A DNA stretch of 64,000 nt from Syntrophobacterales bacterium (GTDB lineage Bacteria > Desulfobacterota > Syntrophobacteria > Syntrophobacterales > Thermodesulforhabdaceae). Positions within the stretch are counted from its first letter, which is position 1, and each line of letters starts with the position of its first letter. Positions 1-64,000 of the stretch are shown piece after piece. The DNA lies in contig JAOACS010000021.1 in assembly GCA_026417655.1 (NCBI GenBank), positions 186,001 through 250,000 of the forward strand. Reading direction: 5' to 3'. The position numbers and the translations under genes are program-made. The notes under the pieces were generated by a model. That model saw only the letters and a list, made by a program, of their open reading frames with translations, was not told the DNA's origin and made no database searches.

Positions 1-900
1 GTGCATCAAGCCATCGGCCCCTTCTGGGACGGTAACGAAGTATGGCTCATCGCTGCAGGTGGGGTTACCTTCGCTGCATTTCCTACAGCCTACGCTGTAC
101 TTTTCAGTAGCTTTTACTCACCCCTTATGATCATTCTTTTTGCACTTATTATAAGAGGCGTAAGTGTGGAGTTTCGCAATAAATCTACCGATCCAGGATG
201 GCAAAAACTATGGGATGTGGGAATATTTGTCGGTAGCTTCCTTCCTGCAATTCTTTTTGGTGTTGCCTTCGCCAATATCTTTAAAGGCATCCCCATTGAT
301 GGCAATGGAGTATTTCATGGGTCTCTTATGGATCTTCTGAATCCCTATGGTTTACTCGGTGGTCTCCTGTTTCTTTGTCTATTTCTAGTCCATGGAGCCC
401 TATGGCTTTCCGTAAAAACTGAGGGATCTCTTCGGGAAAGGGGATTTCGCTATGCAAAGGCTCTATGGCTGCCGTCCCTTCTTGTAGCCGCAGGATTTCT
501 TATTGCAACATGGTTTAATACGTCCCTTTATTTAAACTATATTGAAAGGCCTCTTTTTTATGCAATCCCTTCAGTTCTTATCCCTCTTGCTGTCCTGGGA
601 GGTATGGCGGGAATTTTATATTTTATTCGAAAACAACATGCTTGGTATGCCTGGACATCATCTGCCATAACCATCGTTGGAGTAACCTTTTTCGGTATCG
701 TGGGACTCTACCCTAATCTTCTTCCCTCCAGCCTAAACGCAGCCTATAATCTCACTATTTACAATGCTGCTTCGAGCCCTCTTACTCTAAAAATAATGCT
801 TACTGTGGTAGTGATTTTTATCCCCCTTGTTATCGCATATCAGGTCTGGGTATATAGGCTCTTCAGTCACACCGTAACCGAAGAGGAAACTGGCTACTAA
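1..900 (+). CDS. cydB: Cytochrome bd ubiquinol oxidase subunit II (5' end outside window)
   Basis: This is the membrane subunit II of a cytochrome bd-type quinol oxidase, which with CydA reduces oxygen to water using quinol. The frame is open from base 1, where the GTG is an internal codon: residues 7-17 carry the GPFWDGNEVWL signature that normally follows the first transmembrane helix of CydB. The 299 visible residues hold about seven further hydrophobic segments and end with a short charged tail, so roughly 40-60 N-terminal residues lie upstream of the window. CydA would be expected just upstream. In an otherwise anaerobic-looking genome the oxidase probably serves oxygen scavenging; this is inference. 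Confidence 0.93.
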   Translation: MHQAIGPFWDGNEVWLIAAGGVTFAAFPTAYAVLFSSFYSPLMIILFALIIRGVSVEFRNKSTDPGWQKLWDVGIFVGSFLPAILFGVAFANIFKGIPIDGNGVFHGSLMDLLNPYGLLGGLLFLCLFLVHGALWLSVKTEGSLRERGFRYAKALWLPSLLVAAGFLIATWFNTSLYLNYIERPLFYAIPSVLIPLAVLGGMAGILYFIRKQHAWYAWTSSAITIVGVTFFGIVGLYPNLLPSSLNAAYNLTIYNAASSPLTLKIMLTVVVIFIPLVIAYQVWVYRLFSHTVTEEETGY

Positions 901-931
901 CAATTACCGGGGTGTCGAGGTCTTTTAACTT

Positions 932-965
932 AAAAAAAAGGGTGGATCCACAAGGCCTCCACCCT
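932..965 (-). terminator. Rho-independent terminator of the rmlD operon
   Basis: A perfect 8-bp stem (939-946 with 958-965) encloses an 11-base loop and, read on the minus strand, is followed by eight consecutive T residues (plus-strand A run 932-939). It lies 16 bases beyond the rmlD stop codon. On the plus strand the stem is followed by a weak mixed T/A tract, so it may also slow transcription leaving cydB. Confidence 0.85.
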
Positions 966-980
966 CTCTATTATATCATA

Positions 981-1877
981 TCAGCCAAAAGACCATTCTT
1001 TTGAATTATAAAGCTCTTCAAGCATACGGCGAAGGGCTTTTCTCCAATGTTCAGGTTTCTCATTCCACATTTTCCAGGCACTTTCCTTATCGAGCACGCT
1101 GAAGGGGGGTCGAATTGCTTTGGTTGGATAATCCCTTGAAGGAATGGGAACGACTTCGACAGAGTGTGTTCTCCATGATCTTGTCTCCTCTTCTATCGCA
1201 ACAGCAAAGTCATACCAGCTAGCAACGCCTGCATCGGTAAAATGGTAGCGACGACCTTTGGAAAATTCATCGAAATGATCAACCACAAACCAAATAAATC
1301 TTGCAAGATTAAAGGCCCATGTGGGCGTGCCCACCTGATCACACACTACCCTAAGGAGAGATGACTTTTGAAATAACCTGAGCATCGTTTTGACAAAATT
1401 ATTCCCGTGGGTTGAGTAAAGCCAAGCGGTTCTAATCACTACAGAACCTTTAGGATAGATCTTCTCGAGAGCTTTCTCTCCCGCTAACTTACTATTACCA
1501 TAAACATTTAGGGGTGCTGGTTCATCCTCTGGACGATAGGGGACACCAGAAAGGCCGTTAAACACGAAATCCGTTGAAATGTGAACAAGGCGGGACCCAA
1601 TTTCTTTGGAGACTCTAGCAAGATTTATTACGCCGTCCCTATTTACTCTAAAGGCAAGCTCTTCTTCTTCCTCCGCTTTATCAACAGCGGTGTAGGCAGC
1701 TGCGTTGATTACGATATTAGGCCTAAGTTCTCTAAAAACCTTTGCCACAACCTCCTCTTGGGTAATGTCCATTTCATAAACATCGGTAATCCACACTTCC
1801 CATTTAGGTGGCTTTGTGCGGCTAAGTTCCCAGCCAAGCTGTCCCAATCCCCCTGTTATGAGCACCCGATTATTCAT
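981..1877 (-). CDS. rmlD: dTDP-4-dehydrorhamnose reductase
   Basis: It catalyses the last step of dTDP-L-rhamnose synthesis, the NAD(P)H-dependent reduction of dTDP-4-dehydro-L-rhamnose, in the cytoplasm. The 298-residue protein begins with a Rossmann nucleotide loop (GGLGQLG, residues 9-15), has the STD motif at 101-103 and the SDR catalytic pair Tyr126-x3-Lys130, and matches the family length (about 299). The open frame extends upstream to a TTG overlapping the rmlC stop, but the ATG at 1877 has an AAGGGA ribosome-binding site at good spacing and aligns with family N-termini, so it was chosen. It lies 23 bases after rmlC; rmlA and rmlB are not in the window. Confidence 0.93.
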   Translation of the reverse strand: MNNRVLITGGLGQLGWELSRTKPPKWEVWITDVYEMDITQEEVVAKVFRELRPNIVINAAAYTAVDKAEEEEELAFRVNRDGVINLARVSKEIGSRLVHISTDFVFNGLSGVPYRPEDEPAPLNVYGNSKLAGEKALEKIYPKGSVVIRTAWLYSTHGNNFVKTMLRLFQKSSLLRVVCDQVGTPTWAFNLARFIWFVVDHFDEFSKGRRYHFTDAGVASWYDFAVAIEEETRSWRTHSVEVVPIPSRDYPTKAIRPPFSVLDKESAWKMWNEKPEHWRKALRRMLEELYNSKEWSFG

Positions 1878-1900
1878 GGAAATATCCCTTTTTGTCGAAC

Positions 1901-2446
1901 TCAAAATAGATCAGCCTCTTCAAGCCTCAGTCCCTGGGCATCCTTTGGAGAAAGGATCGGTTCCATACCATCATCTAAAGGCCATTTTATAGAAATGGTA
2001 GGATCATTCCATATAATCACCCGATCACAATGGGGGGCATAAAAGTCTGTTGTCTTATATAGGACCTCTGCCCACTCCGAAAGAACAAGGAACCCATGGG
2101 CAAATCCTACTGAAATGTAGAGCTGTTTTTTATTTTTCGCTGAAAGATGAATCCCAAACCATTTTCCAAAGGTAGGTGAAGAGCGTCTTATATCCACAGC
2201 CACATCAAAGATCTCTCCCGAAATGACCCTAACGAGCTTTGCCTGGGGATGGCATATCTGATAATGTAGACCTCTTAGAACTCCCTTCCTTGATCCTGAG
2301 TGGTTGTCCTGAACAAATTTATCGTGAATTCCCAAACTTCGGAAGGTTTCTTCATTATAGCTTTCGTAAAAAAATCCCCTCGTGTCTTGAAAAACCTGGG
2401 GCTCCAAAACTATAACCCCTTCAAGTGGTGTATCAAGACGTTTCAT
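1901..2446 (-). CDS. rmlC: dTDP-4-dehydrorhamnose 3,5-epimerase
   Basis: This cupin epimerase converts dTDP-4-dehydro-6-deoxy-D-glucose to dTDP-4-dehydro-L-rhamnose, the step before RmlD. The 181 residues match the family size (about 180-185). The RGLHYQ motif at residues 58-63 holds the catalytic His61, followed by the conserved substrate-contact stretch and a downstream SEWAEVLYK segment with the conserved Tyr. Together with rmlD it forms the tail of a longer minus-strand gene run, suggesting rhamnose is made for lipopolysaccharide or other surface glycans. No glycosyltransferases are adjacent. Confidence 0.94.
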   Translation of the reverse strand: MKRLDTPLEGVIVLEPQVFQDTRGFFYESYNEETFRSLGIHDKFVQDNHSGSRKGVLRGLHYQICHPQAKLVRVISGEIFDVAVDIRRSSPTFGKWFGIHLSAKNKKQLYISVGFAHGFLVLSEWAEVLYKTTDFYAPHCDRVIIWNDPTISIKWPLDDGMEPILSPKDAQGLRLEEADLF

Positions 2447-2470
2447 AGACCGATCCCTTTTTCCAACACC

Positions 2471-3259
2471 CTATTCGATAATATGTCCATAGTACCGACC
2501 GTTGAAGGTAAAACTCCTTACAGGAACTTCGTAAAGCCCCGTAAGTGTCCCGTTTTTCAAAACATCGGCTATAGATCCCTCCGCAAAGACCCTTCCATTT
2601 TTAAGAAGAAGTATTTTAGAAAAAAGCGAAGTTATTTCTTCCAAGTGGTGAGTCACTAAAATAATGGTAAATGGCCATGGCAAATTTGAAGAAAGGGATG
2701 AAAGCACTTTTAGAAAATGTTCTCTGGCAACAATATCAAGTCCAACACAGGGTTCATCGAGAAGTAGAAGATGAGGTTTTGTCGCAAGGGCTCTAGCAAG
2801 TAATATACGCTGTTTTTCCCCTTGGGAGAGGAGACCATAAGGAGTTTCCAGCAAATGAGCGCACCCTACCAGTTCGGCCATTTTAAGGGCAGATTCCAGG
2901 TCCCCCGAAGTAGGCTTTTCATATAGCCATAGGGATCCCATCTTTCCGCTCAGAACAATTTCTATAGGCCTCTGCTCAAAGGGAATATGTTCCTGAAGGA
3001 AGGATCCCACCCAAGCTATTTGACGCCTCAGATTTCTCAAATCGATCTCCCCAAACCTCCATCCCAACACGGATATAGTTCCTTCTGTAGGCCAGAGATA
3101 ACCACCAAGGAGTTTTAAAAGGGTTGTTTTACCAGATCCATTGGGACCCATTATAACCCAATGGACATTCTCTTCTACATACCACGAAAGGTCCTCAATG
3201 ATCGGTTTGCCATCCCTTATGAGCGAAACATTCTTCATCTCAACCACTATCTTTTTCAT
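2471..3259 (-). CDS. Orphan ABC-type ATPase of the ModF/PhrA (COG1119) type
   Basis: A complete ATP-binding cassette of 262 residues: Walker A at 38-45 (GPNGSGKT), signature LSQGEKQ at 144-150, Walker B LLLLDEP at 164-170 and the switch His at 204. The wording around these motifs (GGYLWPTEG after Walker A, DEPCVGLD after Walker B) resembles the COG1119 group, annotated as molybdenum-transport ATPase or photorepair protein PhrA, rather than MlaF. No permease or binding-protein gene is adjacent, so the partner, if any, is encoded elsewhere. Its ATG overlaps the radC stop by one base (TAATG), which implies translational coupling. Confidence 0.85.
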   Translation of the reverse strand: MKKIVVEMKNVSLIRDGKPIIEDLSWYVEENVHWVIMGPNGSGKTTLLKLLGGYLWPTEGTISVLGWRFGEIDLRNLRRQIAWVGSFLQEHIPFEQRPIEIVLSGKMGSLWLYEKPTSGDLESALKMAELVGCAHLLETPYGLLSQGEKQRILLARALATKPHLLLLDEPCVGLDIVAREHFLKVLSSLSSNLPWPFTIILVTHHLEEITSLFSKILLLKNGRVFAEGSIADVLKNGTLTGLYEVPVRSFTFNGRYYGHIIE

Positions 3260-3951
3260 TAACTCAATTCTCCAGTTTCGGAAAAGGAATAATAGGAAGA
3301 GCCTGTGATGATAATATGATCGAGAAGCCTTATGTCGAGAGTTTCTAAAAGGTGCTTCAGTAAAGAAGTTATTTGATAGTCGGCCTTTGATGGGAATGCA
3401 TTTCCGCTTGGGTGATTATGCACAAGGATTATGGATGTCGCCTTGTGTTTTATGGCAGATTCTACAATAAGTCTTGGAATTACCATCGTTTTGTTTACGG
3501 TTCCCTTATGAATCATCTCAACAGCTAAAACTTGATTTTGGCTATTTAGAGCTATTATCCATAGACTCTCGAAGGACTTATCTACCTTAGGCCTCATGTA
3601 TTCCCAGGTTTCCCTTGCGGAGGAGAGAACCTTTTTATATTTCTGGCGGTCGAAGGTATATCTTTCAAAAAGCTGGGGAATTAGAGAAATTAAAATAGCA
3701 GCTTGTAAACCCACCCCTTCGATCTTCTCAAGACTTTCTCTAGGAGCATCAAAGACGGAAGCTAAGGACTTAAAATGGGCAAGAAGTCTTTTAGCAACAG
3801 GTTTTACATCCCTTCTTGGTATAGCATAGGTGAGAAGCAATTCAAGGACTTCATAATCATGAAAGGCCTCTAACCCACTTTTTACAAATCGCTCCCTTAA
3901 CCTTTTTCGGTGACCCTCAAACTGAATTTTACGGCAATTCTCCTCCAACAT
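3259..3951 (-). CDS. radC: RadC-family JAB1/MPN-domain protein
   Basis: RadC proteins have an N-terminal helix-hairpin-helix-like region and a C-terminal metalloprotease-fold JAMM domain; their true role is unsettled, as the original DNA-repair assignment has been questioned. Here 230 residues carry the EGVG hairpin near residues 78-81 and the JAMM zinc motif HNHPSG followed by an Asp near the C-terminus, all intact. The start codon overlaps the mlaC stop by one base and the stop overlaps the next ATG by one base, so three consecutive genes are coupled. Confidence 0.93.
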   Translation of the reverse strand: MLEENCRKIQFEGHRKRLRERFVKSGLEAFHDYEVLELLLTYAIPRRDVKPVAKRLLAHFKSLASVFDAPRESLEKIEGVGLQAAILISLIPQLFERYTFDRQKYKKVLSSARETWEYMRPKVDKSFESLWIIALNSQNQVLAVEMIHKGTVNKTMVIPRLIVESAIKHKATSIILVHNHPSGNAFPSKADYQITSLLKHLLETLDIRLLDHIIITGSSYYSFSETGELS

Positions 3952-4562
3952 TAAGGCGATCCCACTTTATTTCTCAACATATCGAGCATCTGGGCAAAGC
4001 TTTGACGTTGGAGAATGCTGGAAAATTGGCTACGATAGTTTTGGACCATACTAACACCTTCAATAACTACGTCGTAAATTTTCCAACCACTTCCCTTATT
4101 TTTTAACCTGTACTCAACCGATACCTCTCCATGGCCTTGAGAATGGATTCTGGTTTTTACCCTAGCTATATTGCCCTGAACCTCCTCGCCATCGTATAGA
4201 ACCCTTTTCTCTTCACAGGCATAGGTCTCAAGTTTGTCTATATAACTAGTAAAAATCATGTCTCTGAATAACTTCTTGAATTCTTCCTGAGACTCCCTAG
4301 TCTGTTCTTTCCAAACCGGTCCTACTATCCTTGGTGATACTTCATCCATGTCCACGTATTTTAAAGCTAATCTGTAGATCTCATCACGCTTAGATTTTAT
4401 GGGTTGGCCAGTTGCACAGGTTTTCCTCAAAAGATCAAAACTTTCCTCGACCATAGAAGAGATGACCTTCATAGGGGCATCATTTAAAGCCTTAGAGGGG
4501 GACAGGAAAAATATTATTGTGGAAAATAGAGCTCCCAAAGAAAAACATAAATATCGGCTCAT
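3951..4562 (-). CDS. mlaC: MlaC/Ttg2D-family periplasmic phospholipid-binding protein
   Basis: MlaC shuttles phospholipids between the outer-membrane MlaA complex and the inner-membrane MlaFEDB ABC transporter. The 203-residue product starts with a cleavable signal peptide (hydrophobic segment at about 6-22, then SKALND) and has the Ttg2 fold sequence throughout, including the conserved FKKLF region and the C-terminal VEGVSMVQNYRSQF stretch. It stands apart from mlaD, mlaE, mlaF or mlaA; only an unrelated-looking ABC ATPase lies two genes downstream. The partner transporter must be elsewhere, or the protein acts differently here. Confidence 0.87.
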   Translation of the reverse strand: MSRYLCFSLGALFSTIIFFLSPSKALNDAPMKVISSMVEESFDLLRKTCATGQPIKSKRDEIYRLALKYVDMDEVSPRIVGPVWKEQTRESQEEFKKLFRDMIFTSYIDKLETYACEEKRVLYDGEEVQGNIARVKTRIHSQGHGEVSVEYRLKNKGSGWKIYDVVIEGVSMVQNYRSQFSSILQRQSFAQMLDMLRNKVGSP

Positions 4563-4564
4563 AA

Positions 4565-5500
4565 TTAAACCTCCCTAGCGTCATTATAGGCTTTTAAAAA
4601 TGAGGCGAGAGAACTGGGATCTTCAACATGAGCCGTTTGAACATTTTTATTTATTTTTCTTACCAACCCACTCAAAACCCGTTTTGGTCCAACCTCTACA
4701 AATTTATCGTATCCAAGATCAATAAGATACTCAATAGACTGCTTCCAAAGAACCGGTGAAACTATCTGATTCTTTAGTTTCTCTTTTAGATTATCCTCTT
4801 CTGTTAGGACCCGAGCGTTTATATTCATAACAACGGGGATAAGAGGTCTAGAAAAAGAGCAATCTTCAAGGATAGTTCCAAACTCTTCAGAAGCATTCCT
4901 CATCCACTTGCTATGCCAAGCACCACTAACATTAAGAAGAACCGTTCTACGAATTCCAATTTTACGACTCTCTTCAACAGCTCTTTGGATACCTTCTATC
5001 GTTCCAGTGACAATTACCTGCTCAGGGGAGTTAATGTTCGCAACCTCAACCTCGCATACATCACAAATATGTTTTATCTGATCATCGGTCGCATACATTA
5101 GAGCCAACATGCTACCTCTAACCCTCTCTGCTGCCTCGTGCATCAAACGCCCTCTGTGATACACAAGCCTTAGAAGAGTGGGTAGATCCATCACTCCGGC
5201 TGCATATAGGGCACTGTATTCTCCAAGGCTGTGTCCAGCTGATGCGACTGGATTGACACCATGAAGTTCTAGCACCTTAAGACAGGAAATGTTGACCACA
5301 GTTATAGCCAGTTGAACATTTTTAGTTAAGGTAAGTTCTTCTTCAGGCCCTTCGAAGCACAGTTTAGCAATATCCACTCCTGTGAGATGACTTGCCTCTT
5401 CAACAAGCTTTTCAATCTCTCCATAGGATTCGTAAAAACTTCTTCCCATTCCAACATACTGGGAACCCTGCCCTGGAAATAGAAATACCCATCCTTCCAT
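4565..5500 (-). CDS. fabD: Malonyl-CoA:acyl-carrier-protein transacylase
   Basis: FabD loads malonyl groups onto acyl carrier protein to start fatty-acid elongation. The 311-residue protein shows GQGSQ at residues 10-14, the nucleophile motif GHSLGE at 89-94 (Ser91) and the catalytic His196 in GAWHS, all standard. A longer frame begins at GTG 5509, but that codon lies inside the GAGGAG ribosome-binding site that sits 8 bases before ATG 5500, so the ATG is the start. fabH, fabG and acpP are not nearby; mlaC follows after two bases. Confidence 0.95.
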   Translation of the reverse strand: MEGWVFLFPGQGSQYVGMGRSFYESYGEIEKLVEEASHLTGVDIAKLCFEGPEEELTLTKNVQLAITVVNISCLKVLELHGVNPVASAGHSLGEYSALYAAGVMDLPTLLRLVYHRGRLMHEAAERVRGSMLALMYATDDQIKHICDVCEVEVANINSPEQVIVTGTIEGIQRAVEESRKIGIRRTVLLNVSGAWHSKWMRNASEEFGTILEDCSFSRPLIPVVMNINARVLTEEDNLKEKLKNQIVSPVLWKQSIEYLIDLGYDKFVEVGPKRVLSGLVRKINKNVQTAHVEDPSSLASFLKAYNDAREV

Positions 5501-5569
5501 GACAACCACTCCTCAATTATTTCAACTAGAAACATGCGACCTAGTAGCTAATACATTACGACTTGAAAG

Positions 5570-7231
5570 TCAAACCTCATCCCGACTTTCCCCAGTAGAT
5601 ATGGCCTCCATAACCCTTGCATGAGCCTTTTCTATAGGTGAAGGCAGAATCGATGAAGTGCTTTTCTGAATAAGCCTTGCCTCCTCAGTGAAGTACTCTA
5701 AAATAGCGAGATCTTCTTCCCGAAGAGTTCGCTGTCTCTTTTTGTATTTTAGAACGGCACCTAGAGCTATTAACCCGAAGGCATAGAGGCTAAGAGATGT
5801 AATGCGACGAAGGAAAAACTCCTGCTCTGACACCCGATCACCATATCTCAACATAGCAAAAGTAAGTAACATTCTTGCTGAAGTAACCAGTTTGTTACAT
5901 ACCCTCTGGGCTCTTTGAAATTCCAGCTCCTCGCCCCAAGACTCCCACTTATCGTGGATAGCGAGAAGAGATCCAATATTTTTAGCCTTTTCAACAAGGG
6001 ATTCCTTCGAAAGATCCTTTTTCCACTGTCTAAGAATCCAAAGAGGTGGGTATATGGAATGGATCTCGGTAGTGCCTTCAAAAATAGTGGCCACCCGAAA
6101 ATCTCTCATTCTCTTCTCAAAGGGCAAGGTACTAAGATAGCCAGCACCACCGTGAATCTGCAATGCATTATAAAGGACATCCCAAGCTCTAGTCGTTCCA
6201 AAGAGTTTACAGTGAGAAGTCTCGACGGCTACTGAGGCACCGGGATCCTTTTCTAGTATATAAGAAGTGAAGAAGGTCATCGCTCTAGTTACAGCTGCAT
6301 AAACCTTTGCCTTAACGATCATCTCCTGAACGAGTTCAAAATCTATTATATTTCGGCCAAATTGGACACGAGAACGGGCTCTTTTAATCATATCCTTCAA
6401 TGACTGCCTCATAAGACCAAAGGATGCCGCAGCAAGCCCTAATCTTCCATAACTAAGGATAGCAAGAGCAATTTTATATCCATCCCCCGGATCTCCTATA
6501 AGATTTTCCTTGGGGACTTTAACATTTTCGAAAGTTACAGCCGCCGTAGAACTAGCCTTTAGCCCCATCTTAGGCATATCCTTTTCAATACTTACACCCT
6601 CCCATCCAGTTTCTACAATGAAAGCACCCATGAAGCCAGGACGATCAGGATCCATCTGGGCAAAGACGGTAAAGGCTCCAGCGTAATTAGCGTTGGTTAT
6701 ATAGGTTTTCTTGCCGTTTAGGATGTAGTATTGCCCATCCGGTGCTAGCTCTACTCGAGTCTCTATATGCCGAGCATCGGATCCATGTTTCGGCTCAGTT
6801 AGAGCGTATGAAAAAATTAAATCGCCTGAAGCAGCTTTGGGAAGGTAGCGTTCCTTTTGTTCCCGAGAACCAAAGAGTAGAATGCCTTTGATCCCTATAG
6901 ACAGATGAGCAAGGGAGACAAGGGATATAGATAAATCTATTTTCGCCATCTCGGCCACTACTGTAAGATACTCCTGAAGGTTTAAACCCCTCCCACCATA
7001 TGTTTCTGGAATATTTAGTCCAAAGAGTCCTATGGAAGCCATGTCCTTTAGAACTTTTTTGGTAAGCTTTCCCCGCTTTTCAAGCTCCTCTGAAGATGAG
7101 GTCTCTAGCAATCTTTGATAATCTTCAATAATAGTATTTACGAGATCCCATCGAATCTTTTCTTCATAGGAATTAAAGATCCCTTCATCAAATTTCCCTC
7201 TAAGAATCTGATCCATTAGTCTAGTTCCCAT
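5570..7231 (-). CDS. Acyl-CoA dehydrogenase, long form with C-terminal extension
   Basis: A flavin-dependent acyl-CoA dehydrogenase that would oxidise an acyl-CoA to the trans-2-enoyl-CoA and pass electrons to ETF. Of 553 residues, the first about 400 form the standard fold: ALTEPKHGSD at 143-152, FAD-contact segment near 286-295, HGGAGY at 360-365 and the catalytic Glu385 in FEGTTEI. About 150 extra C-terminal residues are mostly helical, as in the VLCAD/ACAD9-type long enzymes. The substrate cannot be told from sequence. Its neighbours (fabD, a J-domain protein) do not form a beta-oxidation cluster. Confidence 0.88.
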   Translation of the reverse strand: MGTRLMDQILRGKFDEGIFNSYEEKIRWDLVNTIIEDYQRLLETSSSEELEKRGKLTKKVLKDMASIGLFGLNIPETYGGRGLNLQEYLTVVAEMAKIDLSISLVSLAHLSIGIKGILLFGSREQKERYLPKAASGDLIFSYALTEPKHGSDARHIETRVELAPDGQYYILNGKKTYITNANYAGAFTVFAQMDPDRPGFMGAFIVETGWEGVSIEKDMPKMGLKASSTAAVTFENVKVPKENLIGDPGDGYKIALAILSYGRLGLAAASFGLMRQSLKDMIKRARSRVQFGRNIIDFELVQEMIVKAKVYAAVTRAMTFFTSYILEKDPGASVAVETSHCKLFGTTRAWDVLYNALQIHGGAGYLSTLPFEKRMRDFRVATIFEGTTEIHSIYPPLWILRQWKKDLSKESLVEKAKNIGSLLAIHDKWESWGEELEFQRAQRVCNKLVTSARMLLTFAMLRYGDRVSEQEFFLRRITSLSLYAFGLIALGAVLKYKKRQRTLREEDLAILEYFTEEARLIQKSTSSILPSPIEKAHARVMEAISTGESRDEV

Positions 7232-7234
7232 CTT

Positions 7235-8395
7235 CTACTCCATCTTGTTTGGTGGTTGTTGTGCTAAGAACTTTAACACTCCTCCTCCATCTCCCGGAAC
7301 GGGACCAACATTTAGAACTCTTCCACGGTCAAAAATTACATAAAAGGTTCCATAGAACCATCTGTTATCTTCTACCCTCTGGGGTATCCCCTGAAGAGCT
7401 ATCACGTCCTCTTCCCCATCTCCCACGGTAAAATAACCTCTTTTGAGAGCTACAGAGACTTCTTTAGCATTTGGTGCAATTTTTACCTTAAGGGTTCCGG
7501 AAATATTATCATACCCGCTAACTACCTTATTCTCCCCTTTTTCCTTGAAATATATCCTATCAAGACCATAGTACCATACGTCCTTTAGGACTTTAGAAGG
7601 GGTTCCTTGGACAAGAGCTACCTCATCCTGAGATGATCCCAATGTGAAGTAATCAATGACTTTATCTAGGTTGCCTTTCGCTACAAACCTAACTTTTAAA
7701 AAACCATCAAAATTATCATATCCCACAACCCTACCTTCATTAAACATAACTCTCGAAAGTCCATAATGCCAGACTTGACCAATCTTGCGATCGGGAATTC
7801 CCTGAATGGATAAGACTTCATTTTCCGTTGACCCGAGAGTGAAAAAGCCTTCCGGGGAGGTCCTATCCAAACCTTCTCTTTTGGGTATAGGTTTAGATCT
7901 TATCGGTTGTACCGGATCCGACGATATGGTTGTAGGTTTTCCAGGAACAAAGATAGGCTTATCAGTCTTGGGTGGCTCCCCAACAAACGAATGAATCAAC
8001 AAAAATAAAGCGGAAAAAGCCACTAGTCCGTATATTATTTTCCTCTTTAACCCCCTACCTGGTGATCCATCAGGGACCTTTGCGGAAGGTGACTCTACCT
8101 TGGGATCGTATCGTTGCTCGACACGTTGCTCTGAAGGAGCATGAGAAACGTCTTGAGCTTTAGCTTTTAAGGTTTTTTCAATCTCCTTCCAGGCCATAAT
8201 TATCTTGTAGGCCTCGGTAATCTCTCTAATACGCTTACTGGCCTCTTCGGGTGGTATGTTTTTACAGACGTCGGGATGGTAGGTTCTTACAAGAAGTCTA
8301 TACTTTTTCTTTATTTCATCAATAGAGGCATCGACGGGAATGTTTAATATCTTATAGCATTCCTTGAGCTTGTCAGAGGAGGACCTTTCAACCAT
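7235..8395 (-). CDS. Membrane-anchored J-domain protein with three tandem C-terminal repeats
   Basis: The N-terminal 70 residues form a J domain with the HPD motif at 40-42, expected to stimulate an Hsp70 (DnaK). A linker leads to one transmembrane helix at about 119-138. The remaining part contains a Pro-rich stretch (about 140-180) and three copies of a 60-70 residue repeat starting near F185, F250 and F322. Each repeat has the pattern F-T-x-G-s/d-x-x-x-x-V-x-x-x-Q-G-x-P, then a W-x-Y-G or W-F-Y-G step and a G-Y-D-N or similar turn. With the J domain cytosolic, the repeats would be periplasmic. The repeats' function is unknown to me. Three bases separate it from the acyl-CoA dehydrogenase gene. 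Confidence 0.82.
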   Translation of the reverse strand: MVERSSSDKLKECYKILNIPVDASIDEIKKKYRLLVRTYHPDVCKNIPPEEASKRIREITEAYKIIMAWKEIEKTLKAKAQDVSHAPSEQRVEQRYDPKVESPSAKVPDGSPGRGLKRKIIYGLVAFSALFLLIHSFVGEPPKTDKPIFVPGKPTTISSDPVQPIRSKPIPKREGLDRTSPEGFFTLGSTENEVLSIQGIPDRKIGQVWHYGLSRVMFNEGRVVGYDNFDGFLKVRFVAKGNLDKVIDYFTLGSSQDEVALVQGTPSKVLKDVWYYGLDRIYFKEKGENKVVSGYDNISGTLKVKIAPNAKEVSVALKRGYFTVGDGEEDVIALQGIPQRVEDNRWFYGTFYVIFDRGRVLNVGPVPGDGGGVLKFLAQQPPNKME

Positions 8396-8515
8396 TTTAT
8401 CCTATGTCCGGACTTACTTTGCCACTATAATTAAATATTTTGTCTAATATCACCATCTCTTTTACACATACACCTAAAATTTTTTGCCGTTGTATTTAAA
8501 CTTTTATTTTGATAG

Positions 8516-8526
8516 TATAATATAAT
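8516..8526 (+). promoter_or_regulatory. Possible -10 region upstream of the HDOD gene
   Basis: Two overlapping TATAAT hexamers (8516-8521 and 8521-8526) lie in the AT-rich 180-base gap between the divergent J-domain and HDOD genes, 50-60 bases before the HDOD start. No good -35 hexamer is seen at 16-18 bases upstream, so this is only a candidate. The rest of the gap shows no other recognisable element. Confidence 0.3.
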
Positions 8527-8575
8527 AAATGAATCGTAAAGATTGGACTTACGTAGAGTTAGGTGAGGATTACCC

Positions 8576-9445
8576 ATGGCAGAGAGAAAAAGAGATCAAC
8601 GTATCTGGGCTGATCGAATTCTTGCTCAGGCACAAAGATTGCCGCCATTTCCGGACGTTGTCAATAAGTTAATGCCCCTTCTTAGAGAGCTTGCGTCGGT
8701 CAAGCAGATTGAAGAGATCATAAAATACGAACCGGTGATAGCAGCGAGGGTCCTAGCTATAAGTAGATCCCCCTATTATGCAAGACTTCGTAGGGTTGAA
8801 TCACTTCGTGATGCCATTGTAGTACTAGGTCAAAAACAGCTCATTCAGGTAGTAATGACGGCCTGTGCATCCCAATATTTTAGGGGATCAATGGAAGGTT
8901 ACGAACTGAGAGAAGGCGAACTATGGGAACATGCCGTTGGGGTTGCCCTTATGGCTGAAATCCTCGGCGAAAGGCTGAGACGCCAAAATGTGCTCACCCT
9001 TTATACCGCCGGTCTTCTTCACGATATTGGAAAGACGGTGCTACATTTTTACGTGAAGGAAGAATTCGAGAGGATCATTACAGAGGTTAAACACAACAAA
9101 AAGAGATTTCTTGACGCCGAAAGGGAAGTCCTAGGAATTGATCATGAGCAACTTGGAGGGCTCATTGCTAAAAAATGGAATTTTCCCGACTCTGTTATAT
9201 CAGGCATTAGATTTCATCATGAACCAAGAAGAGCCCCAGATAGATATCGTGATATTGCAAACATTCTTTACGTAGCCAATAGGATGGTTTCCTCAATTGG
9301 TATAGGCTGTGGCATTGATGGTTTTTTGAACCCAAATAGAGACGAGGTATTCAATGATCTGGGAATAACCTCAAGGATGGTTGAAGAATTTCTTGCAACA
9401 TTTGGAGACACCTTTCTTGAGGTCAAACAGTTTATCCTTAACTGA
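8576..9445 (+). CDS. HDOD-domain signalling protein
   Basis: HDOD proteins are HD-like output modules found with motility and second-messenger regulation, mostly without proven enzymatic activity. The 289 residues are almost entirely one HDOD domain: LPPFPDVVNKLM at about 21-32, the helical RVLAIS region near 60, and an HDIG-like LLHDIGK motif near residue 150, followed by HEQLGG. There is no second domain. It is 9 bases upstream of csrA and likely co-transcribed with csrA-fliW, pointing to a role in the same motile/sessile regulation; this is inference. Confidence 0.88.
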   Translation: MAERKRDQRIWADRILAQAQRLPPFPDVVNKLMPLLRELASVKQIEEIIKYEPVIAARVLAISRSPYYARLRRVESLRDAIVVLGQKQLIQVVMTACASQYFRGSMEGYELREGELWEHAVGVALMAEILGERLRRQNVLTLYTAGLLHDIGKTVLHFYVKEEFERIITEVKHNKKRFLDAEREVLGIDHEQLGGLIAKKWNFPDSVISGIRFHHEPRRAPDRYRDIANILYVANRMVSSIGIGCGIDGFLNPNRDEVFNDLGITSRMVEEFLATFGDTFLEVKQFILN

Positions 9446-9454
9446 GGCCACCCC

Positions 9455-9721
9455 ATGCTAGTTCTTAGCAGGAAAACAGGTGAGGCTATCCGGATAGGAG
9501 ATGAAATCGAAATCATAGTCACGGAAATATCGCCAAATAGAGTAAAAATTGGCATAAGAAGCCCTAAAAATATTCCTATATATAGAGAAGAGCTCTACCA
9601 AAAGATAAAGGAAGAAAATCGGCAGGCAGCTCTTATGAGCGGTGATTTAATAGAAACACTTACTTTATTTGCCATGCCAACCGATATTAAGGATGATAAA
9701 ACAGAGGGAGAAAAGAGATGA
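9455..9721 (+). CDS. csrA: Carbon storage regulator CsrA
   Basis: CsrA is a homodimeric RNA-binding protein that controls translation and stability of mRNAs carrying GGA motifs in leader hairpins. The start [10 protein letters not shown] and the RNA-contact Arg44 (IYREE, 42-46) are conserved. At 88 residues it has a longer C-terminal tail than the 61-residue E. coli protein, as is common where CsrA is regulated by FliW. Its stop codon overlaps the fliW ATG (ATGA), so the protein and its antagonist are translated in concert. Confidence 0.96.
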
Positions 9722-10170
9722 AAGTGGAGACTAGTCGTTTCGGAACAATAGAGGTAAGGGATGACAGTATCATTGAGTTTCCATGGGGCATACCGGGATT
9801 CGAAACCATAAAACGCTATGTGCTCCTGGAACATCAGGAAGGTCCCTTCCAATGGCTTCAGGCTGTAGATGAACCTACCCTCGCATTTGTCGTATGCCTT
9901 CCCGAGGTAATAGGTGTCCAGTATGATCTCCCGCCTTCTCCCCTTGAGCCAATAGGAGCGAAAACAAGGGATGATGTAGTGATATTGAATCTTATCTCCT
10001 TCGATAGAGAAAAGAATGTCATTCGCTTCCATCTTCGAAGTCCATTATTGTTCAACATTCATGAAAAGAAGGGTTATCAATGGACTATGGACAGAGAAGA
10101 GGTTAAAACCTACATACGCCTTCCTGAAGGAATGGAATGGGAAGAGAGCAACGATAAAGATTTGCCATAG
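9718..10170 (+). CDS. fliW: Flagellar assembly factor FliW
   Basis: FliW binds CsrA allosterically and blocks its RNA binding; flagellin competes for FliW, which ties CsrA activity to filament assembly. The 150-residue protein shows the family's features: an early F-G-x-I-E/x-V-R strand, FPWGIPGFE at about 21-29, a FQWLQ segment and the hydrophobic core that follows. ATGA coupling to csrA is typical of this pair. It is the last gene of the HDOD-csrA-fliW unit and is followed 31 bases later by a strong terminator. Confidence 0.95.
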
Positions 10171-10200
10171 AGGATTTTATTAAAATACTTTCCTAGGTTA

Positions 10201-10238
10201 AATAGGAACGATTCACAGGGATCGTTCCTATTTTTTTT
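10201..10238 (+). terminator. Rho-independent terminator after fliW
   Basis: A perfect 12-bp inverted repeat (10201-10212 with 10221-10232) with an 8-base loop runs straight into a tract of eight T residues (10231-10238). It closes the HDOD-csrA-fliW unit. Confidence 0.93.
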
Positions 10239-10312
10239 CAGCAGAAGCTCTATTGACAATATGATAACTTGCGGAGTAGGTCTAAACATGTTTATAAAAT
10301 TACAATATTCAA

Positions 10313-10320
10313 AAGGAGGA
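10313..10320 (+). promoter_or_regulatory. Ribosome-binding site fixing a GTG start for aspS
   Basis: AAGGAGGA lies 6 bases before GTG 10327, in frame with the AspRS sequence. It decides the start against ATG 10261, which has no comparable site. A TTGACA at 10253-10258 could be a -35 element, but no convincing -10 follows at normal spacing. Confidence 0.8.
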
Positions 10321-10326
10321 AATCAG

Positions 10327-12207
10327 GTGGAGTTTACAGCGAAGAAGGAACTGACCCTCTTGGAAGAGGTGGAATCTACAAGGGAGGAGTTTTTATACCG
10401 ATTTGTGCCCCTAGATACGCTTGGTGATTGGCAAAGAACCCATTATTGTAACGATCTACGTTTTGACCACATTGGCCAAAAGGTATGCCTTATGGGTTGG
10501 GTTCAGAGGCGGCGTGACCACGGAGGATTGATCTTTGTCGACCTTAGGGATAGAGAGGGTATTACCCAATTGGTATTTGATCCAACCTATAATGCCCTTG
10601 CCCACGAACGGGCTCACGGAATACGAAATGAATATGTCATTGCTGTAAAGGGTATCGTTAGAGCCCGCCCAGAGGGGATGATAAATCCAAAGCTTGAGAC
10701 CGGAGAAGTAGAGGTTATCGTGGATGAAATTAAACTTCTTAATGCCTCCAGGACTCCCCCTTTCCTAGTGGAAGATCGTATTCAGGTAAACGAAAATACA
10801 CGACTTAAATATCGATACGTGGACCTAAGGCGTCCCTTAATGACCAAGAACATCCTCACACGCCATAGAGTCATGCAGTTTACACGAAAGTACTTTGCCG
10901 ATAGGGGATTCATAGAAATAGAAACGCCGGTTCTTACCAAGAGCACGCCAGAAGGAGCAAGAGACTATCTTGTCCCAAGCAGAATATACCCAGGAAAATT
11001 CTATTCTCTTCCCCAATCACCTCAGTTGTTTAAGCAGATTCTCATGGTCGCCGGTTTTGACCGTTACATGCAAATAGTTAAATGTTTTCGGGACGAAGAT
11101 CTAAGAGCCGACCGACAACCTGAGTTCACACAGATCGATTTGGAACTTTCTTTTATCCGAGAAGCCGACCTCTATAAACTCATTGAGGACTGGATTAGTG
11201 CCCTATTTAAAACCATTCTAAACATGGAAATTCCTACACCCTTTCGTAGAATCTCCTACGAGGATGCTATAGCCCTCTATGGCACAGATAAACCAGATCT
11301 TCGTTTCGGTATGGAGATTCACGATGTAAGTGAAATAGTTTCGGAATCTGGATTTAACGTATTTAAGCAGGCGATTCAGTCTAGAGGAATGGTTGGTTGT
11401 GTCAAATATGAGGGTGGTGTAAAGTTTTCTAGAAAAGAATTGGACGACTTAATAGCCTTTGCCCAAAGTCTTGGCGCAAAGGGATTAGCCTGGATTAAAA
11501 TCCATTCCTCAGAATGGCAATCTCCTATAACAAAGTTTCTTACCGAAGGGATAAAAAATGCTTTGAGCGAAAAACTCGGGCTTCAGCCCGGAGATATCAT
11601 CTTCTTTGGAGCAGATCAGCCATCTTTGGTGAGGGAGGTTCTCGGAAACTTACGACTCCATCTTGCGCAGAACTACCTCTTTAAAGACAGGCCAGAACTC
11701 AAAAACCGTTACGAGTTCTTGTGGGTAACAGATTTTCCTCTACTCGAATGGAGTCAAGAGGAGAAAAGGTTTGTAGCTGTCCATCATCCATTTACTGCAC
11801 CAAAGGAAGAGGAAGTGGATCTACTTGAGAAAGAACCAGAAAGAGTTCATAGCCGTGCCTACGACCTTGTATTAAATGGAACCGAAATAGGAGGAGGAAG
11901 TATACGAATTCACCGAAAGGATATCCAGGAAAGGGTCTTTCGGGTACTAGGCATTAGCACCGAAGAAGCTAAAGAAAAGTTCGGCTTCCTACTTGAAGCC
12001 CTAGAGTATGGCGCTCCTCCCCATGGAGGTATAGCCTTTGGATTAGACAGACTTCTCATGATAATGACTAACTCTACCTCAATTCGAGATGTTATCGCCT
12101 TTCCGAAAACTCAAAAAGCTACCTGTCCCATGACAGGAGCCCCATCGGAGCCTGAGGTCAATCAGTTGCTTGAATTGTGCATAAAAGTAGAAGCCTCGCA
12201 AAAATGA
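10327..12207 (+). CDS. aspS: Aspartyl-tRNA synthetase (bacterial type)
   Basis: It charges tRNA-Asp (or tRNA-Asp and tRNA-Asn if non-discriminating) with aspartate. The 626-residue protein has an OB-fold anticodon domain beginning with RTHYCNDLR near residue 38, class II motifs 1-3 (ending FGLDRLLMI), the [10 protein letters not shown] segment and the bacterial GAD insertion between motifs 2 and 3. The chosen GTG start follows a strong ribosome-binding site. About 35 residues precede the usual beginning of the family, a small N-terminal extension of unknown meaning. Whether it is discriminating cannot be decided here; gatCAB is not in the window. Confidence 0.93.
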
Positions 12208-12246
12208 TAAGTCCCATTAAAAGAGCTGGAGGGGGTAAGAGAAGAC

Positions 12247-14073
12247 ATGGCCAAATGGAATCCTAAAAGAAGGCTCCTAGAGCACGAACACTCAATTTTT
12301 TGGCAACATAGGCTTGTGGATGTTGTGAAACCCAATCTCATGGAGGAAATCTTCCCATATGAAGAGGTGCCTCGAATAGACTTTGACCATAAACTTATTC
12401 CTTTAGATCCTCCTGAAGATATGTTTATTACCGATACCACCTTCCGGGACGGTCAACAGGCCAGACCTCCCTATACGGTGCAACAGATCGTAACAATCTT
12501 TGATTTTCTACATAGACTTTCTGGTCCGAAGGGCGTCATACGACAGAGTGAGTTTTTTCTCTACACTAAAAAGGACAAAGAGGCCCTAATAAAATGTTTA
12601 GAAAGAGGATACCGCTATCCAGAAATTACAGGTTGGATCAGAGCGGTAAAGGAAGATCTTGATCTTGTAGTAAAAATGGGTCTAAAGGAGACAGGCATAC
12701 TTACATCGGCCTCTGATTACCATATCTTTCTGAAACTCAAAAAAAATCGTCGTGATGTTATGAATGAGTATTTGGATATTGTAAAGGCAGCATTGGAGAA
12801 GGGTATAATCCCTAGATGCCATTTTGAAGACGTAACTCGAGCGGATATCTACGGATTCTGTATACCCTTTGCGATCGAATTGATGAAGCTTCGGGAGGAA
12901 AGCGGTATAGATATAAAAATTCGACTCTGTGATACACTAGGACTTGGGATCCCCTATCCTGGAGCAGCACTCCCACGAAGCGTGCCGAGATTGGTTAGAG
13001 CCTTTATTGAAGAAGCGGGCGTTCCCGGACATCTACTTGAATGGCATGGTCACAACGACTTTCACAAGGTTGTTGTAAACAGTGTCACAGCCTGGCTTTA
13101 TGGATGCAGTGGGGTAAATGGCACTTTACTTGGTTTCGGAGAACGGACAGGCAATGCTCCTATTGAGGGTCTTATTATGGAATACATTGGTATAAAAGGG
13201 ACAACCGATGGAATTGATACTCTCGCCATTACGGAGGTTGCTGAATATTTCCAGGAAGAGCTTGGCTACCGCATTCCTCCAAACTATCCTTTTGTAGGCA
13301 AGGCTTTTAATGCTACAAGTGCGGGCATTCATGCTGATGGACTTATTAAGGATCCGCAAATATACAACATCTTTGATACAGAGAAGATTCTAGGTCGTCC
13401 CATTAGTGTCATTATTACCGACAAATCGGGAACCGCCGGTGTTGCCTATTGGGTAAATAACCGATTGCAGTTAAAGGGCGAAAAGAGGCTAGATAAACGC
13501 CATCCTGGCATAGTGAAGATACATAAACGGGTTATGGAAGAATACGAGCAAGGACGGAATACTTCCATCTCCGATGAGGAAATGGAAAGATGGGCGAGAC
13601 GGTATCTACCAGAGTATTTCGTAAGCGAATTCGATATGCTCAAACAAAAAGCTCGATCCCTTGCAGCCCACCTCATTGAAGAGGTTGTAGAGAATGAAGC
13701 CATAAAAAGTATGGATCCCTCCCGTCAGGAACTGGTATTACAATCCCTTCTTGAGCTTAACCCATTCATTCAATACGCCTACGTAACGGATCGGGAAGGA
13801 CGCAGAATCACCAGAAATATTACCCACATAGAAGATAAGGCTAAATATGAGAAGGCTCAGGTGGGAGAGGATCTATCCGACCGTCCCTGGTTTATAGAAC
13901 CCATTAAGACTGGTAAGGTCCACGTGACAGATTTTTACACCTCTCGCTACACTGGAGCCTTATGTATTACCGTTTCAGCTCCGATACGAAACGAAAGGGA
14001 TGAGATAGTGGGTGTTCTTGGAGTGGATATAAGGTTTGAAGAACTTGCAAAAATGGAAGAAAAAATTATTTAA
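12247..14073 (+). CDS. Re-citrate/homocitrate-synthase-like enzyme fused to a Cache-type sensor domain
   Basis: The first about 460 of 608 residues form a DRE-TIM metallolyase of the homocitrate/isopropylmalate/Re-citrate synthase group: catalytic TTFRDG at 64-69, metal-binding HGH at 267-269, GFGERTGNA at 296-304 and AGIHADG at 359-365. Such enzymes condense acetyl-CoA with a 2-oxo acid; Re-citrate synthases of clostridia and Desulfobacterota use oxaloacetate. The usual LeuA regulatory domain is absent. Instead residues about 465-598 resemble a PDC/Cache domain (DLSDRPWF at 542-549, then a TVSAPI strand and GVLGVDI at 589-595). No transmembrane segment or signal peptide exists, so the Cache part is cytoplasmic. 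Re-citrate synthase is my preferred reading, given pycB and mdh elsewhere in the window; homocitrate synthase remains possible. Confidence 0.75.
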   Translation: MAKWNPKRRLLEHEHSIFWQHRLVDVVKPNLMEEIFPYEEVPRIDFDHKLIPLDPPEDMFITDTTFRDGQQARPPYTVQQIVTIFDFLHRLSGPKGVIRQSEFFLYTKKDKEALIKCLERGYRYPEITGWIRAVKEDLDLVVKMGLKETGILTSASDYHIFLKLKKNRRDVMNEYLDIVKAALEKGIIPRCHFEDVTRADIYGFCIPFAIELMKLREESGIDIKIRLCDTLGLGIPYPGAALPRSVPRLVRAFIEEAGVPGHLLEWHGHNDFHKVVVNSVTAWLYGCSGVNGTLLGFGERTGNAPIEGLIMEYIGIKGTTDGIDTLAITEVAEYFQEELGYRIPPNYPFVGKAFNATSAGIHADGLIKDPQIYNIFDTEKILGRPISVIITDKSGTAGVAYWVNNRLQLKGEKRLDKRHPGIVKIHKRVMEEYEQGRNTSISDEEMERWARRYLPEYFVSEFDMLKQKARSLAAHLIEEVVENEAIKSMDPSRQELVLQSLLELNPFIQYAYVTDREGRRITRNITHIEDKAKYEKAQVGEDLSDRPWFIEPIKTGKVHVTDFYTSRYTGALCITVSAPIRNERDEIVGVLGVDIRFEELAKMEEKII

Positions 14074-14087
14074 CATAGGCTTTTTGC

Positions 14088-14864
14088 ATGTTTGGTAAGG
14101 CTAAGGGGCTTTATTATTGGATTCTTGTAACACTAATACTAGCAAGTTCTTGCAGCACTTCCACCAAACCTACACCATCTCCTCCAGTTTCCTATCCTCC
14201 CTGGACAAAGCCTTACTGTGTCCGAGGAAAATGTTACTTTCCTCTACTTTCTGCAGAAGGTTACGTAGAGGAGGGCATCGCAAGTTGGTATGGACCCCAG
14301 TTCCACGGGAAAAAGACATCAAGCGGTGAGATCTTCAACATGAACGATATGACTGCAGCCCATAAGACTCTTCCTCTAGGTATCTACGTGAAGGTTACCC
14401 GTCTTGACAACGGCCGATGGATCATAGTGAAAGTTAACGATCGAGGTCCCTTCGTCGGAGATCGTATTATAGATCTATCGAAAAGAGCTGCAGAAGAGCT
14501 TGGTATAATCCCTAACGGAACTGCTAAAGTAAGAATTGAGGCCCTCCAGCCTGCAACACTTATACAGTATGCTCAGAACCAGTATCGATGGGTTCCAGAG
14601 CCCGTAGCTTCACCATGGCGAGGTCTTTTCGAGATTCAACTCGCCGCCTTTGAGAGCAGGCAAAATGCTGACCGATTTAGAAGCTCCCTTGCCAGGCGCC
14701 ACCCCGATGTTGGGATTGAGCCCTATTACTTTGGTGGAAAGATGCTATACCGTGTAAAACTAGGAAAATTTGATGATCTCCACAAAGCACGGGCAGCTCT
14801 TGAAGCCATCCGGTCAGAGTTTCCTGATGCCTTTGTTATAGCTAGAGACGGAGGTATGAAATGA
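14088..14864 (+). CDS. rlpA: RlpA-family septal lytic transglycosylase (lipoprotein, DPBB + SPOR)
   Basis: RlpA is an outer-membrane lipoprotein; in Pseudomonas it cleaves denuded peptidoglycan at the septum. The 258-residue product starts with a lipoprotein signal peptide (lipobox LASSC, Cys22), has the double-psi beta-barrel at about 65-155 (ASWYG, HKTLPLG, VNDRGPF) and a C-terminal SPOR domain at about 182-255 that binds denuded glycan. It overlaps hisD by four bases (ATGA), an odd pairing that probably only reflects compact packing. Confidence 0.92.
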   Translation: MFGKAKGLYYWILVTLILASSCSTSTKPTPSPPVSYPPWTKPYCVRGKCYFPLLSAEGYVEEGIASWYGPQFHGKKTSSGEIFNMNDMTAAHKTLPLGIYVKVTRLDNGRWIIVKVNDRGPFVGDRIIDLSKRAAEELGIIPNGTAKVRIEALQPATLIQYAQNQYRWVPEPVASPWRGLFEIQLAAFESRQNADRFRSSLARRHPDVGIEPYYFGGKMLYRVKLGKFDDLHKARAALEAIRSEFPDAFVIARDGGMK

Positions 14865-16213
14865 TACCAATTCTTAAGTATCCATCTCAAGAGGCAGAAT
14901 CATTCTTGAAAAAACTTAACCGGCGAGCTTTCCTCGGCATAGCGAAGGAGATAGAAAACCAGGTAGAAGGGATTATAGAAAGAGTTCTTAAGGAGGGAGA
15001 TAAGGCTATCCTAGATTATACTAGACGGTTTGATTGGGATATGGCTAGTCCTGAAAAATTAATAGTTTCCGAAGAAGAAATGGAGAGAGCCCTTAGGGCT
15101 ATAGATCAGGAATTTTTGGAGATAATAAGAATTGCTTCCAGAAATATCGCCAACTTCCACGAAAGACAGCTTGAAAAGTCCTGGTTTATTACTGGAGAAG
15201 GCGGTGTAATTCTAGGACAAATGGTTTCTTCGGTAGATTCTACGGGAATCTATGTGCCTGGAGGGAAGGGTGGGAATACGCCTCTTATATCATCTCTTCT
15301 TATGGGAGCTATTCCAGCAAAGATCGCAGGAGTTCGGGATATAGTCGTAGCTACCCCCCCAAGACATGACGGTAGTGTTCATGAAGCCATCCTTGCGACA
15401 GCTCTAGAACTGGGAATAAAGACCATATACCGGATGGGAAGTGCCTGGGCCATTGCGGCCTTGGCTTTCGGCACAGAATCGGTAAAAAAGGTTGATGTTA
15501 TAGTGGGTCCAGGGAATATTTACGTAGCAACGGCCAAAAGAATACTCTCTGGTGTGGTGGGCATTGATCTCTTGGCGGGCCCAAGTGAAATACTTATTAT
15601 TTCCGACAAATCGGCAACCCCAGACTATATTGCTGCAGACCTTTTAAGCCAGGCAGAACATGATCCTATTGCCAGTGCGATGTTAATTACAACAGATGAA
15701 AGCCTGGCAAAGAGAGTTATAGAATCCCTGACTTCTCAACTTAAAGGGGGTTTTTTTGCATCACCCCTTCCCCGAAAAGACATAGCTACTGAATCGTTAA
15801 GAAACTATGGAGCATGTTTTCTCGTAGATAACCTCGAAACCGCCATAAATCTTTCTAATCGTATTGCTCCAGAACATCTAGAACTCCATGTTGAGGATCC
15901 GTGGAGCCTTATCGGACTGATAAGGTGTGCTGGAGCTGTATTTATAGGGCAATTTACCCCTGAGCCCGTAGGTGATTACTTTGCAGGACCAAATCATGTA
16001 TTGCCCACGGCAGGAACAGCTAGGTTCTCTTCAGCCCTTGGAGTTCACTCTTTCCTAAAAAAAACAAGCATTATCCACTATCCCTTAGAAGCTACCCAAG
16101 CTAGCATAGAAAAGATAGCTCGTTTTGCCCGTATGGAAGGGCTAGAGGCCCACGCGAGATCAATGGAGATAAGGAGAAATTATTCTGTAGTCTCAACTAC
16201 CCACGATAAATAG
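14861..16213 (+). CDS. hisD: Histidinol dehydrogenase
   Basis: HisD performs the final two oxidations of histidine synthesis, histidinol to histidinal to histidine, with NAD and zinc. The 450-residue protein is a little longer than the usual 430 and has the GPGN segment, the QAEHDP zinc-ligand motif, APEHLEL, and the GPNHVLPT-FSSALGV signature near the C-terminus. It is not in a his operon: rlpA precedes it with ATGA overlap, and its 3' end overlaps the convergent cutA by 34 bases. Confidence 0.95.
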   Translation: MIPILKYPSQEAESFLKKLNRRAFLGIAKEIENQVEGIIERVLKEGDKAILDYTRRFDWDMASPEKLIVSEEEMERALRAIDQEFLEIIRIASRNIANFHERQLEKSWFITGEGGVILGQMVSSVDSTGIYVPGGKGGNTPLISSLLMGAIPAKIAGVRDIVVATPPRHDGSVHEAILATALELGIKTIYRMGSAWAIAALAFGTESVKKVDVIVGPGNIYVATAKRILSGVVGIDLLAGPSEILIISDKSATPDYIAADLLSQAEHDPIASAMLITTDESLAKRVIESLTSQLKGGFFASPLPRKDIATESLRNYGACFLVDNLETAINLSNRIAPEHLELHVEDPWSLIGLIRCAGAVFIGQFTPEPVGDYFAGPNHVLPTAGTARFSSALGVHSFLKKTSIIHYPLEATQASIEKIARFARMEGLEAHARSMEIRRNYSVVSTTHDK

Positions 16214-16509
16214 GGTTCATGACCGGCATGGAGTTTTACGGCGATAATCTCTGGAACCTCATAGCTATGAATACCGCGGATTCGAGATCTCAACTTTTCA
16301 AAGAGAGACTCCTTAGTCTTAATCATCAAAAGAGTTTCAGCATCGTCACAAACCTCACCCTTCCAAAAATAGATAGAACGCACCGAAGGAATAATATTTA
16401 CACAGGCAGCAAGTTTTTCTTCAACAATAGTTTTTGCAATGTTTACAGCCTCATCGTGATTTCCTACCGTTACCCAAACAACAATCACGTCCTGAGCTTT
16501 TACGGCCAT
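16180..16509 (-). CDS. cutA: Divalent-ion tolerance protein CutA
   Basis: CutA1 is a small trimeric cytoplasmic protein linked to copper tolerance, with an unclear molecular role. The 109 residues show the family pattern: EKLAACVNIIP, the IYFWKGEV strand, ETLLMIKT and YEVPEIIAV. The frame runs upstream to 16551, but ATG 16509 has an AAGGAG ribosome-binding site six bases before it and fits the family, so it is the start. The stop lies inside the 3' end of hisD on the other strand. Confidence 0.93.
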   Translation of the reverse strand: MAVKAQDVIVVWVTVGNHDEAVNIAKTIVEEKLAACVNIIPSVRSIYFWKGEVCDDAETLLMIKTKESLFEKLRSRIRGIHSYEVPEIIAVKLHAGHEPYLSWVVETTE

Positions 16510-16540
16510 GGACAACTCCTTCCTATATGAAAGGAAACCT

Positions 16541-17179
16541 ATGAAGGACATGAGTTACTACCACAAAACCCAAATGGAAGCAATAAGAATTGCCTTTGAA
16601 GTTTGCGAGCAGCTCGACGATAAGTCAAAAGACTACCTACGAGAGATGGCAAGTTCCTATATGGAATTTCGGAATGAGCTTAAGGAATTTAACAATAAGT
16701 ATTTTTATAATTACTGTAAAAAAAGCTGCTTCGAAACTGCCAAAAGTGCCTGCTGTAGTTATGAAAGCATCATAGTGTTCTTTGCCGATGAGGTAATCAA
16801 CTACCTATTCGGTGGGGATAAGGACTTTCCTGTTATTTTAAAAAAACTTCAATCCGTAAAACCATCACAACACTGTGTATACTTAGGGAGTGGAGGATGT
16901 CTATGGACAATAATACCTATCTCTTGTGCCATGTTTTTCTGCAACGATGCTAAGGACAAAATCTTCAATTCCTCTTCCCAGGCTCAGGCGATATGGAACA
17001 GCCTATTAGAAAGGGAAAAACTTTTTACCTGGCCGGACCGTCCTGTCCTTTTCGACTCTATTGAGGAATTTTTTATCCAACGGGGGGTGAGCACAGATCA
17101 CATGTATTGCCATAAAAGCCCGGGGCTTTTGAGACTTAAGCTAAACCATAGGAACAACTTCCCCGGGTCTATAAGCTAA
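16541..17179 (+). CDS. Cys-rich protein of unknown function, YkgJ-like cysteine pattern
   Basis: I do not recognise a characterised family. The 212-residue protein has no signal peptide or clear membrane helix and contains ten cysteines, most in clusters: C59-x3-C63-x7-C71-C72, then C112-x7-C120, C129 and C134. The paired CC and later G-C segment recall the YkgJ-type putative metal or iron-sulfur binding proteins. ATG 16541 follows AAAGGAAA at suitable spacing; the earlier in-frame ATG 16508 lies in the cutA start region. Only 31 bases separate it from the divergent cutA. Real coding is supported by length and regular composition, not by a known homologue. Confidence 0.7.
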   Translation: MKDMSYYHKTQMEAIRIAFEVCEQLDDKSKDYLREMASSYMEFRNELKEFNNKYFYNYCKKSCFETAKSACCSYESIIVFFADEVINYLFGGDKDFPVILKKLQSVKPSQHCVYLGSGGCLWTIIPISCAMFFCNDAKDKIFNSSSQAQAIWNSLLEREKLFTWPDRPVLFDSIEEFFIQRGVSTDHMYCHKSPGLLRLKLNHRNNFPGSIS

Positions 17180-17196
17180 AATGGCAATTCTGATGA

Positions 17197-17502
17197 CTAC
17201 CATGATTCTTGTAACATCTTGTTCGATATATCGGGTGGATTGATCTTATAAGTTCCCTGTTGAATGTTTTTTTGGATCTCCCCTATTTTTTGAGCTCTAC
17301 TCTGTTCATAGGCGGAAAGAGCTTGAGTTGAAAATTCTACTCTATCGGCTTTTGGTTCCTGGGTAGGCGGCTTGTTAACTTGCCCACTCTGGATTCGATC
17401 AACCTTCATTACCTCTTCGGCACTTTTCTGAGCTCCCGAAGGCTTTACATTGGAGACATTACCGTAATAGAACTGGGCCTGTTGAATCTTTTTAACGTCC
17501 AT
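17197..17502 (-). CDS. flgM: Anti-sigma-28 factor FlgM
   Basis: FlgM holds the flagellar sigma factor FliA inactive until the hook-basal body is complete and FlgM is exported. The 101-residue protein has a disordered N-terminal half and the C-terminal FliA-binding region: DRVEFSTQAL at about 53-62 and IGEIQKNIQQGTYKI at about 73-87, then SNKMLQ. It is the second gene of a two-gene unit, overlapping the upstream partner by 11 bases, behind a sigma-28-like promoter. No structural flagellar genes lie in the window. Confidence 0.9.
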   Translation of the reverse strand: MDVKKIQQAQFYYGNVSNVKPSGAQKSAEEVMKVDRIQSGQVNKPPTQEPKADRVEFSTQALSAYEQSRAQKIGEIQKNIQQGTYKINPPDISNKMLQESW

Positions 17503-17803
17503 AATTCACCCCTATGTTGTTTGTATTTATTGCCGTATCTTTATCGTTAGCCTTGTTTACCTTCTCATCCCCAAACTTCATATTTTCTTTCTCACTCTCA
17601 AGCTTAGAGGCGGCGTGTTTCACAAGCTGCTCCATCACAAGGCGGCGCCGAGCCTCCTCTGAAATTACAACCCTTTCTCCACCAAAAGTTTGGGAGTTCC
17701 CTCCCTCCCCCTTGGGGATAAGTTCACTCGGCAACCGAGCCTTTTGAAGCTGCCGTGTGTACGTCCTTAAAACTTTCTTGACATGATAATCAGTTATGAT
17801 CAT
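17492..17803 (-). CDS. FlgM-associated small protein, DVU0524-like
   Basis: A 103-residue basic protein directly upstream of flgM. It begins MIITDYHVKKVLRTYTRQL and has a VVISEEARRRLV helix near the middle, resembling the small proteins annotated as DVU0524-family, FlgM-associated, in sulfate reducers; their function is unknown. The open frame starts at GTG 17812, but ATG 17803 has a GAGAGG site 8 bases upstream, and the predicted sigma-28 transcript would start only about six bases before the GTG, so the ATG was chosen. The last residues are a low-complexity Asn/Lys stretch overlapping flgM. Confidence 0.78.
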   Translation of the reverse strand: MIITDYHVKKVLRTYTRQLQKARLPSELIPKGEGGNSQTFGGERVVISEEARRRLVMEQLVKHAASKLESEKENMKFGDEKVNKANDKDTAINTNNIGVNYGR

Positions 17804-17824
17804 CCTTCTCACCTCTCGAAATTG

Positions 17825-17851
17825 TATTCGACGGTTGAGAAAAAAACTTTA
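17825..17851 (-). promoter_or_regulatory. Sigma-28 (FliA) type promoter for the flgM unit
   Basis: On the minus strand the -35 element TAAAGTTT (17851-17844) matches the enterobacterial FliA consensus at all eight positions. After exactly 11 bases comes GTCGAATA (17832-17825), matching the -10 consensus GCCGATAA at five of eight. Transcription would start near 17818, about 15 bases before the start of the DVU0524-like gene. FliA control of flgM is a well-known arrangement, which adds weight. Confidence 0.7.
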
Positions 17852-17870
17852 AAATAAATTTTGAAACCTG

Positions 17871-17886
17871 TGGAATATCTTTTGCT
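17871..17886 (+). promoter_or_regulatory. Sigma-54-like promoter upstream of the small Cys protein and GGDEF gene
   Basis: TGGAATATCTTTTGCT has the invariant GG (-24) and GC (-12) dinucleotides separated by exactly ten bases, TTGC complete, and TGG plus the A of the -24 element. It departs from consensus TGGCAC at two positions. The expected transcription start, about 12 bases after the GC, falls at the foot of the leader hairpin at 17899. No enhancer site for an activator was recognised. Confidence 0.45.
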
Positions 17887-17898
17887 AAATTACATTAT

Positions 17899-17935
17899 GC
17901 ATTCTCTCCTTCATAGAGAATGCTACTTAAGGAGG
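17899..17935 (+). promoter_or_regulatory. Leader hairpin with a segment complementary to the ribosome-binding site
   Basis: A perfect 9-bp stem (17899-17907 with 17915-17923) with a 7-base loop stands five bases before AAGGAGG (17929-17935), the ribosome-binding site of the gene at 17944. The segment CTCCTT (17906-17911), partly in the loop, is exactly complementary to AAGGAG (17929-17934). The hairpin could protect the 5' end, and a second pairing could close the ribosome-binding site. It lacks a T tract, so it is not a terminator. Confidence 0.5.
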
Positions 17936-17943
17936 TAATTAAA

Positions 17944-18186
17944 ATGTCTACCAGACAGGATAAAAAAGTTCACTGCCTCTCCTGCAAGCATCTAGGAATC
18001 ACATGGAATCCCACAACGCCATATTTTTGCCGGGCATGGTCAATACGTTCGAAAAACTACCCCTGCGAAGAGGTCTTTAACGTTTCCAGTATTACCTGTC
18101 AGAAATTTGAGCAAAAACCTGTCAACAGTTCCTCCCAGGGAAAAATAAAAAGGAAGACAAAATCTTCATTTTATAGAAGAGGTTAA
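17944..18186 (+). CDS. Small Cys-containing protein of unknown function
   Basis: An 80-residue protein with five cysteines: C11-x2-C14, C29, C41 and C52, an arrangement that could bind zinc or a metal cluster, and a basic C-terminal tail. The CxxC-K-H-x-G start, the W-N-P-x-x-P-Y-x-C middle and the C-x-x-F-E end recall short uncharacterised proteins that occur as single zinc-ribbon-like units. ATG 17944 follows a strong AAGGAGG site by 8 bases. Three bases after its stop begins the diguanylate cyclase gene, whose ribosome-binding site lies in this gene's 3' end, so the two are probably expressed together. Confidence 0.75.
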   Translation: MSTRQDKKVHCLSCKHLGITWNPTTPYFCRAWSIRSKNYPCEEVFNVSSITCQKFEQKPVNSSSQGKIKRKTKSSFYRRG

Positions 18187-18189
18187 ACC

Positions 18190-19740
18190 ATGATGGAAAA
18201 ACCGTTTCCTTGGCTTGAGATGCTTTCATCAATCATTGTTGAGGTTTCCAAAAAACTCGAAATGAAAAAGGAACCTATCACAAAGGAAACTGTTATCCAT
18301 ATTCTTGAAAACGATCCATCGCTAATACCCTCGGATCTAGTCGAAGCAACTCAAAATGTAAACGTTAGATCCAGTCATATAAAGCTTATTCAAGAGCTAG
18401 AAGAAGAACAGAAGAAAACGATAGAACTTTTCCGCTCTACCATTACAGTCCTTTCCCCCTTCCTCCAATTTTCCAATATGACCGTAGTTTCTAAAAGATT
18501 CGAAGAACTCAAGGAAAAACTCCAGGATACAGCATCCATAGATCATTTGGAGAAAGCAGTAAAGGCCCTCAAGGAAACGGTTATCCAATATGACATTAAA
18601 CCAGAGGAGCCCAAGAAGGGTATCAAAAAACTCATGGGCATATTCCATAGGGGTGATCAAGATTTTCTTAGCGAACTAAAGCCCGTCATTTCGGAACTTA
18701 TTATGATCCTTGATCCTTTAGTTTCGGAGATTCACAGGGAAAAATGGACACTCTTAAAAGAGTCCCTATGGGTCACCAAAATACCCCAAGACATTAAATC
18801 CTGGACCGCAACTCTTACGGAATTCTTGGGAAATATCATAGCCCAGGTAAACCAGGAGCGTAAGGAACTCAATGAATTCATATCCGAGTTAGGGCAAAAC
18901 CTGGTGGAAATAGAGAAAAATATCATGGCATCACTGGACCATTTTCATAGTTCTCAAGAGATGGCAAGCCAGTTTAGCTACCATCTGGATGGTCAAATTA
19001 ATGATCTTAGGCAATCTATAAACACAACGTCCAATCTAGAGGAACTTCGTAAGATACTTATAACAAAGCTTTCTTATATCAAACAGGTATTGGAAAAGAG
19101 AAGATCTCAAGAAGAAGAATACAATAAGGAATTAGAGGAACGCATTCATAAATTACAAAAGGAGTTAGCTACTATAAATGATCAAATAAAACAGGTTCAA
19201 TTCCGAGAACGTCGTCTCGCCGAAGAAATCCTTAAGGACCCATTAACGGGGATCGCTAATAGGAGAGCCTATGAAGCTCGAATAGCCGAGGAATGGGAAA
19301 GATTTAAACGCTATGGCCACATATTTTCAGTGGCAGTCTTCGATTTGGATCACTTCAAAAAGGTCAATGATGTGTATGGTCATAAGGCCGGTGACTTAGT
19401 TTTAAAGGAGATTGCTCGTCTTGTTAAATCCTCTATACGCAAGGCAGATCTTATTGCTCGGTATGGAGGTGAGGAATTCGTCATAATCTTTACAGGCACA
19501 AATGCACACGGCGCCAAGGAAGCAACGGAAAAAGTTAGACAGATAATTGAAAGCACCAAATTTGTCTTCAAAAAACAAGAAGTTCCCATAACCATAAGTG
19601 CTGGCGTATCTCAAGTTGAACCAAGCGATAAGAGCCCTATAGATGTCTTCGAAAGGGCAGACAAGGCTCTCTACATCTCAAAAAAGGGAGGCAGGAATAA
19701 AGTTTCCCTCTTTCAAGAATCGGATCAGGAGCTTACTTAA
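18190..19740 (+). CDS. Cytoplasmic diguanylate cyclase (GGDEF) with long helical N-terminus
   Basis: It would make cyclic di-GMP from two GTP. The C-terminal domain (about 345-510 of 516 residues) has DPLTGIANR near 349-357, the FDLDHFKKVND metal/nucleotide segment, and active-site GGEEF at 426-430. The inhibitory RxxD motif (RKAD) sits five residues before GGEEF, so product inhibition should work. The N-terminal about 340 residues have no membrane helix or recognisable PAS, GAF or receiver domain; they are helical and end in a coiled coil (about 295-345). The start follows GAGG at 7 bases, inside the upstream small Cys protein gene. Confidence 0.88.
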   Translation: MMEKPFPWLEMLSSIIVEVSKKLEMKKEPITKETVIHILENDPSLIPSDLVEATQNVNVRSSHIKLIQELEEEQKKTIELFRSTITVLSPFLQFSNMTVVSKRFEELKEKLQDTASIDHLEKAVKALKETVIQYDIKPEEPKKGIKKLMGIFHRGDQDFLSELKPVISELIMILDPLVSEIHREKWTLLKESLWVTKIPQDIKSWTATLTEFLGNIIAQVNQERKELNEFISELGQNLVEIEKNIMASLDHFHSSQEMASQFSYHLDGQINDLRQSINTTSNLEELRKILITKLSYIKQVLEKRRSQEEEYNKELEERIHKLQKELATINDQIKQVQFRERRLAEEILKDPLTGIANRRAYEARIAEEWERFKRYGHIFSVAVFDLDHFKKVNDVYGHKAGDLVLKEIARLVKSSIRKADLIARYGGEEFVIIFTGTNAHGAKEATEKVRQIIESTKFVFKKQEVPITISAGVSQVEPSDKSPIDVFERADKALYISKKGGRNKVSLFQESDQELT

Positions 19741-19821
19741 GATGCTTGACCCTCTAAGGATTTTATGTATTTTTGAGGAAACTCGTTATAGAACAACCTG
19801 AGAACATTTTAAGGAGGGATC

Positions 19822-20343
19822 ATGAATAAGGCAGCAACTGCACGAACGCTCGAAAAGAGTGAAGTATCCGCCAAAAGAGCCATGCCGGGGAAATATCTAA
19901 CCTTTCGTTTAGGAAACGAAGAGTATGGGATTGAGATACTCAAAGTAAAAGAAATAATAGGCATGATGCCTATAACCCCTATACCCCAAACCCCTGCATA
20001 TATTAAGGGCGTTATCAATCTAAGAGGAAAGGTTATTCCCGTAATAGATTTAAGGTTGAGATTTCACATGGAGGAAGTGCCCTATAATGAACGCACCTGC
20101 ATAATAGTTGTAGAAGTAAAGCTAGTAAACGAGCCCATCTCCATAGGAATTGTGGTGGATGCGGTGTCAGAGGTTTCTCAGATAAAAGAAGAAGAAATCG
20201 AGGTAACACCTTCATTTGGCACATCCCTTGACACGAGCTATATTCTTGGAATGGCCAAGACCGACAATTCCGTGAAAATTCTTCTCGATATAGATCAGGT
20301 ACTTACCCAAGAAGAATTGACCTCCCTGGAAAGATCCTTTTAA
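19822..20343 (+). CDS. cheW: Chemotaxis coupling protein CheW
   Basis: CheW links chemoreceptors to the CheA kinase. The 173-residue protein has a 25-residue leader and then the CheW fold: YLTFRLGNEEYGIEI near 30-44, IPQTPAYIKGVINLRGKVIPVIDLR near the middle, and VDAVSEV later. AAGGAGGG precedes the ATG. It stands alone, 80 bases after the GGDEF gene; no cheA, mcp or cheY is in the window, so its array is encoded elsewhere. Confidence 0.94.
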   Translation: MNKAATARTLEKSEVSAKRAMPGKYLTFRLGNEEYGIEILKVKEIIGMMPITPIPQTPAYIKGVINLRGKVIPVIDLRLRFHMEEVPYNERTCIIVVEVKLVNEPISIGIVVDAVSEVSQIKEEEIEVTPSFGTSLDTSYILGMAKTDNSVKILLDIDQVLTQEELTSLERSF

Positions 20344-20353
20344 GACTTTCAAA

Positions 20354-20377
20354 AGGGGTGGGTTCTACCCACTCCCT
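20354..20377. terminator. Hairpin between convergent cheW and tamA-like genes
   Basis: An inverted repeat (AGGGGTGGGT at 20354-20363 with ACCCACTCCCT at 20367-20377, allowing one G-U pair and one bulge) lies between two convergent stop codons. On the minus strand it is followed by only four T residues and on the plus strand by none, so it is a weak, possibly bidirectional terminator. Confidence 0.5.
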
Positions 20378-20397
20378 AATTCATGCTTTGAGGTCTA

Positions 20398-22311
20398 CTA
20401 AAAGGCCTGTCCTACACTAATAAAAAACTGAAAAGAGTCCGGAGGATTTTTATCTGGAGGGTTGATAGCATATCCTAGATCAGCCCGAATAGGTCCTACG
20501 ATCGTTTTATATCTAAGGCCTGCTCCTACAGAGTATCTAAGCTTATTCAGCATAAGTTCTTCACCAGAGAAGACTTGGCTCGCATCAAAAAACAAGACTC
20601 CCTCAAGATCTCTAGTGACAAATTCAAGTGGAAATCTCAAGTCCGTGTTTAGCTCAAAGATTCCCTTCCCTCCCAAAGCATTGCCCAAATCATCTAAAGG
20701 GCCCAATTTGTGGTAGGAATAACCGCGATTACTATTACTTCCCCCCGCAAAAAACCTCTTAAATATAGGGATATTGGAACCTGTTTCCGGGTTCGAAATA
20801 ATTCCCCAATGTAACCTGTTAGCAAGAACCCATCCAGGTTGAAATGGATAATATGTTCGGACCTCAAGATCGGCTCGTATATAGCTTATATCCGATCCAA
20901 GAATTTCCGACGCCCATTCTGTAGTAGTAAAAATCCTAAACCCCTTTGTGGGGTCTACCAGAGTGTCAACTCTTTCTTCCGCAAAACCAAAAATAAGGGA
21001 CGAAATGAAATAATTATCCCTTTGTCTATCAGGAATATCTGGATCATAGGGATATATGTCAAGCTTGGTTATCTTGTTAGTCTCAATATTGGGTCCAATG
21101 AACCCCCGAAGGGTAGATATAATAGGGATATTAACTTGAGGTGTAGAGAAAAAGGTTTCCGCCTCATAGCTTGTTTCGTTAGTTCGTCCTATACCCCCTC
21201 GAAACTCCATCCACCACGGATCAAGTAAAAAGTGGGGCTGAATAAACCGGCTTTCCAGCTGCTGAACCAAATTACTAGCCCTTGCCTGAACACTTAGTCT
21301 TCTAGCATCCCCCAAAAAGCGCCTAGCTTCAAACCCTACTTTGCTCCTTAAACCATCCTCAGTTCCGTATCCAATACCAGCCTTGATGGTGTAGGGTTTT
21401 GCTTCCCGAAGGGTAATCACTATCGGAAGTTTAGTATCTTCACCATCGAGCCCCTTGACGGTTATATCAACGAAGGAGAAGAGTTGGGAATCCCAGAGGC
21501 GTTTTTGACTTTCTTTTATCTTCGAAGCCCGAAAGATCTCACCCTCTTTGAAGCTAACAAGTCGAAAAATCTCCCTTGGGTCCACATACTGAATCCCCTC
21601 TATCTGTAAACGCCCGAAGGTACATCTGGGACCTATGTCTACATCAATCCAAACAAAGGCCTTACGTTCTTCCTTGAAAATCCTAGCCAATGTATCGACC
21701 TTGGCTTTGGGATAACCTTCCTCTGCAAGGTATCTTAAGATTATCTTTTCAGAGTTTCTGTAGGACTCTGTTCTAAAAATATCGCCCTCTTTCAGGGGTA
21801 AAAGCGCCTCTAATGATTTCTTAATCCCTAAATCGATACCATCTCCATTTATGGTTAACATTATATTGCTTAGTCTGGTAGGAAGGCCTTCAGAAATATT
21901 TATTACTATTCGTAAAGCCCTATCACCTACTTTCTCTACCTTGAAATCAACAATGGTGACATCGTAGAAACCTTCACTCTGGTAAAACTGCTTAAGTCTC
22001 TCAAGATCCTCCTTGAAGACCTCCTCATCGAAGGGAACATTTCGGAAGGGATGCAAGATAGTTTTTTCCTTGGTATCCATAAATTCTTTGAGTTTTGAAG
22101 CAGAAAAAGAGAGGTTTCCATTAAACCGGATTTCCCGAACCTCCAAAAGGGTTCCACTAAAGCTATATTCTGAAACCCAAAGGAGGAGGAAGACGATGAT
22201 ACCTATAAAAGGTCCCCTTATACTTATAATCCCTCCTACTCGGTAAGAGCTTACCGTTGAGATAACCATATCGGTGATATGCTCATTCTTAGTGCAGGGG
22301 CAGAGATACAT
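20398..22311 (-). CDS. tamA: TamA-like outer-membrane assembly protein (three POTRA domains + barrel)
   Basis: An Omp85-family outer-membrane protein. After an N-terminal signal sequence it shows three POTRA-like domains (roughly residues 55-135, 140-240 and 240-320 by pattern) and a 16-strand type beta-barrel ending in the aromatic terminus FISVGQAF. Three POTRAs and about 637 residues fit TamA-type proteins better than BamA, which has five. RGYSYHKLGP near 525 matches the conserved loop 6 region (VRGY/F). The N-terminus is uncertain: ATG 22311 sits close behind GGAGG, and other starts up to about 40 codons downstream are possible. No tamB follows. It ends the ndk-mltD-sir2-tol-pal run. Confidence 0.82.
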   Translation of the reverse strand: MYLCPCTKNEHITDMVISTVSSYRVGGIISIRGPFIGIIVFLLLWVSEYSFSGTLLEVREIRFNGNLSFSASKLKEFMDTKEKTILHPFRNVPFDEEVFKEDLERLKQFYQSEGFYDVTIVDFKVEKVGDRALRIVINISEGLPTRLSNIMLTINGDGIDLGIKKSLEALLPLKEGDIFRTESYRNSEKIILRYLAEEGYPKAKVDTLARIFKEERKAFVWIDVDIGPRCTFGRLQIEGIQYVDPREIFRLVSFKEGEIFRASKIKESQKRLWDSQLFSFVDITVKGLDGEDTKLPIVITLREAKPYTIKAGIGYGTEDGLRSKVGFEARRFLGDARRLSVQARASNLVQQLESRFIQPHFLLDPWWMEFRGGIGRTNETSYEAETFFSTPQVNIPIISTLRGFIGPNIETNKITKLDIYPYDPDIPDRQRDNYFISSLIFGFAEERVDTLVDPTKGFRIFTTTEWASEILGSDISYIRADLEVRTYYPFQPGWVLANRLHWGIISNPETGSNIPIFKRFFAGGSNSNRGYSYHKLGPLDDLGNALGGKGIFELNTDLRFPLEFVTRDLEGVLFFDASQVFSGEELMLNKLRYSVGAGLRYKTIVGPIRADLGYAINPPDKNPPDSFQFFISVGQAF

Positions 22312-22354
22312 CAACCTCCACAGATGGCTCTGCCCTTGTTATAATAGCTTAGAT

Positions 22355-23236
22355 CTAGTTTGACGGCGGAGAAGCTTTACCCTTGTTTAGCTCATTTAAA
22401 GCCTGTTGGGCAAGTTTAGCCTCACTGGAATTAGGATACTTCTTAACTATTTTTTCGTATAGAATTTTGGCCGCCGTTGAATCTCCTAATTTTTCCCAGG
22501 CCTTACCCTGCTTATACATAGCCATAGGAACCTTATTACCCTTCGGGTAAACATCTATTACCCTTTGGTAATTCTCGATAGCTTTAAGGAGGTTACCTCT
22601 AACGAAATGAATCTCCCCAAGCCAGAATGTGGCATCATCGGCCATAGGCGAATCGGGATACTTTTTCAAAAACTCCTGAAACCCCTTCTCTGCGGCGTTA
22701 TAGTCTTTACGATTGTATGCCGTAAGGGATTCTTCATAAAGAGACTTTTCTAAAGGAGCCTTCTGTTCAGCCTGTTCTTGGGTAGGTTTAGTAGTAGGAG
22801 CTTCCTGCTGAGGTCTTTCGGAAGTTGGAGAAGGTGGCCTTTGAGGAGGGGGAGGAGTTGGTGTTGGAGCCTTGGGAGGAGATTCTACTCTTTGTTCACT
22901 CGAAGGAGGAGCTTCCTTTATTTTACTTATCCTTTCTTGAAGTTGAGCAATTTGATTAGAAAGAAGCGAAAGTTTTTGATCGTGCTCCTCTACCCTACCC
23001 TGGACCTGTCCAATCCTACCTTTTACAGCGTCCAGCGAAGCACCCATGTCAGCAACATTTTTGGCACTGGCCTTGTAACCCTCAAGGGACTGTTCCAGTC
23101 TATAAACACGCTCTTCCAACATAAGCATTCTATGGTTAAGAGCGGAGAATTCATTACCCCCTGTAGTTATACAACCATACAGGTTAAAGATAACCAAAAG
23201 CATAACTAATAAAAGCAATCTGTAACCACCTTTCAT
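22355..23236 (-). CDS. cpoB: Tol-Pal accessory TPR protein CpoB/YbgF (lipoprotein-like)
   Basis: CpoB coordinates Tol energy with peptidoglycan synthesis during division in E. coli. The 293-residue product begins with a signal peptide that ends in a lipobox-like NLYGC (Cys22), has a trimerising coiled coil at about 30-95, a Pro/Gln-rich linker at about 105-160 and three tetratricopeptide repeats to the C-terminus (YRKDYNAAEKGFQEFLKKYP-like units). The lipobox is a difference from soluble E. coli CpoB. It follows pal by 44 bases, the classic tol-pal order. Confidence 0.9.
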   Translation of the reverse strand: MKGGYRLLLLVMLLVIFNLYGCITTGGNEFSALNHRMLMLEERVYRLEQSLEGYKASAKNVADMGASLDAVKGRIGQVQGRVEEHDQKLSLLSNQIAQLQERISKIKEAPPSSEQRVESPPKAPTPTPPPPQRPPSPTSERPQQEAPTTKPTQEQAEQKAPLEKSLYEESLTAYNRKDYNAAEKGFQEFLKKYPDSPMADDATFWLGEIHFVRGNLLKAIENYQRVIDVYPKGNKVPMAMYKQGKAWEKLGDSTAAKILYEKIVKKYPNSSEAKLAQQALNELNKGKASPPSN

Positions 23237-23280
23237 AGTTTTTTATCCTTTTTACCGGATCTCGTTAAAAAACCCCAAAA

Positions 23281-23868
23281 TTAGAAGTGAATTACAAAAT
23301 GGGCCCGTCGGTTCTTAGCCCACGAAGCCTCATCATGTCCGGTTGCAATAGGTCTTTCTTCTCCGTAACTTATCATCTGCATTCTTTCTGGGTTTATACC
23401 TAGATTCACCAAATATTGCCAAGCACTATGGGCTCGCCGCTCTCCTAGGGCAAGGTTGTATTCATTAGTTCCCCTCTCATCACAGTGCCCTTCAATGGTA
23501 ATAGTTAAGGTAGGGTATTTCTTTAGGAATTCAGCCTTCTTGGCTAGAATAGGCTTAGCATCCTCTCGTATCACGGAAGAATCAAAATCGAAATGAATAT
23601 CCTCGTTTTCAAATTGCTCCTTCTGCCTTAGGAATTCCCGCTTTTGTTCCTCCGTTGTAATACCGAGGGCTCTGAGCTTTTCATCAGTCAGTGGAGCAGA
23701 ACCAAAGGATGAGTCACCACTAGGGCTACCAGCTCCAGGCATACCTGGGCCCCCAAGTCCCGGTGGCATCGGTGGTCCTTGAACAGTCTTTTTGCCGCAT
23801 CCAGTGAAGAACAAGCCAAAAAGTAGAAAGGCTACTACCAGCTTAACTAACCAATTTTTCCTTAGCAT
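23281..23868 (-). CDS. pal: Peptidoglycan-associated lipoprotein Pal
   Basis: Pal anchors the outer membrane to peptidoglycan and is mobilised by TolB. The 195-residue precursor has a lipoprotein signal (TGC at 23-24 onward, lipobox FFTGC), a Gly/Pro-rich linker and an OmpA-like domain with HFDFDSS, the diaminopimelate-binding GHCDERGT and NxxLGERRA motifs intact. A region resembling a short helical insert (about 65-85) precedes the OmpA domain. tolB lies immediately upstream. Confidence 0.95.
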
Positions 23869-23925
23869 ACTTTAGATGCCCTCCTTCGATTATGATAACG
23901 ATACTACTTACCCCCTAAGGGTTTC

Positions 23926-25242
23926 TTACATCTTTGGCGACCATGAAGGCAAAATCTGTTCACCTCCTATTTCCGTAAGCAACCTAGCATCGCTTCCATT
24001 CTTTAACATTACCCATATAGCATACCTTCCCGACCTATTCGATTGGAAAGCTATCATTCTCCCATCTGGAGACCATGTAGGCGCTTCATTGTTACCCCCG
24101 CCTGTGGTAAGTTGAATAGGCTGCGACGTTTCAGGGTTTACAACGAAAATCTGGTGATGACCATTCACTATACCCGAATAGGCTATCAAATCACCCTTTG
24201 GAGACCAGCTAGGGCTTGTATTATAATCGCCCGAAAAAGTAATGCGACGTTTAGAACCGGTGTTTACATCGTATATGTATATCTGGGGATTTCCTGACTC
24301 GTTGGAAACATAGGCAACTTTTCTCCCATCCGGAGACCATGTAGGGCTCGCCTTTATGTCCCATCCCCCACTCACCACCTTGTCCACGATAGCCCCCTGA
24401 AGATTAACCGTCACTATCTCGGGACTGCTACCGCCCTGAGATCTAGAAACAGTCACAAGCCCCCTCTGAGGATTAAAGCGGACTCCTGAAAGAACTCCAC
24501 CGAGAAAGAAATCTTGAACGTAACGGCTCGCTACATCCAAAAGACATAGGGCAGTTCTGTTGCCACGATAACCTATATAGGCGATAAATCTTCCATCGGG
24601 GCTCCAGCTTGGTGACATCGCAAGCTCTTCCTTAGGAGTAAGCAGTGTGAGATTCGATCCATCAAAATCCACCATATAAATCTTGGAAACCTTTCCCTCC
24701 TTGTTAACAAAAGCGATTTTAGTGGAAAATATCCCTCCCTCTCCCGTAAGAAGTTTTAAGATCTCATCAACAAACCGATGGATCATAAGCTTTCTATCCG
24801 ATACTTTACCATCATAGGCTTTACCGAGAAGCATTCTTCTCCCAACAACATCGAAGAAACGAAGTTCAAGATGAATATTTTGGCCGTCCGTAGAATAGGA
24901 TCCCCTAATGAGATATTCCGCCCCTCCCTGTCTAAATTGGCCAAAATCAATCTCCGCCGCGGTAACTCCAAGCTTTTGGGGATCAGCAAAAAAGGCCCTC
25001 GAATCGAGCACCTGGAAGATACCTGATATTTGAAGATCCTTTTTGGTTGTAGCGAGAAGATCTTCCGATAGGGAAGCACCTCCCCCATCCACCCTAAAAC
25101 CAGGAACGGCTATAGGAAGTTTACGAAATGAAGGATCCGTAATATCTAGATAAACTCGATCCTGTCCATAAGCTCTAAACCACGAAGTAGTCACACCAAT
25201 GAGTAGCACTAGTCCAAAGAACAGGTTAAATCTTCCTATCAT
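23926..25242 (-). CDS. tolB: Tol-Pal periplasmic beta-propeller protein TolB
   Basis: TolB is the periplasmic partner that binds Pal and the TolA C-terminus. The 438-residue precursor has a signal peptide (cleavage near residue 27), an N-terminal alpha/beta domain and a six-blade propeller whose blades carry the repeated SPxWSPDGRxIAY pattern, visible five times. Two adjacent ATGs are possible; the second (25242) is five bases behind GGAGG and the first only two, so the second was used. Confidence 0.95.
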   Translation of the reverse strand: MIGRFNLFFGLVLLIGVTTSWFRAYGQDRVYLDITDPSFRKLPIAVPGFRVDGGGASLSEDLLATTKKDLQISGIFQVLDSRAFFADPQKLGVTAAEIDFGQFRQGGAEYLIRGSYSTDGQNIHLELRFFDVVGRRMLLGKAYDGKVSDRKLMIHRFVDEILKLLTGEGGIFSTKIAFVNKEGKVSKIYMVDFDGSNLTLLTPKEELAMSPSWSPDGRFIAYIGYRGNRTALCLLDVASRYVQDFFLGGVLSGVRFNPQRGLVTVSRSQGGSSPEIVTVNLQGAIVDKVVSGGWDIKASPTWSPDGRKVAYVSNESGNPQIYIYDVNTGSKRRITFSGDYNTSPSWSPKGDLIAYSGIVNGHHQIFVVNPETSQPIQLTTGGGNNEAPTWSPDGRMIAFQSNRSGRYAIWVMLKNGSDARLLTEIGGEQILPSWSPKM

Positions 25243-25279
25243 CATGACCTCCGCACTCCAACATCAAATCTAAATCCGT

Positions 25280-26230
25280 CTATCCCTTCTTCAAATCCTT
25301 CGGCCTAAAGCGAATGCCAATTTCTTCATAAGGTGGACTATAGGACTTTGGAAAAGGAGGAAGGGGGTTCGCCTTTTGAATAGCTCTCAAGACCGACGAA
25401 TCAAAAATCTCATTTCCCGACTTCTTTTCAAAACGCATGTCCATAATATTCCCATCACGACTTATCTTAATGATAACGATCGCTTCTAGATCGTCCCTAT
25501 TCAAAAGTTCAACAGGCACAGCCCACTGACTTTGTATCGCTCTCCAAACCTCACTATAATAAAGCCTTCTGGCAAGTCCGTATTCTTCAGAACTCTGGTA
25601 GGGTCCCCCTCCCACTAGCCCACTCTGCTGCTCCCGTTGTTGTCCCCTTAGCCCTTCTGTAGTCCTTTGAGCTCCGGTCCCCTGCTGGGTTTTATTAAGG
25701 CTTTTATCCGAATCAACTTCCCTTTGTCCAGAGGTTGCTTCTTTCAAAAATTCCTTTCTCTGCTCAATAGGTTTAATATCTCTTTTCACACTGATGTTAG
25801 GGACTAAAGTTTCCCACTTTGCCGACGGTTGTTGAGCCGGTTTAGGGAGAGGCATGGAGGGAGGGGACTCAATAGGACGTAGTTCGGATTTCTGAGGAAG
25901 GCTATCTTCTATAGGCACGCTAATCTTCCTAGCTGAATAGACTGGAATAGATCCCCTGCTTTCTCCCGGTTCCTTTGATCCAGATTTTGCGAAAATTTCA
26001 CTCGCCGAAGGTGCCTTTATGCCTATTTGGGGAAGCTTTCCTATCTGATCAGCCGAAACTACTTTAACACGGTAGACCTTTATGTCAGAAAACTTCTTGG
26101 ATGGGACCAGTTTTGGTAAGGTCACAATAGCCAAACCCAAAGCTATATGGATTACGAGGGATACCACCATCCCTACAGCATAAATATGTCTCGGCTCAGA
26201 GATACCAAAAACCGATCTACTTACATCCAT
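25280..26230 (-). CDS. tolA: TolA/TonB-like energy-transducing protein
   Basis: It should span the periplasm and pass proton-motive force from TolQR to TolB-Pal. The 316-residue protein has one N-terminal membrane helix (about 17-40), a long Pro/Gln/Ser-rich linker and a C-terminal TonB/TolA-C domain at about 225-310 (VWRAIQSQWAVP, VIIKISRDGNIMDMRF, VLRAIQKANPLPP). Position between tolR and tolB identifies it as TolA although the linker is shorter than the helical one in E. coli. Confidence 0.88.
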   Translation of the reverse strand: MDVSRSVFGISEPRHIYAVGMVVSLVIHIALGLAIVTLPKLVPSKKFSDIKVYRVKVVSADQIGKLPQIGIKAPSASEIFAKSGSKEPGESRGSIPVYSARKISVPIEDSLPQKSELRPIESPPSMPLPKPAQQPSAKWETLVPNISVKRDIKPIEQRKEFLKEATSGQREVDSDKSLNKTQQGTGAQRTTEGLRGQQREQQSGLVGGGPYQSSEEYGLARRLYYSEVWRAIQSQWAVPVELLNRDDLEAIVIIKISRDGNIMDMRFEKKSGNEIFDSSVLRAIQKANPLPPFPKSYSPPYEEIGIRFRPKDLKKG

Positions 26231-26232
26231 AG

Positions 26233-26718
26233 CTATCTTTTCTGCTCAGAACGCCTTTGGGGTTGTCCACCCTCGGTTACCATTCCAATCTCTTCAACAC
26301 CAGCCTGTCGGATCTTTCCCATTACTTCCATCACAAAGCCATAGGGAAGGTTTTCATCCGCTCTTATGAAGACCCCCGCTTTACCAGCTCGGTTGGCATA
26401 AATAGCCTCTAGCTTAGGAACCAATTCCTCAAAGGCGACCTCATACTCGTTTACAAAGATTTTTCTCTCCCCATTGACTGTTATAATAAGCCTCTCCTCT
26501 TTAGATTCAATAGCCGGGGCTTGAACCTGGGGAAGCTTTACGTCAACCCCCTGCATCATCATGGGTGCTGTAACCATGAAAATGATAAGAAGCACCAGCA
26601 TCACATCCACAAAGGGGGTGACATTAATATCTGCAACTAGCGATCTAAAAACATTTCGATTATTACTGACACCACTACCCATACCAAAATCCTCTGGCAA
26701 ACTATCCTGTTTGCCCAT
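26233..26718 (-). CDS. tolR: Tol-Pal proton-channel subunit TolR
   Basis: TolR is an ExbD-type inner-membrane protein that forms the proton-conducting motor with TolQ. The 161 residues have the usual ADINVTPFVDVMLVLLIIFMV signature at about 29-49, with the critical membrane Asp, and a periplasmic domain with the conserved RADENLPYGFVMEVM segment. Its start overlaps the end of tolQ by 17 bases, which suggests coupling. Confidence 0.94.
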   Translation of the reverse strand: MGKQDSLPEDFGMGSGVSNNRNVFRSLVADINVTPFVDVMLVLLIIFMVTAPMMMQGVDVKLPQVQAPAIESKEERLIITVNGERKIFVNEYEVAFEELVPKLEAIYANRAGKAGVFIRADENLPYGFVMEVMGKIRQAGVEEIGMVTEGGQPQRRSEQKR

Positions 26719-27508
26719 CTAAAATGCTTCTTTTAACCCATTCTCTTTCGACGGCATTTAGGAAATCATTGGCAAAATGTTTCATATCCGTCTCTACCAC
26801 ATGGATTTTCTGCATGAAGTAGTTATAGGCGATAACGGCAGGTATAGCAGCTGCAAGACCTATAGCGGTAGCGATGAGAGCCTCCGCAATACCTGGAGCT
26901 ACTACAGCAAGGCTAGCCGATCCTTGAAGACCAATGTGTCTAAAGCTGTTCATTATTCCCCACACAGTTCCAAAGAGGCCAATAAAGGGGGCGCTACTTC
27001 CAGTTGACGCAAGAACCGGTGTCCACCGTTCCATTCTGGCTCGTTCCACCATACTCGCCGTTTCCATAGCTCGGTTGACAATCTCCTTTAGATGGTCTCC
27101 AAGAAATGGGTTGGAACCCCTTTTGGCTGAAGCACCTAAGTTACCTGCCTGAGCTTGACGTCCCAGCTCCGCATCAACAGTTTTCATAAATTTGATAAAC
27201 TCTCCGTATCCTGCCCTGAAAATGTAAACGAGAGGCGTCACGGAAAACCTTCGGCTCTCCTGATAAAACTGGGCAAAGTTCTTTGACTGATGAAATCTTG
27301 CTAGAAATTCTACATTCTCCCTCTGGATTTTCTTGAAACTCCAAAACTTTGCAACTATCACCGTCCAACATCCAAGGGAGAGAAGAAGCAAAATTAAGAG
27401 AACAACTCTTACAACAATACCAGTGTGCCCTAGAATTGAAAGAAAGGAACCTTCAGAAGTAGATCCAAGATTTATTGTTGTAAAGGCGAGACAAAGAAAA
27501 CCATTCAT
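26702..27508 (-). CDS. tolQ: Tol-Pal proton-channel subunit TolQ
   Basis: An ExbB/MotA-type inner-membrane protein forming the proton channel with TolR. In 268 residues there are three membrane segments: near 27-50, near 150-175 (including GLFGTVWGIMNSF) and near 185-212. A Gly/Ala-containing insert (about residues 115-130) enlarges the cytoplasmic loop. ATG 27508 starts one base after the sir2 stop codon; an AAAGGAGG site in the sir2 3' end is 11 bases away. The longer upstream frame runs through sir2 and is not credible. Confidence 0.94.
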   Translation of the reverse strand: MNGFLCLAFTTINLGSTSEGSFLSILGHTGIVVRVVLLILLLLSLGCWTVIVAKFWSFKKIQRENVEFLARFHQSKNFAQFYQESRRFSVTPLVYIFRAGYGEFIKFMKTVDAELGRQAQAGNLGASAKRGSNPFLGDHLKEIVNRAMETASMVERARMERWTPVLASTGSSAPFIGLFGTVWGIMNSFRHIGLQGSASLAVVAPGIAEALIATAIGLAAAIPAVIAYNYFMQKIHVVETDMKHFANDFLNAVEREWVKRSILDGQTG

Positions 27509-27509
27509 C

Positions 27510-28265
27510 TCAGAGGGATCCTCCTTTAAGCCTACGGAGCGCTTCGACAACTAGTGGTAAAGCCCTTCCAGCAGGCTCTCCTATGTAAAGATCTGTAAGG
27601 GTTTCGCTTATAGCCGAAGGTGAAGGGTTAATTTCAACTATATAGGCTCCTCTTTCTTTGGCTATGTAGGGAAGGTATGAAGCAGGGGCAACAGTAGCAG
27701 AAGTGCCTATTACAAGCATTACATCACATCTAGCAGCGTATTCCATTGAACGACGATGTGCAATTGTCGGTATGGGTTCTCCAAAAAATACAAAATTAGG
27801 TCTTATGGGACCTGTGCAAACACACCGGGGAGGAAGTTCATCAAGGCTTATCATATCTGGAAGATAGTTTTGTCCACAGAAATCACACCGAAGAGTCCTG
27901 GCATGACCATGATATTCAATGACCTCCACACTTCCAGCTCTTTGATGGAGGCTATCAATATTTTGTGTAATGACGGCCTTAATGTGCCCTGCCCGTTCTA
28001 ATTCAGCAAGACTTATGTGAGCAGGATTGGGATGGGCATTATTCAAAAGCTCTTGAACCTCAAGGATCATCCGCCATACCTTCGCAGGGTTTTTTCTGAA
28101 AGATTCAATATACCCGTACTCCTCGGGATCATATTTTGACCACAACCCACTGGGACTTCTAAAATCAGGAATACCGCTTTCAACAGATATACCAGCACCT
28201 GTTAAAGCGACACCACAGCGAGCGTTTTTAAGCTTAGTAGCTGCAATTTCGTATCTGTCTTCCAT
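27510..28265 (-). CDS. cobB: Sir2-family NAD-dependent protein deacylase
   Basis: It would remove acyl groups from lysines, producing O-acyl-ADP-ribose and nicotinamide. The 251 residues contain the NAD-binding TGAGIS at 22-27 and GIPDFRS at 31-37, TQNIDSLHQRAG near 105, the catalytic-His segment YHGH, and a zinc ribbon with C-x2-C (CDFC) and a later C-x-C pair. It is 39 bases after mltD and one base before tolQ, so its translation is likely linked to the tol genes. Confidence 0.92.
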   Translation of the reverse strand: MEDRYEIAATKLKNARCGVALTGAGISVESGIPDFRSPSGLWSKYDPEEYGYIESFRKNPAKVWRMILEVQELLNNAHPNPAHISLAELERAGHIKAVITQNIDSLHQRAGSVEVIEYHGHARTLRCDFCGQNYLPDMISLDELPPRCVCTGPIRPNFVFFGEPIPTIAHRRSMEYAARCDVMLVIGTSATVAPASYLPYIAKERGAYIVEINPSPSAISETLTDLYIGEPAGRALPLVVEALRRLKGGSL

Positions 28266-28303
28266 TATGTTATATCTACCTCCTAATTCTTGTTAATCCT
28301 ACC

Positions 28304-29470
28304 TTACCTAGAGATCCTTATTTTCAGCTTCTGGCCTTGAGTAACCCGGTTCTCCTTAATCTGGTTCCATTGCTTGATCTCATCAACGGAAACACCGTAA
28401 CGCTGAGCAATCGACGTAAGCGTTTCTCCCCGAGAAACCACATGATACTTGAACTGCTGAGTATAACGTCTTTTGAGTTCCTCCATTTTCAACCCAAAGG
28501 AATCCTTTTGCTCCGGTGGGATACGGAATGTGTAAAAACCTGCAGGAAGCACGTCCGATTGAATAAAGGGATTATATATGAGAAACTGTCTGTATGTAAC
28601 CCCTGCGGCTTCAGCGATGTCAATGACCGAGAGAGAATCTGAAAGAGTAACCGGAACCCGCTCTAGTTGAAAGGGTTGATAGCCAGTTCCTTTGATATAC
28701 TGATAACCATATTTCTCAGGATTAGAAAGCACCTCCTTAATAGCCATTATCCTAAAAACATATCTCTCCGTCTCATTCGGGAGCTTCAAATCATAGTAAC
28801 TCCTTACACGTTGTCTTTCCATCTCTCTAGACACCCTATCTTCCCCACAATTGTAAGCTGCGAGAGCAAGAGTCCAACTGCGGAACCTGTTATAAAGATC
28901 CATCAAATACTTAAGACCACTTTCCGTTGCCCTTTCGAAATCATAACGATCATCTAGGTAAGCACCCACCCGTAACCCATACCGGGAACCTGTCGATGGG
29001 ATGAATTGCCATATACCGGCAGCCCCTGCAGGAGATTTAGCTCCCGGAAGAAGATCACTTTCTGCAACAATTAGATACTTAAGATCATCCGGCAATCCTT
29101 TCGCTTTAAGCTGCTGTTCGACCCAAGGAAAATACCTTTCCGCCCTCTTAAGCCATAAATAAACCTGGGCATGAGAGTAAACCAAAATGGTAAATTCTCG
29201 ATCAAAACGTTCAAAAACATCCGCCCTATTCATTGGAACTGGTTCCCCACAGAAGGTAAACTCTGAAGGAGGCCTAAAATAGGGAACTATACCATCCTTA
29301 ACATAGGAAGGAACTGTCTGAGTAGGTTGAGAAGAAAGGGTTTGATGAGGTATAGTAGGAAGCTTTTTAGTCCCCGCAGGGCTTTCGGCTTCCATCGTCC
29401 CCACACTGGTACAGCCTAAAAGGGCTAAGACAGCTAAAATACTGGGAAGATACCTAATGATCCTCTTCAT
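28304..29470 (-). CDS. mltD: Membrane-bound lytic murein transglycosylase, MltD type (SLT + LysM)
   Basis: An outer-membrane lipoprotein that cleaves peptidoglycan glycan strands to 1,6-anhydro products. The 388-residue precursor has a lipobox (ALLGC, Cys20), a Slt domain with the catalytic Glu in AESDLLPGAKSPAGAAG and the IWQFIPSTG and YNCGE signatures, then two LysM regions: a degenerate one near 275-315 and a clear one at the C-terminus (YHVVSRGETLTSIAQRYGVS). It starts one base after the ndk stop, with a GAGG site in the ndk 3' end. Confidence 0.93.
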   Translation of the reverse strand: MKRIIRYLPSILAVLALLGCTSVGTMEAESPAGTKKLPTIPHQTLSSQPTQTVPSYVKDGIVPYFRPPSEFTFCGEPVPMNRADVFERFDREFTILVYSHAQVYLWLKRAERYFPWVEQQLKAKGLPDDLKYLIVAESDLLPGAKSPAGAAGIWQFIPSTGSRYGLRVGAYLDDRYDFERATESGLKYLMDLYNRFRSWTLALAAYNCGEDRVSREMERQRVRSYYDLKLPNETERYVFRIMAIKEVLSNPEKYGYQYIKGTGYQPFQLERVPVTLSDSLSVIDIAEAAGVTYRQFLIYNPFIQSDVLPAGFYTFRIPPEQKDSFGLKMEELKRRYTQQFKYHVVSRGETLTSIAQRYGVSVDEIKQWNQIKENRVTQGQKLKIRISR

Positions 29471-29471
29471 G

Positions 29472-29900
29472 TTAAGGCCTCGCCATTTTCACAAGTTCAT
29501 AATCACTAAAGAAAAAGGCTATTTCCTTCGTGGCAGTTTCTGGACTATCAGAACCATGAACAGCATTTTTTTCAACATCTGTCCCAAATTCGGCTCTTAT
29601 TGTTCCCGCCTCGGCTTGCTTAGGATTAGTAGCTCCCATAATGGCCCGATTTCGACTAATAACATCCTGGCCTTCCAGAACCATCACCATAATTGGACCC
29701 GATGACATGAAGTCGGTCAAACTATCGTAGAAGGGTTTATCCCTATGAACAGCATAGAAGGCCATAGCCTCTTCTTTGGTTAGTCTGACCATCTTGGCAG
29801 CTATTATAGTAATACCTTCAGCTTCAAAACGACTTATAATTTTCCCCATAACTCCACGGGATACAGCATCAGGTTTAATAATTGAAAGAGTTCTTTCCAT
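29472..29900 (-). CDS. ndk: Nucleoside diphosphate kinase
   Basis: Ndk transfers the gamma phosphate of ATP to nucleoside diphosphates through a phosphohistidine. The 142 residues match the family length, start with [12 protein letters not shown] and carry the active-site NAVHGSD motif near residue 115-121. It is the first gene of the minus-strand run through mltD, sir2 and tol. A weak possible promoter (TTGAGA and TATAGA, 19 bases apart) lies upstream. Confidence 0.96.
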
Positions 29901-30105
29901 AGCCTTCTCTCCTCTAGATCAATTCTATAAGATCTCTCATTTTGCGGATCTCAAAAACCAGCAAAAGCCTACATCACTTCGTAGAATAGTCAAGTTTAAT
30001 CGAGGTTGTGTTAATACCTCTTGCCTTTCATAACTATTGTGTTTTGATTCTATTGTGTAAAACTTGTCATACCGTTAAATCTGCTCATCCAAAAGGGAAT
30101 CAAAC

Positions 30106-32013
30106 TTGGTAGGGGCTGGAAGCAACCAAACTATCGAAAGAATAAAAGAAGTTTCTGACATTTTGGATATCGTCGGGGAAGCTGTAACTCTTCGACGAGC
30201 AGGGCGATATTATCTAGGGCTTTGCCCCTTTCATGCAGAAAGGACCCCCTCCTTCTACGTAGACCCCCAGCGACAGCTTTTTCATTGCTTTGGCTGTGGA
30301 GTGGGAGGCGATGTTATAAGGTTTGTTATGCAACATCGAGGCTTGTCTTTCCCTGAGGCGATTGAATTTCTGGCGGAAAGGTATAATGTGAGTATCTCGA
30401 AGACCCTCTCAGAATCGACAAGCTCTAAATCCACACTTCTCAAATACATGACTGTCGCAGAAGAGTTTTACTACCAACAACTTCGATATGCCCCTGAAGG
30501 AAGTGTAGCTCGCGAATATCTCAGAAAACGACAGATTAGCGATCCTATCATTGAAGAACAGAGACTAGGTTATGCTCCCAAAAGTTGGGATGCCCTCGTG
30601 AGGCATTTTCAGAAAAACGGCTTAGATCTTCGGAAAGGAGCGGAACTAGGACTCTTTGGAGTATCGGTGAATCGTTCCGGCGAAAAGTTTTATGACAGGT
30701 TTCGTCACCGCCTAATATTTCCCATCAGAAATTCCACTGGACAGGTTGTCGCCTTCGGTGGGCGAACCCTTGAAGATGAACCTTCATCTGGAAATGAACC
30801 CAAGTACTTAAACAGTCCTGAATCGGAACTTTATAGAAAGCGAACCATACTTTACCAGTTTCATCTGGCTCAGGAAGCCTGCAGAAAAGAAAAACGTCAG
30901 GTTATCCTGGTTGAAGGCTATATGGATGCATTAGCATTTCACAGAATGGGATTTTACCGAACTGTTGCTACATTAGGAACTGCCCTTACCCCCCAGCAAG
31001 CAAGGTTAATAAAGCGAATAGCCGATGAGGTTGTGATGGTTTATGATGGAGATGAAGCTGGTAGAAAGGCGATGATAAGGAATTTTCCCGTTCTCGTTAA
31101 TGAAGGTCTAAAAACGTCCTGCATAGTTTTGCCGGAAGGCATGGATCCAGACGACTTCTTCAGGCACCATTTAATGGAGGATTTCGAGACCCTTATGGAG
31201 TCTCGAAAAGATATGGGGGAATTTGTCATTCAAGAAATAACCAAGGGTTGGGATGGCTCTACATCGGGTAAACTTAAGATCTTATCGGAATTGTTCTCTT
31301 ATTTTGAACCCCTGGGGCAGCCTGTAATTCAGTCTGAATACCTTAAGCTTGCAGGAAAGGCTTTGAATTTAAATGAGGAGGTAGTGTTAAAACAATTTAA
31401 ATCATGGTTAGCCTCCTCGAAACACAGGGTATCGCCGCCAAAAACTTTACATAAAAGGAATTCCAAAGACTTGGTCTCTTCCTGCGAAATAACTTCCTCA
31501 TTGGAAGAAGAGATCCTGAAAATCATAATGGCCTATCCACACCTTGTGGAACGTGTATTTAGTAAAGATTGTTGGCGATTTTTTATTGAAAATCTTCTAG
31601 AGGAGGAAAACAAGGAGGAGGTTTTATCGAGGCCAATGTATCTCATTTTTCGGGCAATTCATGAAGAATGGCTTGAATTTTCAAAAAACCCATGGAATAA
31701 AAACTGGTTTTGTATCGACCATATTTGCAATCGCATTGGTGATGCAAAGGCCCAGGGTTTATTTTCCAGGATGGCCTTTGAATGTAAATTTTACGACAAT
31801 GAAGAAACAGCTCTTATGTTATTAAATGATTATTTGGGAGCCTTTGAAAAGAAAATCATCAAAATACGCCGAGAGAGGCTAATAAGAGAGCTTGCTGAAG
31901 CAGAAAAAAAAGGTGATTTTGAAAGCATAAAAATAACATTACAGAAGATACAGAGTCTTGGAGGAATAGGAGACCATAAAGAACTTAATGTAAAGGCTGA
32001 GAGAGGATGGTGA
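30106..32013 (+). CDS. dnaG: DNA primase
   Basis: DnaG makes RNA primers at the replication fork. The 635-residue protein has a CHC2 zinc finger (Cys40, His43, Cys61, Cys64), the TOPRIM catalytic core (VEGYMDALAF and YDGDEAGRKA) and a C-terminal helicase-binding region that ends in a helical bundle. The start is TTG 30106 with AAGGGA seven bases upstream; no ATG or GTG lies closer to the zinc finger. About 200 bases of gap separate it from the divergent ndk. rpoD follows after six bases, the usual dnaG-rpoD pair; rpsU is absent here. Confidence 0.95.
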   Translation: MVGAGSNQTIERIKEVSDILDIVGEAVTLRRAGRYYLGLCPFHAERTPSFYVDPQRQLFHCFGCGVGGDVIRFVMQHRGLSFPEAIEFLAERYNVSISKTLSESTSSKSTLLKYMTVAEEFYYQQLRYAPEGSVAREYLRKRQISDPIIEEQRLGYAPKSWDALVRHFQKNGLDLRKGAELGLFGVSVNRSGEKFYDRFRHRLIFPIRNSTGQVVAFGGRTLEDEPSSGNEPKYLNSPESELYRKRTILYQFHLAQEACRKEKRQVILVEGYMDALAFHRMGFYRTVATLGTALTPQQARLIKRIADEVVMVYDGDEAGRKAMIRNFPVLVNEGLKTSCIVLPEGMDPDDFFRHHLMEDFETLMESRKDMGEFVIQEITKGWDGSTSGKLKILSELFSYFEPLGQPVIQSEYLKLAGKALNLNEEVVLKQFKSWLASSKHRVSPPKTLHKRNSKDLVSSCEITSSLEEEILKIIMAYPHLVERVFSKDCWRFFIENLLEEENKEEVLSRPMYLIFRAIHEEWLEFSKNPWNKNWFCIDHICNRIGDAKAQGLFSRMAFECKFYDNEETALMLLNDYLGAFEKKIIKIRRERLIRELAEAEKKGDFESIKITLQKIQSLGGIGDHKELNVKAERGW

Positions 32014-32019
32014 AGAGCA

Positions 32020-33807
32020 ATGAATACGACTGCCAACAAAAATCACAATAAGCAGCTAGGTATGGACGAACTGAAGGATCTAATCTCTAAGGGGAAGGAA
32101 AAGGGGTATCTTACCTACGATGAACTTAATGAAGCGCTTCCTGAAGAAGCTCTCTCACCGGATAAGTTAGACGATATGATCACAATCTTTGATGAGATGG
32201 ACATAGAAATAGTAGATTCGGAAGACGAGTTCATAATGATGCGATCTAAGACTCCAGGAACACCAGTAATGGGATCACTTGAAGAAGAAGCAGTCGAAGA
32301 AGAGGAAGAGTTAGTTTATGATGATATGTCAGCTCGCGTGGCCGATCCTGTCCGCATGTATCTTAAAGAAATGGGACAGGTGGCCCTGCTCAGCCGAGAA
32401 GAAGAGGTGGAAATTGCAAAAAGGATTGAAGCCGCCGAACGCGAGGTTTTCAATGCCATTATGGAGTCGTCTATAGGTGTTAAAGCAATACTTTCTATAC
32501 GAGAAAAACTCGAAGATGGAAGGCTCGATGTCCTTCAGATTCTAAAAGATGTAGATGAGGATATAACTGAAGAAGAAAAGGAAGCTCTTAAACAAAAGCT
32601 TATTTCAATTCTTAACAGAGTCGAGGCCCTGGATACGCAAAATCGCTCCATGCAGGTCAGAATACTCGAACAAAACATCACCCCCATGGAACAGGTAGAA
32701 CTCCAAAAAAATATAGAACAGAATCGAGACGAGATCGTTTCCTTACTTAAGGAGCTACAGCTTGGGAAGAGCCAAATTGATGCAGTGGTAGATAAGTTAA
32801 AGCTATATCTAGAGGAGATTGAACGGTTGGAGAAGGAAGTAGAAAGATGTGTAAAAACCTACGGAAAACCTATACAACAACTAGAAGAGATCTATCAGAT
32901 CGCCAAAGGCGATCTTAAACACCAGGTAGCAGAATGCAAGGGCTACAGCGAACAGGATCTTGAAATCATTTCAAAGGCCTTAATTGCTCGTGAAAGGATC
33001 AAAAACCTGGAGCTAGAAGCCAAAATCGACGCAAAAACCCTAAGAGACATTCTCCATCGAGTTGAAACCGGTATGAGAAAGGCCAAGAACGCAAAGACCG
33101 AATTGATAGAAGCGAATCTCAGACTAGTTGTTAGTATAGCTAAAAAGTATACCAACCGCGGTTTACAATTCCTTGATCTAATCCAGGAAGGTAATATAGG
33201 CCTCATGAAGGCCGTTGACAAATTCGAATACCAAAGGGGATACAAATTCAGCACCTACGCGACGTGGTGGATCCGTCAGGCTATCACAAGAGCCATAGCC
33301 GATCAGGCAAGAACCATTCGGATACCAGTTCACATGATTGAAACCATTAACAAATTAATCAAAACTTCTAGACAGCTTGTTCAGGAATTCGGCCGAGAAC
33401 CCACCCCGGAGGAAATCGCAGAAAAAATGGAGCTTCCAGTAGATAAGGTCCGTAAGATCCTTAAGATAGCAAAGGAACCCATAAGCCTTGAAACTCCTAT
33501 AGGAGAAGAGGAAGATAGCCATCTAGGGGATTTCATTGAGGATAAAAAAATCATGAATCCAGCAGATGCTGTAATAAATCTAAACCTCGCCGATAAAACA
33601 AAAAGAGCTTTGGCAACCCTAACCCCTAGAGAAGAAAAGGTTCTCAGAATGAGATTTGGCATAGGGACAAAGGCCGACCATACGCTGGAAGAAGTGGGAC
33701 AGGAATTTCATGTAACTAGAGAACGCATTCGACAAATAGAAGCAAAGGCTCTTAGGAAACTACGGCATCCCAATAGAAGGAAGGAACTTAAGGGGTTTAT
33801 CGAATAG
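32020..33807 (+). CDS. rpoD: Primary RNA polymerase sigma factor (sigma-70)
   Basis: The housekeeping sigma factor. The 595 residues include region 1.1 (about 15-65), a highly acidic linker (about 85-105), region 1.2 (RMYLKEMG), a non-conserved insertion, region 2 ([10 protein letters not shown] and the -10 recognition helix), region 3, and region 4.2 with the helix-turn-helix [20 protein letters not shown]. It is intact, so -35/-10 promoters of the classical kind are expected in this genome, as seen at 57790-57818. Confidence 0.97.
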
Positions 33808-33811
33808 CAAA

Positions 33812-33837
33812 TTGGGACGCACACCTGTGCGTCCCAA
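33812..33837. terminator. Perfect hairpin between convergent rpoD and a small gene
   Basis: A perfect 12-bp inverted repeat with only two unpaired bases (33824-33825) lies between the rpoD stop and the stop of the convergent gene at 33842. There is no T tract on either side. It could stop both transcripts with Rho or protect their 3' ends. Confidence 0.55.
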
Positions 33838-33841
33838 CGAA

Positions 33842-34096
33842 TTATCTATCATCTTTTATGAACAGCCGGTGGTATTCCTCGTCGGATAGGTGGGATTTAA
33901 GAAGTCTTGTGATCATTTCAAATACTTCCGATAGTTCTTCATTGGTCATTCTAGGAACAAGAACCTCTAATACCTCATCGTCAGTAAACTTTTGTAATAA
34001 ATACATGATGGACTTCTCATCAATCTCCCTCGAAAAACCGAAGGCGACCATGCCGTCGTATCTATTCACAAAATTATGAGAGTGCCTTTTCGCCAA
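33842..34096 (-). CDS. Small conserved-type cytoplasmic protein of unknown function
   Basis: An 84-residue, acidic, helical protein without cysteine clusters or membrane segments. Its second half (LVPRMTNEELSEVFEMITRL, then HLSDEEYHRLF) looks like a regular helical bundle and resembles small uncharacterised 'cytoplasmic proteins' of Desulfobacterota. A TTG at 34096 with AGGAGA six to seven bases upstream is the likeliest start, since the longer frame would run into the inositol-phosphate synthase gene. It follows that gene after ten bases and is probably co-transcribed. Confidence 0.65.
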   Translation of the reverse strand: MAKRHSHNFVNRYDGMVAFGFSREIDEKSIMYLLQKFTDDEVLEVLVPRMTNEELSEVFEMITRLLKSHLSDEEYHRLFIKDDR

Positions 34097-34106
34097 AATA
34101 CTTCTC

Positions 34107-35444
34107 CTACTCTTCCATATAATAATCAAGCCCAAAATGGGTAATCTGTTCCTCACCCATAAGATAACGGAGCGTATTTTTCAGTTTCATAAGTTGAATG
34201 AAGAGATCATGTTCAGGATAGAGGTTACTTTTATGCATTGGGCTTTTAAAATAAAATGATAACCACTCCTGAATACCACTCATGTTGGCTCTTTTAGCAA
34301 GGTCCATGAAAAGTACAAGATCCAACACAAGAGGTGCTGCAAGGATGCTGTCTCGGCATTGGAAATCGATCTTTATATGCATCGGATATCCAAGCCACCC
34401 AAAAATATCGATACAATCCCACCCTTCCTTATTGTCCCCTCTGGGGGGATAGTAGTTTATGGTAACCTTGTGGTAATAATTCTTGTAAAGAGATGGGTAA
34501 AGATGTGGTTGAAGGATATAATCCAAGACGGAAAGTTTACTTTCCTCCTTTGTCTTAAAGGACCCTTCATCATCTAACACGAGCCCATCTCGATTACCTA
34601 AGATATTTGTAGAATACCACCCTTCAAGTCCTAGCATTCTAGCCTTAAGCCCTGGAGCTATAATGGTTTTCATGAGGGTTTGGCCTGTCTTGAAATCCTT
34701 TCCAGCTATAGGAACATTATTACGGCCCGCCAATTCAATAAGGGCTGGAATATCCACCGTTAGATTAGGAGCACCATTTATAAATGGAATGCCCATCTCC
34801 AATGCTGCCAAGGCGTAAAGCATACTGGGGGCAATACTTGGATGATTCTTCTCGACAGCTTCAAGAAAGGTATCCAAAGACTCATGAATTGGCTCCTGTT
34901 TCATATAAATCTCTGTGCTTCCACACCATACCATAATGCAACGGGAAATCCCTTCCCGCGAACAGAAGTTACGAATATCCTCCTTCAAAGCTTCAACCAA
35001 CTCTCGAAGATTTCTACCCTCCTTTATGTGGGTGCCATCAAGGTTTCTCACAAAGCGCCTTTCAAAAACAGCAGGCATGGGAACAATGCTTGCCAAAAAA
35101 TCCTTAACCGGTTCAATATGATCTTTCTGAAGCACTCGAGCATACTTAGCAGCGTCATAAAGGTTCGCCTCATAGATGTCCCAACCAGCAAATACTAGAT
35201 CGTCAAGATTAGCAAGAGGAACAAATTCCTTAATTCTTGGAACTCTATGTTCATAACGTTTGCCAAGTCTTATGGTCCCTAGCTGAGTAAGAGATCCTAC
35301 AGGTTCACCCATATTTTTCCGAATCAACTCCACACCAGCTATAAACGTTGTGCTTACTGCTCCTCCAATCCCAGGAATAAGGACACCTAGTTTTCCAAGA
35401 GGCTTCTCAATCTGATCTTTTCTCTTAATATCCTTTTCTTTCAA
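34107..35444 (-). CDS. myo-Inositol-1(3)-phosphate synthase
   Basis: This NAD-dependent enzyme turns glucose 6-phosphate into inositol phosphate, the entry to inositol lipids or solutes. The 445-residue protein has a GIGGAVSTTF nucleotide loop near residues 22-31, the conserved DIYEANLYDAA segment, and the family's GKDFKTGQT and CRDSILAAPLVLDL signatures, all intact. TTG 35444 was chosen: GGAGG lies seven bases before it, and the frame further upstream looks random. Inositol-phosphate synthase is patchy in bacteria. A ferredoxin-like gene lies 112 bases upstream on the same strand. Confidence 0.88.
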   Translation of the reverse strand: MKEKDIKRKDQIEKPLGKLGVLIPGIGGAVSTTFIAGVELIRKNMGEPVGSLTQLGTIRLGKRYEHRVPRIKEFVPLANLDDLVFAGWDIYEANLYDAAKYARVLQKDHIEPVKDFLASIVPMPAVFERRFVRNLDGTHIKEGRNLRELVEALKEDIRNFCSREGISRCIMVWCGSTEIYMKQEPIHESLDTFLEAVEKNHPSIAPSMLYALAALEMGIPFINGAPNLTVDIPALIELAGRNNVPIAGKDFKTGQTLMKTIIAPGLKARMLGLEGWYSTNILGNRDGLVLDDEGSFKTKEESKLSVLDYILQPHLYPSLYKNYYHKVTINYYPPRGDNKEGWDCIDIFGWLGYPMHIKIDFQCRDSILAAPLVLDLVLFMDLAKRANMSGIQEWLSFYFKSPMHKSNLYPEHDLFIQLMKLKNTLRYLMGEEQITHFGLDYYMEE

Positions 35445-35556
35445 GGTTATTCCTCCAGGCTGAAATATCACTACATCGCTAAATATAACCTCTTCGGAAA
35501 GAACAATAGCCCCAAACCATAACAAAAGTCAATCGAACCTAGGACTAAAGTGATGG

Positions 35557-36633
35557 TTACTTCCCCATAGCCATTCTTTCCTGAAAGATCCTTGCGTAGG
35601 TCTCCCTAAGGGAGGGAGGAACTTCTTTCTGTTGAGAAGAGGGCTTTTCAACAAGTTTGATGGCTTCCTGGGGACAGGTTGTAACACAAAGACCACACCC
35701 GATACATCGATCCCCGTTTATAATAGCTACTTCCTCTCCAAGGGAGATTGCCTCCATCTGGCAACGCTCTAGGCAGGTCCCACACAATACACATGAAGAC
35801 TCATCGAGGGTAGCAATATATCGAGATACAACAACATTAGCGGGCTTGGGAAGTTTTTTCAAACTAATAAGGATCTGACAACAGCACCCACAACAGGTGC
35901 ACATTGCTGTGATTTTCTGAGCATTAGAAGGTTCGAGAACTCGTCCATCTCGCTCAGCTTCTTCGATGATTTTTAGGGCCTCCTCTTTGGTTATAAAACG
36001 ACCAAGACCGTTGTCTACATAATACTGAGCAGCTACACCAAACATAAGACATGACTCTAGAGGCCTATTGCATCCTTCTCCAGTTATTTTATGCTCCTTC
36101 CGGCAAATGCAGGGAGCCACTGCTATCAAATCTTCACTTTCTATAATCTTTCTAGCCTCTTCGTAGGGCATAATGGAATGGTAGGCCGTGATTGATCCAG
36201 GTGTTGGGATTACTCTCATCTGGGGTGTTTTAAGATTTGATAAATGCTGAAAAAAATAGGGCACGTATTCCCTTAGGTCAACTATTAGCTCGGGAGTAAG
36301 ATCATTTACGTGATACTCCCAAATTCCCACAATAAAATTAGCAGCCATGTAACGTTTTTCGGAGCCCTTTCTTAATCTGAATATCAACCCCTTCTTGGCC
36401 ATTTTCTCAAGCCGCTCTGCGATCTCTTCAACCTTTGCACCTATCCTTTCAGCGATCTCTTCAGGTAACTCAGGTTTAAAGGTAAGAACCTGAGCAAGCA
36501 GAGCCTCTTCTGGTGTAAAGAGCCGCTTCAGTATTCGGATTTCAACTCCAGAAGGCGTTCTTGGAAACCCTACTGGTAGGCGATTTAGGTGATTAGCCAA
36601 TCCTTCATAAACATCTTCAGAATGTGCTTCCAT
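35557..36633 (-). CDS. Winged-helix and multi-cluster 4Fe-4S protein
   Basis: The 358-residue protein begins with a winged-helix-like region (about 28-100: EEIAERIGAKVEEIAERL, LIFRLRKG), followed by a cysteine-rich middle part (CICRKEHKITGEGC, then LESC, then CTCCGCCC near 245-252) and two classical ferredoxin motifs, CVLCGTCLERC and CIGCGLCVTTC, both complete. Similar proteins occur in many syntrophic and sulfate-reducing bacteria with no established role; electron transfer or redox sensing is an inference. A promoter-like pair lies 70-98 bases upstream. Confidence 0.8.
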   Translation of the reverse strand: MEAHSEDVYEGLANHLNRLPVGFPRTPSGVEIRILKRLFTPEEALLAQVLTFKPELPEEIAERIGAKVEEIAERLEKMAKKGLIFRLRKGSEKRYMAANFIVGIWEYHVNDLTPELIVDLREYVPYFFQHLSNLKTPQMRVIPTPGSITAYHSIMPYEEARKIIESEDLIAVAPCICRKEHKITGEGCNRPLESCLMFGVAAQYYVDNGLGRFITKEEALKIIEEAERDGRVLEPSNAQKITAMCTCCGCCCQILISLKKLPKPANVVVSRYIATLDESSCVLCGTCLERCQMEAISLGEEVAIINGDRCIGCGLCVTTCPQEAIKLVEKPSSQQKEVPPSLRETYARIFQERMAMGK

Positions 36634-36702
36634 TTTTAATCCCCCCTAAGCAGTAACGAATAAGATCCCCTTTACCCTTCACAAACTCGAATTTTGGAAA
36701 GA

Positions 36703-36731
36703 GTTATATAACAGTTCATTATCCCTTCCAA
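36703..36731 (-). promoter_or_regulatory. Candidate sigma-70 promoter for the 4Fe-4S protein gene
   Basis: On the minus strand TTGGAA (36731-36726) and TATAAC (36708-36703) are 17 bases apart, giving four and five matches of six to the consensus. The -10 overlaps a 10-bp palindrome (36703-36712). The leader to the start codon would be about 60 bases. Confidence 0.4.
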
Positions 36732-36786
36732 GAAAAATCATCCGAGGGCTTTCTAGGGTTATAACATACCCCCCATAACTTAAACC

Positions 36787-36815
36787 TTAACATTAACTAA
36801 GATATAGGCTATTTT
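36787..36815 (+). promoter_or_regulatory. Candidate sigma-70 promoter for the NTF2-like/GGDEF gene
   Basis: TTAACA (36787-36792) and TATTTT (36810-36815) are exactly 17 bases apart, with five and four matches of six. A start near 36822 leaves about 25 bases before ATG 36848, which supports that start over TTG 36833. Confidence 0.4.
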
Positions 36816-36847
36816 AAAGTGGGAAGTTTACCTTGGGGATAAGTTAT

Positions 36848-37834
36848 ATGGAACAAGAAATAAAACTAGCATTTCTAAGCTACCTAGAATCTTACCTAGA
36901 AAAAAGAGATTTCGACGCTACCATTAGATTTATTAGCCCTAACATTACGGGCTTTGGCACGGGATTAGACGAAAAGGCCTATGACTACCAAACCTGTTTA
37001 AGGTTGTACCATAGGGATATCAATCAAGTTCGAAATCCAATAGATTACAGTATAGAAAATCTCCACATTTACTCTCCCTACGATAACATCGGTATTGTAT
37101 GTTGTGAACTAAATATTGAATCCTCCGTTTTGGATCATTCCTTTAAAATTAACCACCTAAGACTAAGCTTAATTTTCGTAAGAGATGGCGAAAGGTGGTT
37201 TATTGAGCATTTTCACATCTCATTGCCCACAAGCATTCACAACCCAGGTGAAGCCTTTCCAATAAAAGAGATAGAGGACCAGCATAGGGTGGTTCAAAAA
37301 CTTGTTTCTGAAGAGACTGAAAAATTTAAAAAAATTTTGAGGGAGGTAGAAAAGCAAGCTACTATCGATGGACTAACCCAACTTTATAATAGAGTGAAAA
37401 TTGAAGAAATAATAACGAATGAGATTGAAAAGGCAAAAGATAGGGAAGCTTCCTTTTCGGTTATCCTCATAGACGTAGACCATTTTAAGAGAGTAAATGA
37501 CGAATTTGGTCACCTTATGGGTGATAAGTTTTTAATTGAATTTGCCAACATTTTACTAAAAAACACCAGGGAAATCGATATCTGTGGAAGGTGGGGAGGA
37601 GAGGAATTTATTGTATTTTCTCCAAATACTAATTTGGAACAGGCCCTTCTTATTGCAGAAAGGCTAAGAAAGGTAATAGAAGATTTTAACTTTCCTGTTG
37701 TTGGTCATAAAACAGCAAGCTTTGGAGTGGCGTGTTGCAGAAAAAATGACTCCCTCAAAAGCATAATAGAACGGGCCGATATAGCTTTATATGCTTCGAA
37801 AAGAAGTGGCAGAAATAAAGTATCCTTCCAATAA
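36848..37834 (+). CDS. Diguanylate cyclase with an N-terminal NTF2/SnoaL-like domain
   Basis: The C-terminal part (about 170-328) is a GGDEF domain: IDGLTQLYNR, DVDHFKRVND and active-site GGEEF at 250-254, with the RxxD inhibitory site (REID) five residues before it. The first about 145 residues resemble a small cone-shaped NTF2/SnoaL fold, as used for ligand binding (EQEIKLAFLSYLESYLEKRD start, then IRFISPNITGFGTG, ending in a WFIEHFHIS strand). A short coiled coil joins the two. No membrane segment is seen, so a soluble ligand is implied. It ends three bases from the convergent tRNA. Confidence 0.84.
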   Translation: MEQEIKLAFLSYLESYLEKRDFDATIRFISPNITGFGTGLDEKAYDYQTCLRLYHRDINQVRNPIDYSIENLHIYSPYDNIGIVCCELNIESSVLDHSFKINHLRLSLIFVRDGERWFIEHFHISLPTSIHNPGEAFPIKEIEDQHRVVQKLVSEETEKFKKILREVEKQATIDGLTQLYNRVKIEEIITNEIEKAKDREASFSVILIDVDHFKRVNDEFGHLMGDKFLIEFANILLKNTREIDICGRWGGEEFIVFSPNTNLEQALLIAERLRKVIEDFNFPVVGHKTASFGVACCRKNDSLKSIIERADIALYASKRSGRNKVSFQ

Positions 37835-37837
37835 AAA

Positions 37838-37915
37838 TGGTCGGGGCGAGCCGATTTGAACGGCCGACTCCCTGCTCCCAAGGCAGGTGCGCTAACCAGG
37901 CTGCGCTACGCCCCG
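37838..37915 (-). tRNA. tRNA-Pro (UGG anticodon)
   Basis: Read on the minus strand this 78-base gene folds as a full cloverleaf: acceptor stem CGGGGCG/CGCCCCG, D arm GCGC-loop-GCGC, anticodon stem CCTGC/GCAGG around loop CTTGGGA (anticodon TGG, followed by G37 as expected for Pro), and the GTTCAAAT T-loop. The 3' CCA is encoded (plus-strand TGG at 37838-37840). Confidence 0.95.
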
Positions 37916-37931
37916 ACAATCTCGGTAGACT

Positions 37932-37958
37932 GTTATCACATTAAGGGCGATAATGCAA
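37932..37958 (-). promoter_or_regulatory. Candidate promoter for tRNA-Pro
   Basis: On the minus strand TTGCAT (37958-37953) and GATAAC (37937-37932) are 15 bases apart, the latter preceded by an extended -10 TG. It lies 16 bases from the mature tRNA 5' end. Spacing is short, so confidence is limited. The remainder of the 234-base gap before the TRAP gene shows only a lone TTGACT (38028-38033). Confidence 0.35.
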
Positions 37959-38149
37959 GTTGTTACTTAAAATATTCACATCTTAACACTAAACTGCTAT
38001 ATTGTAATCTTTACCAAAGTCTGTTTATTGACTTAAAAAGCTTCATAAGTCCTATTCCTAAGAACAAGATATTATGTCCACCTTCTAGATTCAAAAAGGG
38101 TGTGGAATGTAAAAAGTACCGTTACAATTGAACATAAGAGGGATACTCA

Positions 38150-40180
38150 ATGGCAAGAAACAATCAAAAAACTTTAGAAGAGATAATTTCTGAAGAATCC
38201 GGTCACGGTCGTTCTCTAGCCGGCTGGTCTTACTGGTTGGTATCAATAATTGGAATTCTATGGTGTCTTTTTCAACTATCGATCGCAAGTTGGTTGATTT
38301 TAGATACAACCTACACACGAGCTATCCATCTTGCCTGTGCTATCTCAATGGTATTTCTAAGTTACCCCATGCTTAAAAAGTCGCAGGGAAGATTAGGTTT
38401 TCTTGGCTCCAAGACCTCAGTTCCCTGGATAGATTGGATGTTCGCAGTCCTTGCTGCCTTTTCAGCTCTCTATATTGTTCTGGATTATGAAGGAATTACC
38501 CGCCGATACGGAGCTCCCCTTACAAGAGATGTAGTTGTGGGCCTTATGTTGATAATCTTTCTTCTCGAAGCTTCTCGTAGGGTTGTAGGTCCTACCCTCT
38601 CCTTGATCGCAGGACTTTTCATCGCTTATGCCTTCCTGGGGCCCTATATGCCGGAAGCAATCTCCTTTAGAGGAGTTTCTGTTAACCGCTTCATTGGACA
38701 AATGACAATGTCCACGGAGGGGATTTACGGCATTCCACTCCATGTTTCTGCAACAATGGTTTTTTTCTTCGTCCTTTTTGGAGCGATGTTAGAAAAGGCT
38801 GGAGCTGGAAAGTTCTTCATCCAACTAGCCCTAAGCCTTTTGGGTAGCTTCAGAGGAGGACCTGCAAAGGCTGCCATTATTTCTAGTCTTCTCACTGGTA
38901 TGGTTTCAGGCTCAAGTGTTGCCAACGTTGTCACCACAGGAACTTTTACTATTCCACTTATGAAAAGAGTTGGTTACAAACCAGAAAAAGCTGCTGCCAT
39001 AGAGGTTGCAGCTAGCGTAGATGGGCAGATTGCTCCTCCCGTAATGGGAGCTGCCGCCTTTATAATAGCCGAATATGTCAACGTTCCTTACATAGATGTA
39101 ATAAAAGCTGCGGCCATACCAGCCTTCGCATCCTATGCAGCTCTCTTTTATATCGTCCATTTGGAGGCGGTCAAACTTAATCTTAAAGGGCTTCCTAAAC
39201 AAGAGCTTCCCTCCTTTACAAAGACCCTAAAGGAAGGATTTCATTTTCTTATTCCCATATTCGCTCTGGTGTATGAATTGGTAGTTGTTCGCCATTCTCC
39301 AGAGCTTGCGGCTTTCCATGCGATTATCATAATTGGGTTAATCATTCTTCTCCAAAAACCTCTTCGGGCATTAAAAATGGGAAACCCATTACTTCCTTCC
39401 CTCAAGGAAGGTATAAAAGATCTCTTCTCCTCTCTTTCAACGGGAGCTCGTAACATGATGAATGTCGCCATGGCAACGGCTACAGCAGGGATTATTGTTG
39501 GAGTAGTATCCCTAGGACTTGGTGGATTGGTAAACCAAATTGTCGAAACCCTTTCGGGAGGAAATATTTATCTACTACTTATAATTACTGCTATAGCAAG
39601 TCTCATTATTGGAATGGGACTTCCTACTACGGCAACTTACATTGTTATGGCTTCACTTACCGCTCCAGCCATTGTGGAAGTCGGAGAAAACTATGGATTT
39701 ACCGTTCCAATTATGGCTGCCCACCTTTTCTGCTTCTTCTTTGGAATTCTCGCCGACGATACCCCTCCCGTGGGGCTCGCATCCTTTGCAGCCTCTGCTA
39801 TAGCTAGATCCGATCCAATCCGAACAGGTATCCAGGCCTTTACGTATGATATTCGAACGGCCGTCTTGCCATTTATGTTTATCTTCAACCATGAACTTAT
39901 CCTACATAACGTTAACGATTGGTTCCAGGGGATATTGATCTTTATTATGGCCTGCATAGGGAATTTTGCCTTCGCCTCAGCTACTCAAGGTATTGTACTT
40001 GTAAAAAATCGATTTTATGAGATTCCTCTTCTTCTTGGTACGACATTATGTATGATGCGTCCAGAGGCGATAGCTACCGTGATTGGTATACCCTACGAAT
40101 TAAGGTATACCTCCTATCTCATAGGGCTTGCCCTTTTTGGACTGGTGATCGGTCTTCAAAAACTAAGAAAAGGTCGTTAA
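38150..40180 (+). CDS. Fused TRAP transporter permease (4TM-12TM, TAXI type)
   Basis: A single 676-residue inner-membrane protein combining the small DctQ-like and large DctM-like subunits, as in the TAXI-TRAP class; such systems import organic acids using the sodium or proton gradient and an extracytoplasmic binding protein. About 16 hydrophobic segments are evident. Conserved DctM motifs include SGSSVANVVTTGTFTIPLMK near 260-280 and GMGLPTTATYIV near 485. No TAXI solute-binding-protein gene is adjacent on either strand, so the substrate cannot be guessed. An AGAGGGA site precedes the ATG. Confidence 0.92.
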   Translation: MARNNQKTLEEIISEESGHGRSLAGWSYWLVSIIGILWCLFQLSIASWLILDTTYTRAIHLACAISMVFLSYPMLKKSQGRLGFLGSKTSVPWIDWMFAVLAAFSALYIVLDYEGITRRYGAPLTRDVVVGLMLIIFLLEASRRVVGPTLSLIAGLFIAYAFLGPYMPEAISFRGVSVNRFIGQMTMSTEGIYGIPLHVSATMVFFFVLFGAMLEKAGAGKFFIQLALSLLGSFRGGPAKAAIISSLLTGMVSGSSVANVVTTGTFTIPLMKRVGYKPEKAAAIEVAASVDGQIAPPVMGAAAFIIAEYVNVPYIDVIKAAAIPAFASYAALFYIVHLEAVKLNLKGLPKQELPSFTKTLKEGFHFLIPIFALVYELVVVRHSPELAAFHAIIIIGLIILLQKPLRALKMGNPLLPSLKEGIKDLFSSLSTGARNMMNVAMATATAGIIVGVVSLGLGGLVNQIVETLSGGNIYLLLIITAIASLIIGMGLPTTATYIVMASLTAPAIVEVGENYGFTVPIMAAHLFCFFFGILADDTPPVGLASFAASAIARSDPIRTGIQAFTYDIRTAVLPFMFIFNHELILHNVNDWFQGILIFIMACIGNFAFASATQGIVLVKNRFYEIPLLLGTTLCMMRPEAIATVIGIPYELRYTSYLIGLALFGLVIGLQKLRKGR

Positions 40181-40210
40181 GCAGGCGAAGAACCTTTGGG
40201 TTAATTGCCC

Positions 40211-42415
40211 CTATCTTATACCGATCTGCCCAAGTCCAACCAGGTTCACAGTGACGAAAAAGCGCCTATCCCCTCCTTCCCGCTCATAGGAAGCGGTAAG
40301 CGACCAGCAGCCATGTCTATATGTTAGGCTATAGCCCTGTTTAAACATATCCTGTTTCGCAAAGGAATAGTTATGGTAGGTCCCAAGGGAAAGCCATGGA
40401 CGTAGATCCCAGTTTAAAGATCCAATTACCTCATCAACGCCAGAATTTTCCCTATAACGGTACTCAATCCCCAGAGTCTTACCTGTGAAAGTGCGGATGG
40501 AAAGGATGATATCGTGTTGCCTCATCAAAAGATCCTTGGGAGATGTGGCTACAGAATAGGATAAATCCACATATTTGTGAGGTGCAAATTCTAAGTCTAA
40601 ATAAATATCGGAAAAACCATTACCTACCGTAGTTACACTCGGAAAGCCATTCTCAAAAAGTGGCACCCTCTGGTCTCCAATACGATAATACTGAAAAAGC
40701 CTAAGTCTTGCCCACTCTTCGTTCGATGCCTCTTTATTCGCCACAAGGGAGGATCGAACTCCATAGCGTATCCGATTTGTGTAGAATACACTTGATGATT
40801 CATCAAAGGATGGCACCTTTCCTTCCCCTACCTCTGGAGCATATTCATAACCGATTTCAGGACTAATACTATGGGAGATAGAAGATGTGCCCCAGAGGTT
40901 AAGATTATACTGTCTCTCCAACCTCATGTTAGCTTCAGTGCTAAAGATAGGAACTATTCTCCCTTCCAGCCCCTTCGGCGACCCCATCGAACCCCCATCT
41001 TCAAGATCGTAAAGAACACCTTGTAAAGCCATGGTCGTTTTTGTATTGATAAATGAAGAGACCTTCCACGGTAGAGTGAACTCGGGAGCTATATAGAGCT
41101 TTGTACCCTGCTCCCCTTCATCGCGCCAATATTGAGCTATAAAGGAGCGAAGCCCGTAATATAATGGTGTTCCCAATATGTAAGAAGATCCTACCGAGAC
41201 CCCAAAGGATGGAATCTCTTGAAGTGTAGAACTTTTCAAAGAGGGATTATTCTGATCCCAGTAATGTAGATCAAGGGAGACCTCAAGATCCTCCGATCTC
41301 CTAAAAAAGTAGGCATTGGACTCGCGAGCCATTTTGGTCCTATCCAAAAGAAGTCCCGTCCCAAGGAAAGATTTGAAGGCCTCGTTTGTATACTCAAAGG
41401 AGGGAGATCCACGGGTAAATTCATTAAGGAAATCTCGATCACTTAGTATGTCAAGATTTATCCTAGCTTCTATATTTTCGGGGAGATTCATAAGGGCTCG
41501 CCCTCTTACCCAAAACCTATCCCTTTCAGTCATCGCAAATCCATGGGATCTAACCCTCTCTTCATCACCAAGGTCTCTCATATAATTGGTAATAAAGATA
41601 CCCTCCCCCCATTTGGCATCGTTCCATCTATATTCAACACCGCCCATGAATCCACGCTTCTGAAGAATCTCACCAAAGAAGGTAGCATCCTGACTCTGGC
41701 CTATAACCCAATAATATGGAATTTCCATAATGAAACCATTTAAATCGGAGAAGCCAATGACCGGCATTAAAATTCCACTCTGACGCTCAGCCTTCACTGG
41801 AACCATAAACCACGGAATGAAAATCACAGGGACCGAACCAACCTGAAGAACAACATTTCGAGCTCTCGCTATACCATCAGGGGGAATATGAAGTCTTTTA
41901 TAATTTACAGACCAATCCGGAGATGGGAGAGTGCAGGTCGTAACAAACCCCCTTTCAAAGATATATTCATCGCCCTCAAGCTTATGAATATGTTCCGCTT
42001 CGACGTAGAAATGGTTCTTTGCAAAATACAATATGCCCTTTTCGATATAACCTGACTGTTTCTCAAGATTCCAGGTGACATTATCGCTTCTGATCCAATC
42101 CTCCCCATAACTAATGAAAACATTACCTTTTAGTTTAACGATACTATCCCTTTTGTATAAGATAGCCCTATCCGCTTCAATCTTTCTATTGCCGGATTGA
42201 AGTATTACTCGGCCCTCCGCCCTATAGGCCTCCTCCTCTCTAATATACTCTATCTTGTCCGCCGTTAAAGTCCAGGGTAGATCACCACCATATGAGAAGA
42301 GATCCTTAGAAAGGGGAACTTCGAAGAGGGTAAAAGCGAAGGCAACTGTTCTAAGTAGGAAAAATGAAGATAACCAAAAGACAATTGCTAGGTTTTTCAC
42401 TGTCTTACCCGCCAA
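40211..42415 (-). CDS. lptD: LPS-assembly outer-membrane protein LptD
   Basis: LptD with LptE inserts lipopolysaccharide in the outer leaflet. The 734-residue precursor has a signal peptide (cleavage near 28), an N-terminal LptA-like beta-jellyroll (about 45-170: DKIEYIREEEAYRAEGRVIL) and a large C-terminal barrel with many aromatic-ended strands, closing in VNLVGLGQIGIR. Two of the cysteines (CTLPSP near 160 and the later GCWSLT) fit the disulfide-forming positions. The start at TTG 42415 is uncertain; GTG 42400 is an alternative. It lies five bases after folC. Confidence 0.88.
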   Translation of the reverse strand: MAGKTVKNLAIVFWLSSFFLLRTVAFAFTLFEVPLSKDLFSYGGDLPWTLTADKIEYIREEEAYRAEGRVILQSGNRKIEADRAILYKRDSIVKLKGNVFISYGEDWIRSDNVTWNLEKQSGYIEKGILYFAKNHFYVEAEHIHKLEGDEYIFERGFVTTCTLPSPDWSVNYKRLHIPPDGIARARNVVLQVGSVPVIFIPWFMVPVKAERQSGILMPVIGFSDLNGFIMEIPYYWVIGQSQDATFFGEILQKRGFMGGVEYRWNDAKWGEGIFITNYMRDLGDEERVRSHGFAMTERDRFWVRGRALMNLPENIEARINLDILSDRDFLNEFTRGSPSFEYTNEAFKSFLGTGLLLDRTKMARESNAYFFRRSEDLEVSLDLHYWDQNNPSLKSSTLQEIPSFGVSVGSSYILGTPLYYGLRSFIAQYWRDEGEQGTKLYIAPEFTLPWKVSSFINTKTTMALQGVLYDLEDGGSMGSPKGLEGRIVPIFSTEANMRLERQYNLNLWGTSSISHSISPEIGYEYAPEVGEGKVPSFDESSSVFYTNRIRYGVRSSLVANKEASNEEWARLRLFQYYRIGDQRVPLFENGFPSVTTVGNGFSDIYLDLEFAPHKYVDLSYSVATSPKDLLMRQHDIILSIRTFTGKTLGIEYRYRENSGVDEVIGSLNWDLRPWLSLGTYHNYSFAKQDMFKQGYSLTYRHGCWSLTASYEREGGDRRFFVTVNLVGLGQIGIR

Positions 42416-42420
42416 TGATA

Positions 42421-43758
42421 TTATTGGGAAAGACTGGTTATAGGATCGGCCACATCTCCAAAAATCTCCTTTACTTCACCGACAAAGTATAAAGAACCAG
42501 TGATACAGATGAGATCGTTTGGCCCCGCCTCGGTCTTTACATATTCTATCGCTTGGACCACATCAGGAATGACGTAGCACCTAGATATATAGGAACGAGC
42601 CATTTTTCTTAAACTCTCGGGATCTGCAGCCCTTGAGTAACGGGGTTTAGTAAACACAACCGCCTCAGCCTGAGGAAGAAGTCTTCTAAGTATTCCTCGG
42701 ATATCCTTATCTCCCATAATACCTATGACAAGATAAAGCTTATCGTAAGTAAAGTTTGTCTTTAGGATGTTCTTAAGGCTCTCGGCTCCGTGAGGATTAT
42801 GGGCACCATCAAGGATAATAGTTGGATTTCTAGAGATGATTTCTGCCCTACCTGGCCACGAAGTCGTCTTTAGACCTTCACGAACACTATTTTCTCTCAA
42901 ATCCAAAAGCCCCCTCTCCTCCAGCACTTCAAGAGCTGCTAGGGCTAACCCAGCATTTTCCCTCTGATGTTCCCCAAGAAGAGGCATAGGTAGATCTCTA
43001 AATCCCCTATTTTTGCCCTGGTAATGAAAGGTTTGAGTCGAGCTCTTCTTAACAAAAAAGTCTCTCCCGAGAATTCTTAAAGGGGCTTTAAGGCGGTAGG
43101 CAGTAGTTTTTATTACACTTTGAGCTATGGGCTGTCTTACACCCGTAATGACTGGAACATTTTCCTTTATGATACCAGCCTTTTCACGAGCAATAGCGGC
43201 AAGGGAAGTTCCAAGAAATTCCTGATGATCAAACCCTACATTAGTAATGATGCTCACATGGGGAATGATCACATTGGTGCAATCTAATCGTCCTCCCATG
43301 CCGACCTCTATTACACCCCAATCAACGCTCTCTTGACGGAAGTAAAGAAAAGCCATAGCCGTGACAAATTCAAAAAAGGTAGGGGGCGACTCCGGTACTA
43401 ATACGGACTTTACCCTCTCGTAAAGTTCAACCACTCTATCGCGAGGTATTTCCTCCCAATTTATACGAAATCTTTCGGTAAAACGCAACAGATGAGGAGA
43501 TGTGTAACTACCGACCTTATAGTTATGAGCTTTGAGAATGGAGGAAATAATAGCAACAACAGAGCCCTTTCCGTTAGTGCCCCCTATGTGGATGTATCGA
43601 AGACCAAGATGGGGATTACCAAGTCTGCCTAGAATCTCCTCTGTCCGATTCAGTCCAAATTTAATCCCGATTTTTTGAAGGAGATAAAGATTCCTAAGAA
43701 CTTGAGCATAAGAATCCAGCATGTTTTCATTCTCACCATCAAAACTAAGGTTTCCCAT
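42421..43758 (-). CDS. folC: Folylpolyglutamate synthase / dihydrofolate synthase
   Basis: FolC adds glutamate to dihydropteroate and to reduced folates, with ATP. The 445-residue Mur-ligase-type protein has the GTNGKGS P-loop at about 60-66, the family signature EVGMGGRLDCTNVI and HQEFLGTSLAAIAREKAGI, and the C-terminal domain with ILDGAHNPHG. ATG 43758 follows GGAG by seven bases. Upstream is a 238-base gap that also holds a candidate promoter for the divergent plus-strand genes. Confidence 0.93.
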   Translation of the reverse strand: MGNLSFDGENENMLDSYAQVLRNLYLLQKIGIKFGLNRTEEILGRLGNPHLGLRYIHIGGTNGKGSVVAIISSILKAHNYKVGSYTSPHLLRFTERFRINWEEIPRDRVVELYERVKSVLVPESPPTFFEFVTAMAFLYFRQESVDWGVIEVGMGGRLDCTNVIIPHVSIITNVGFDHQEFLGTSLAAIAREKAGIIKENVPVITGVRQPIAQSVIKTTAYRLKAPLRILGRDFFVKKSSTQTFHYQGKNRGFRDLPMPLLGEHQRENAGLALAALEVLEERGLLDLRENSVREGLKTTSWPGRAEIISRNPTIILDGAHNPHGAESLKNILKTNFTYDKLYLVIGIMGDKDIRGILRRLLPQAEAVVFTKPRYSRAADPESLRKMARSYISRCYVIPDVVQAIEYVKTEAGPNDLICITGSLYFVGEVKEIFGDVADPITSLSQ

Positions 43759-43885
43759 TACCTAACTCCGAGGTTTAATTCTATTCTACTTAAGATTCCC
43801 TTGTTACATTGTCATAGCCTAAGGCAAAAAACAAGCTCGACGTTTAACAAGGAAGAACAGTCCACTTTTTTGTAGGTTTGATATT

Positions 43886-43913
43886 TTGCTTAAGGATCAA
43901 AGAATGGTATAAA
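43886..43913 (+). promoter_or_regulatory. Candidate sigma-70 promoter for the 43997-53555 gene run
   Basis: TTGCTT (43886-43891) and TATAAA (43908-43913) are 16 bases apart, with three and five matches of six. It is 83 bases upstream of the first gene of an eleven-gene run. A GG and GC nearby are 11, not 10, bases apart, so a sigma-54 site is not claimed. Confidence 0.35.
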
Positions 43914-43996
43914 GATCAAGACATAGTTTCACTTCAAATTTTTAGACCTTTAGGACATTTTAAAAATCAAGGCCAAAAAGAAAAAGGAGATAGTAG

Positions 43997-44629
43997 ATGA
44001 TTGTAGAACATCTCGTAGTAGGAATGCTTCAAACAAATTGTTATATTCTAAGGGAACCCCCATCAGTTGAAGCCATCGTTATAGATCCAGGAGGAGATGC
44101 GAAGCGTATTTATAGCCTTCTTACAGCCCATGGACTTAAACTTAAAGGGATACTACTTACTCACGGTCACTTCGATCACCTTCTTGATGCGTGGAATCTC
44201 AAGAAACTAGCCGGGGGTGAAATCTATCTTCATTCCCTGGATGAACCTCTACTTTACAATAAAATGGTAGGTATCGGAGCCTTTCTTATGGGGAAGATGC
44301 CATCCTTAAACCCCTCAATCGATAAATATCTGAAGGATAGAGATATCATCTCTTTAGGTGGAACAGAAATCCATGTAATAGAAACACCGGGCCATACGCC
44401 TGGTCACGTCTCTTTCTACATTCCGTCGCAAAAGATCATATTCGTAGGTGATACCCTTTTCGATGGATCCATAGGCAGAACAGACTTTCCCGGTGGATCA
44501 TACGAACAACTAATCTCGTCGGTCAGAACTAAAATCTTTCCTCTAGGCGATGACACTACTGTTTACCCAGGCCATGGTCCTGTAACAACCGTGGGGAAAG
44601 AACGGAGAACTAACCCCTTCTTCTTATAG
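43997..44629 (+). CDS. Metallo-beta-lactamase-fold hydrolase (glyoxalase II-like, YcbL type)
   Basis: A 210-residue zinc hydrolase of the glyoxalase II/YcbL group: the THGHFDH metal motif at about 54-60, a later His in TPGHTPGHVSFY near 130-141, the GDTLFDGSIGRTDFPGG signature, and YPGHGP near the end. The short C-terminus lacks the substrate domain of true glyoxalase II, so thioester hydrolysis is possible but the substrate is open. AAAAAGGAGA precedes its ATG. First gene of a long plus-strand run. Confidence 0.9.
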   Translation: MIVEHLVVGMLQTNCYILREPPSVEAIVIDPGGDAKRIYSLLTAHGLKLKGILLTHGHFDHLLDAWNLKKLAGGEIYLHSLDEPLLYNKMVGIGAFLMGKMPSLNPSIDKYLKDRDIISLGGTEIHVIETPGHTPGHVSFYIPSQKIIFVGDTLFDGSIGRTDFPGGSYEQLISSVRTKIFPLGDDTTVYPGHGPVTTVGKERRTNPFFL

Positions 44630-44639
44630 GAGTGACACT

Positions 44640-45182
44640 ATGACAACAGTCAAACCTAATTGGTTTTTAAAGGTTCAAATTATTGTGATGTTACTTTCCT
44701 TAATGCTAAGTGGATGCTCCCAGAGTAGAGCCCTTTCGCCACCACCTCCCCCGCCCACAACAGGCTCCTTTTCATCTCCCCCAACAACTACTCCCACAAC
44801 ACCTGGTAGTGTTGGGACAGGACAAACGAGCACCCCAGTAACCACCTCTGCCTACCCCATCGCTCCGCTATTTTATGATTTTGAAGATATCCCAATCCCT
44901 CAAGAAATGGACATGATAACGGACGAGTCTAGAGTCTTTATGGTAGGACAGTTTAAAAGCGGTGTATTAGTGTTTAAAGGACGAGTTGAGGCTAATTCGC
45001 TTGTAGACTTTTTCCAGGCGGCTATGGTAAGGGAAAAATGGCAGTTCAAGAGTGGTTTTCGCTATAACCGATCAGTCCTTGTCTTCGAAAAGCCCCAAAA
45101 AACCTGTGTAGTCGTAGTTTATTCCCGTCTTATTTATACATACCTTGAAATCTATGTAGCACCAACTCAGGCTAGATTCTAG
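44640..45182 (+). CDS. Lipoprotein with Pro/Thr-rich linker, unknown function
   Basis: A 180-residue precursor with an N-terminal hydrophobic signal and lipobox SGC (Cys26), then a low-complexity Pro/Thr/Ser linker (about 30-75) and a compact C-terminal domain (about 80-180) that begins YDFEDIPIPQEM and has alternating strands, a VDFFQAAMVREKW helix and a VFEK strand. I do not recognise a named family with certainty. The anchor and linker suggest an outer-membrane lipoprotein that reaches into the periplasm. Confidence 0.75.
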   Translation: MTTVKPNWFLKVQIIVMLLSLMLSGCSQSRALSPPPPPPTTGSFSSPPTTTPTTPGSVGTGQTSTPVTTSAYPIAPLFYDFEDIPIPQEMDMITDESRVFMVGQFKSGVLVFKGRVEANSLVDFFQAAMVREKWQFKSGFRYNRSVLVFEKPQKTCVVVVYSRLIYTYLEIYVAPTQARF

Positions 45183-45196
45183 AGGAGACATTTTCT

Positions 45197-46417
45197 ATGG
45201 CCATACCTGTCCTCAAAGGAAAAACACTACTTCTTGGCATAACGGGAAGTATTGCAGCCTATAAGGCTTTAGATCTCATAAGGAGACTTAAGGAAGAGGG
45301 GGTAGATGTTCATGTCGTTATGACGAAATCTGCTTGCCAATTTATCACTCCCCTTACTGTCCAAACCCTTTCTGAGAATGCTGTAGCGATAGATCTCTTT
45401 TCTTTAAGAGAAGAGGCAGACATTGGTCACATAAAATTGGCTAGGATGGCCGATTTAGTGGTCATTGCTCCTGCCACAGCAAACATTCTGGCTAAGGCGG
45501 CCTCCGGCATAGCGGACGATTACTTGTCAACAATCCTCCTTGCTACGAGAGCTCCTGTCGTTATGTGTCCTGCCATGAATCCAGCAATGTACGAAAACCC
45601 GGCAACTCAAAAAAACATAGAAATCCTCAAAGGCAGAAATATATTGGTCGTAGAACCAGACTCTGGATCCATGGCCTGTGGGGAAGAAGGTCGAGGACGC
45701 TTTCCACCGATTGACCTTATTATCGAAGCTATATCAAAGAAACTTACACCACCTACCTGGAAAGATCTTAAGGTTCTCGTCTCTGCAGGCCCTACGAGAG
45801 AATTTTTCGATCCGGTTAGATTTATTTCCAACCCCTCTAGTGGTAAAATGGGATATGCTATAGCCAGAGCTGCCATCAGGCGCTCTGCTATGGTCCACCT
45901 GCTTACAGGTCCCGTAAGTATCCCACCCCCCTACGGGGTTACAATACACAATGTGACATCAGCCATGGAAATGTATAACCGAGCTATGGAGCTCGCTCCA
46001 GAAATGGACATTATCATCATGGCGGCGGCTGTAGGTGACTATCGTCCTGAGAAGATCTCGACTAAAAAGGTAAAAAAGACAGAAAAGGCTCTTGCCATAA
46101 CCCTAATTCCAAATCCCGATATAATAGCCGCGATAGGTAAGATTAAAAAACCACAGCAGATCACCGTGGGATTTGCCGCCGAAACCGATAATATATTGGA
46201 AAATGCCTCACAAAAGCTCATCCATAAAAATCTCGATCTTATTGTCGCAAACGATGTAACAAGACCGGATTCGGGTTTCTGCGTCGATACAAATCGGGTA
46301 AAAATTCTTCTAAGAGACGGAAGTATCCTAGAACTTCCCTGTCTTCCCAAGGAGGAAGTAGCAGAAAAACTTCTTGACGTCATAGAAGATCTAAGGCGAA
46401 GGCGAGATGGAATCTAA
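45197..46417 (+). CDS. coaBC: Bifunctional phosphopantothenoylcysteine decarboxylase / phosphopantothenate-cysteine ligase
   Basis: CoaBC makes 4'-phosphopantetheine in coenzyme A synthesis. The 406-residue protein has the FMN-dependent CoaC half (ITGSIAAYKALDLIR near 12-26, the conserved PAMNPAMYENPATQ, and the active Cys in ACGEEGRGR near 155-163) and the CTP-dependent CoaB half with SAGPTREFFDPVRFISN. Its 3' end overlaps the udg start by 11 bases. Confidence 0.95.
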   Translation: MAIPVLKGKTLLLGITGSIAAYKALDLIRRLKEEGVDVHVVMTKSACQFITPLTVQTLSENAVAIDLFSLREEADIGHIKLARMADLVVIAPATANILAKAASGIADDYLSTILLATRAPVVMCPAMNPAMYENPATQKNIEILKGRNILVVEPDSGSMACGEEGRGRFPPIDLIIEAISKKLTPPTWKDLKVLVSAGPTREFFDPVRFISNPSSGKMGYAIARAAIRRSAMVHLLTGPVSIPPPYGVTIHNVTSAMEMYNRAMELAPEMDIIIMAAAVGDYRPEKISTKKVKKTEKALAITLIPNPDIIAAIGKIKKPQQITVGFAAETDNILENASQKLIHKNLDLIVANDVTRPDSGFCVDTNRVKILLRDGSILELPCLPKEEVAEKLLDVIEDLRRRRDGI

Positions 46418-47111
46418 TAAAAAAACTCAGAACGTCTTAGTAAGGATTGAAGAGACCGTTAGGTGGCTAGAAACCCTATGTAAAAACTGGGAATTCTTCG
46501 GCGTAGAAATGGTAAGTAGGACCATTACTCCTATTACCAATCAAGGAAAGAATCCCTCTGAGGAATTGGCTAAGCTAGGAAAAACCCTTGAAGGTTGCAC
46601 ACGTTGCCGGCTATCTGAAGGTCGCACTCACATTGTATTCGGTGATGGCAACCCGGATGCCCAGTTAGTATTTGTCGGAGAAGGCCCTGGTCACGAAGAG
46701 GATATCCAAGGACTTCCCTTTGTAGGACAGGCTGGGAGGCTTTTAACAAAAATGATCCACTCTATTGGGCTTTCCAGGAAGGAAGTTTACATCTGTAATG
46801 TAGTAAAGTGCCGTCCTCCACAGAATAGAACTCCTCTTACTGATGAGATCGCCACCTGTAGTCCCTTTCTACTTAGGCAACTGGAGATCATACAACCAAA
46901 GGTTATATGCGCCCTTGGAGCCTGTGCCGTAGAAACTCTTCTAAAAACCAGGCAACCAATAAACAGAATTCGTAGAAAGCTTTTTAAATGGCAAAATATT
47001 TTTGTCGTTGCCACCTTCCATCCCGCATACCTCCTGAGAAATCCCATAGAAAAGAGAAAAGCCTGGGAGGATCTTTTAATCATAAAAAAACTTCTAATGG
47101 AGGGAACTTAG
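46407..47111 (+). CDS. udg: Type 4 uracil-DNA glycosylase (4Fe-4S)
   Basis: It removes uracil from DNA as the first step of base-excision repair. The 234 residues contain cluster cysteines in CTRC near 62-65 and two further Cys (VVKC near 134 and ATC near 150), the GEGPGHEEDIQGLPFVGQAG motif near 90-109 and the FHPAYLLRNP segment near the C-terminus. These identify the family 4 thermophile/anaerobe type rather than E. coli Ung. A roughly 45-residue N-terminal extension precedes the core. Confidence 0.92.
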   Translation: MESNKKTQNVLVRIEETVRWLETLCKNWEFFGVEMVSRTITPITNQGKNPSEELAKLGKTLEGCTRCRLSEGRTHIVFGDGNPDAQLVFVGEGPGHEEDIQGLPFVGQAGRLLTKMIHSIGLSRKEVYICNVVKCRPPQNRTPLTDEIATCSPFLLRQLEIIQPKVICALGACAVETLLKTRQPINRIRRKLFKWQNIFVVATFHPAYLLRNPIEKRKAWEDLLIIKKLLMEGT

Positions 47112-47114
47112 AAA

Positions 47115-48443
47115 ATGCGCTTTAAGTTGTTCAAAGAGCTTTTGTTTGTCTCTTTCATACTCCTTGCTTGGGGTGTTGGATTTACAGGAGATGAAACTTT
47201 TTCTCAAAAAAAGAGTGCCTCCCAACCCCATTATTACGCGATATCCATCCAGGATACCATTAACCCGGCCACTCAAGAATTTCTAGAACAGGCCATAGAT
47301 CGGGCAAAAGAAAGTAACGCTGAATTCCTATTAGTTCTTCTAGACACCCCCGGAGGATTAATGACATCTATGCGAAAGATGGTTCAGGCCATAATGAGTG
47401 CCCCTGTTCCCGTTGTGGTATTTGTTTATCCTCCCGGTGCTCAGGCCGCTTCAGCAGGAGTACTCATAACCGCCGCAGCAGATATCGCAGCGATGGCACC
47501 AGGTACGAACATAGGGGCAGCTCATCCTGTAACGGGCTCAGGAGAAGACGTGCCAAAGACTATGAACGAAAAGGTCGTAAACGACATGGTGGCCTTTGCA
47601 AAAAGCATTGCGGAGGAAAGATTCAGAAATGCCCAGTGGCTTGAAAAGGCTATAAGAGAGAGCGTATCCGCCACAGCCATAGAGGCATATAAACTAAATA
47701 TTATAGACCTAGTAGCTCAGGATATACCCGATCTATTACAAAAAATAGATGGAAAGGAGGTCCAAAGGAAAGGCTTAAAAAAAACTATAAAGACAACAGG
47801 GCTTGAAGCAAGAAGAATTGAACCTGGCTTAGGACACAAGATCCTTAAGACCATAAGCAATCCCACAATAGCTTACATCCTACTAATGATAGGGCTTGCA
47901 GGTCTATACTTTGAACTGTCCCAGCCAGGGGCTGTATTACCAGGCGTTGTAGGGGCAATAGCCCTTATACTTGCCTTTTACGCCCTTCAAACACTTCCTG
48001 TAAACTACGCAGGTTTTCTTTTCATACTTCTAGCTATTATCCTCTTCATACTGGAAATAAAAATAAGCTCCTACGGTATGTTGGCCATTGCAGGACTAAT
48101 CTCAATAACCCTTGGCTCAATTATGCTTTTTAGAGCACCTTCCGGGAAGATGATGCTTCCCTACTCGGTTTTGATCCCTTCGGTAATAGGGATAAGCCTC
48201 TTCTTCATTATTGTGGCAGCGCTTACCTATAGAGCTCAACGTATGAAACCAAAAATTGGAATGGAAGCTCTCATAGGAGCCCGAGGCATTGTAGAAGAGG
48301 CTCTTATGCCGACAGGAAAGGTCTTTGTAGAAGGAGAACTATGGAATGCCGAAAGCGATGAGTTCATTCCCAAAGGAAGTGAAGTAGAAGTTGTGGAAAT
48401 TCACAATTTAAGGTTGCGTGTAAAAAAAATCGATGTTAAATAA
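47115..48443 (+). CDS. nfeD: NfeD long form: membrane serine protease of ClpP/SppA type
   Basis: Long NfeD proteins join a periplasmic ClpP-like serine protease to a membrane segment and a small OB-fold domain and act with stomatin-like proteins at the membrane. The 442-residue product has a signal-anchor (about 8-24), a protease domain (about 40-235; catalytic-type Ser in AQAASAGVLI near 112-121, with GGLMTSMR upstream), four to five helices (about 255-375) and the C-terminal NfeD OB fold. The slipin gene follows 71 bases later, the standard pairing. Confidence 0.92.
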   Translation: MRFKLFKELLFVSFILLAWGVGFTGDETFSQKKSASQPHYYAISIQDTINPATQEFLEQAIDRAKESNAEFLLVLLDTPGGLMTSMRKMVQAIMSAPVPVVVFVYPPGAQAASAGVLITAAADIAAMAPGTNIGAAHPVTGSGEDVPKTMNEKVVNDMVAFAKSIAEERFRNAQWLEKAIRESVSATAIEAYKLNIIDLVAQDIPDLLQKIDGKEVQRKGLKKTIKTTGLEARRIEPGLGHKILKTISNPTIAYILLMIGLAGLYFELSQPGAVLPGVVGAIALILAFYALQTLPVNYAGFLFILLAIILFILEIKISSYGMLAIAGLISITLGSIMLFRAPSGKMMLPYSVLIPSVIGISLFFIIVAALTYRAQRMKPKIGMEALIGARGIVEEALMPTGKVFVEGELWNAESDEFIPKGSEVEVVEIHNLRLRVKKIDVK

Positions 48444-48514
48444 AACTAATCTTTGTTCTGGATGGCTAACCGCAGAAAAAATTAGGCGGAAGAGCTACAG
48501 ATGGGAGGAGAAGG

Positions 48515-49285
48515 ATGTATGGAATTATTTTGCTGATAATACTTGCAATCATCTTTCTGGCCAACGCTATTAAGGTGCTCAAGGAATACGAACGAGGAGT
48601 AATTTTTCGACTCGGAAGAGTTATCGGTGCAAAGGGACCAGGATTGATTTTGCTTATTCCTCTAATTGATCGAATGCAAAAGGTAAGTCTTCGCCTGGTA
48701 ACAATGGATGTGGCTCCCCAGGACGTAATAACAAGAGACAATGTTTCCATTAAAGTAAATGCAGTTGTTTATTTCAGGGTAATAGACCCTGTTAAGGCTG
48801 TGATTTCTGTTGAAAATTATCTTTTTGCCACAAGCCAGTTGGCTCAAACAACACTAAGGAGTGTTTGTGGACAGGCGGAACTAGACGAACTTCTTGCTGA
48901 AAGGGACAAAATAAATACCCACTTACAGGAAATTCTCGACAAACACACAGATCCATGGGGTATTAAAGTAACGGTTGTAGAACTCAAGCACATCGACCTA
49001 CCTCAGGAAATGCAACGAGCAATGGCAAAACAGGCAGAGGCAGAAAGAGAAAGACGAGCGAAGATCATTGGTGCAGAAGGTGAATATCAAGCTGCCCAGA
49101 AGCTCGCTGATGCAGCAGAGATAATCCAGAAATACCCTGTGGCTCTTCAGCTCCGTTACCTACAGACCCTTAGAGAAATTGCTGCAGAGAATAATTCTAC
49201 AACTCTCTTTCCAATACCGATAGACATCTTAACTCCTTTCATGCAGCTTGCAAAGCAGAAGCTAATTGGACCAGATAACAAATAG
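48515..49285 (+). CDS. Slipin/stomatin-like SPFH protein
   Basis: An SPFH scaffold protein of 256 residues that partners NfeD at the inner membrane. It has a short N-terminal membrane segment (about 2-20) then the SPFH/band-7 core: [13 protein letters not shown] near 24-36, [15 protein letters not shown] near 70-85 and a helical coiled coil after about 165 ([20 protein letters not shown]). GGGAGGAG lies just before its ATG. Confidence 0.94.
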
Positions 49286-49332
49286 ACGAAGGGGCACTAT
49301 ATCCAATCTAACTAGAAAGGAGAGATCACAAT

Positions 49333-49662
49333 ATGGGGAAGAAGGAGAAGACACAGAAGGAGAAACCTCTGGAGAAGTTAACTGCAAAGGAGCTAAGGGA
49401 AATCGCCTTACAGATTGAGGGTGTTACTGGCGTTCATGGAATGAATAAAGATGAGCTTATAAGCGTTATCAAAAAGGCTCGGGGCATAGTTGATGAGAAG
49501 AAAAAGGCAACCACTATAGACGTAAGGGCCCTCAAGGCCAAAATTAAGGAGCTAAAAGTTAAGCGCGAAGAAGCTCTCCTCTCAGGAGATAGAGAAGCGG
49601 TAGAAAAACTCAGGAAGGCCATAAGTAGACTTAAGAAAAAAACACGACGGGCTGCCGCCTAG
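49333..49662 (+). CDS. Small basic protein with Rho-N/SAP-like domain
   Basis: A 109-residue, strongly basic protein. Residues about 13-48 (LEKLTAKELREIALQIEGVTG to ELISVIKKA) resemble the Rho N-terminal/SAP-like helix-extension-helix fold found at the start of transcription terminator Rho and in some small proteins. The remainder is a charged helical hairpin ending in a Lys/Arg tail, suitable for nucleic-acid or ribosome contact. AGAAAGGAGA precedes the ATG. Its role in this run is unknown. Confidence 0.7.
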   Translation: MGKKEKTQKEKPLEKLTAKELREIALQIEGVTGVHGMNKDELISVIKKARGIVDEKKKATTIDVRALKAKIKELKVKREEALLSGDREAVEKLRKAISRLKKKTRRAAA

Positions 49663-49681
49663 ATTAGGAAAGAGGTGGGAA

Positions 49682-50254
49682 ATGGGCAGTTCAGCGATCA
49701 TGTCTAGAGAGAAAGCGCTGGAGCTTCTCTCGACCTACGTTAGCTCAGAGCATCTAATAAAACACTCCATTGCAACAGAGGCCATTATGCGAGAGCTAGC
49801 GGAGGAGTTGGGAGCAGACAAAGATCTATGGGGACTTGCTGGATTACTTCATGATCTCGACTATGAAATGACAAAAGAGATACCCCATGAACATGGCAAA
49901 AAGACAGCTGAACTGCTCGCCCCCTTTAATCTACCTATGGAGCTTATACACTCCATAATGCGCCATAATGCGGAAGTTCTCAATCTTACACGGGAAACCC
50001 CTATGGACTTTGCTCTTACTGCAGCTGAGACTATAACCGGTCTTATTGTGGCCGCAACGCTTGTCAGTCCCGAAAAGCGCATTGCGAAGCTCAAGGCCGA
50101 ATCCGTTAGAAAACGTATGAAAAGTAAGGACTTTGCAAGAAATGTCAGTAGAGAGCACATTATGCTCTGTGAGCATCTTGGAATGGATATAATGCGTTTT
50201 ATTGATTTAAGCATTAAAGCAATGCAGAGGGTATCAGAATCATTAGGATTATGA
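49682..50254 (+). CDS. HD-domain (HDIG) phosphohydrolase-like protein
   Basis: A 190-residue single-domain HD protein with the metal motif H...LLHDLDYE (about 57-64) and further His/Asp ligands in PHEHGKKTAELLAPFNLPMELIHSIMRHNAE. The substrate, if any, is unknown; close relatives are found in anaerobes with no assigned role. Its end overlaps the upstream frame of the following small gene, and it sits immediately before the pyruvate-carboxylase-type genes. Confidence 0.85.
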   Translation: MGSSAIMSREKALELLSTYVSSEHLIKHSIATEAIMRELAEELGADKDLWGLAGLLHDLDYEMTKEIPHEHGKKTAELLAPFNLPMELIHSIMRHNAEVLNLTRETPMDFALTAAETITGLIVAATLVSPEKRIAKLKAESVRKRMKSKDFARNVSREHIMLCEHLGMDIMRFIDLSIKAMQRVSESLGL

Positions 50255-50268
50255 AGGGAGTATGCCCA

Positions 50269-50493
50269 ATGAAAACCCATAAAGAAAAAGTTGTAGCTGC
50301 TATAACCGGGGCGATTACCATGTATCTCGAAGCTGAGAGACAGGTTCCAATACAGCCCGAAACACTCCCGAGAGAAGTTATTCCAGCTCCTATGGTAGCG
50401 AAACCCTTCCAAATTCCTAGTTCTTGGGTAATCGCAGGCCGTCAAGCAGCTATGGAAATGAGGCGATTGTTACAAATGAGAATGTTAAGATAA
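50269..50493 (+). CDS. Small soluble protein resembling decarboxylase gamma/delta subunits
   Basis: A 74-residue protein directly upstream of pycB. It has VVAAITGAITMYLEAE at the start and a C-terminal SSWVIAGRQAAMEMRRLL stretch, the pattern seen at the cytosolic end of small OadG/MmdD-type subunits of biotin-dependent sodium-pump decarboxylases. Unlike those it lacks a membrane helix. ATG 50269 is preferred over 50251 because AAGGGAG lies eight bases upstream. The likely role is binding the PycB protein, which would be inference. Confidence 0.6.
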   Translation: MKTHKEKVVAAITGAITMYLEAERQVPIQPETLPREVIPAPMVAKPFQIPSSWVIAGRQAAMEMRRLLQMRMLR

Positions 50494-50543
50494 CAGACAT
50501 GGTGCTACACCAGAGGAACTCTTATTAAAAAGGAGTAAAATTT

Positions 50544-52553
50544 ATGGCTCGACAACATGGGGAGTTGATCGCAGGACTTCTAGACCGTGATCAGGTAGAA
50601 GTCACTAATCCGATCAAGATTCAGGATTTGACATTTCGAGACGGTCACCAGTCTCTATTTGCTACGAGGGGACGAACGGAAGACTTTATCCCCATAGCGG
50701 AAGATATGGACAAAGTGGGTTTTTACTCCATGGAAGTTTGGGGCGGTGCAACCTTCGACACAATGCACCGATTCCTTGCTGAAGATCCATGGGAACGTAT
50801 TAGAACCTTAAAGAAATACATAAAAAATACCCCCTTTTCCATGCTTCTTCGAGGACAAAATCTTGTAGGTTATAGAAATTATCCTGACGATGTCGCAGAG
50901 GCTTTTGTGGAAAGAGCCTGCATAAACGGTATTGATATCTTCAGAGTATTTGATGCCCTAAACGACTTTAGGAACTTTGAAACGGTTGTTAAGATAATCA
51001 AGAAATTTGGAAAGCACTTCCAGGGGACCATTTGTTATTCTCTCACTGAACCTAGGATGGGAGGCCCGGTCTATAACCTCGAGTATTATATCAATAAAGC
51101 GAAAGAGCTCGAGGACATGGGTGCAGACACAATCTGTATAAAAGACATGGCAGGTCTCATAGCTCCATACGACGCCTATGAACTGGTCAAAGCTCTTAAG
51201 GAGGTTACAAAGCTTCCCATTCATCTCCACAGCCATTTCACCTCTGGTATGGCCGATATGTCCCTTTTGAAAGCCATTGAAGCTGGCGTTGACATTGTAG
51301 ATACGTGTCTATCTCCTTGGGCCTATAGAACATCCCATCCAGCCGTCGAACCCCTTGTTGTTACGCTACGAGGCACAAATCGAGATCCAGGCTTTGATCT
51401 TAAGCTCCTTGCCAAGTGTAGTGAATATCTCGAGAAGATCTCCCCCAAATATAAACATCTACTCGATGACCGTATATCCATTATAGATATCAATGTCCTG
51501 CTACATCAGACTCCTGGCGGTATGTTATCAAACCTTGTCAATCAGCTCCGAGAGATGGACGCTCTTGACAAATTGGATGAAGTTTTCAAACAACTTCCCA
51601 TTGTCCGCCGAGAACTTGGTCAGGTTCCCCTAGTAACTCCAACGAGCCAGATAGTTGGTATTCAAACTGTAAACAATGTCCTGTTCGACACTCCCGACGA
51701 GCGCTATAAAATGATAACAGCTCAAGTAAAGGATCTTTGCTACGGACTTTATGGAAAAACTCCCGTTCCAATAGATCCAGAGGTTCAAAAGAAGGCACTC
51801 AAAGGCTATCCTAGGGGAGAAACTCCTATAGATTGTCGTCCTGCAGATATCCTTGAACCTGAGCTAGAAAAGGCTAAAAAGGAAGTTGAAGGATTGGCCA
51901 AAGACATCGACGATGTGCTTATATACGCCCTATTTCCAACAACGGGAAAACGTTTCCTAAAGTGGAAATATGGGCTTGAACCGATACCTGATGAAGTAAA
52001 GCCTAAGACATTGGAAGACGTTAAGAGGGAAGAAGAACTAATTAAAAAAGCAAAGGCGGGGTTGCTCGTGGAAAAGGTAAAAAAAGAAACACCAGCAAAG
52101 GGTCCTGGAATCAGAAAGTTTAATGTGTTCGTTGATGGTGAGTATTTTGAAGTCGAGGTGGAAGAAATAGGTGGGGTTCCAACTGCGATTACTGTAGCTC
52201 AACAGGTAGCCCCATCGGTGCCTCCTCCTAAGCCTGTGACACCAGTAGCACCACCACCTCCTCCGCCCCCTCCACCTCCACCATCTGCTCCAGCTCCTAC
52301 GCCATCGGCTCCACCGAAACCCAAAGCTCCAACAACGTCGGGTGTTGCGATTGAAGCTCCTATGCCTGGCATGATTGTTCGATATGAGGTCGAAGAGGGA
52401 GCTCAGGTTAAAGAGGGAGATGTTATTCTCGTACTCGAAGCGATGAAGATGGAAAATACTATTACAACACCAATTTCGGGAACGGTGAAAAAGATTAACT
52501 TCAAGCCCGGAGATAGTGTCCAAAAGGGTGATGTGCTAGCAGTTATCGAATAA
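50544..52553 (+). CDS. pycB: Pyruvate carboxylase subunit B / oxaloacetate decarboxylase alpha-type protein with biotin domain
   Basis: A carboxyltransferase plus biotinyl carrier of 669 residues. The first part has the DRE-TIM fold start FRDGHQSLFATRGR near 33-46 and the HLHSHFTSGM zinc site near 229-238. A Pro/Ala-rich linker (about 560-595) leads to a lipoyl-like domain with EAMKM, whose Lys635 is the biotin site 35 residues from the C-terminus. It transfers CO2 between carboxybiotin and pyruvate/oxaloacetate. No biotin carboxylase (pycA) and no OadB sodium pump are in the window. A perfect hairpin and mdh follow. Confidence 0.9.
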   Translation: MARQHGELIAGLLDRDQVEVTNPIKIQDLTFRDGHQSLFATRGRTEDFIPIAEDMDKVGFYSMEVWGGATFDTMHRFLAEDPWERIRTLKKYIKNTPFSMLLRGQNLVGYRNYPDDVAEAFVERACINGIDIFRVFDALNDFRNFETVVKIIKKFGKHFQGTICYSLTEPRMGGPVYNLEYYINKAKELEDMGADTICIKDMAGLIAPYDAYELVKALKEVTKLPIHLHSHFTSGMADMSLLKAIEAGVDIVDTCLSPWAYRTSHPAVEPLVVTLRGTNRDPGFDLKLLAKCSEYLEKISPKYKHLLDDRISIIDINVLLHQTPGGMLSNLVNQLREMDALDKLDEVFKQLPIVRRELGQVPLVTPTSQIVGIQTVNNVLFDTPDERYKMITAQVKDLCYGLYGKTPVPIDPEVQKKALKGYPRGETPIDCRPADILEPELEKAKKEVEGLAKDIDDVLIYALFPTTGKRFLKWKYGLEPIPDEVKPKTLEDVKREEELIKKAKAGLLVEKVKKETPAKGPGIRKFNVFVDGEYFEVEVEEIGGVPTAITVAQQVAPSVPPPKPVTPVAPPPPPPPPPPPSAPAPTPSAPPKPKAPTTSGVAIEAPMPGMIVRYEVEEGAQVKEGDVILVLEAMKMENTITTPISGTVKKINFKPGDSVQKGDVLAVIE

Positions 52554-52561
52554 CCCGAGAA

Positions 52562-52592
52562 GGGACGTTGTCACCCTAATAGACAACGTCCC
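52562..52592 (+). promoter_or_regulatory. Perfect hairpin between pycB and mdh
   Basis: A perfect 11-bp stem (52562-52572 with 52582-52592) with a 9-base loop separates pycB from mdh. It is followed by a mixed, not T-rich, segment, so it is unlikely to be a strong terminator and may shape the pycB/mdh mRNA ratio. Confidence 0.55.
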
Positions 52593-52619
52593 CTTAACTA
52601 TTTAAAGGAGGCACGATAA

Positions 52620-53555
<936 letters not shown>

Positions 53556-53564
53556 TACCAAACC

Positions 53565-55055
53565 TCAAGGGGCAGGTCTATGGGCCTGCCTTAATTGTTC
53601 AGAAGCCTTCTTCACAAAGGGGATTTTCACTATTATTGTTGTGCCCTTGTTTTCTTCCGACTCAACAAGAACTTCTCCCTCATGGGTTTCTACTATTGAT
53701 TTTACAATGGCAAGACCTAAACCCGTGCCTTTTTCTTTTGTTGTAAAAAAGGGACGAAAGATTTTATCTTTTAAATTTTCCGGTATCCCCGTGCCCGTGT
53801 CAGAAACCTTTACCGAGCAAAATGATTCGGTAGTCTCAACATCAACAGTAAGTCTTCCACCCTTCGGCATGGCCTGTAAGGCATTAACGAAAAGATTATA
53901 AAAGACACGATGTAATAACATTGGATCTCCATTGATAATCACAGACCTTGATAAACCATTCCTATACCTTTTCTCTACCTCAATCCCTCTTTCCCTACTC
54001 TGCGACTCAATAAAGGATACGGATTCATCAAGAAGATCTTCAATAGAAATGGAAACAAACTGAGGATCCTTAGGACGAGCAAAATCTAAAAATTCAGTCA
54101 CTATATTGTTAAGTCTAGTGGCCTCATCAACAATAATTCTAGCAAGGCGTTGGTTCTTATCCCCCTCAAGGCGGTTACGCATAAGGGATGCTGTGCTGTG
54201 GATAATACCAAGAGGATTTTTAATCTCGTGAGAAACCGAAGCGATCATCTCACCTAAGGTGGCAAGATGTTCAGCCCTTTGGAGTCTTTCTCTTAATTTT
54301 AGTCTCTCCACAGCTCTCTTTTCTATAATCTTTTCTGCCCTTTTTGCGAAGAAGAGTAGGGCGAAAAGAAGAATGCCTACAAATAGAGTCACCGAACCGA
54401 TAACAATCCATTGAAATCCAAATATCTTTTCATAATCGGCGGAAACATCTTGAATGATCTCAAAAACAGCAACCGTTCCTACGATCTCCCGATGAGATTC
54501 TAACTCTATCATTCCCACCCACATAGGAATGTAAGTGGTAAGTGTCCTCTTTCTATCTCCCCAGGGCCACTCAAACCCCAAGAAAGATCTCCCTCCATCA
54601 AATACTGATACAACCTCGCCTTTCAAGGCCTGCTTAAAGGGTTCTCCGATTTTCTTTCTTATGCCCAAGGTGTCGTCGTAGGATGTACTGTAGGTAAGAG
54701 TTTCCAGAAGGTCGTATATATTTACTCTCTCCACGGGAAACCCATGGATCGTGCTCTTGACTATTTGATCAAGCTTCCTATACTGGGCAGGCATACTAAG
54801 CTTAATTTCGCCCTCTGTAGCAAGAACTTCCAGTATAAAGTCCTTCACCACGCGATAATTTAGGTTTTTGGCTAAAAGTGCTGCATTTTCTTCACTTTTC
54901 CTCAAAACAATCTTTTTAGCCCCCATAGCTATAAAACTTGAAAAAACAAAGGCTCCTACCAACAAAACACAGAGTCCAACAACGGAAAGATATTTGACCA
55001 GTTTGAAAGGCTTAATCGATTCAAGTTCCCTATGGGGAGCTTTTACCTTTTCCAT
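53565..55055 (-). CDS. Membrane sensor histidine kinase (orphan, NtrB/ZraS-like transmitter)
   Basis: The 496-residue protein has two membrane helices (about 22-45 and 222-245) flanking an extracytoplasmic sensor of about 175 residues. The cytosolic part has the H-box SHEIKNPLG, N-box NLFVNALQAM, G1 DTGTGIPE, F FFTTK and G2 GTGLGLAI boxes, all intact. No response-regulator gene is adjacent on either side. Its start overlaps the pgi stop by 13 bases; the extracytoplasmic region does not show a PAS/Cache pattern that I can assign with confidence. Confidence 0.9.
   Translation of the reverse strand: MEKVKAPHRELESIKPFKLVKYLSVVGLCVLLVGAFVFSSFIAMGAKKIVLRKSEENAALLAKNLNYRVVKDFILEVLATEGEIKLSMPAQYRKLDQIVKSTIHGFPVERVNIYDLLETLTYSTSYDDTLGIRKKIGEPFKQALKGEVVSVFDGGRSFLGFEWPWGDRKRTLTTYIPMWVGMIELESHREIVGTVAVFEIIQDVSADYEKIFGFQWIVIGSVTLFVGILLFALLFFAKRAEKIIEKRAVERLKLRERLQRAEHLATLGEMIASVSHEIKNPLGIIHSTASLMRNRLEGDKNQRLARIIVDEATRLNNIVTEFLDFARPKDPQFVSISIEDLLDESVSFIESQSRERGIEVEKRYRNGLSRSVIINGDPMLLHRVFYNLFVNALQAMPKGGRLTVDVETTESFCSVKVSDTGTGIPENLKDKIFRPFFTTKEKGTGLGLAIVKSIVETHEGEVLVESEENKGTTIIVKIPFVKKASEQLRQAHRPAP
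53569..53592 (+). terminator. Hairpin after mdh, within the 3' end of the convergent kinase gene
   Basis: GGCAGG (53571-53576) pairs with CCTGCC (53585-53590), extended by two G-U pairs, with a loop of eight. The following bases (TTAATTGTT) are only partly T-rich. It overlaps the last codons of the kinase on the minus strand. Confidence 0.4.
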
Positions 55056-56425
55056 GAACCGAATTTCTCCACAATGGCAGCGTACTCCTCAAAGCCCTTA
55101 CGCCCCATCAACCCATAGGTCATAAGCTTCGAAAGCTCAACGCCGGGTTGATCAAAGGGATTTATTCCGTAAAGCCCTCCCATAAATGCAGTCTGCAGCT
55201 CAAACATAAAAAAGGCTTGACCCAGCGTAAAGGCGTTTAAGACGGGAAACCACAGGGTCATATTGGGACGACCAGCCTCTGCAAGAGCACAGGCAGTAGC
55301 TCGTTGTTCAGCATGGAATAATTCCCCCAAAGTATGTCCCCCAAGGTATTCCAGGGAACCCACACTTTCTTCCAAAGAAGGAATCTCCACATCCCTTTCC
55401 CATGACTTTACCCCTAGAAATATTATTACCTTATCGTTGGGCCCTTCTCTGTAAAGTTGAAGTTGGGAGTGTTGATCCGTAACTCCTAGAGCCTTTATCG
55501 GTGTTATACCTACCGACGTCCCATCGGCTCGCTTCTTGCCAAGACTTTCGGCAATGAGTTGTCTTATCCAGTCCGAAAGAGGGTATAGGGCATCTGAATA
55601 GGCCCAGTAAACATGGATAGGCTTTTTCTTTTCCGAATCGAAAATGAACTGATATAGACCCATCTTTACGGAAGGATTGTCCATGAAATGGTTGTCCCCT
55701 GCCCTTTTTGCGGCCCACACTGCTCCCTGCCATAGCATCTCTATATCGACGCCAACACATAGGGCTGGAACAAGCCCTACAGGAGACAAAACCGAAAATC
55801 GCCCTCCCAAAAGTGGGGGCACTGAACAGGAAGGAATATCTGTGGAACGGGCTATACTTCTAAGGATACCCTTTTCAGGATCGGTAATGACAATGACCTG
55901 ATCTCTAACCGAAGAAGCTCCAAGCTTCTTCTTTATTCTATCTAGGACTATTAAAAACTGGCTCATGGTTTCAGCAGTAGTTCCGGATTTACTGATAGCT
56001 ATAACAAGGGTTCTCTCCCAATTAATCATATCTAAGAGGGATAAAAAGGTTACGGGATCAATGTTGTCCATTATAAATAAGCGAGGTTTTGCCTCAAGAT
56101 TATGAAATGGATGCCGCAGAGCCCGAAAAATTGCCATAGCCCCTAGGGCAGACCCCCCTATACCAAGCAAGATAACATTTTCCCAATCTTTTTTCCGAAC
56201 TACCTGCTCTATGTTTCGAATCTCAGCCAACACTAAATCGTTTTCTAAGATATTCCAGAAGGCCAGCTGCGATCGTTCCTTATCCTCGATAAGTTTTTTC
56301 CATACCTTCTCAGCCTGATTAGAATACTTCTCCAACTCCTCTTTACTTACTCCGTGATCCTTACCGATCACTTGAGAATCGAAAAATGACCAATCAAACT
56401 CAAGGCTTACTGCTGACTGATGCAT
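55043..56425 (-). CDS. pgi: Glucose-6-phosphate isomerase
   Basis: It interconverts glucose 6-phosphate and fructose 6-phosphate. The 460-residue protein belongs to the shorter bacterial type: GIGGSALGA near 89-97, SKSGTTAE near 142-149, a GGRFSVLSPVGL segment near 207-218 and the conserved QHSQLQLYREGP. ATG 56425 has AAAGGAG six bases upstream and overlaps the rarA gene by 26 bases, so translation is likely coupled. Confidence 0.95.
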   Translation of the reverse strand: MHQSAVSLEFDWSFFDSQVIGKDHGVSKEELEKYSNQAEKVWKKLIEDKERSQLAFWNILENDLVLAEIRNIEQVVRKKDWENVILLGIGGSALGAMAIFRALRHPFHNLEAKPRLFIMDNIDPVTFLSLLDMINWERTLVIAISKSGTTAETMSQFLIVLDRIKKKLGASSVRDQVIVITDPEKGILRSIARSTDIPSCSVPPLLGGRFSVLSPVGLVPALCVGVDIEMLWQGAVWAAKRAGDNHFMDNPSVKMGLYQFIFDSEKKKPIHVYWAYSDALYPLSDWIRQLIAESLGKKRADGTSVGITPIKALGVTDQHSQLQLYREGPNDKVIIFLGVKSWERDVEIPSLEESVGSLEYLGGHTLGELFHAEQRATACALAEAGRPNMTLWFPVLNAFTLGQAFFMFELQTAFMGGLYGINPFDQPGVELSKLMTYGLMGRKGFEEYAAIVEKFGSWKR

Positions 56426-57758
56426 CAGGGTCTCCTTTCCTCAATTGATTCAAAATGGCCTTAACTCTTTTCCTTCGCTCCGAAAGAATCCTACTCCACT
56501 TCCCCTCCCAACCACGATCTGTAGGATTGTAAAAAGTGGTATCCTCCCACCCCTGGGGCATATAACTTTCTGGAACCCAACCATCTGGATAATTGTGGGG
56601 ATATTTATAGTCTTTCCCGAAGCCTAGCTTTTTCATAAGATCGGTTGGAGCATTCCTGAGATGTAAGGGAACAGGGAAAGAGCCGGTCTGAGCGGCGAAA
56701 CTCCTAGACTTACCAAAGGCTTTATAGACACTATTACTTTTCGGAGCGAGAGACAGATAGACAACAGCATGAGCTATTGCAAGATCTCCTTCAGGACTTC
56801 CCATAATCTCGTAGGCTCGGAAGGCAGAAACCGCCTCTACTAAAGCGAAGGGGTCTGCAAGCCCTACATCCTCGCAGGCCACCTGAATTATGCGGCGCAT
56901 TATGTAGAGGGGATCTTCTCCAGCTTCAAGCATTCTAGAAAGCCAGTATAAGGCAGCATCGGGATCGCTTCCCCTAATGCTTTTGTGTAGGGCAGATATA
57001 AGATCATAGTGCTGATCACCAGACCGATCATAACGAATGACCGGCTTTTGCATGGTATCTTTAACGGCCTCTCTATCAATTAGTCTAAAACCCTTCTTGG
57101 GATCGGGTGAAGTGGTCAAAACTACAGCTTCCAGGGTATTAAGAAGCCGCCTTCCATCACCTCCAGACCACTGAATTAAAAGTTCCTTTGCATCTTCGGT
57201 GATTTCTACAGGGTATAGACCAAGACCCCGTTCCTTATCACTAAGAGCCCTTTCCATAATGGTTAGAAGATTTTCCCTGGAAAGAGGGCGTAGGATAATC
57301 ACATGGACTCTAGAAAGAAGGGGAGTATTTATTTCAAAAGACGGGTTTTCAGTCGTAGCTCCGATAAGTCTAAATAGACCCGTTTCTACGTAAGGAAGCA
57401 AAACATCTTGCTGAGCTTTGTTTAATCTGTGGATTTCATCAATAAAGAGCCAGGAAGGAAGGCTTTTGGTTTTCCACATTCTCTCCGCTTCATCTGCCAC
57501 CCTGCGAATCTCTTGAACTCCAGATGTTACCGCAGAAAAGCACACAAACTGCCCGTTACAGTGTTTTACAATCAGTCTGGCTAGAGTGGTCTTACCTGAA
57601 CCGGCTGGTCCCCAAAGTATAATGGACGGAAATTCACCCTTTTGAAAGAATCTCCATAGGATCTTACCTGGAGCTAGAAGATGTTCCTGTCCTACGAATT
57701 CTTCAATACACCTTGGACGCATTCTTTCAGCAAGCGGCTCTCTTACACTGAAATCCAT
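56400..57758 (-). CDS. rarA: AAA+ ATPase RarA/MgsA (replication-associated recombination protein)
   Basis: RarA is a clamp-loader-like AAA+ protein acting at stalled forks. The 452-residue protein has AERMRPRCIEEFVGQEHLL near 10-28, Walker A GPAGSGKT near 50-57, DEIHRLNKAQQD near 105-116 and the sensor regions and MgsA tetramer domain at the C-terminus. The start was moved from TTG 57818, which lies in the promoter's -35, to ATG 57758, about 25 bases past the predicted transcript start; MDFSVREPLAERMRP matches the family N-terminus. Confidence 0.92.
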   Translation of the reverse strand: MDFSVREPLAERMRPRCIEEFVGQEHLLAPGKILWRFFQKGEFPSIILWGPAGSGKTTLARLIVKHCNGQFVCFSAVTSGVQEIRRVADEAERMWKTKSLPSWLFIDEIHRLNKAQQDVLLPYVETGLFRLIGATTENPSFEINTPLLSRVHVIILRPLSRENLLTIMERALSDKERGLGLYPVEITEDAKELLIQWSGGDGRRLLNTLEAVVLTTSPDPKKGFRLIDREAVKDTMQKPVIRYDRSGDQHYDLISALHKSIRGSDPDAALYWLSRMLEAGEDPLYIMRRIIQVACEDVGLADPFALVEAVSAFRAYEIMGSPEGDLAIAHAVVYLSLAPKSNSVYKAFGKSRSFAAQTGSFPVPLHLRNAPTDLMKKLGFGKDYKYPHNYPDGWVPESYMPQGWEDTTFYNPTDRGWEGKWSRILSERRKRVKAILNQLRKGDPDASVSSKP

Positions 57759-57789
57759 CTCTTTAGATGCCCCTGTTGACTTCAAAAAA

Positions 57790-57818
57790 ATTATAGCTTT
57801 CCAGACACTTATGGTCAA
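57790..57818 (-). promoter_or_regulatory. Near-consensus sigma-70 promoter for rarA-pgi-kinase
   Basis: On the minus strand TTGACC (57818-57813) and TATAAT (57795-57790) are exactly 17 bases apart, five and six matches of six. It is the best classical promoter seen in the window and predicts initiation near 57783. Confidence 0.8.
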
Positions 57819-57866
57819 AACCTACTTGAAAGATCGAGTCTTCGCCCAATCCTTATTTGGACATTC

Positions 57867-58508
57867 TTAGGGATAGATATAAACAGGCGTTCCTACTCTA
57901 ACCATTTCAAATAGTTCATCTATATCGGAATTATATAAAGCTATGCAGCCTTCGGTCCAGTCAGAGTGGGCTCCTCCTCCATGTATAAATATATAACCTC
58001 CAAGAGGTGTATCCCATGGAGGAGTATCGTAACCCCTGTGAGCATTCTCTATTCTCCTATAGTCACTTACAGAGATTAATCCGTTCATCAAGGCTCTTTC
58101 AGCATGGACTATTGAAGGGTAACTCAAGCCTATGGATTTATAAAACTTGCTCCTTTCGTTCTTCTTGCATACGTAAAACATGCCTTCGGGGGTTTTGCCA
58201 TCACCTTCTCTTTCTTTGTCACCCTGGGGATTCTTACCTAGACCTATAGGATAATCTCTTACAATGGTATCTCCGTCAAAGACATACATCCGACGCTTAG
58301 ATTTATAGACAAAAATCTTTGGATCCTTCACCATGGAGGCCGGACGGAGATAATCGAACTTAAGCTCAACCTTTTGGGGCACAATAGGACCTTCTATCTT
58401 AGTTTCTTTTGGAGAAGATGAAAATAAAGAGCAACCATGAAAAATCGTGAAAAGGAGTAAAGATATACCTATACTTATTAACCCTCTTATCACAAACCCC
58501 ACCTCCAA
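57867..58508 (-). CDS. L,D-transpeptidase-family (YafK-like) lipoprotein
   Basis: The 213-residue product has a signal-type N-terminus that ends in FHGC (possible lipobox, Cys26), then a YkuD catalytic domain at about 63-213 with His176 in IHGGG and Cys188 in TEGCIAL. The usual S-x-G-C-x-R motif has T in place of S and A in place of R, like YafK/DpaA proteins that act on cross-links or lipoprotein anchoring rather than classical transpeptidases. It follows pilQ by seven bases and should be co-transcribed with pilMNOQ. Confidence 0.85.
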   Translation of the reverse strand: MEVGFVIRGLISIGISLLLFTIFHGCSLFSSSPKETKIEGPIVPQKVELKFDYLRPASMVKDPKIFVYKSKRRMYVFDGDTIVRDYPIGLGKNPQGDKEREGDGKTPEGMFYVCKKNERSKFYKSIGLSYPSIVHAERALMNGLISVSDYRRIENAHRGYDTPPWDTPLGGYIFIHGGGAHSDWTEGCIALYNSDIDELFEMVRVGTPVYIYP

Positions 58509-58515
58509 TAGACGA

Positions 58516-60342
58516 TTACTGCGCCGAAAGTTGAATCTGCGGAAGTTCTATAATCTTTGGGCGAATAAAAATCAACAACTCATTCTTTTCAACTTTCGTG
58601 TCCCTACTCTTGAAAAGGTTTCCAAGAACTGGAATCTTGGATATCCCCGGAGTCGAGCTCTGAGAAACACTTAATGACTCTTCCAATACCCCGCCTAAAA
58701 CCACAATCGACCCATCATCCACAAGAATCCTTGTTGTCACTGTTCTCTTCTTTATCGAAGGCTCACCCTTGGCTGACATTACAGAAAAATCTGGATCCGA
58801 CTTTTCCACAGAAAGATTGAGCAGAACTCGCTTATCGGGTGTAACGGTCGGTGTAACATTAAGCTCCAGCTTGGCTTCCTTAAATTCTGTCGTAGGTTCC
58901 TGATCCTTTCCCTGAACGGTATAGGGGATTTCGAGTCCCTGACTTATCTTAGCCTCTTGGTTGTTAAGTGTATGGACCTTAGGGGACGAAACAAGCTTCG
59001 CTATACCTTTCCTTTCTCCTAACTTTAGGCTCATATCTATGGAAAATAGGTCCCTCCCCCTAAGAAGATCCCATCCAAAACCAAGCAAAGAACTTAAGGG
59101 AGCACTAGTAGTCTGAGGAGTATTGTTTATAGCAAAACGAGGATTGTAAGAGGTTGCCCTATTTCCTGGGTTCGCTGGATCAAAGTCCGTAGAACCTATG
59201 TTTTGATAGTTAAAACCCCAGTCGATACCTAAGGATCTAGCAAAGTTCGAAGTGGCTGTTACGACTCTTGCCTCAAGTAACACCTGTAGAAGTGGTTTAT
59301 CAAGCATTGAAATAAGCCTTTTAGCATCTTCTATGCGAGGTCTATAGTCCGTATAGATTAATGTCCTAGTTCTAGGATCCAGCTCCAGCTTTCCATCAGC
59401 ACTTTTTATCGCGTTTTCGATCTGTTTTTTAATTACCTCCATATCGGCATAATTAACCGTCAAATAATGCGTCTCAAGAACACCCATGTTTTTTTTGGAT
59501 CTCTCTAAGCTCATTTGTTCTTCAATAAGTTTTTTCTTCGCTTCGATTAGTGACATATGCTCTTCAATTTCCTTACGTAGCTTTTCCTTCCTCGCAACAC
59601 GAATAATATTTCCACTTTGCTCCATTCCCAAATTATTTACCCTGAAAATCATATCCAGCACTTGATCCCACGGAACCTGTTCCACCTTTAGGGTTATCTT
59701 GCCCGTTACTTCGGGATCCACAACAATGTTCATACCTGTAATATCGGCAATTAACCGGATAACATTTTTTACGTCAGCATCCACAAGGTCTAAACTTATA
59801 GGTTTACCGGTGTATACCCTTGTTTGCTCGGAAATCCCCTCGAAGGGCATGGTAAGTTCAGGAGAAGGAATAGTTTGCTCTTTGGCCATCGTAGGAATAA
59901 CATGTTTATCGGGTCCAGATGACAGGGTCCTAGAACTTAAATTATACGACGTCCTATCTGGGTATATTCTAATGTGGACCGTATTACCATCTTTATTAAC
60001 AGTGAAACCACGCCAGGGATATTGGGGTTCTCCCGTAATAAGGATACCGGTCTTACTCTTCTTCAAAACAACTCTTTTAAGATAACTAGACTGAAGGGGA
60101 ATAGAAGCCGTTGAGGTCTCCATATCCACCCCCTCCAGCAAAATACCTATCTGAGATCCGTTGTTCCTATCTAGAACTTTACAATCTTTTACAGGACTAT
60201 TGGTTTCTACTTTAAGAACAAAGGCCTCCTTCTCATCCACTCCCTGTAACCTCAGGATAGCAGCTATCACATTTGACCAGAATAGAAAAACAATCACAAG
60301 ACCACTTAACAAGATATAAAACTCTTTCCTATATTTTCCCAT
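58516..60342 (-). CDS. pilQ: Type IV pilus secretin PilQ
   Basis: PilQ forms the outer-membrane channel for the pilus. The 608-residue precursor has an N-terminal membrane-like signal (about 8-30), an AMIN-like domain (about 35-125), the secretin/TonB short N domain near 185-250, a charged coiled linker, a NolW-like domain (about 290-365) and the secretin barrel with VPWDQVLD and the late VVLGGVLEES region. ATG 60342 follows GGGGAG by six bases; the longer GTG at 60366 would overlap pilO. No pilP gene separates it from pilO. Confidence 0.92.
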   Translation of the reverse strand: MGKYRKEFYILLSGLVIVFLFWSNVIAAILRLQGVDEKEAFVLKVETNSPVKDCKVLDRNNGSQIGILLEGVDMETSTASIPLQSSYLKRVVLKKSKTGILITGEPQYPWRGFTVNKDGNTVHIRIYPDRTSYNLSSRTLSSGPDKHVIPTMAKEQTIPSPELTMPFEGISEQTRVYTGKPISLDLVDADVKNVIRLIADITGMNIVVDPEVTGKITLKVEQVPWDQVLDMIFRVNNLGMEQSGNIIRVARKEKLRKEIEEHMSLIEAKKKLIEEQMSLERSKKNMGVLETHYLTVNYADMEVIKKQIENAIKSADGKLELDPRTRTLIYTDYRPRIEDAKRLISMLDKPLLQVLLEARVVTATSNFARSLGIDWGFNYQNIGSTDFDPANPGNRATSYNPRFAINNTPQTTSAPLSSLLGFGWDLLRGRDLFSIDMSLKLGERKGIAKLVSSPKVHTLNNQEAKISQGLEIPYTVQGKDQEPTTEFKEAKLELNVTPTVTPDKRVLLNLSVEKSDPDFSVMSAKGEPSIKKRTVTTRILVDDGSIVVLGGVLEESLSVSQSSTPGISKIPVLGNLFKSRDTKVEKNELLIFIRPKIIELPQIQLSAQ

Positions 60343-60365
60343 AGATCTCTCCCCCAAGCCTTTCA

Positions 60366-61025
60366 CTATTTCTTCTTCTTGTCCTTGGGTTCTTCCGGTG
60401 GTTTTTCAACATACCTATATGTTTCAATAACGCAACTTACGTGAACTTCCCCTATTTGCCTATCCTTCTCACCCTTTACAGAACGCATATCAAATCCTCT
60501 AACTTTGATAACCCGATCGAGGCGAGAAAGCTCGTCGAAAAATATACCCATCTTCTCGTAATCTCCTACCATCTCTAGTTGGACTGGTATTGCCGAGTGA
60601 AACTCCCTAAGCTCCTCATTTCTAGGCTCAAAAAGGATAAGCTGCTTCAATCCGACTTTACTACCAAGTCCAGAAACGTTCTCAAGAATGGAAGGGATTT
60701 CACGGGCATCAGGAAGTTTTGCCACTAACTCCCGAAGTTTTGTCTCTGCTTCGTTTAATTGTTTTTCAAATTCCTTCGACATCCTTTCGGTTTTCTTTAG
60801 CTGCTCTAATCTTTTCTTAGCTTCTTCTATTTCCTTTTTCAGTGTAGAAATATTTGAGCTGTTCTCCTGATATATGAAGTACCAGAAAGCTCCACATATA
60901 ATGACTACAGTTAACACCAAAATAAGGATTTTACTCTTCTTATCGAGAGTCTTCAACCTACCTTCAATAATTTCCCTTTGTTTAGCAAATTCTTCCTTAA
61001 TCTTAATACCTTTTATAATCTTCAT
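60366..61025 (-). CDS. pilO: Type IV pilus inner-membrane assembly protein PilO
   Basis: PilO dimerises with PilN and spans the periplasm. The 219 residues have one N-terminal membrane helix (about 33-50), a long coiled coil (about 55-105, KKEIEEAKKRLEQL onward), then a ferredoxin-like periplasmic domain (about 115-205: PVQLEMVGDYEKMGIFFDELSRL) and a Lys-rich C-terminus. GAGGGC precedes the ATG. Its stop lies 24 bases before the pilQ ATG. Confidence 0.92.
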   Translation of the reverse strand: MKIIKGIKIKEEFAKQREIIEGRLKTLDKKSKILILVLTVVIICGAFWYFIYQENSSNISTLKKEIEEAKKRLEQLKKTERMSKEFEKQLNEAETKLRELVAKLPDAREIPSILENVSGLGSKVGLKQLILFEPRNEELREFHSAIPVQLEMVGDYEKMGIFFDELSRLDRVIKVRGFDMRSVKGEKDRQIGEVHVSCVIETYRYVEKPPEEPKDKKKK

Positions 61026-61047
61026 AATGTGCCCTCAGAGATAAAAC

Positions 61048-61641
61048 TCACTTTGACTTTTCCTGATTTTTAATGATAGACTCAACCTGTGAGAAGCTAT
61101 TATATTTAAAGTTCAATTCGAATCTACGCAAGACATGCCCAAAATACTCCTCTGACCTCGTTCTTACTAAGTTTGTGCCTTCTTTAGGCACAAAATAGGT
61201 CGATTCAAGGTTTCTCATAAACTCTACGATCTTCTCATTGCTCTTGGCCACTCCCATTATCGCAACATCTCCTCCAGAAAACCTTACCTCCTCAAACCAC
61301 ATACTGTCCTCAGGAACAGTTAATGCCAAAAGGGCTAGCAGTCTCACCACATTATCCCGATCGGCGATAAGTGAAGCTATTACCTCGGATCTTTTCTTTA
61401 CATCATTCAATTTGGTTTGTAACTCTCTAATGATTTTTTCATATTTCTCATAGATCTTTATTTCAGTTTCAAGGCGAGCTTTTTCCATGGAAAGTTTTTC
61501 TAACTCTTTCTTTTGAAATACCCAGATAGTGCTCACCCCAGCAATGATTACAAAAACCACAGCGATATATAACCAAAACTGCCACATTAAACCCCTTGGC
61601 TTTACAACCCTTTTCTTACGAAGGAGATTTAAACGAATCAT
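61048..61641 (-). CDS. pilN: Type IV pilus inner-membrane assembly protein PilN
   Basis: PilN binds PilM by its short cytosolic N-terminus and dimerises with PilO. The 197 residues start MIRLNLLRKKR, the INLL-type PilM-binding motif, followed by a membrane helix (about 23-43), a coiled coil (about 48-85) and a periplasmic ferredoxin-like fold. ATG 61641 with AGAGGA seven bases upstream was chosen over the longer frame that starts in pilM. Confidence 0.93.
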   Translation of the reverse strand: MIRLNLLRKKRVVKPRGLMWQFWLYIAVVFVIIAGVSTIWVFQKKELEKLSMEKARLETEIKIYEKYEKIIRELQTKLNDVKKRSEVIASLIADRDNVVRLLALLALTVPEDSMWFEEVRFSGGDVAIMGVAKSNEKIVEFMRNLESTYFVPKEGTNLVRTRSEEYFGHVLRRFELNFKYNSFSQVESIIKNQEKSK

Positions 61642-61643
61642 TT

Positions 61644-62720
61644 TTACTTCCTCTCTTCTTCTCTCATGGCTAACCCAAAACATATGGCCATTTGAGGCCC
61701 TATAGCCTTAGCGTATTCAGGGTCTATATGGGGCAGAATCTTTATTTTTTTACTGGCAAGAGGGTTAAAGATAAAAACAGGACTACCAAGATTCTTCTCA
61801 AGATAAAGTTCTATGCCTGAGGATCTAGCAATCCCCCCACTGAGAAATACTCGCTGAACCCCTTTTGGTTGATTCAAGGCATGAAAATAGTCCAAAATAT
61901 TTTTTAGCTCTGCAGAAATCTGATCTATAAAAAATTCAATCATAGCTTTCATGTCACCATCAAGACCTCCTAGAGAAGAAGGATCAATTGAGCCAGTGGC
62001 AAATCCATAGGCCTTTTCAATGGAAATATCGAATTTACTAGAAAGTTGAAACACCAGCTCATTTGACCCGATAATAAAAGACCTAGCAAGACTGGGAACC
62101 CCATCGTCAATTATAATACAAATAGTTTTGGACGCTCCAATATTTACAAGTGCCACTGTCTCATTAGAGGGTATACCCTCCGTTGCTTCAAAGGCATTGA
62201 ATAGAGCAAAATAATCGACATCGACCAATCTCAAATCAAGTCCCGCTAGTGCGATGAGCTTCTCATAATCATAAACTATTCCACGCCTCGTATAGGCAAT
62301 TAAGACTTTAGTTGTGTTATCCTCTCGGTTTTCCGAAAGGATATCAATACCATAAAATACCTCATCGGGAGCATAGGTAATGAAATTTCTAATATTGGCG
62401 TCAATATAAGGAGACACTGCAGATCGTTTCATATAAGGGATTTTTGGTATTTCAATCATTACTTCGTTACCCGGGATAGTTATAGCCAACCCCTTTTCTT
62501 TAAGACCAAGATTTTGCCAGAGCTTTGAAATAGTATTAGCTAGTGCCTTAATATCAGCTATATGGGGACCATCAAAGGATCCTAAGGGGCACTGGGCTAT
62601 GCCAATATTTTGTAACGTCAAACTACCTTTTGATTGTTTAAGCTGAAGAACCTTTACGGCATGAGATCCTATGTCTAGTCCCACAAGTAACTTCTTCCTT
62701 CCCATGCTAAGAAAGGCCAT
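61644..62720 (-). CDS. pilM: Type IV pilus actin-like ATPase PilM
   Basis: PilM is a cytoplasmic FtsA-like protein that scaffolds PilN. The 358-residue protein has GLDIGSHAVKV near 14-24 (phosphate 1), a PilM/SHS2-like insertion, IGASKT near 175-180 and a late SGGIARSSGIE (adenosine) motif. ATG 62720 is preferred because GAGGTG stands six bases before it. It is the first gene of pilMNOQ. Confidence 0.93.
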   Translation of the reverse strand: MAFLSMGRKKLLVGLDIGSHAVKVLQLKQSKGSLTLQNIGIAQCPLGSFDGPHIADIKALANTISKLWQNLGLKEKGLAITIPGNEVMIEIPKIPYMKRSAVSPYIDANIRNFITYAPDEVFYGIDILSENREDNTTKVLIAYTRRGIVYDYEKLIALAGLDLRLVDVDYFALFNAFEATEGIPSNETVALVNIGASKTICIIIDDGVPSLARSFIIGSNELVFQLSSKFDISIEKAYGFATGSIDPSSLGGLDGDMKAMIEFFIDQISAELKNILDYFHALNQPKGVQRVFLSGGIARSSGIELYLEKNLGSPVFIFNPLASKKIKILPHIDPEYAKAIGPQMAICFGLAMREEERK

Positions 62721-62763
62721 CCTCATCACCTCTTAATTTTTTTTATAGATCTTTGATGCCCCA

Positions 62764-62794
62764 AACTTGCAAGTTGCCTGATAGTTCATATATA
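62764..62794 (+). promoter_or_regulatory. Candidate lepB promoter overlapping a 12-bp palindrome
   Basis: TTGCAA (62767-62772) and TATATA (62789-62794) are 16 bases apart, each with four matches of six. The -35 lies in the centre of a perfect 12-bp palindrome AACTTGCAAGTT (62764-62775), between divergent pilM and lepB, so a dimeric regulator could block or recruit polymerase here. Confidence 0.35.
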
Positions 62795-62837
62795 CTTCTA
62801 CTCCTTAAAAATCAAAACAAATTAGGAGTTTCTATCT

Positions 62838-63494
62838 ATGGAAGAACAGACTCAGACAAAGAAAACAGCTAAATCGATCGCTTTGGAATATATCAAATCT
62901 ATAATTATAGCCCTTATTCTCGCATTCCTCATTAGAACATTCATTATTCAGGCATTCAAGATCCCTTCAGGATCAATGATTCCAACCCTTCTTGTCGGTG
63001 ACCACATATTGGTGACCAAATTTACCTATAATGTTAAACTTCCCATCGTAGATATAACAATTTGGCATCGGCAGTCTCCCAAAAGAGGAGACATCATTGT
63101 CTTCAAATATCCCCTAGATCCAGACAAAGATTTCATAAAACGTGTTATTGGAACTCCAGGCGACGAAGTTGTTATAAAAAACAAACAAGTCTATGTTAAC
63201 GGACAAGAACTCAAGGAGCCTTATGTACAATATACAGATCCTCGAATCGTTCCTGCAGAATTAAGTCCCAGAGATAATCTTGGCCCCATAAGAGTTCCTC
63301 CCCACAGCCTATTTGTCATGGGAGACAACCGAGATGAGAGTTACGATAGTCGTTTCTGGAAATTCGTAGACGTCTCTGCCGTAAGAGGTAAGGCCTTCAT
63401 AATATATTGGTCGTGGAACCCAAAGGGTAACTTTTCCTTAAACCCAAAGGATTCCTTCTTAAGATGGGACAGGATTGGAAACATTATTAGGTAG
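62838..63494 (+). CDS. lepB: Type I signal peptidase
   Basis: It removes signal peptides at the outer face of the inner membrane. The 218-residue protein has one N-terminal membrane helix (about 17-38), the nucleophile Ser46 in PSGSM, the general base Lys100 in DFIKRVIG, and the GDNRDESYDSRFW box near the end. TTAGGAG precedes the ATG. The gene ends overlapping the convergent sdhE-like gene by eight bases. Confidence 0.95.
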   Translation: MEEQTQTKKTAKSIALEYIKSIIIALILAFLIRTFIIQAFKIPSGSMIPTLLVGDHILVTKFTYNVKLPIVDITIWHRQSPKRGDIIVFKYPLDPDKDFIKRVIGTPGDEVVIKNKQVYVNGQELKEPYVQYTDPRIVPAELSPRDNLGPIRVPPHSLFVMGDNRDESYDSRFWKFVDVSAVRGKAFIIYWSWNPKGNFSLNPKDSFLRWDRIGNIIR

Positions 63495-63780
63495 AGTCTT
63501 TCCTCCATGCGTCTCGAATTAACCTTATAAACTCTATCCATTCACTCGAAGCAACCTCCCTTTTCCCAAGTATCATCTCTAGGAGATCTAGATCATCCAT
63601 TTCAAGAAATCTTTCAAGCTCCTTTAGTCTCTCGTAACTTAGAGTCTCGCCGTAGCAACGCCAAAACTTAACCAAAAGGGTTTCTAGTTCTAGGTTCGCT
63701 CGTCTTGCCACGTGATAAGCTATCTTTTTCTTAAGAATCAATAGTCTATTGTTTTCATCGGACACCATAATAGAATCCAT
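63487..63780 (-). CDS. SdhE-family flavin attachment factor, variant motif
   Basis: A 97-residue helical protein that matches the SdhE/Sdh5 pattern: a basic RRANLELE segment at 26-33, where the flavinylation motif RGxxE would be, then LSYERLKELERFLEMDDLDLLEMILG, equivalent to the conserved DDEK...LLE-DD-DL-W/L box. SdhE promotes covalent FAD attachment to succinate dehydrogenase or fumarate reductase. Here the motif reads RAxxE, with Gly replaced by Ala28. Its ATG overlaps the upstream stop codon (TGATG). No sdh genes are in the window. Confidence 0.7.
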   Translation of the reverse strand: MDSIMVSDENNRLLILKKKIAYHVARRANLELETLLVKFWRCYGETLSYERLKELERFLEMDDLDLLEMILGKREVASSEWIEFIRLIRDAWRKDST

Positions 63781-64000
63781 CACCTATTGCTCAATGCGTC
63801 GTATATTAAGGACATCCAGAGATGCTTATCTACGGCTACTACATGTTTTTTGGGAATGGAGAGTTTTGTAAGCTCACGCCAGATATTTCTTACCTTACTT
63901 TTCTGATGCTCATCATCACTAAAAACGAACACAATTCCAAGATCACAGTTCTTAAAAATCTCCACATCAAAATCAACATTGAGAGGAACACGCACGTTAC
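63780..64000 (-). CDS. Unidentified protein, C-terminal fragment (5' end outside window)
   Basis: An open frame enters from the right edge; no stop is seen upstream of 63995, so its true start is beyond base 64000. The visible about 72 residues have alternating hydrophobic strands (LGIVFVFSDDE) and helices (KSKVRNIWREL, LWMSLIYDAL) in an alpha/beta style, with no motif that I recognise. Its stop overlaps the start of the SdhE-like gene, so both belong to one unit. No function is proposed. Confidence 0.6.
   Translation of the reverse strand, partial: NVRVPLNVDFDVEIFKNCDLGIVFVFSDDEHQKSKVRNIWRELTKLSIPKKHVVAVDKHLWMSLIYDALSNR

Follow-up and report, generated by a model that had tools for sequence, protein, structure and literature searches.

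Many strict anaerobes, sulfate reducers and syntrophs among them, make citrate and glutamate by way of Re-citrate synthase. The enzyme of Syntrophus aciditrophicus is said to be a homotetramer with a subunit of ~73 kDa, showing activity only with acetyl-CoA and oxaloacetate. To our knowledge, the C-terminal domain of this enzyme has been neither identified nor tested. Its production in E. coli, purification and assay were reportedly the work of Kim et al. (2013, J Bacteriol 195:1689). Re-citrate synthases are listed in the Firmicutes, Chloroflexota and Thermodesulfobacteriota, with Kim 2013 cited for Syntrophus (PMC12016533). Our literature search on allosteric regulation of Re-citrate synthase found nothing. 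The clostridial enzymes (Clostridium kluyveri type) share their catalytic core with the protein described here and end at approximately residue 458. LeuA, CimA and the archaeal homocitrate synthase (SaHCS, 6ktq) likewise combine a barrel with an extra C-terminal regulatory domain, but theirs is a LeuA_dimer or RAM domain, unrelated to the Cache domain of the window protein.

Cache domains are extracellular in 78% of cases and occur in proteins with signalling outputs; the families Diacid_rec and YkuI_C are mainly intracellular (Upadhyay 2016, PMC4822843). The C-terminal domain of the EAL protein YkuI (2bas), a Cache domain of the latter family, matches the tail of the window protein in both sequence and fold; in YkuI it sits on a cyclic-di-GMP signalling domain, whereas in the window protein it sits on a metabolic enzyme. 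The best fold match of the tail is the sensor domain of Bacillus subtilis KinD (4jgo, 4jgp), the extracytoplasmic double Cache of a histidine kinase, which binds pyruvate (PMC8534201).

The window, by which we mean the whole 64,000-nucleotide stretch of Syntrophobacterales DNA that was analyzed, contains the following features at this locus:

10261..12207, + strand: aspS (aspartyl-tRNA synthetase), directly upstream of the synthase; a neighbor outside the proposed mechanism
12247..14073, + strand: putative Re-citrate synthase with a C-terminal Cache domain; single intact open reading frame of 608 aa, 69.9 kDa
12427..13245, + strand: HMGL-like (DRE-TIM) catalytic barrel, residues 61–333 (Pfam PF00682, 105 bits against a cut-off of 29; fold match to 6ktq, Z 33.5)
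12436..12453, + strand: TTFRDG motif, residues 64–69 (F66, R67, D68 and G69 invariant in 65 relatives)
13045..13053, + strand: HGH metal-binding motif, residues 267–269 (invariant in 65 relatives)
13132..13158, + strand: GFGERTGNA motif, residues 296–304 (G298, E299, R300, G302 and N303 invariant in 65 relatives)
13246..13626, + strand: post-barrel helical region, residues 334–460; Cache-less relatives stop near its end, at residue ~458
13627..14067, + strand: Cache (PDC) domain, residues 461–607, a long N-terminal helix (461–481) followed by an alpha/beta fold (Pfam PF22673 and PF02743 above cut-off; AlphaFold2 model and PDB match)

The first-pass annotation of this DNA had read the open reading frame as a DRE-TIM synthase with a complete catalytic half, and both the three motifs and the coordinates proved exact. 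An AlphaFold2 model of the full 608-aa protein reached a mean pLDDT of 90, and its top fold match was the homocitrate synthase 6ktq, with other family members also matched. As the structural search with the full-length model returned barrel matches only, the tail was folded alone. A fragment of a membrane receptor or a frameshift artefact was ruled out, since the full-length reading frame is conserved in well over 100 genomes.

A 629-aa ortholog of 71.8 kDa shares 63% identity with the window protein across residues 1–607 and keeps every pocket residue. Judging in part by the mass of the enzyme, we take this ortholog to be, almost surely, the Re-citrate synthase of S. aciditrophicus (SYN_02536): with a Strep-tag its mass would be ~72.9 kDa, in agreement with that reported for the tagged subunit. 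The S. aciditrophicus enzyme would thus almost surely share the architecture of the window protein and, unlike it, has already been purified and assayed. Wherever a complete member was found in the order to which a Syntrophaceae genome belongs, it extends to the Cache domain. Through this almost certainly identified ortholog, we strongly infer that the catalytic half is a Re-citrate synthase, forming citrate from acetyl-CoA and oxaloacetate.

The genomic context points in the same direction. No match to Si-citrate synthase (PF00285) was found in the organism's own genome (2.30 Mb, 96% complete) in a search that was positive in 13 of 14 control genomes, and this genome encodes an aconitase and, elsewhere and as separate genes, two LeuA-type synthases and one CimA-like synthase. 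Re- and Si-citrate synthase are largely mutually exclusive across the phylum: among 297 genomes, 119 have only the Re enzyme, 119 only the Si enzyme, 27 both and 32 neither (odds ratio 0.06, with weak PF00285 matches excluded at a cut that we chose and kinship between genomes uncorrected). The 27 genomes in which a Cache-bearing Re enzyme occurs together with a strong Si-citrate synthase match (e.g., G135, G162, G187, G255, G276, and G296) include several of the same order, and the exclusion is therefore not strict. Of 48 related loci, 12 have TCA genes close to the synthase, in several cases no more than 20 bases away (L033, L035, L044, L061, L062), and these genes represent the oxidative TCA branch. 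They encode aconitase (L033, L035, L061–L063, L081), isocitrate dehydrogenase (L035, L044, L055, L062, L087) and malate dehydrogenase (L042, L061, L062, L087), with fumarate reductase genes also among the neighbors; at L062 the order is synthase, mdh, acn, idh. The absence of an Si enzyme from the genome, the near-exclusive distribution and the TCA operons in relatives narrow the earlier description, a citrate/homocitrate-type synthase, to the Re-citrate synthase type. That the catalytic half is instead a homocitrate, citramalate or isopropylmalate synthase would agree with the fold it has in common with homocitrate synthase and with LEU1_arch and nifV being the top curated matches by score, but these matches fall far under their cut-offs and none of the family-specific cut-offs is reached. 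Given also the distribution, the operons with aconitase, isocitrate dehydrogenase and malate dehydrogenase, and the LeuA and CimA-like genes elsewhere in the genome, we regard such an activity as highly improbable.

Other neighbors were also recorded. Among the 48 related loci, aspS precedes the synthase in 19, with hisS before it in 11 and gaps that are often <100 bases; this hisS-aspS-synthase order is conserved without an obvious reason. Further along the window, at 50544–52553, a 669-aa open reading frame combines a carboxyltransferase barrel with a C-terminal biotinyl motif (EAMKMEN), resembling pyruvate carboxylase subunit B or oxaloacetate decarboxylase alpha, and is a possible source of oxaloacetate.

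The C-terminal ~145 residues had been described as Cache-like on first reading, and this is borne out by profile and fold. Pfam MCP-like_PDC_1 matches residues 497–601 with 63 bits (cut-off 27) and dCache_1 matches residues 478–600 with 55 bits (cut-off 45). Folded alone, residues 456–608 gave a confident AlphaFold2 model (mean pLDDT 89) that carries the hallmark of the Cache superfamily, a long N-terminal helix with the PDC alpha/beta fold, and that matched KinD (Z 16.8), CitA (14.9), Tlp3 (14.5) and DctB (14.1) in the PDB, as well as WalK and DcuS. The fold prediction that had been proposed as a check on this assignment thus returned a Cache fold and not a LeuA-type domain. LeuA_dimer had no Pfam match in the 608-aa protein, and a LeuA-type or RAM regulatory domain was rejected as the identity of the C-terminal part for want of a Pfam match. 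The highest hydropathy over 19 residues is 0.89, and therefore no membrane helix is present by this measure anywhere in the protein, in agreement with the cytosolic setting that had been claimed. The setting that is typical of Cache domains, though not defining for them, is thereby absent: there are no flanking membrane helices, and the output is an enzyme instead of a signaling domain.

The first-pass annotation was mistaken in one respect, namely that the Cache domain had replaced the usual C-terminal regulatory domain. The closest Cache-less relatives stop at approximately residue 458 without any C-terminal domain, and the Cache domain is therefore an add-on and not a substitute for a LeuA-type domain. 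Of 40 members from the phylum to which a Bacillota genome belongs, almost all stop at ~458, and one (G643) has a Cache domain. These Bacillota relatives are 54–65% identical. Of the 76 catalytic positions without variation among Cache-bearing forms, the Cache-less ones keep 70, with no fixed differences, so that the two forms appear to be one enzyme that may or may not carry the add-on, with the Cache domain dispensable for catalysis. Judging from these relatives, the Cache domain is an optional addition to the Re-citrate synthase core.

The fusion itself is real and is not peculiar to one genome: the relatives that share it number well over 100 and come from about ten phyla. In the organism's own phylum the Cache-bearing form is the rule, found in most of the 146 genomes that encode the family, and four are clearly Cache-less (G016, G034, G212, G294). 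The Cache-bearing form is likewise the rule in the phylum that a Nitrospirae genome represents, and both forms occur in the one represented by a Spirochaetes genome; further Cache-bearing loci were found in Lentisphaerota, Elusimicrobiota, Omnitrophota, Auribacterota, Margulisiibacteriota, and Fibrobacteres. Distances in the Cache and catalytic domains correlate (r = 0.71, with none of 2000 permutations as high), and the two halves have therefore been inherited together. On the tree, which is unrooted because the sole outgroup is too distant, the presence of the Cache domain requires 4–6 changes, and a single gain or loss is compatible with the data (AU p 0.28). Two genomes of the Spirochaetes phylum encode both forms, G798 (C1:2222487-2224244 and C1:22661-24019) and G834 (C83:29318-31075 and C117:47352-48728), and offer natural pairs for a comparison of regulation. 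The Cache-less family is present in triplicate in four genomes from the phylum of locus L088 (G505, G602, G624, G645), where the third copy matches over ~310 residues only, with 43–47% identity.

Within the Cache domain, the predicted ligand pocket and nearby conserved residues lie at the following positions, with counts from 65 diverse members:

13882..13893, + strand: pocket residues R546, W548 and F549 (PctA R126, W128 and Y129; KinD R131); R in 56/65, W in 65/65, F in 65/65
13936..13944, + strand: pocket residues Y564 and S566 (PctA Y144 and D146); position 564 aromatic in 63/65 (Y in 52, F in 11), Ser at 566 in 65/65
13960..13971, + strand: L572 (conserved in 65/65) and T575 (conserved in 64/65)
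14026..14028, + strand: pocket residue D594 (PctA D173); 65/65

Identity over the Cache domain averages 41% among these members, yet W548, F549, S566, L572, and D594 do not vary and T575 differs once. The six pocket positions (546, 548, 549, 564, 566, 594) have a mean entropy of 0.29 against 1.92 for the domain, a value as low being reached by 1 in 100,000 random sets of positions from the domain. The predicted pocket is thus the best-conserved part of the Cache tail, although part of this conservation could be structural. Nine of the 65 members, mostly from Spirochaetes and Lentisphaerae (L058, L078, L079, L080, L085, L176, L182, L184, L185), have H, K, S, C, or T in place of R546; most of these also have Ser 577 changed to Ala, and they may bind a different ligand.

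Pocket positions were mapped onto PctA through the HMMER alignment. We take PctA D146 to be one of the residues of the amino-acid motif. PctA R126, W128, Y129, Y144, and D173 are discussed as binding-pocket residues of amino-acid and amine sensors (PMC10104139). From the dCache_1AA motif (PctA Y121, R126, W128, Y144, D146, D173), the positions of R126, W128, Y144, and D173 are kept in the window protein; the motif is incomplete, with the variable E541 (entropy 3.3) at the position of Y121 and the invariant S566 at that of D146. A full amino-acid sensor motif was rejected, as these two positions are missing. KinD R131 aligns with R546 (the chain of the R131A mutant differs exactly there) and KinD also has a Ser at the position of S566, but it lacks the Asp corresponding to the invariant D594. 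By its residues, the predicted pocket resembles the pyruvate-binding Cache of KinD more closely than the amino-acid sensors. Because KinD, a pyruvate binder, shares the Arg and the Ser, our first guess for the ligand is a carboxylate without a required amino group, i.e., a 2-oxo or hydroxy acid.

We propose, with a probability of about 0.62, that the protein is a Re-citrate synthase in which a cytosolic Cache domain at the C-terminus provides allosteric control, with a small carboxylate altering the activity. For the ligand we favor a 2-oxo or 2-hydroxy acid (pyruvate, 2-oxoglutarate, or citrate, for example), which would enter the Cache pocket and be contacted by R546, W548, Y564, S566, and D594. 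By analogy, the resulting change might travel via the long helix 461–481 to the barrel or the oligomer interface and so alter activity; we suggest this path because in LeuA and the archaeal homocitrate synthase the regulatory domain is attached at the corresponding end of the barrel. The conserved predicted pocket is consistent with such a sensor of small carboxylates.

The chief competing idea for the ligand is an amino acid made at the end of the pathway (glutamate, glutamine, arginine, or proline), in classic feedback inhibition like that of leucine on LeuA. The amino-acid receptors Tlp3 and PctA are among the nearest Cache relatives by sequence, R546, W548, Y564, and D594 correspond to four residues of their motif, and the pathway is generally known to serve glutamate synthesis in many anaerobes; with the position of Y121 highly variable and an invariant Ser, as in the pyruvate sensor KinD, at that of D146, we nevertheless consider this ligand unlikely. 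Alternatively, the Cache domain could bind no metabolite and be a degenerate module for structure or oligomerization, or a dock for a partner enzyme. Cache-less orthologs do exist, and PAS and Cache domains are described as often serving dimerization (PMC8694187). As conservation is concentrated at the pocket and not spread evenly over the domain, and as the residues that never vary are shared all the way from Desulfobacterota to Spirochaetes, Lentisphaerae, and Elusimicrobia, a purely structural role seems distinctly unlikely.

Under the preferred reading, an allosteric Cache module, the domain would probably be the cell's control over carbon entry into the citric acid cycle. The broader version, in which an intracellular Cache domain senses a 2-oxo or hydroxy acid and thereby sets oxidative TCA flux in anaerobes of about ten phyla, is tentative, and we give it slightly less than an even chance. 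We found no paper linking Cache domains with Re-citrate synthase, although automatic domain annotation would show both; the texts naming both "Cache domain" and "citrate synthase" were unrelated, as judged by title or abstract. Regulation is directly testable, since E. coli has reportedly served to produce an enzyme almost surely of the same architecture. A conserved ligand pocket within the enzyme would indicate how Re-citrate synthase is regulated. If this holds true, it would be the first metabolic enzyme known to us to be shown under the control of a Cache domain. The role of Cache domains would then extend from proteins with signaling outputs (PMC4822843) to the direct control of a metabolic enzyme.
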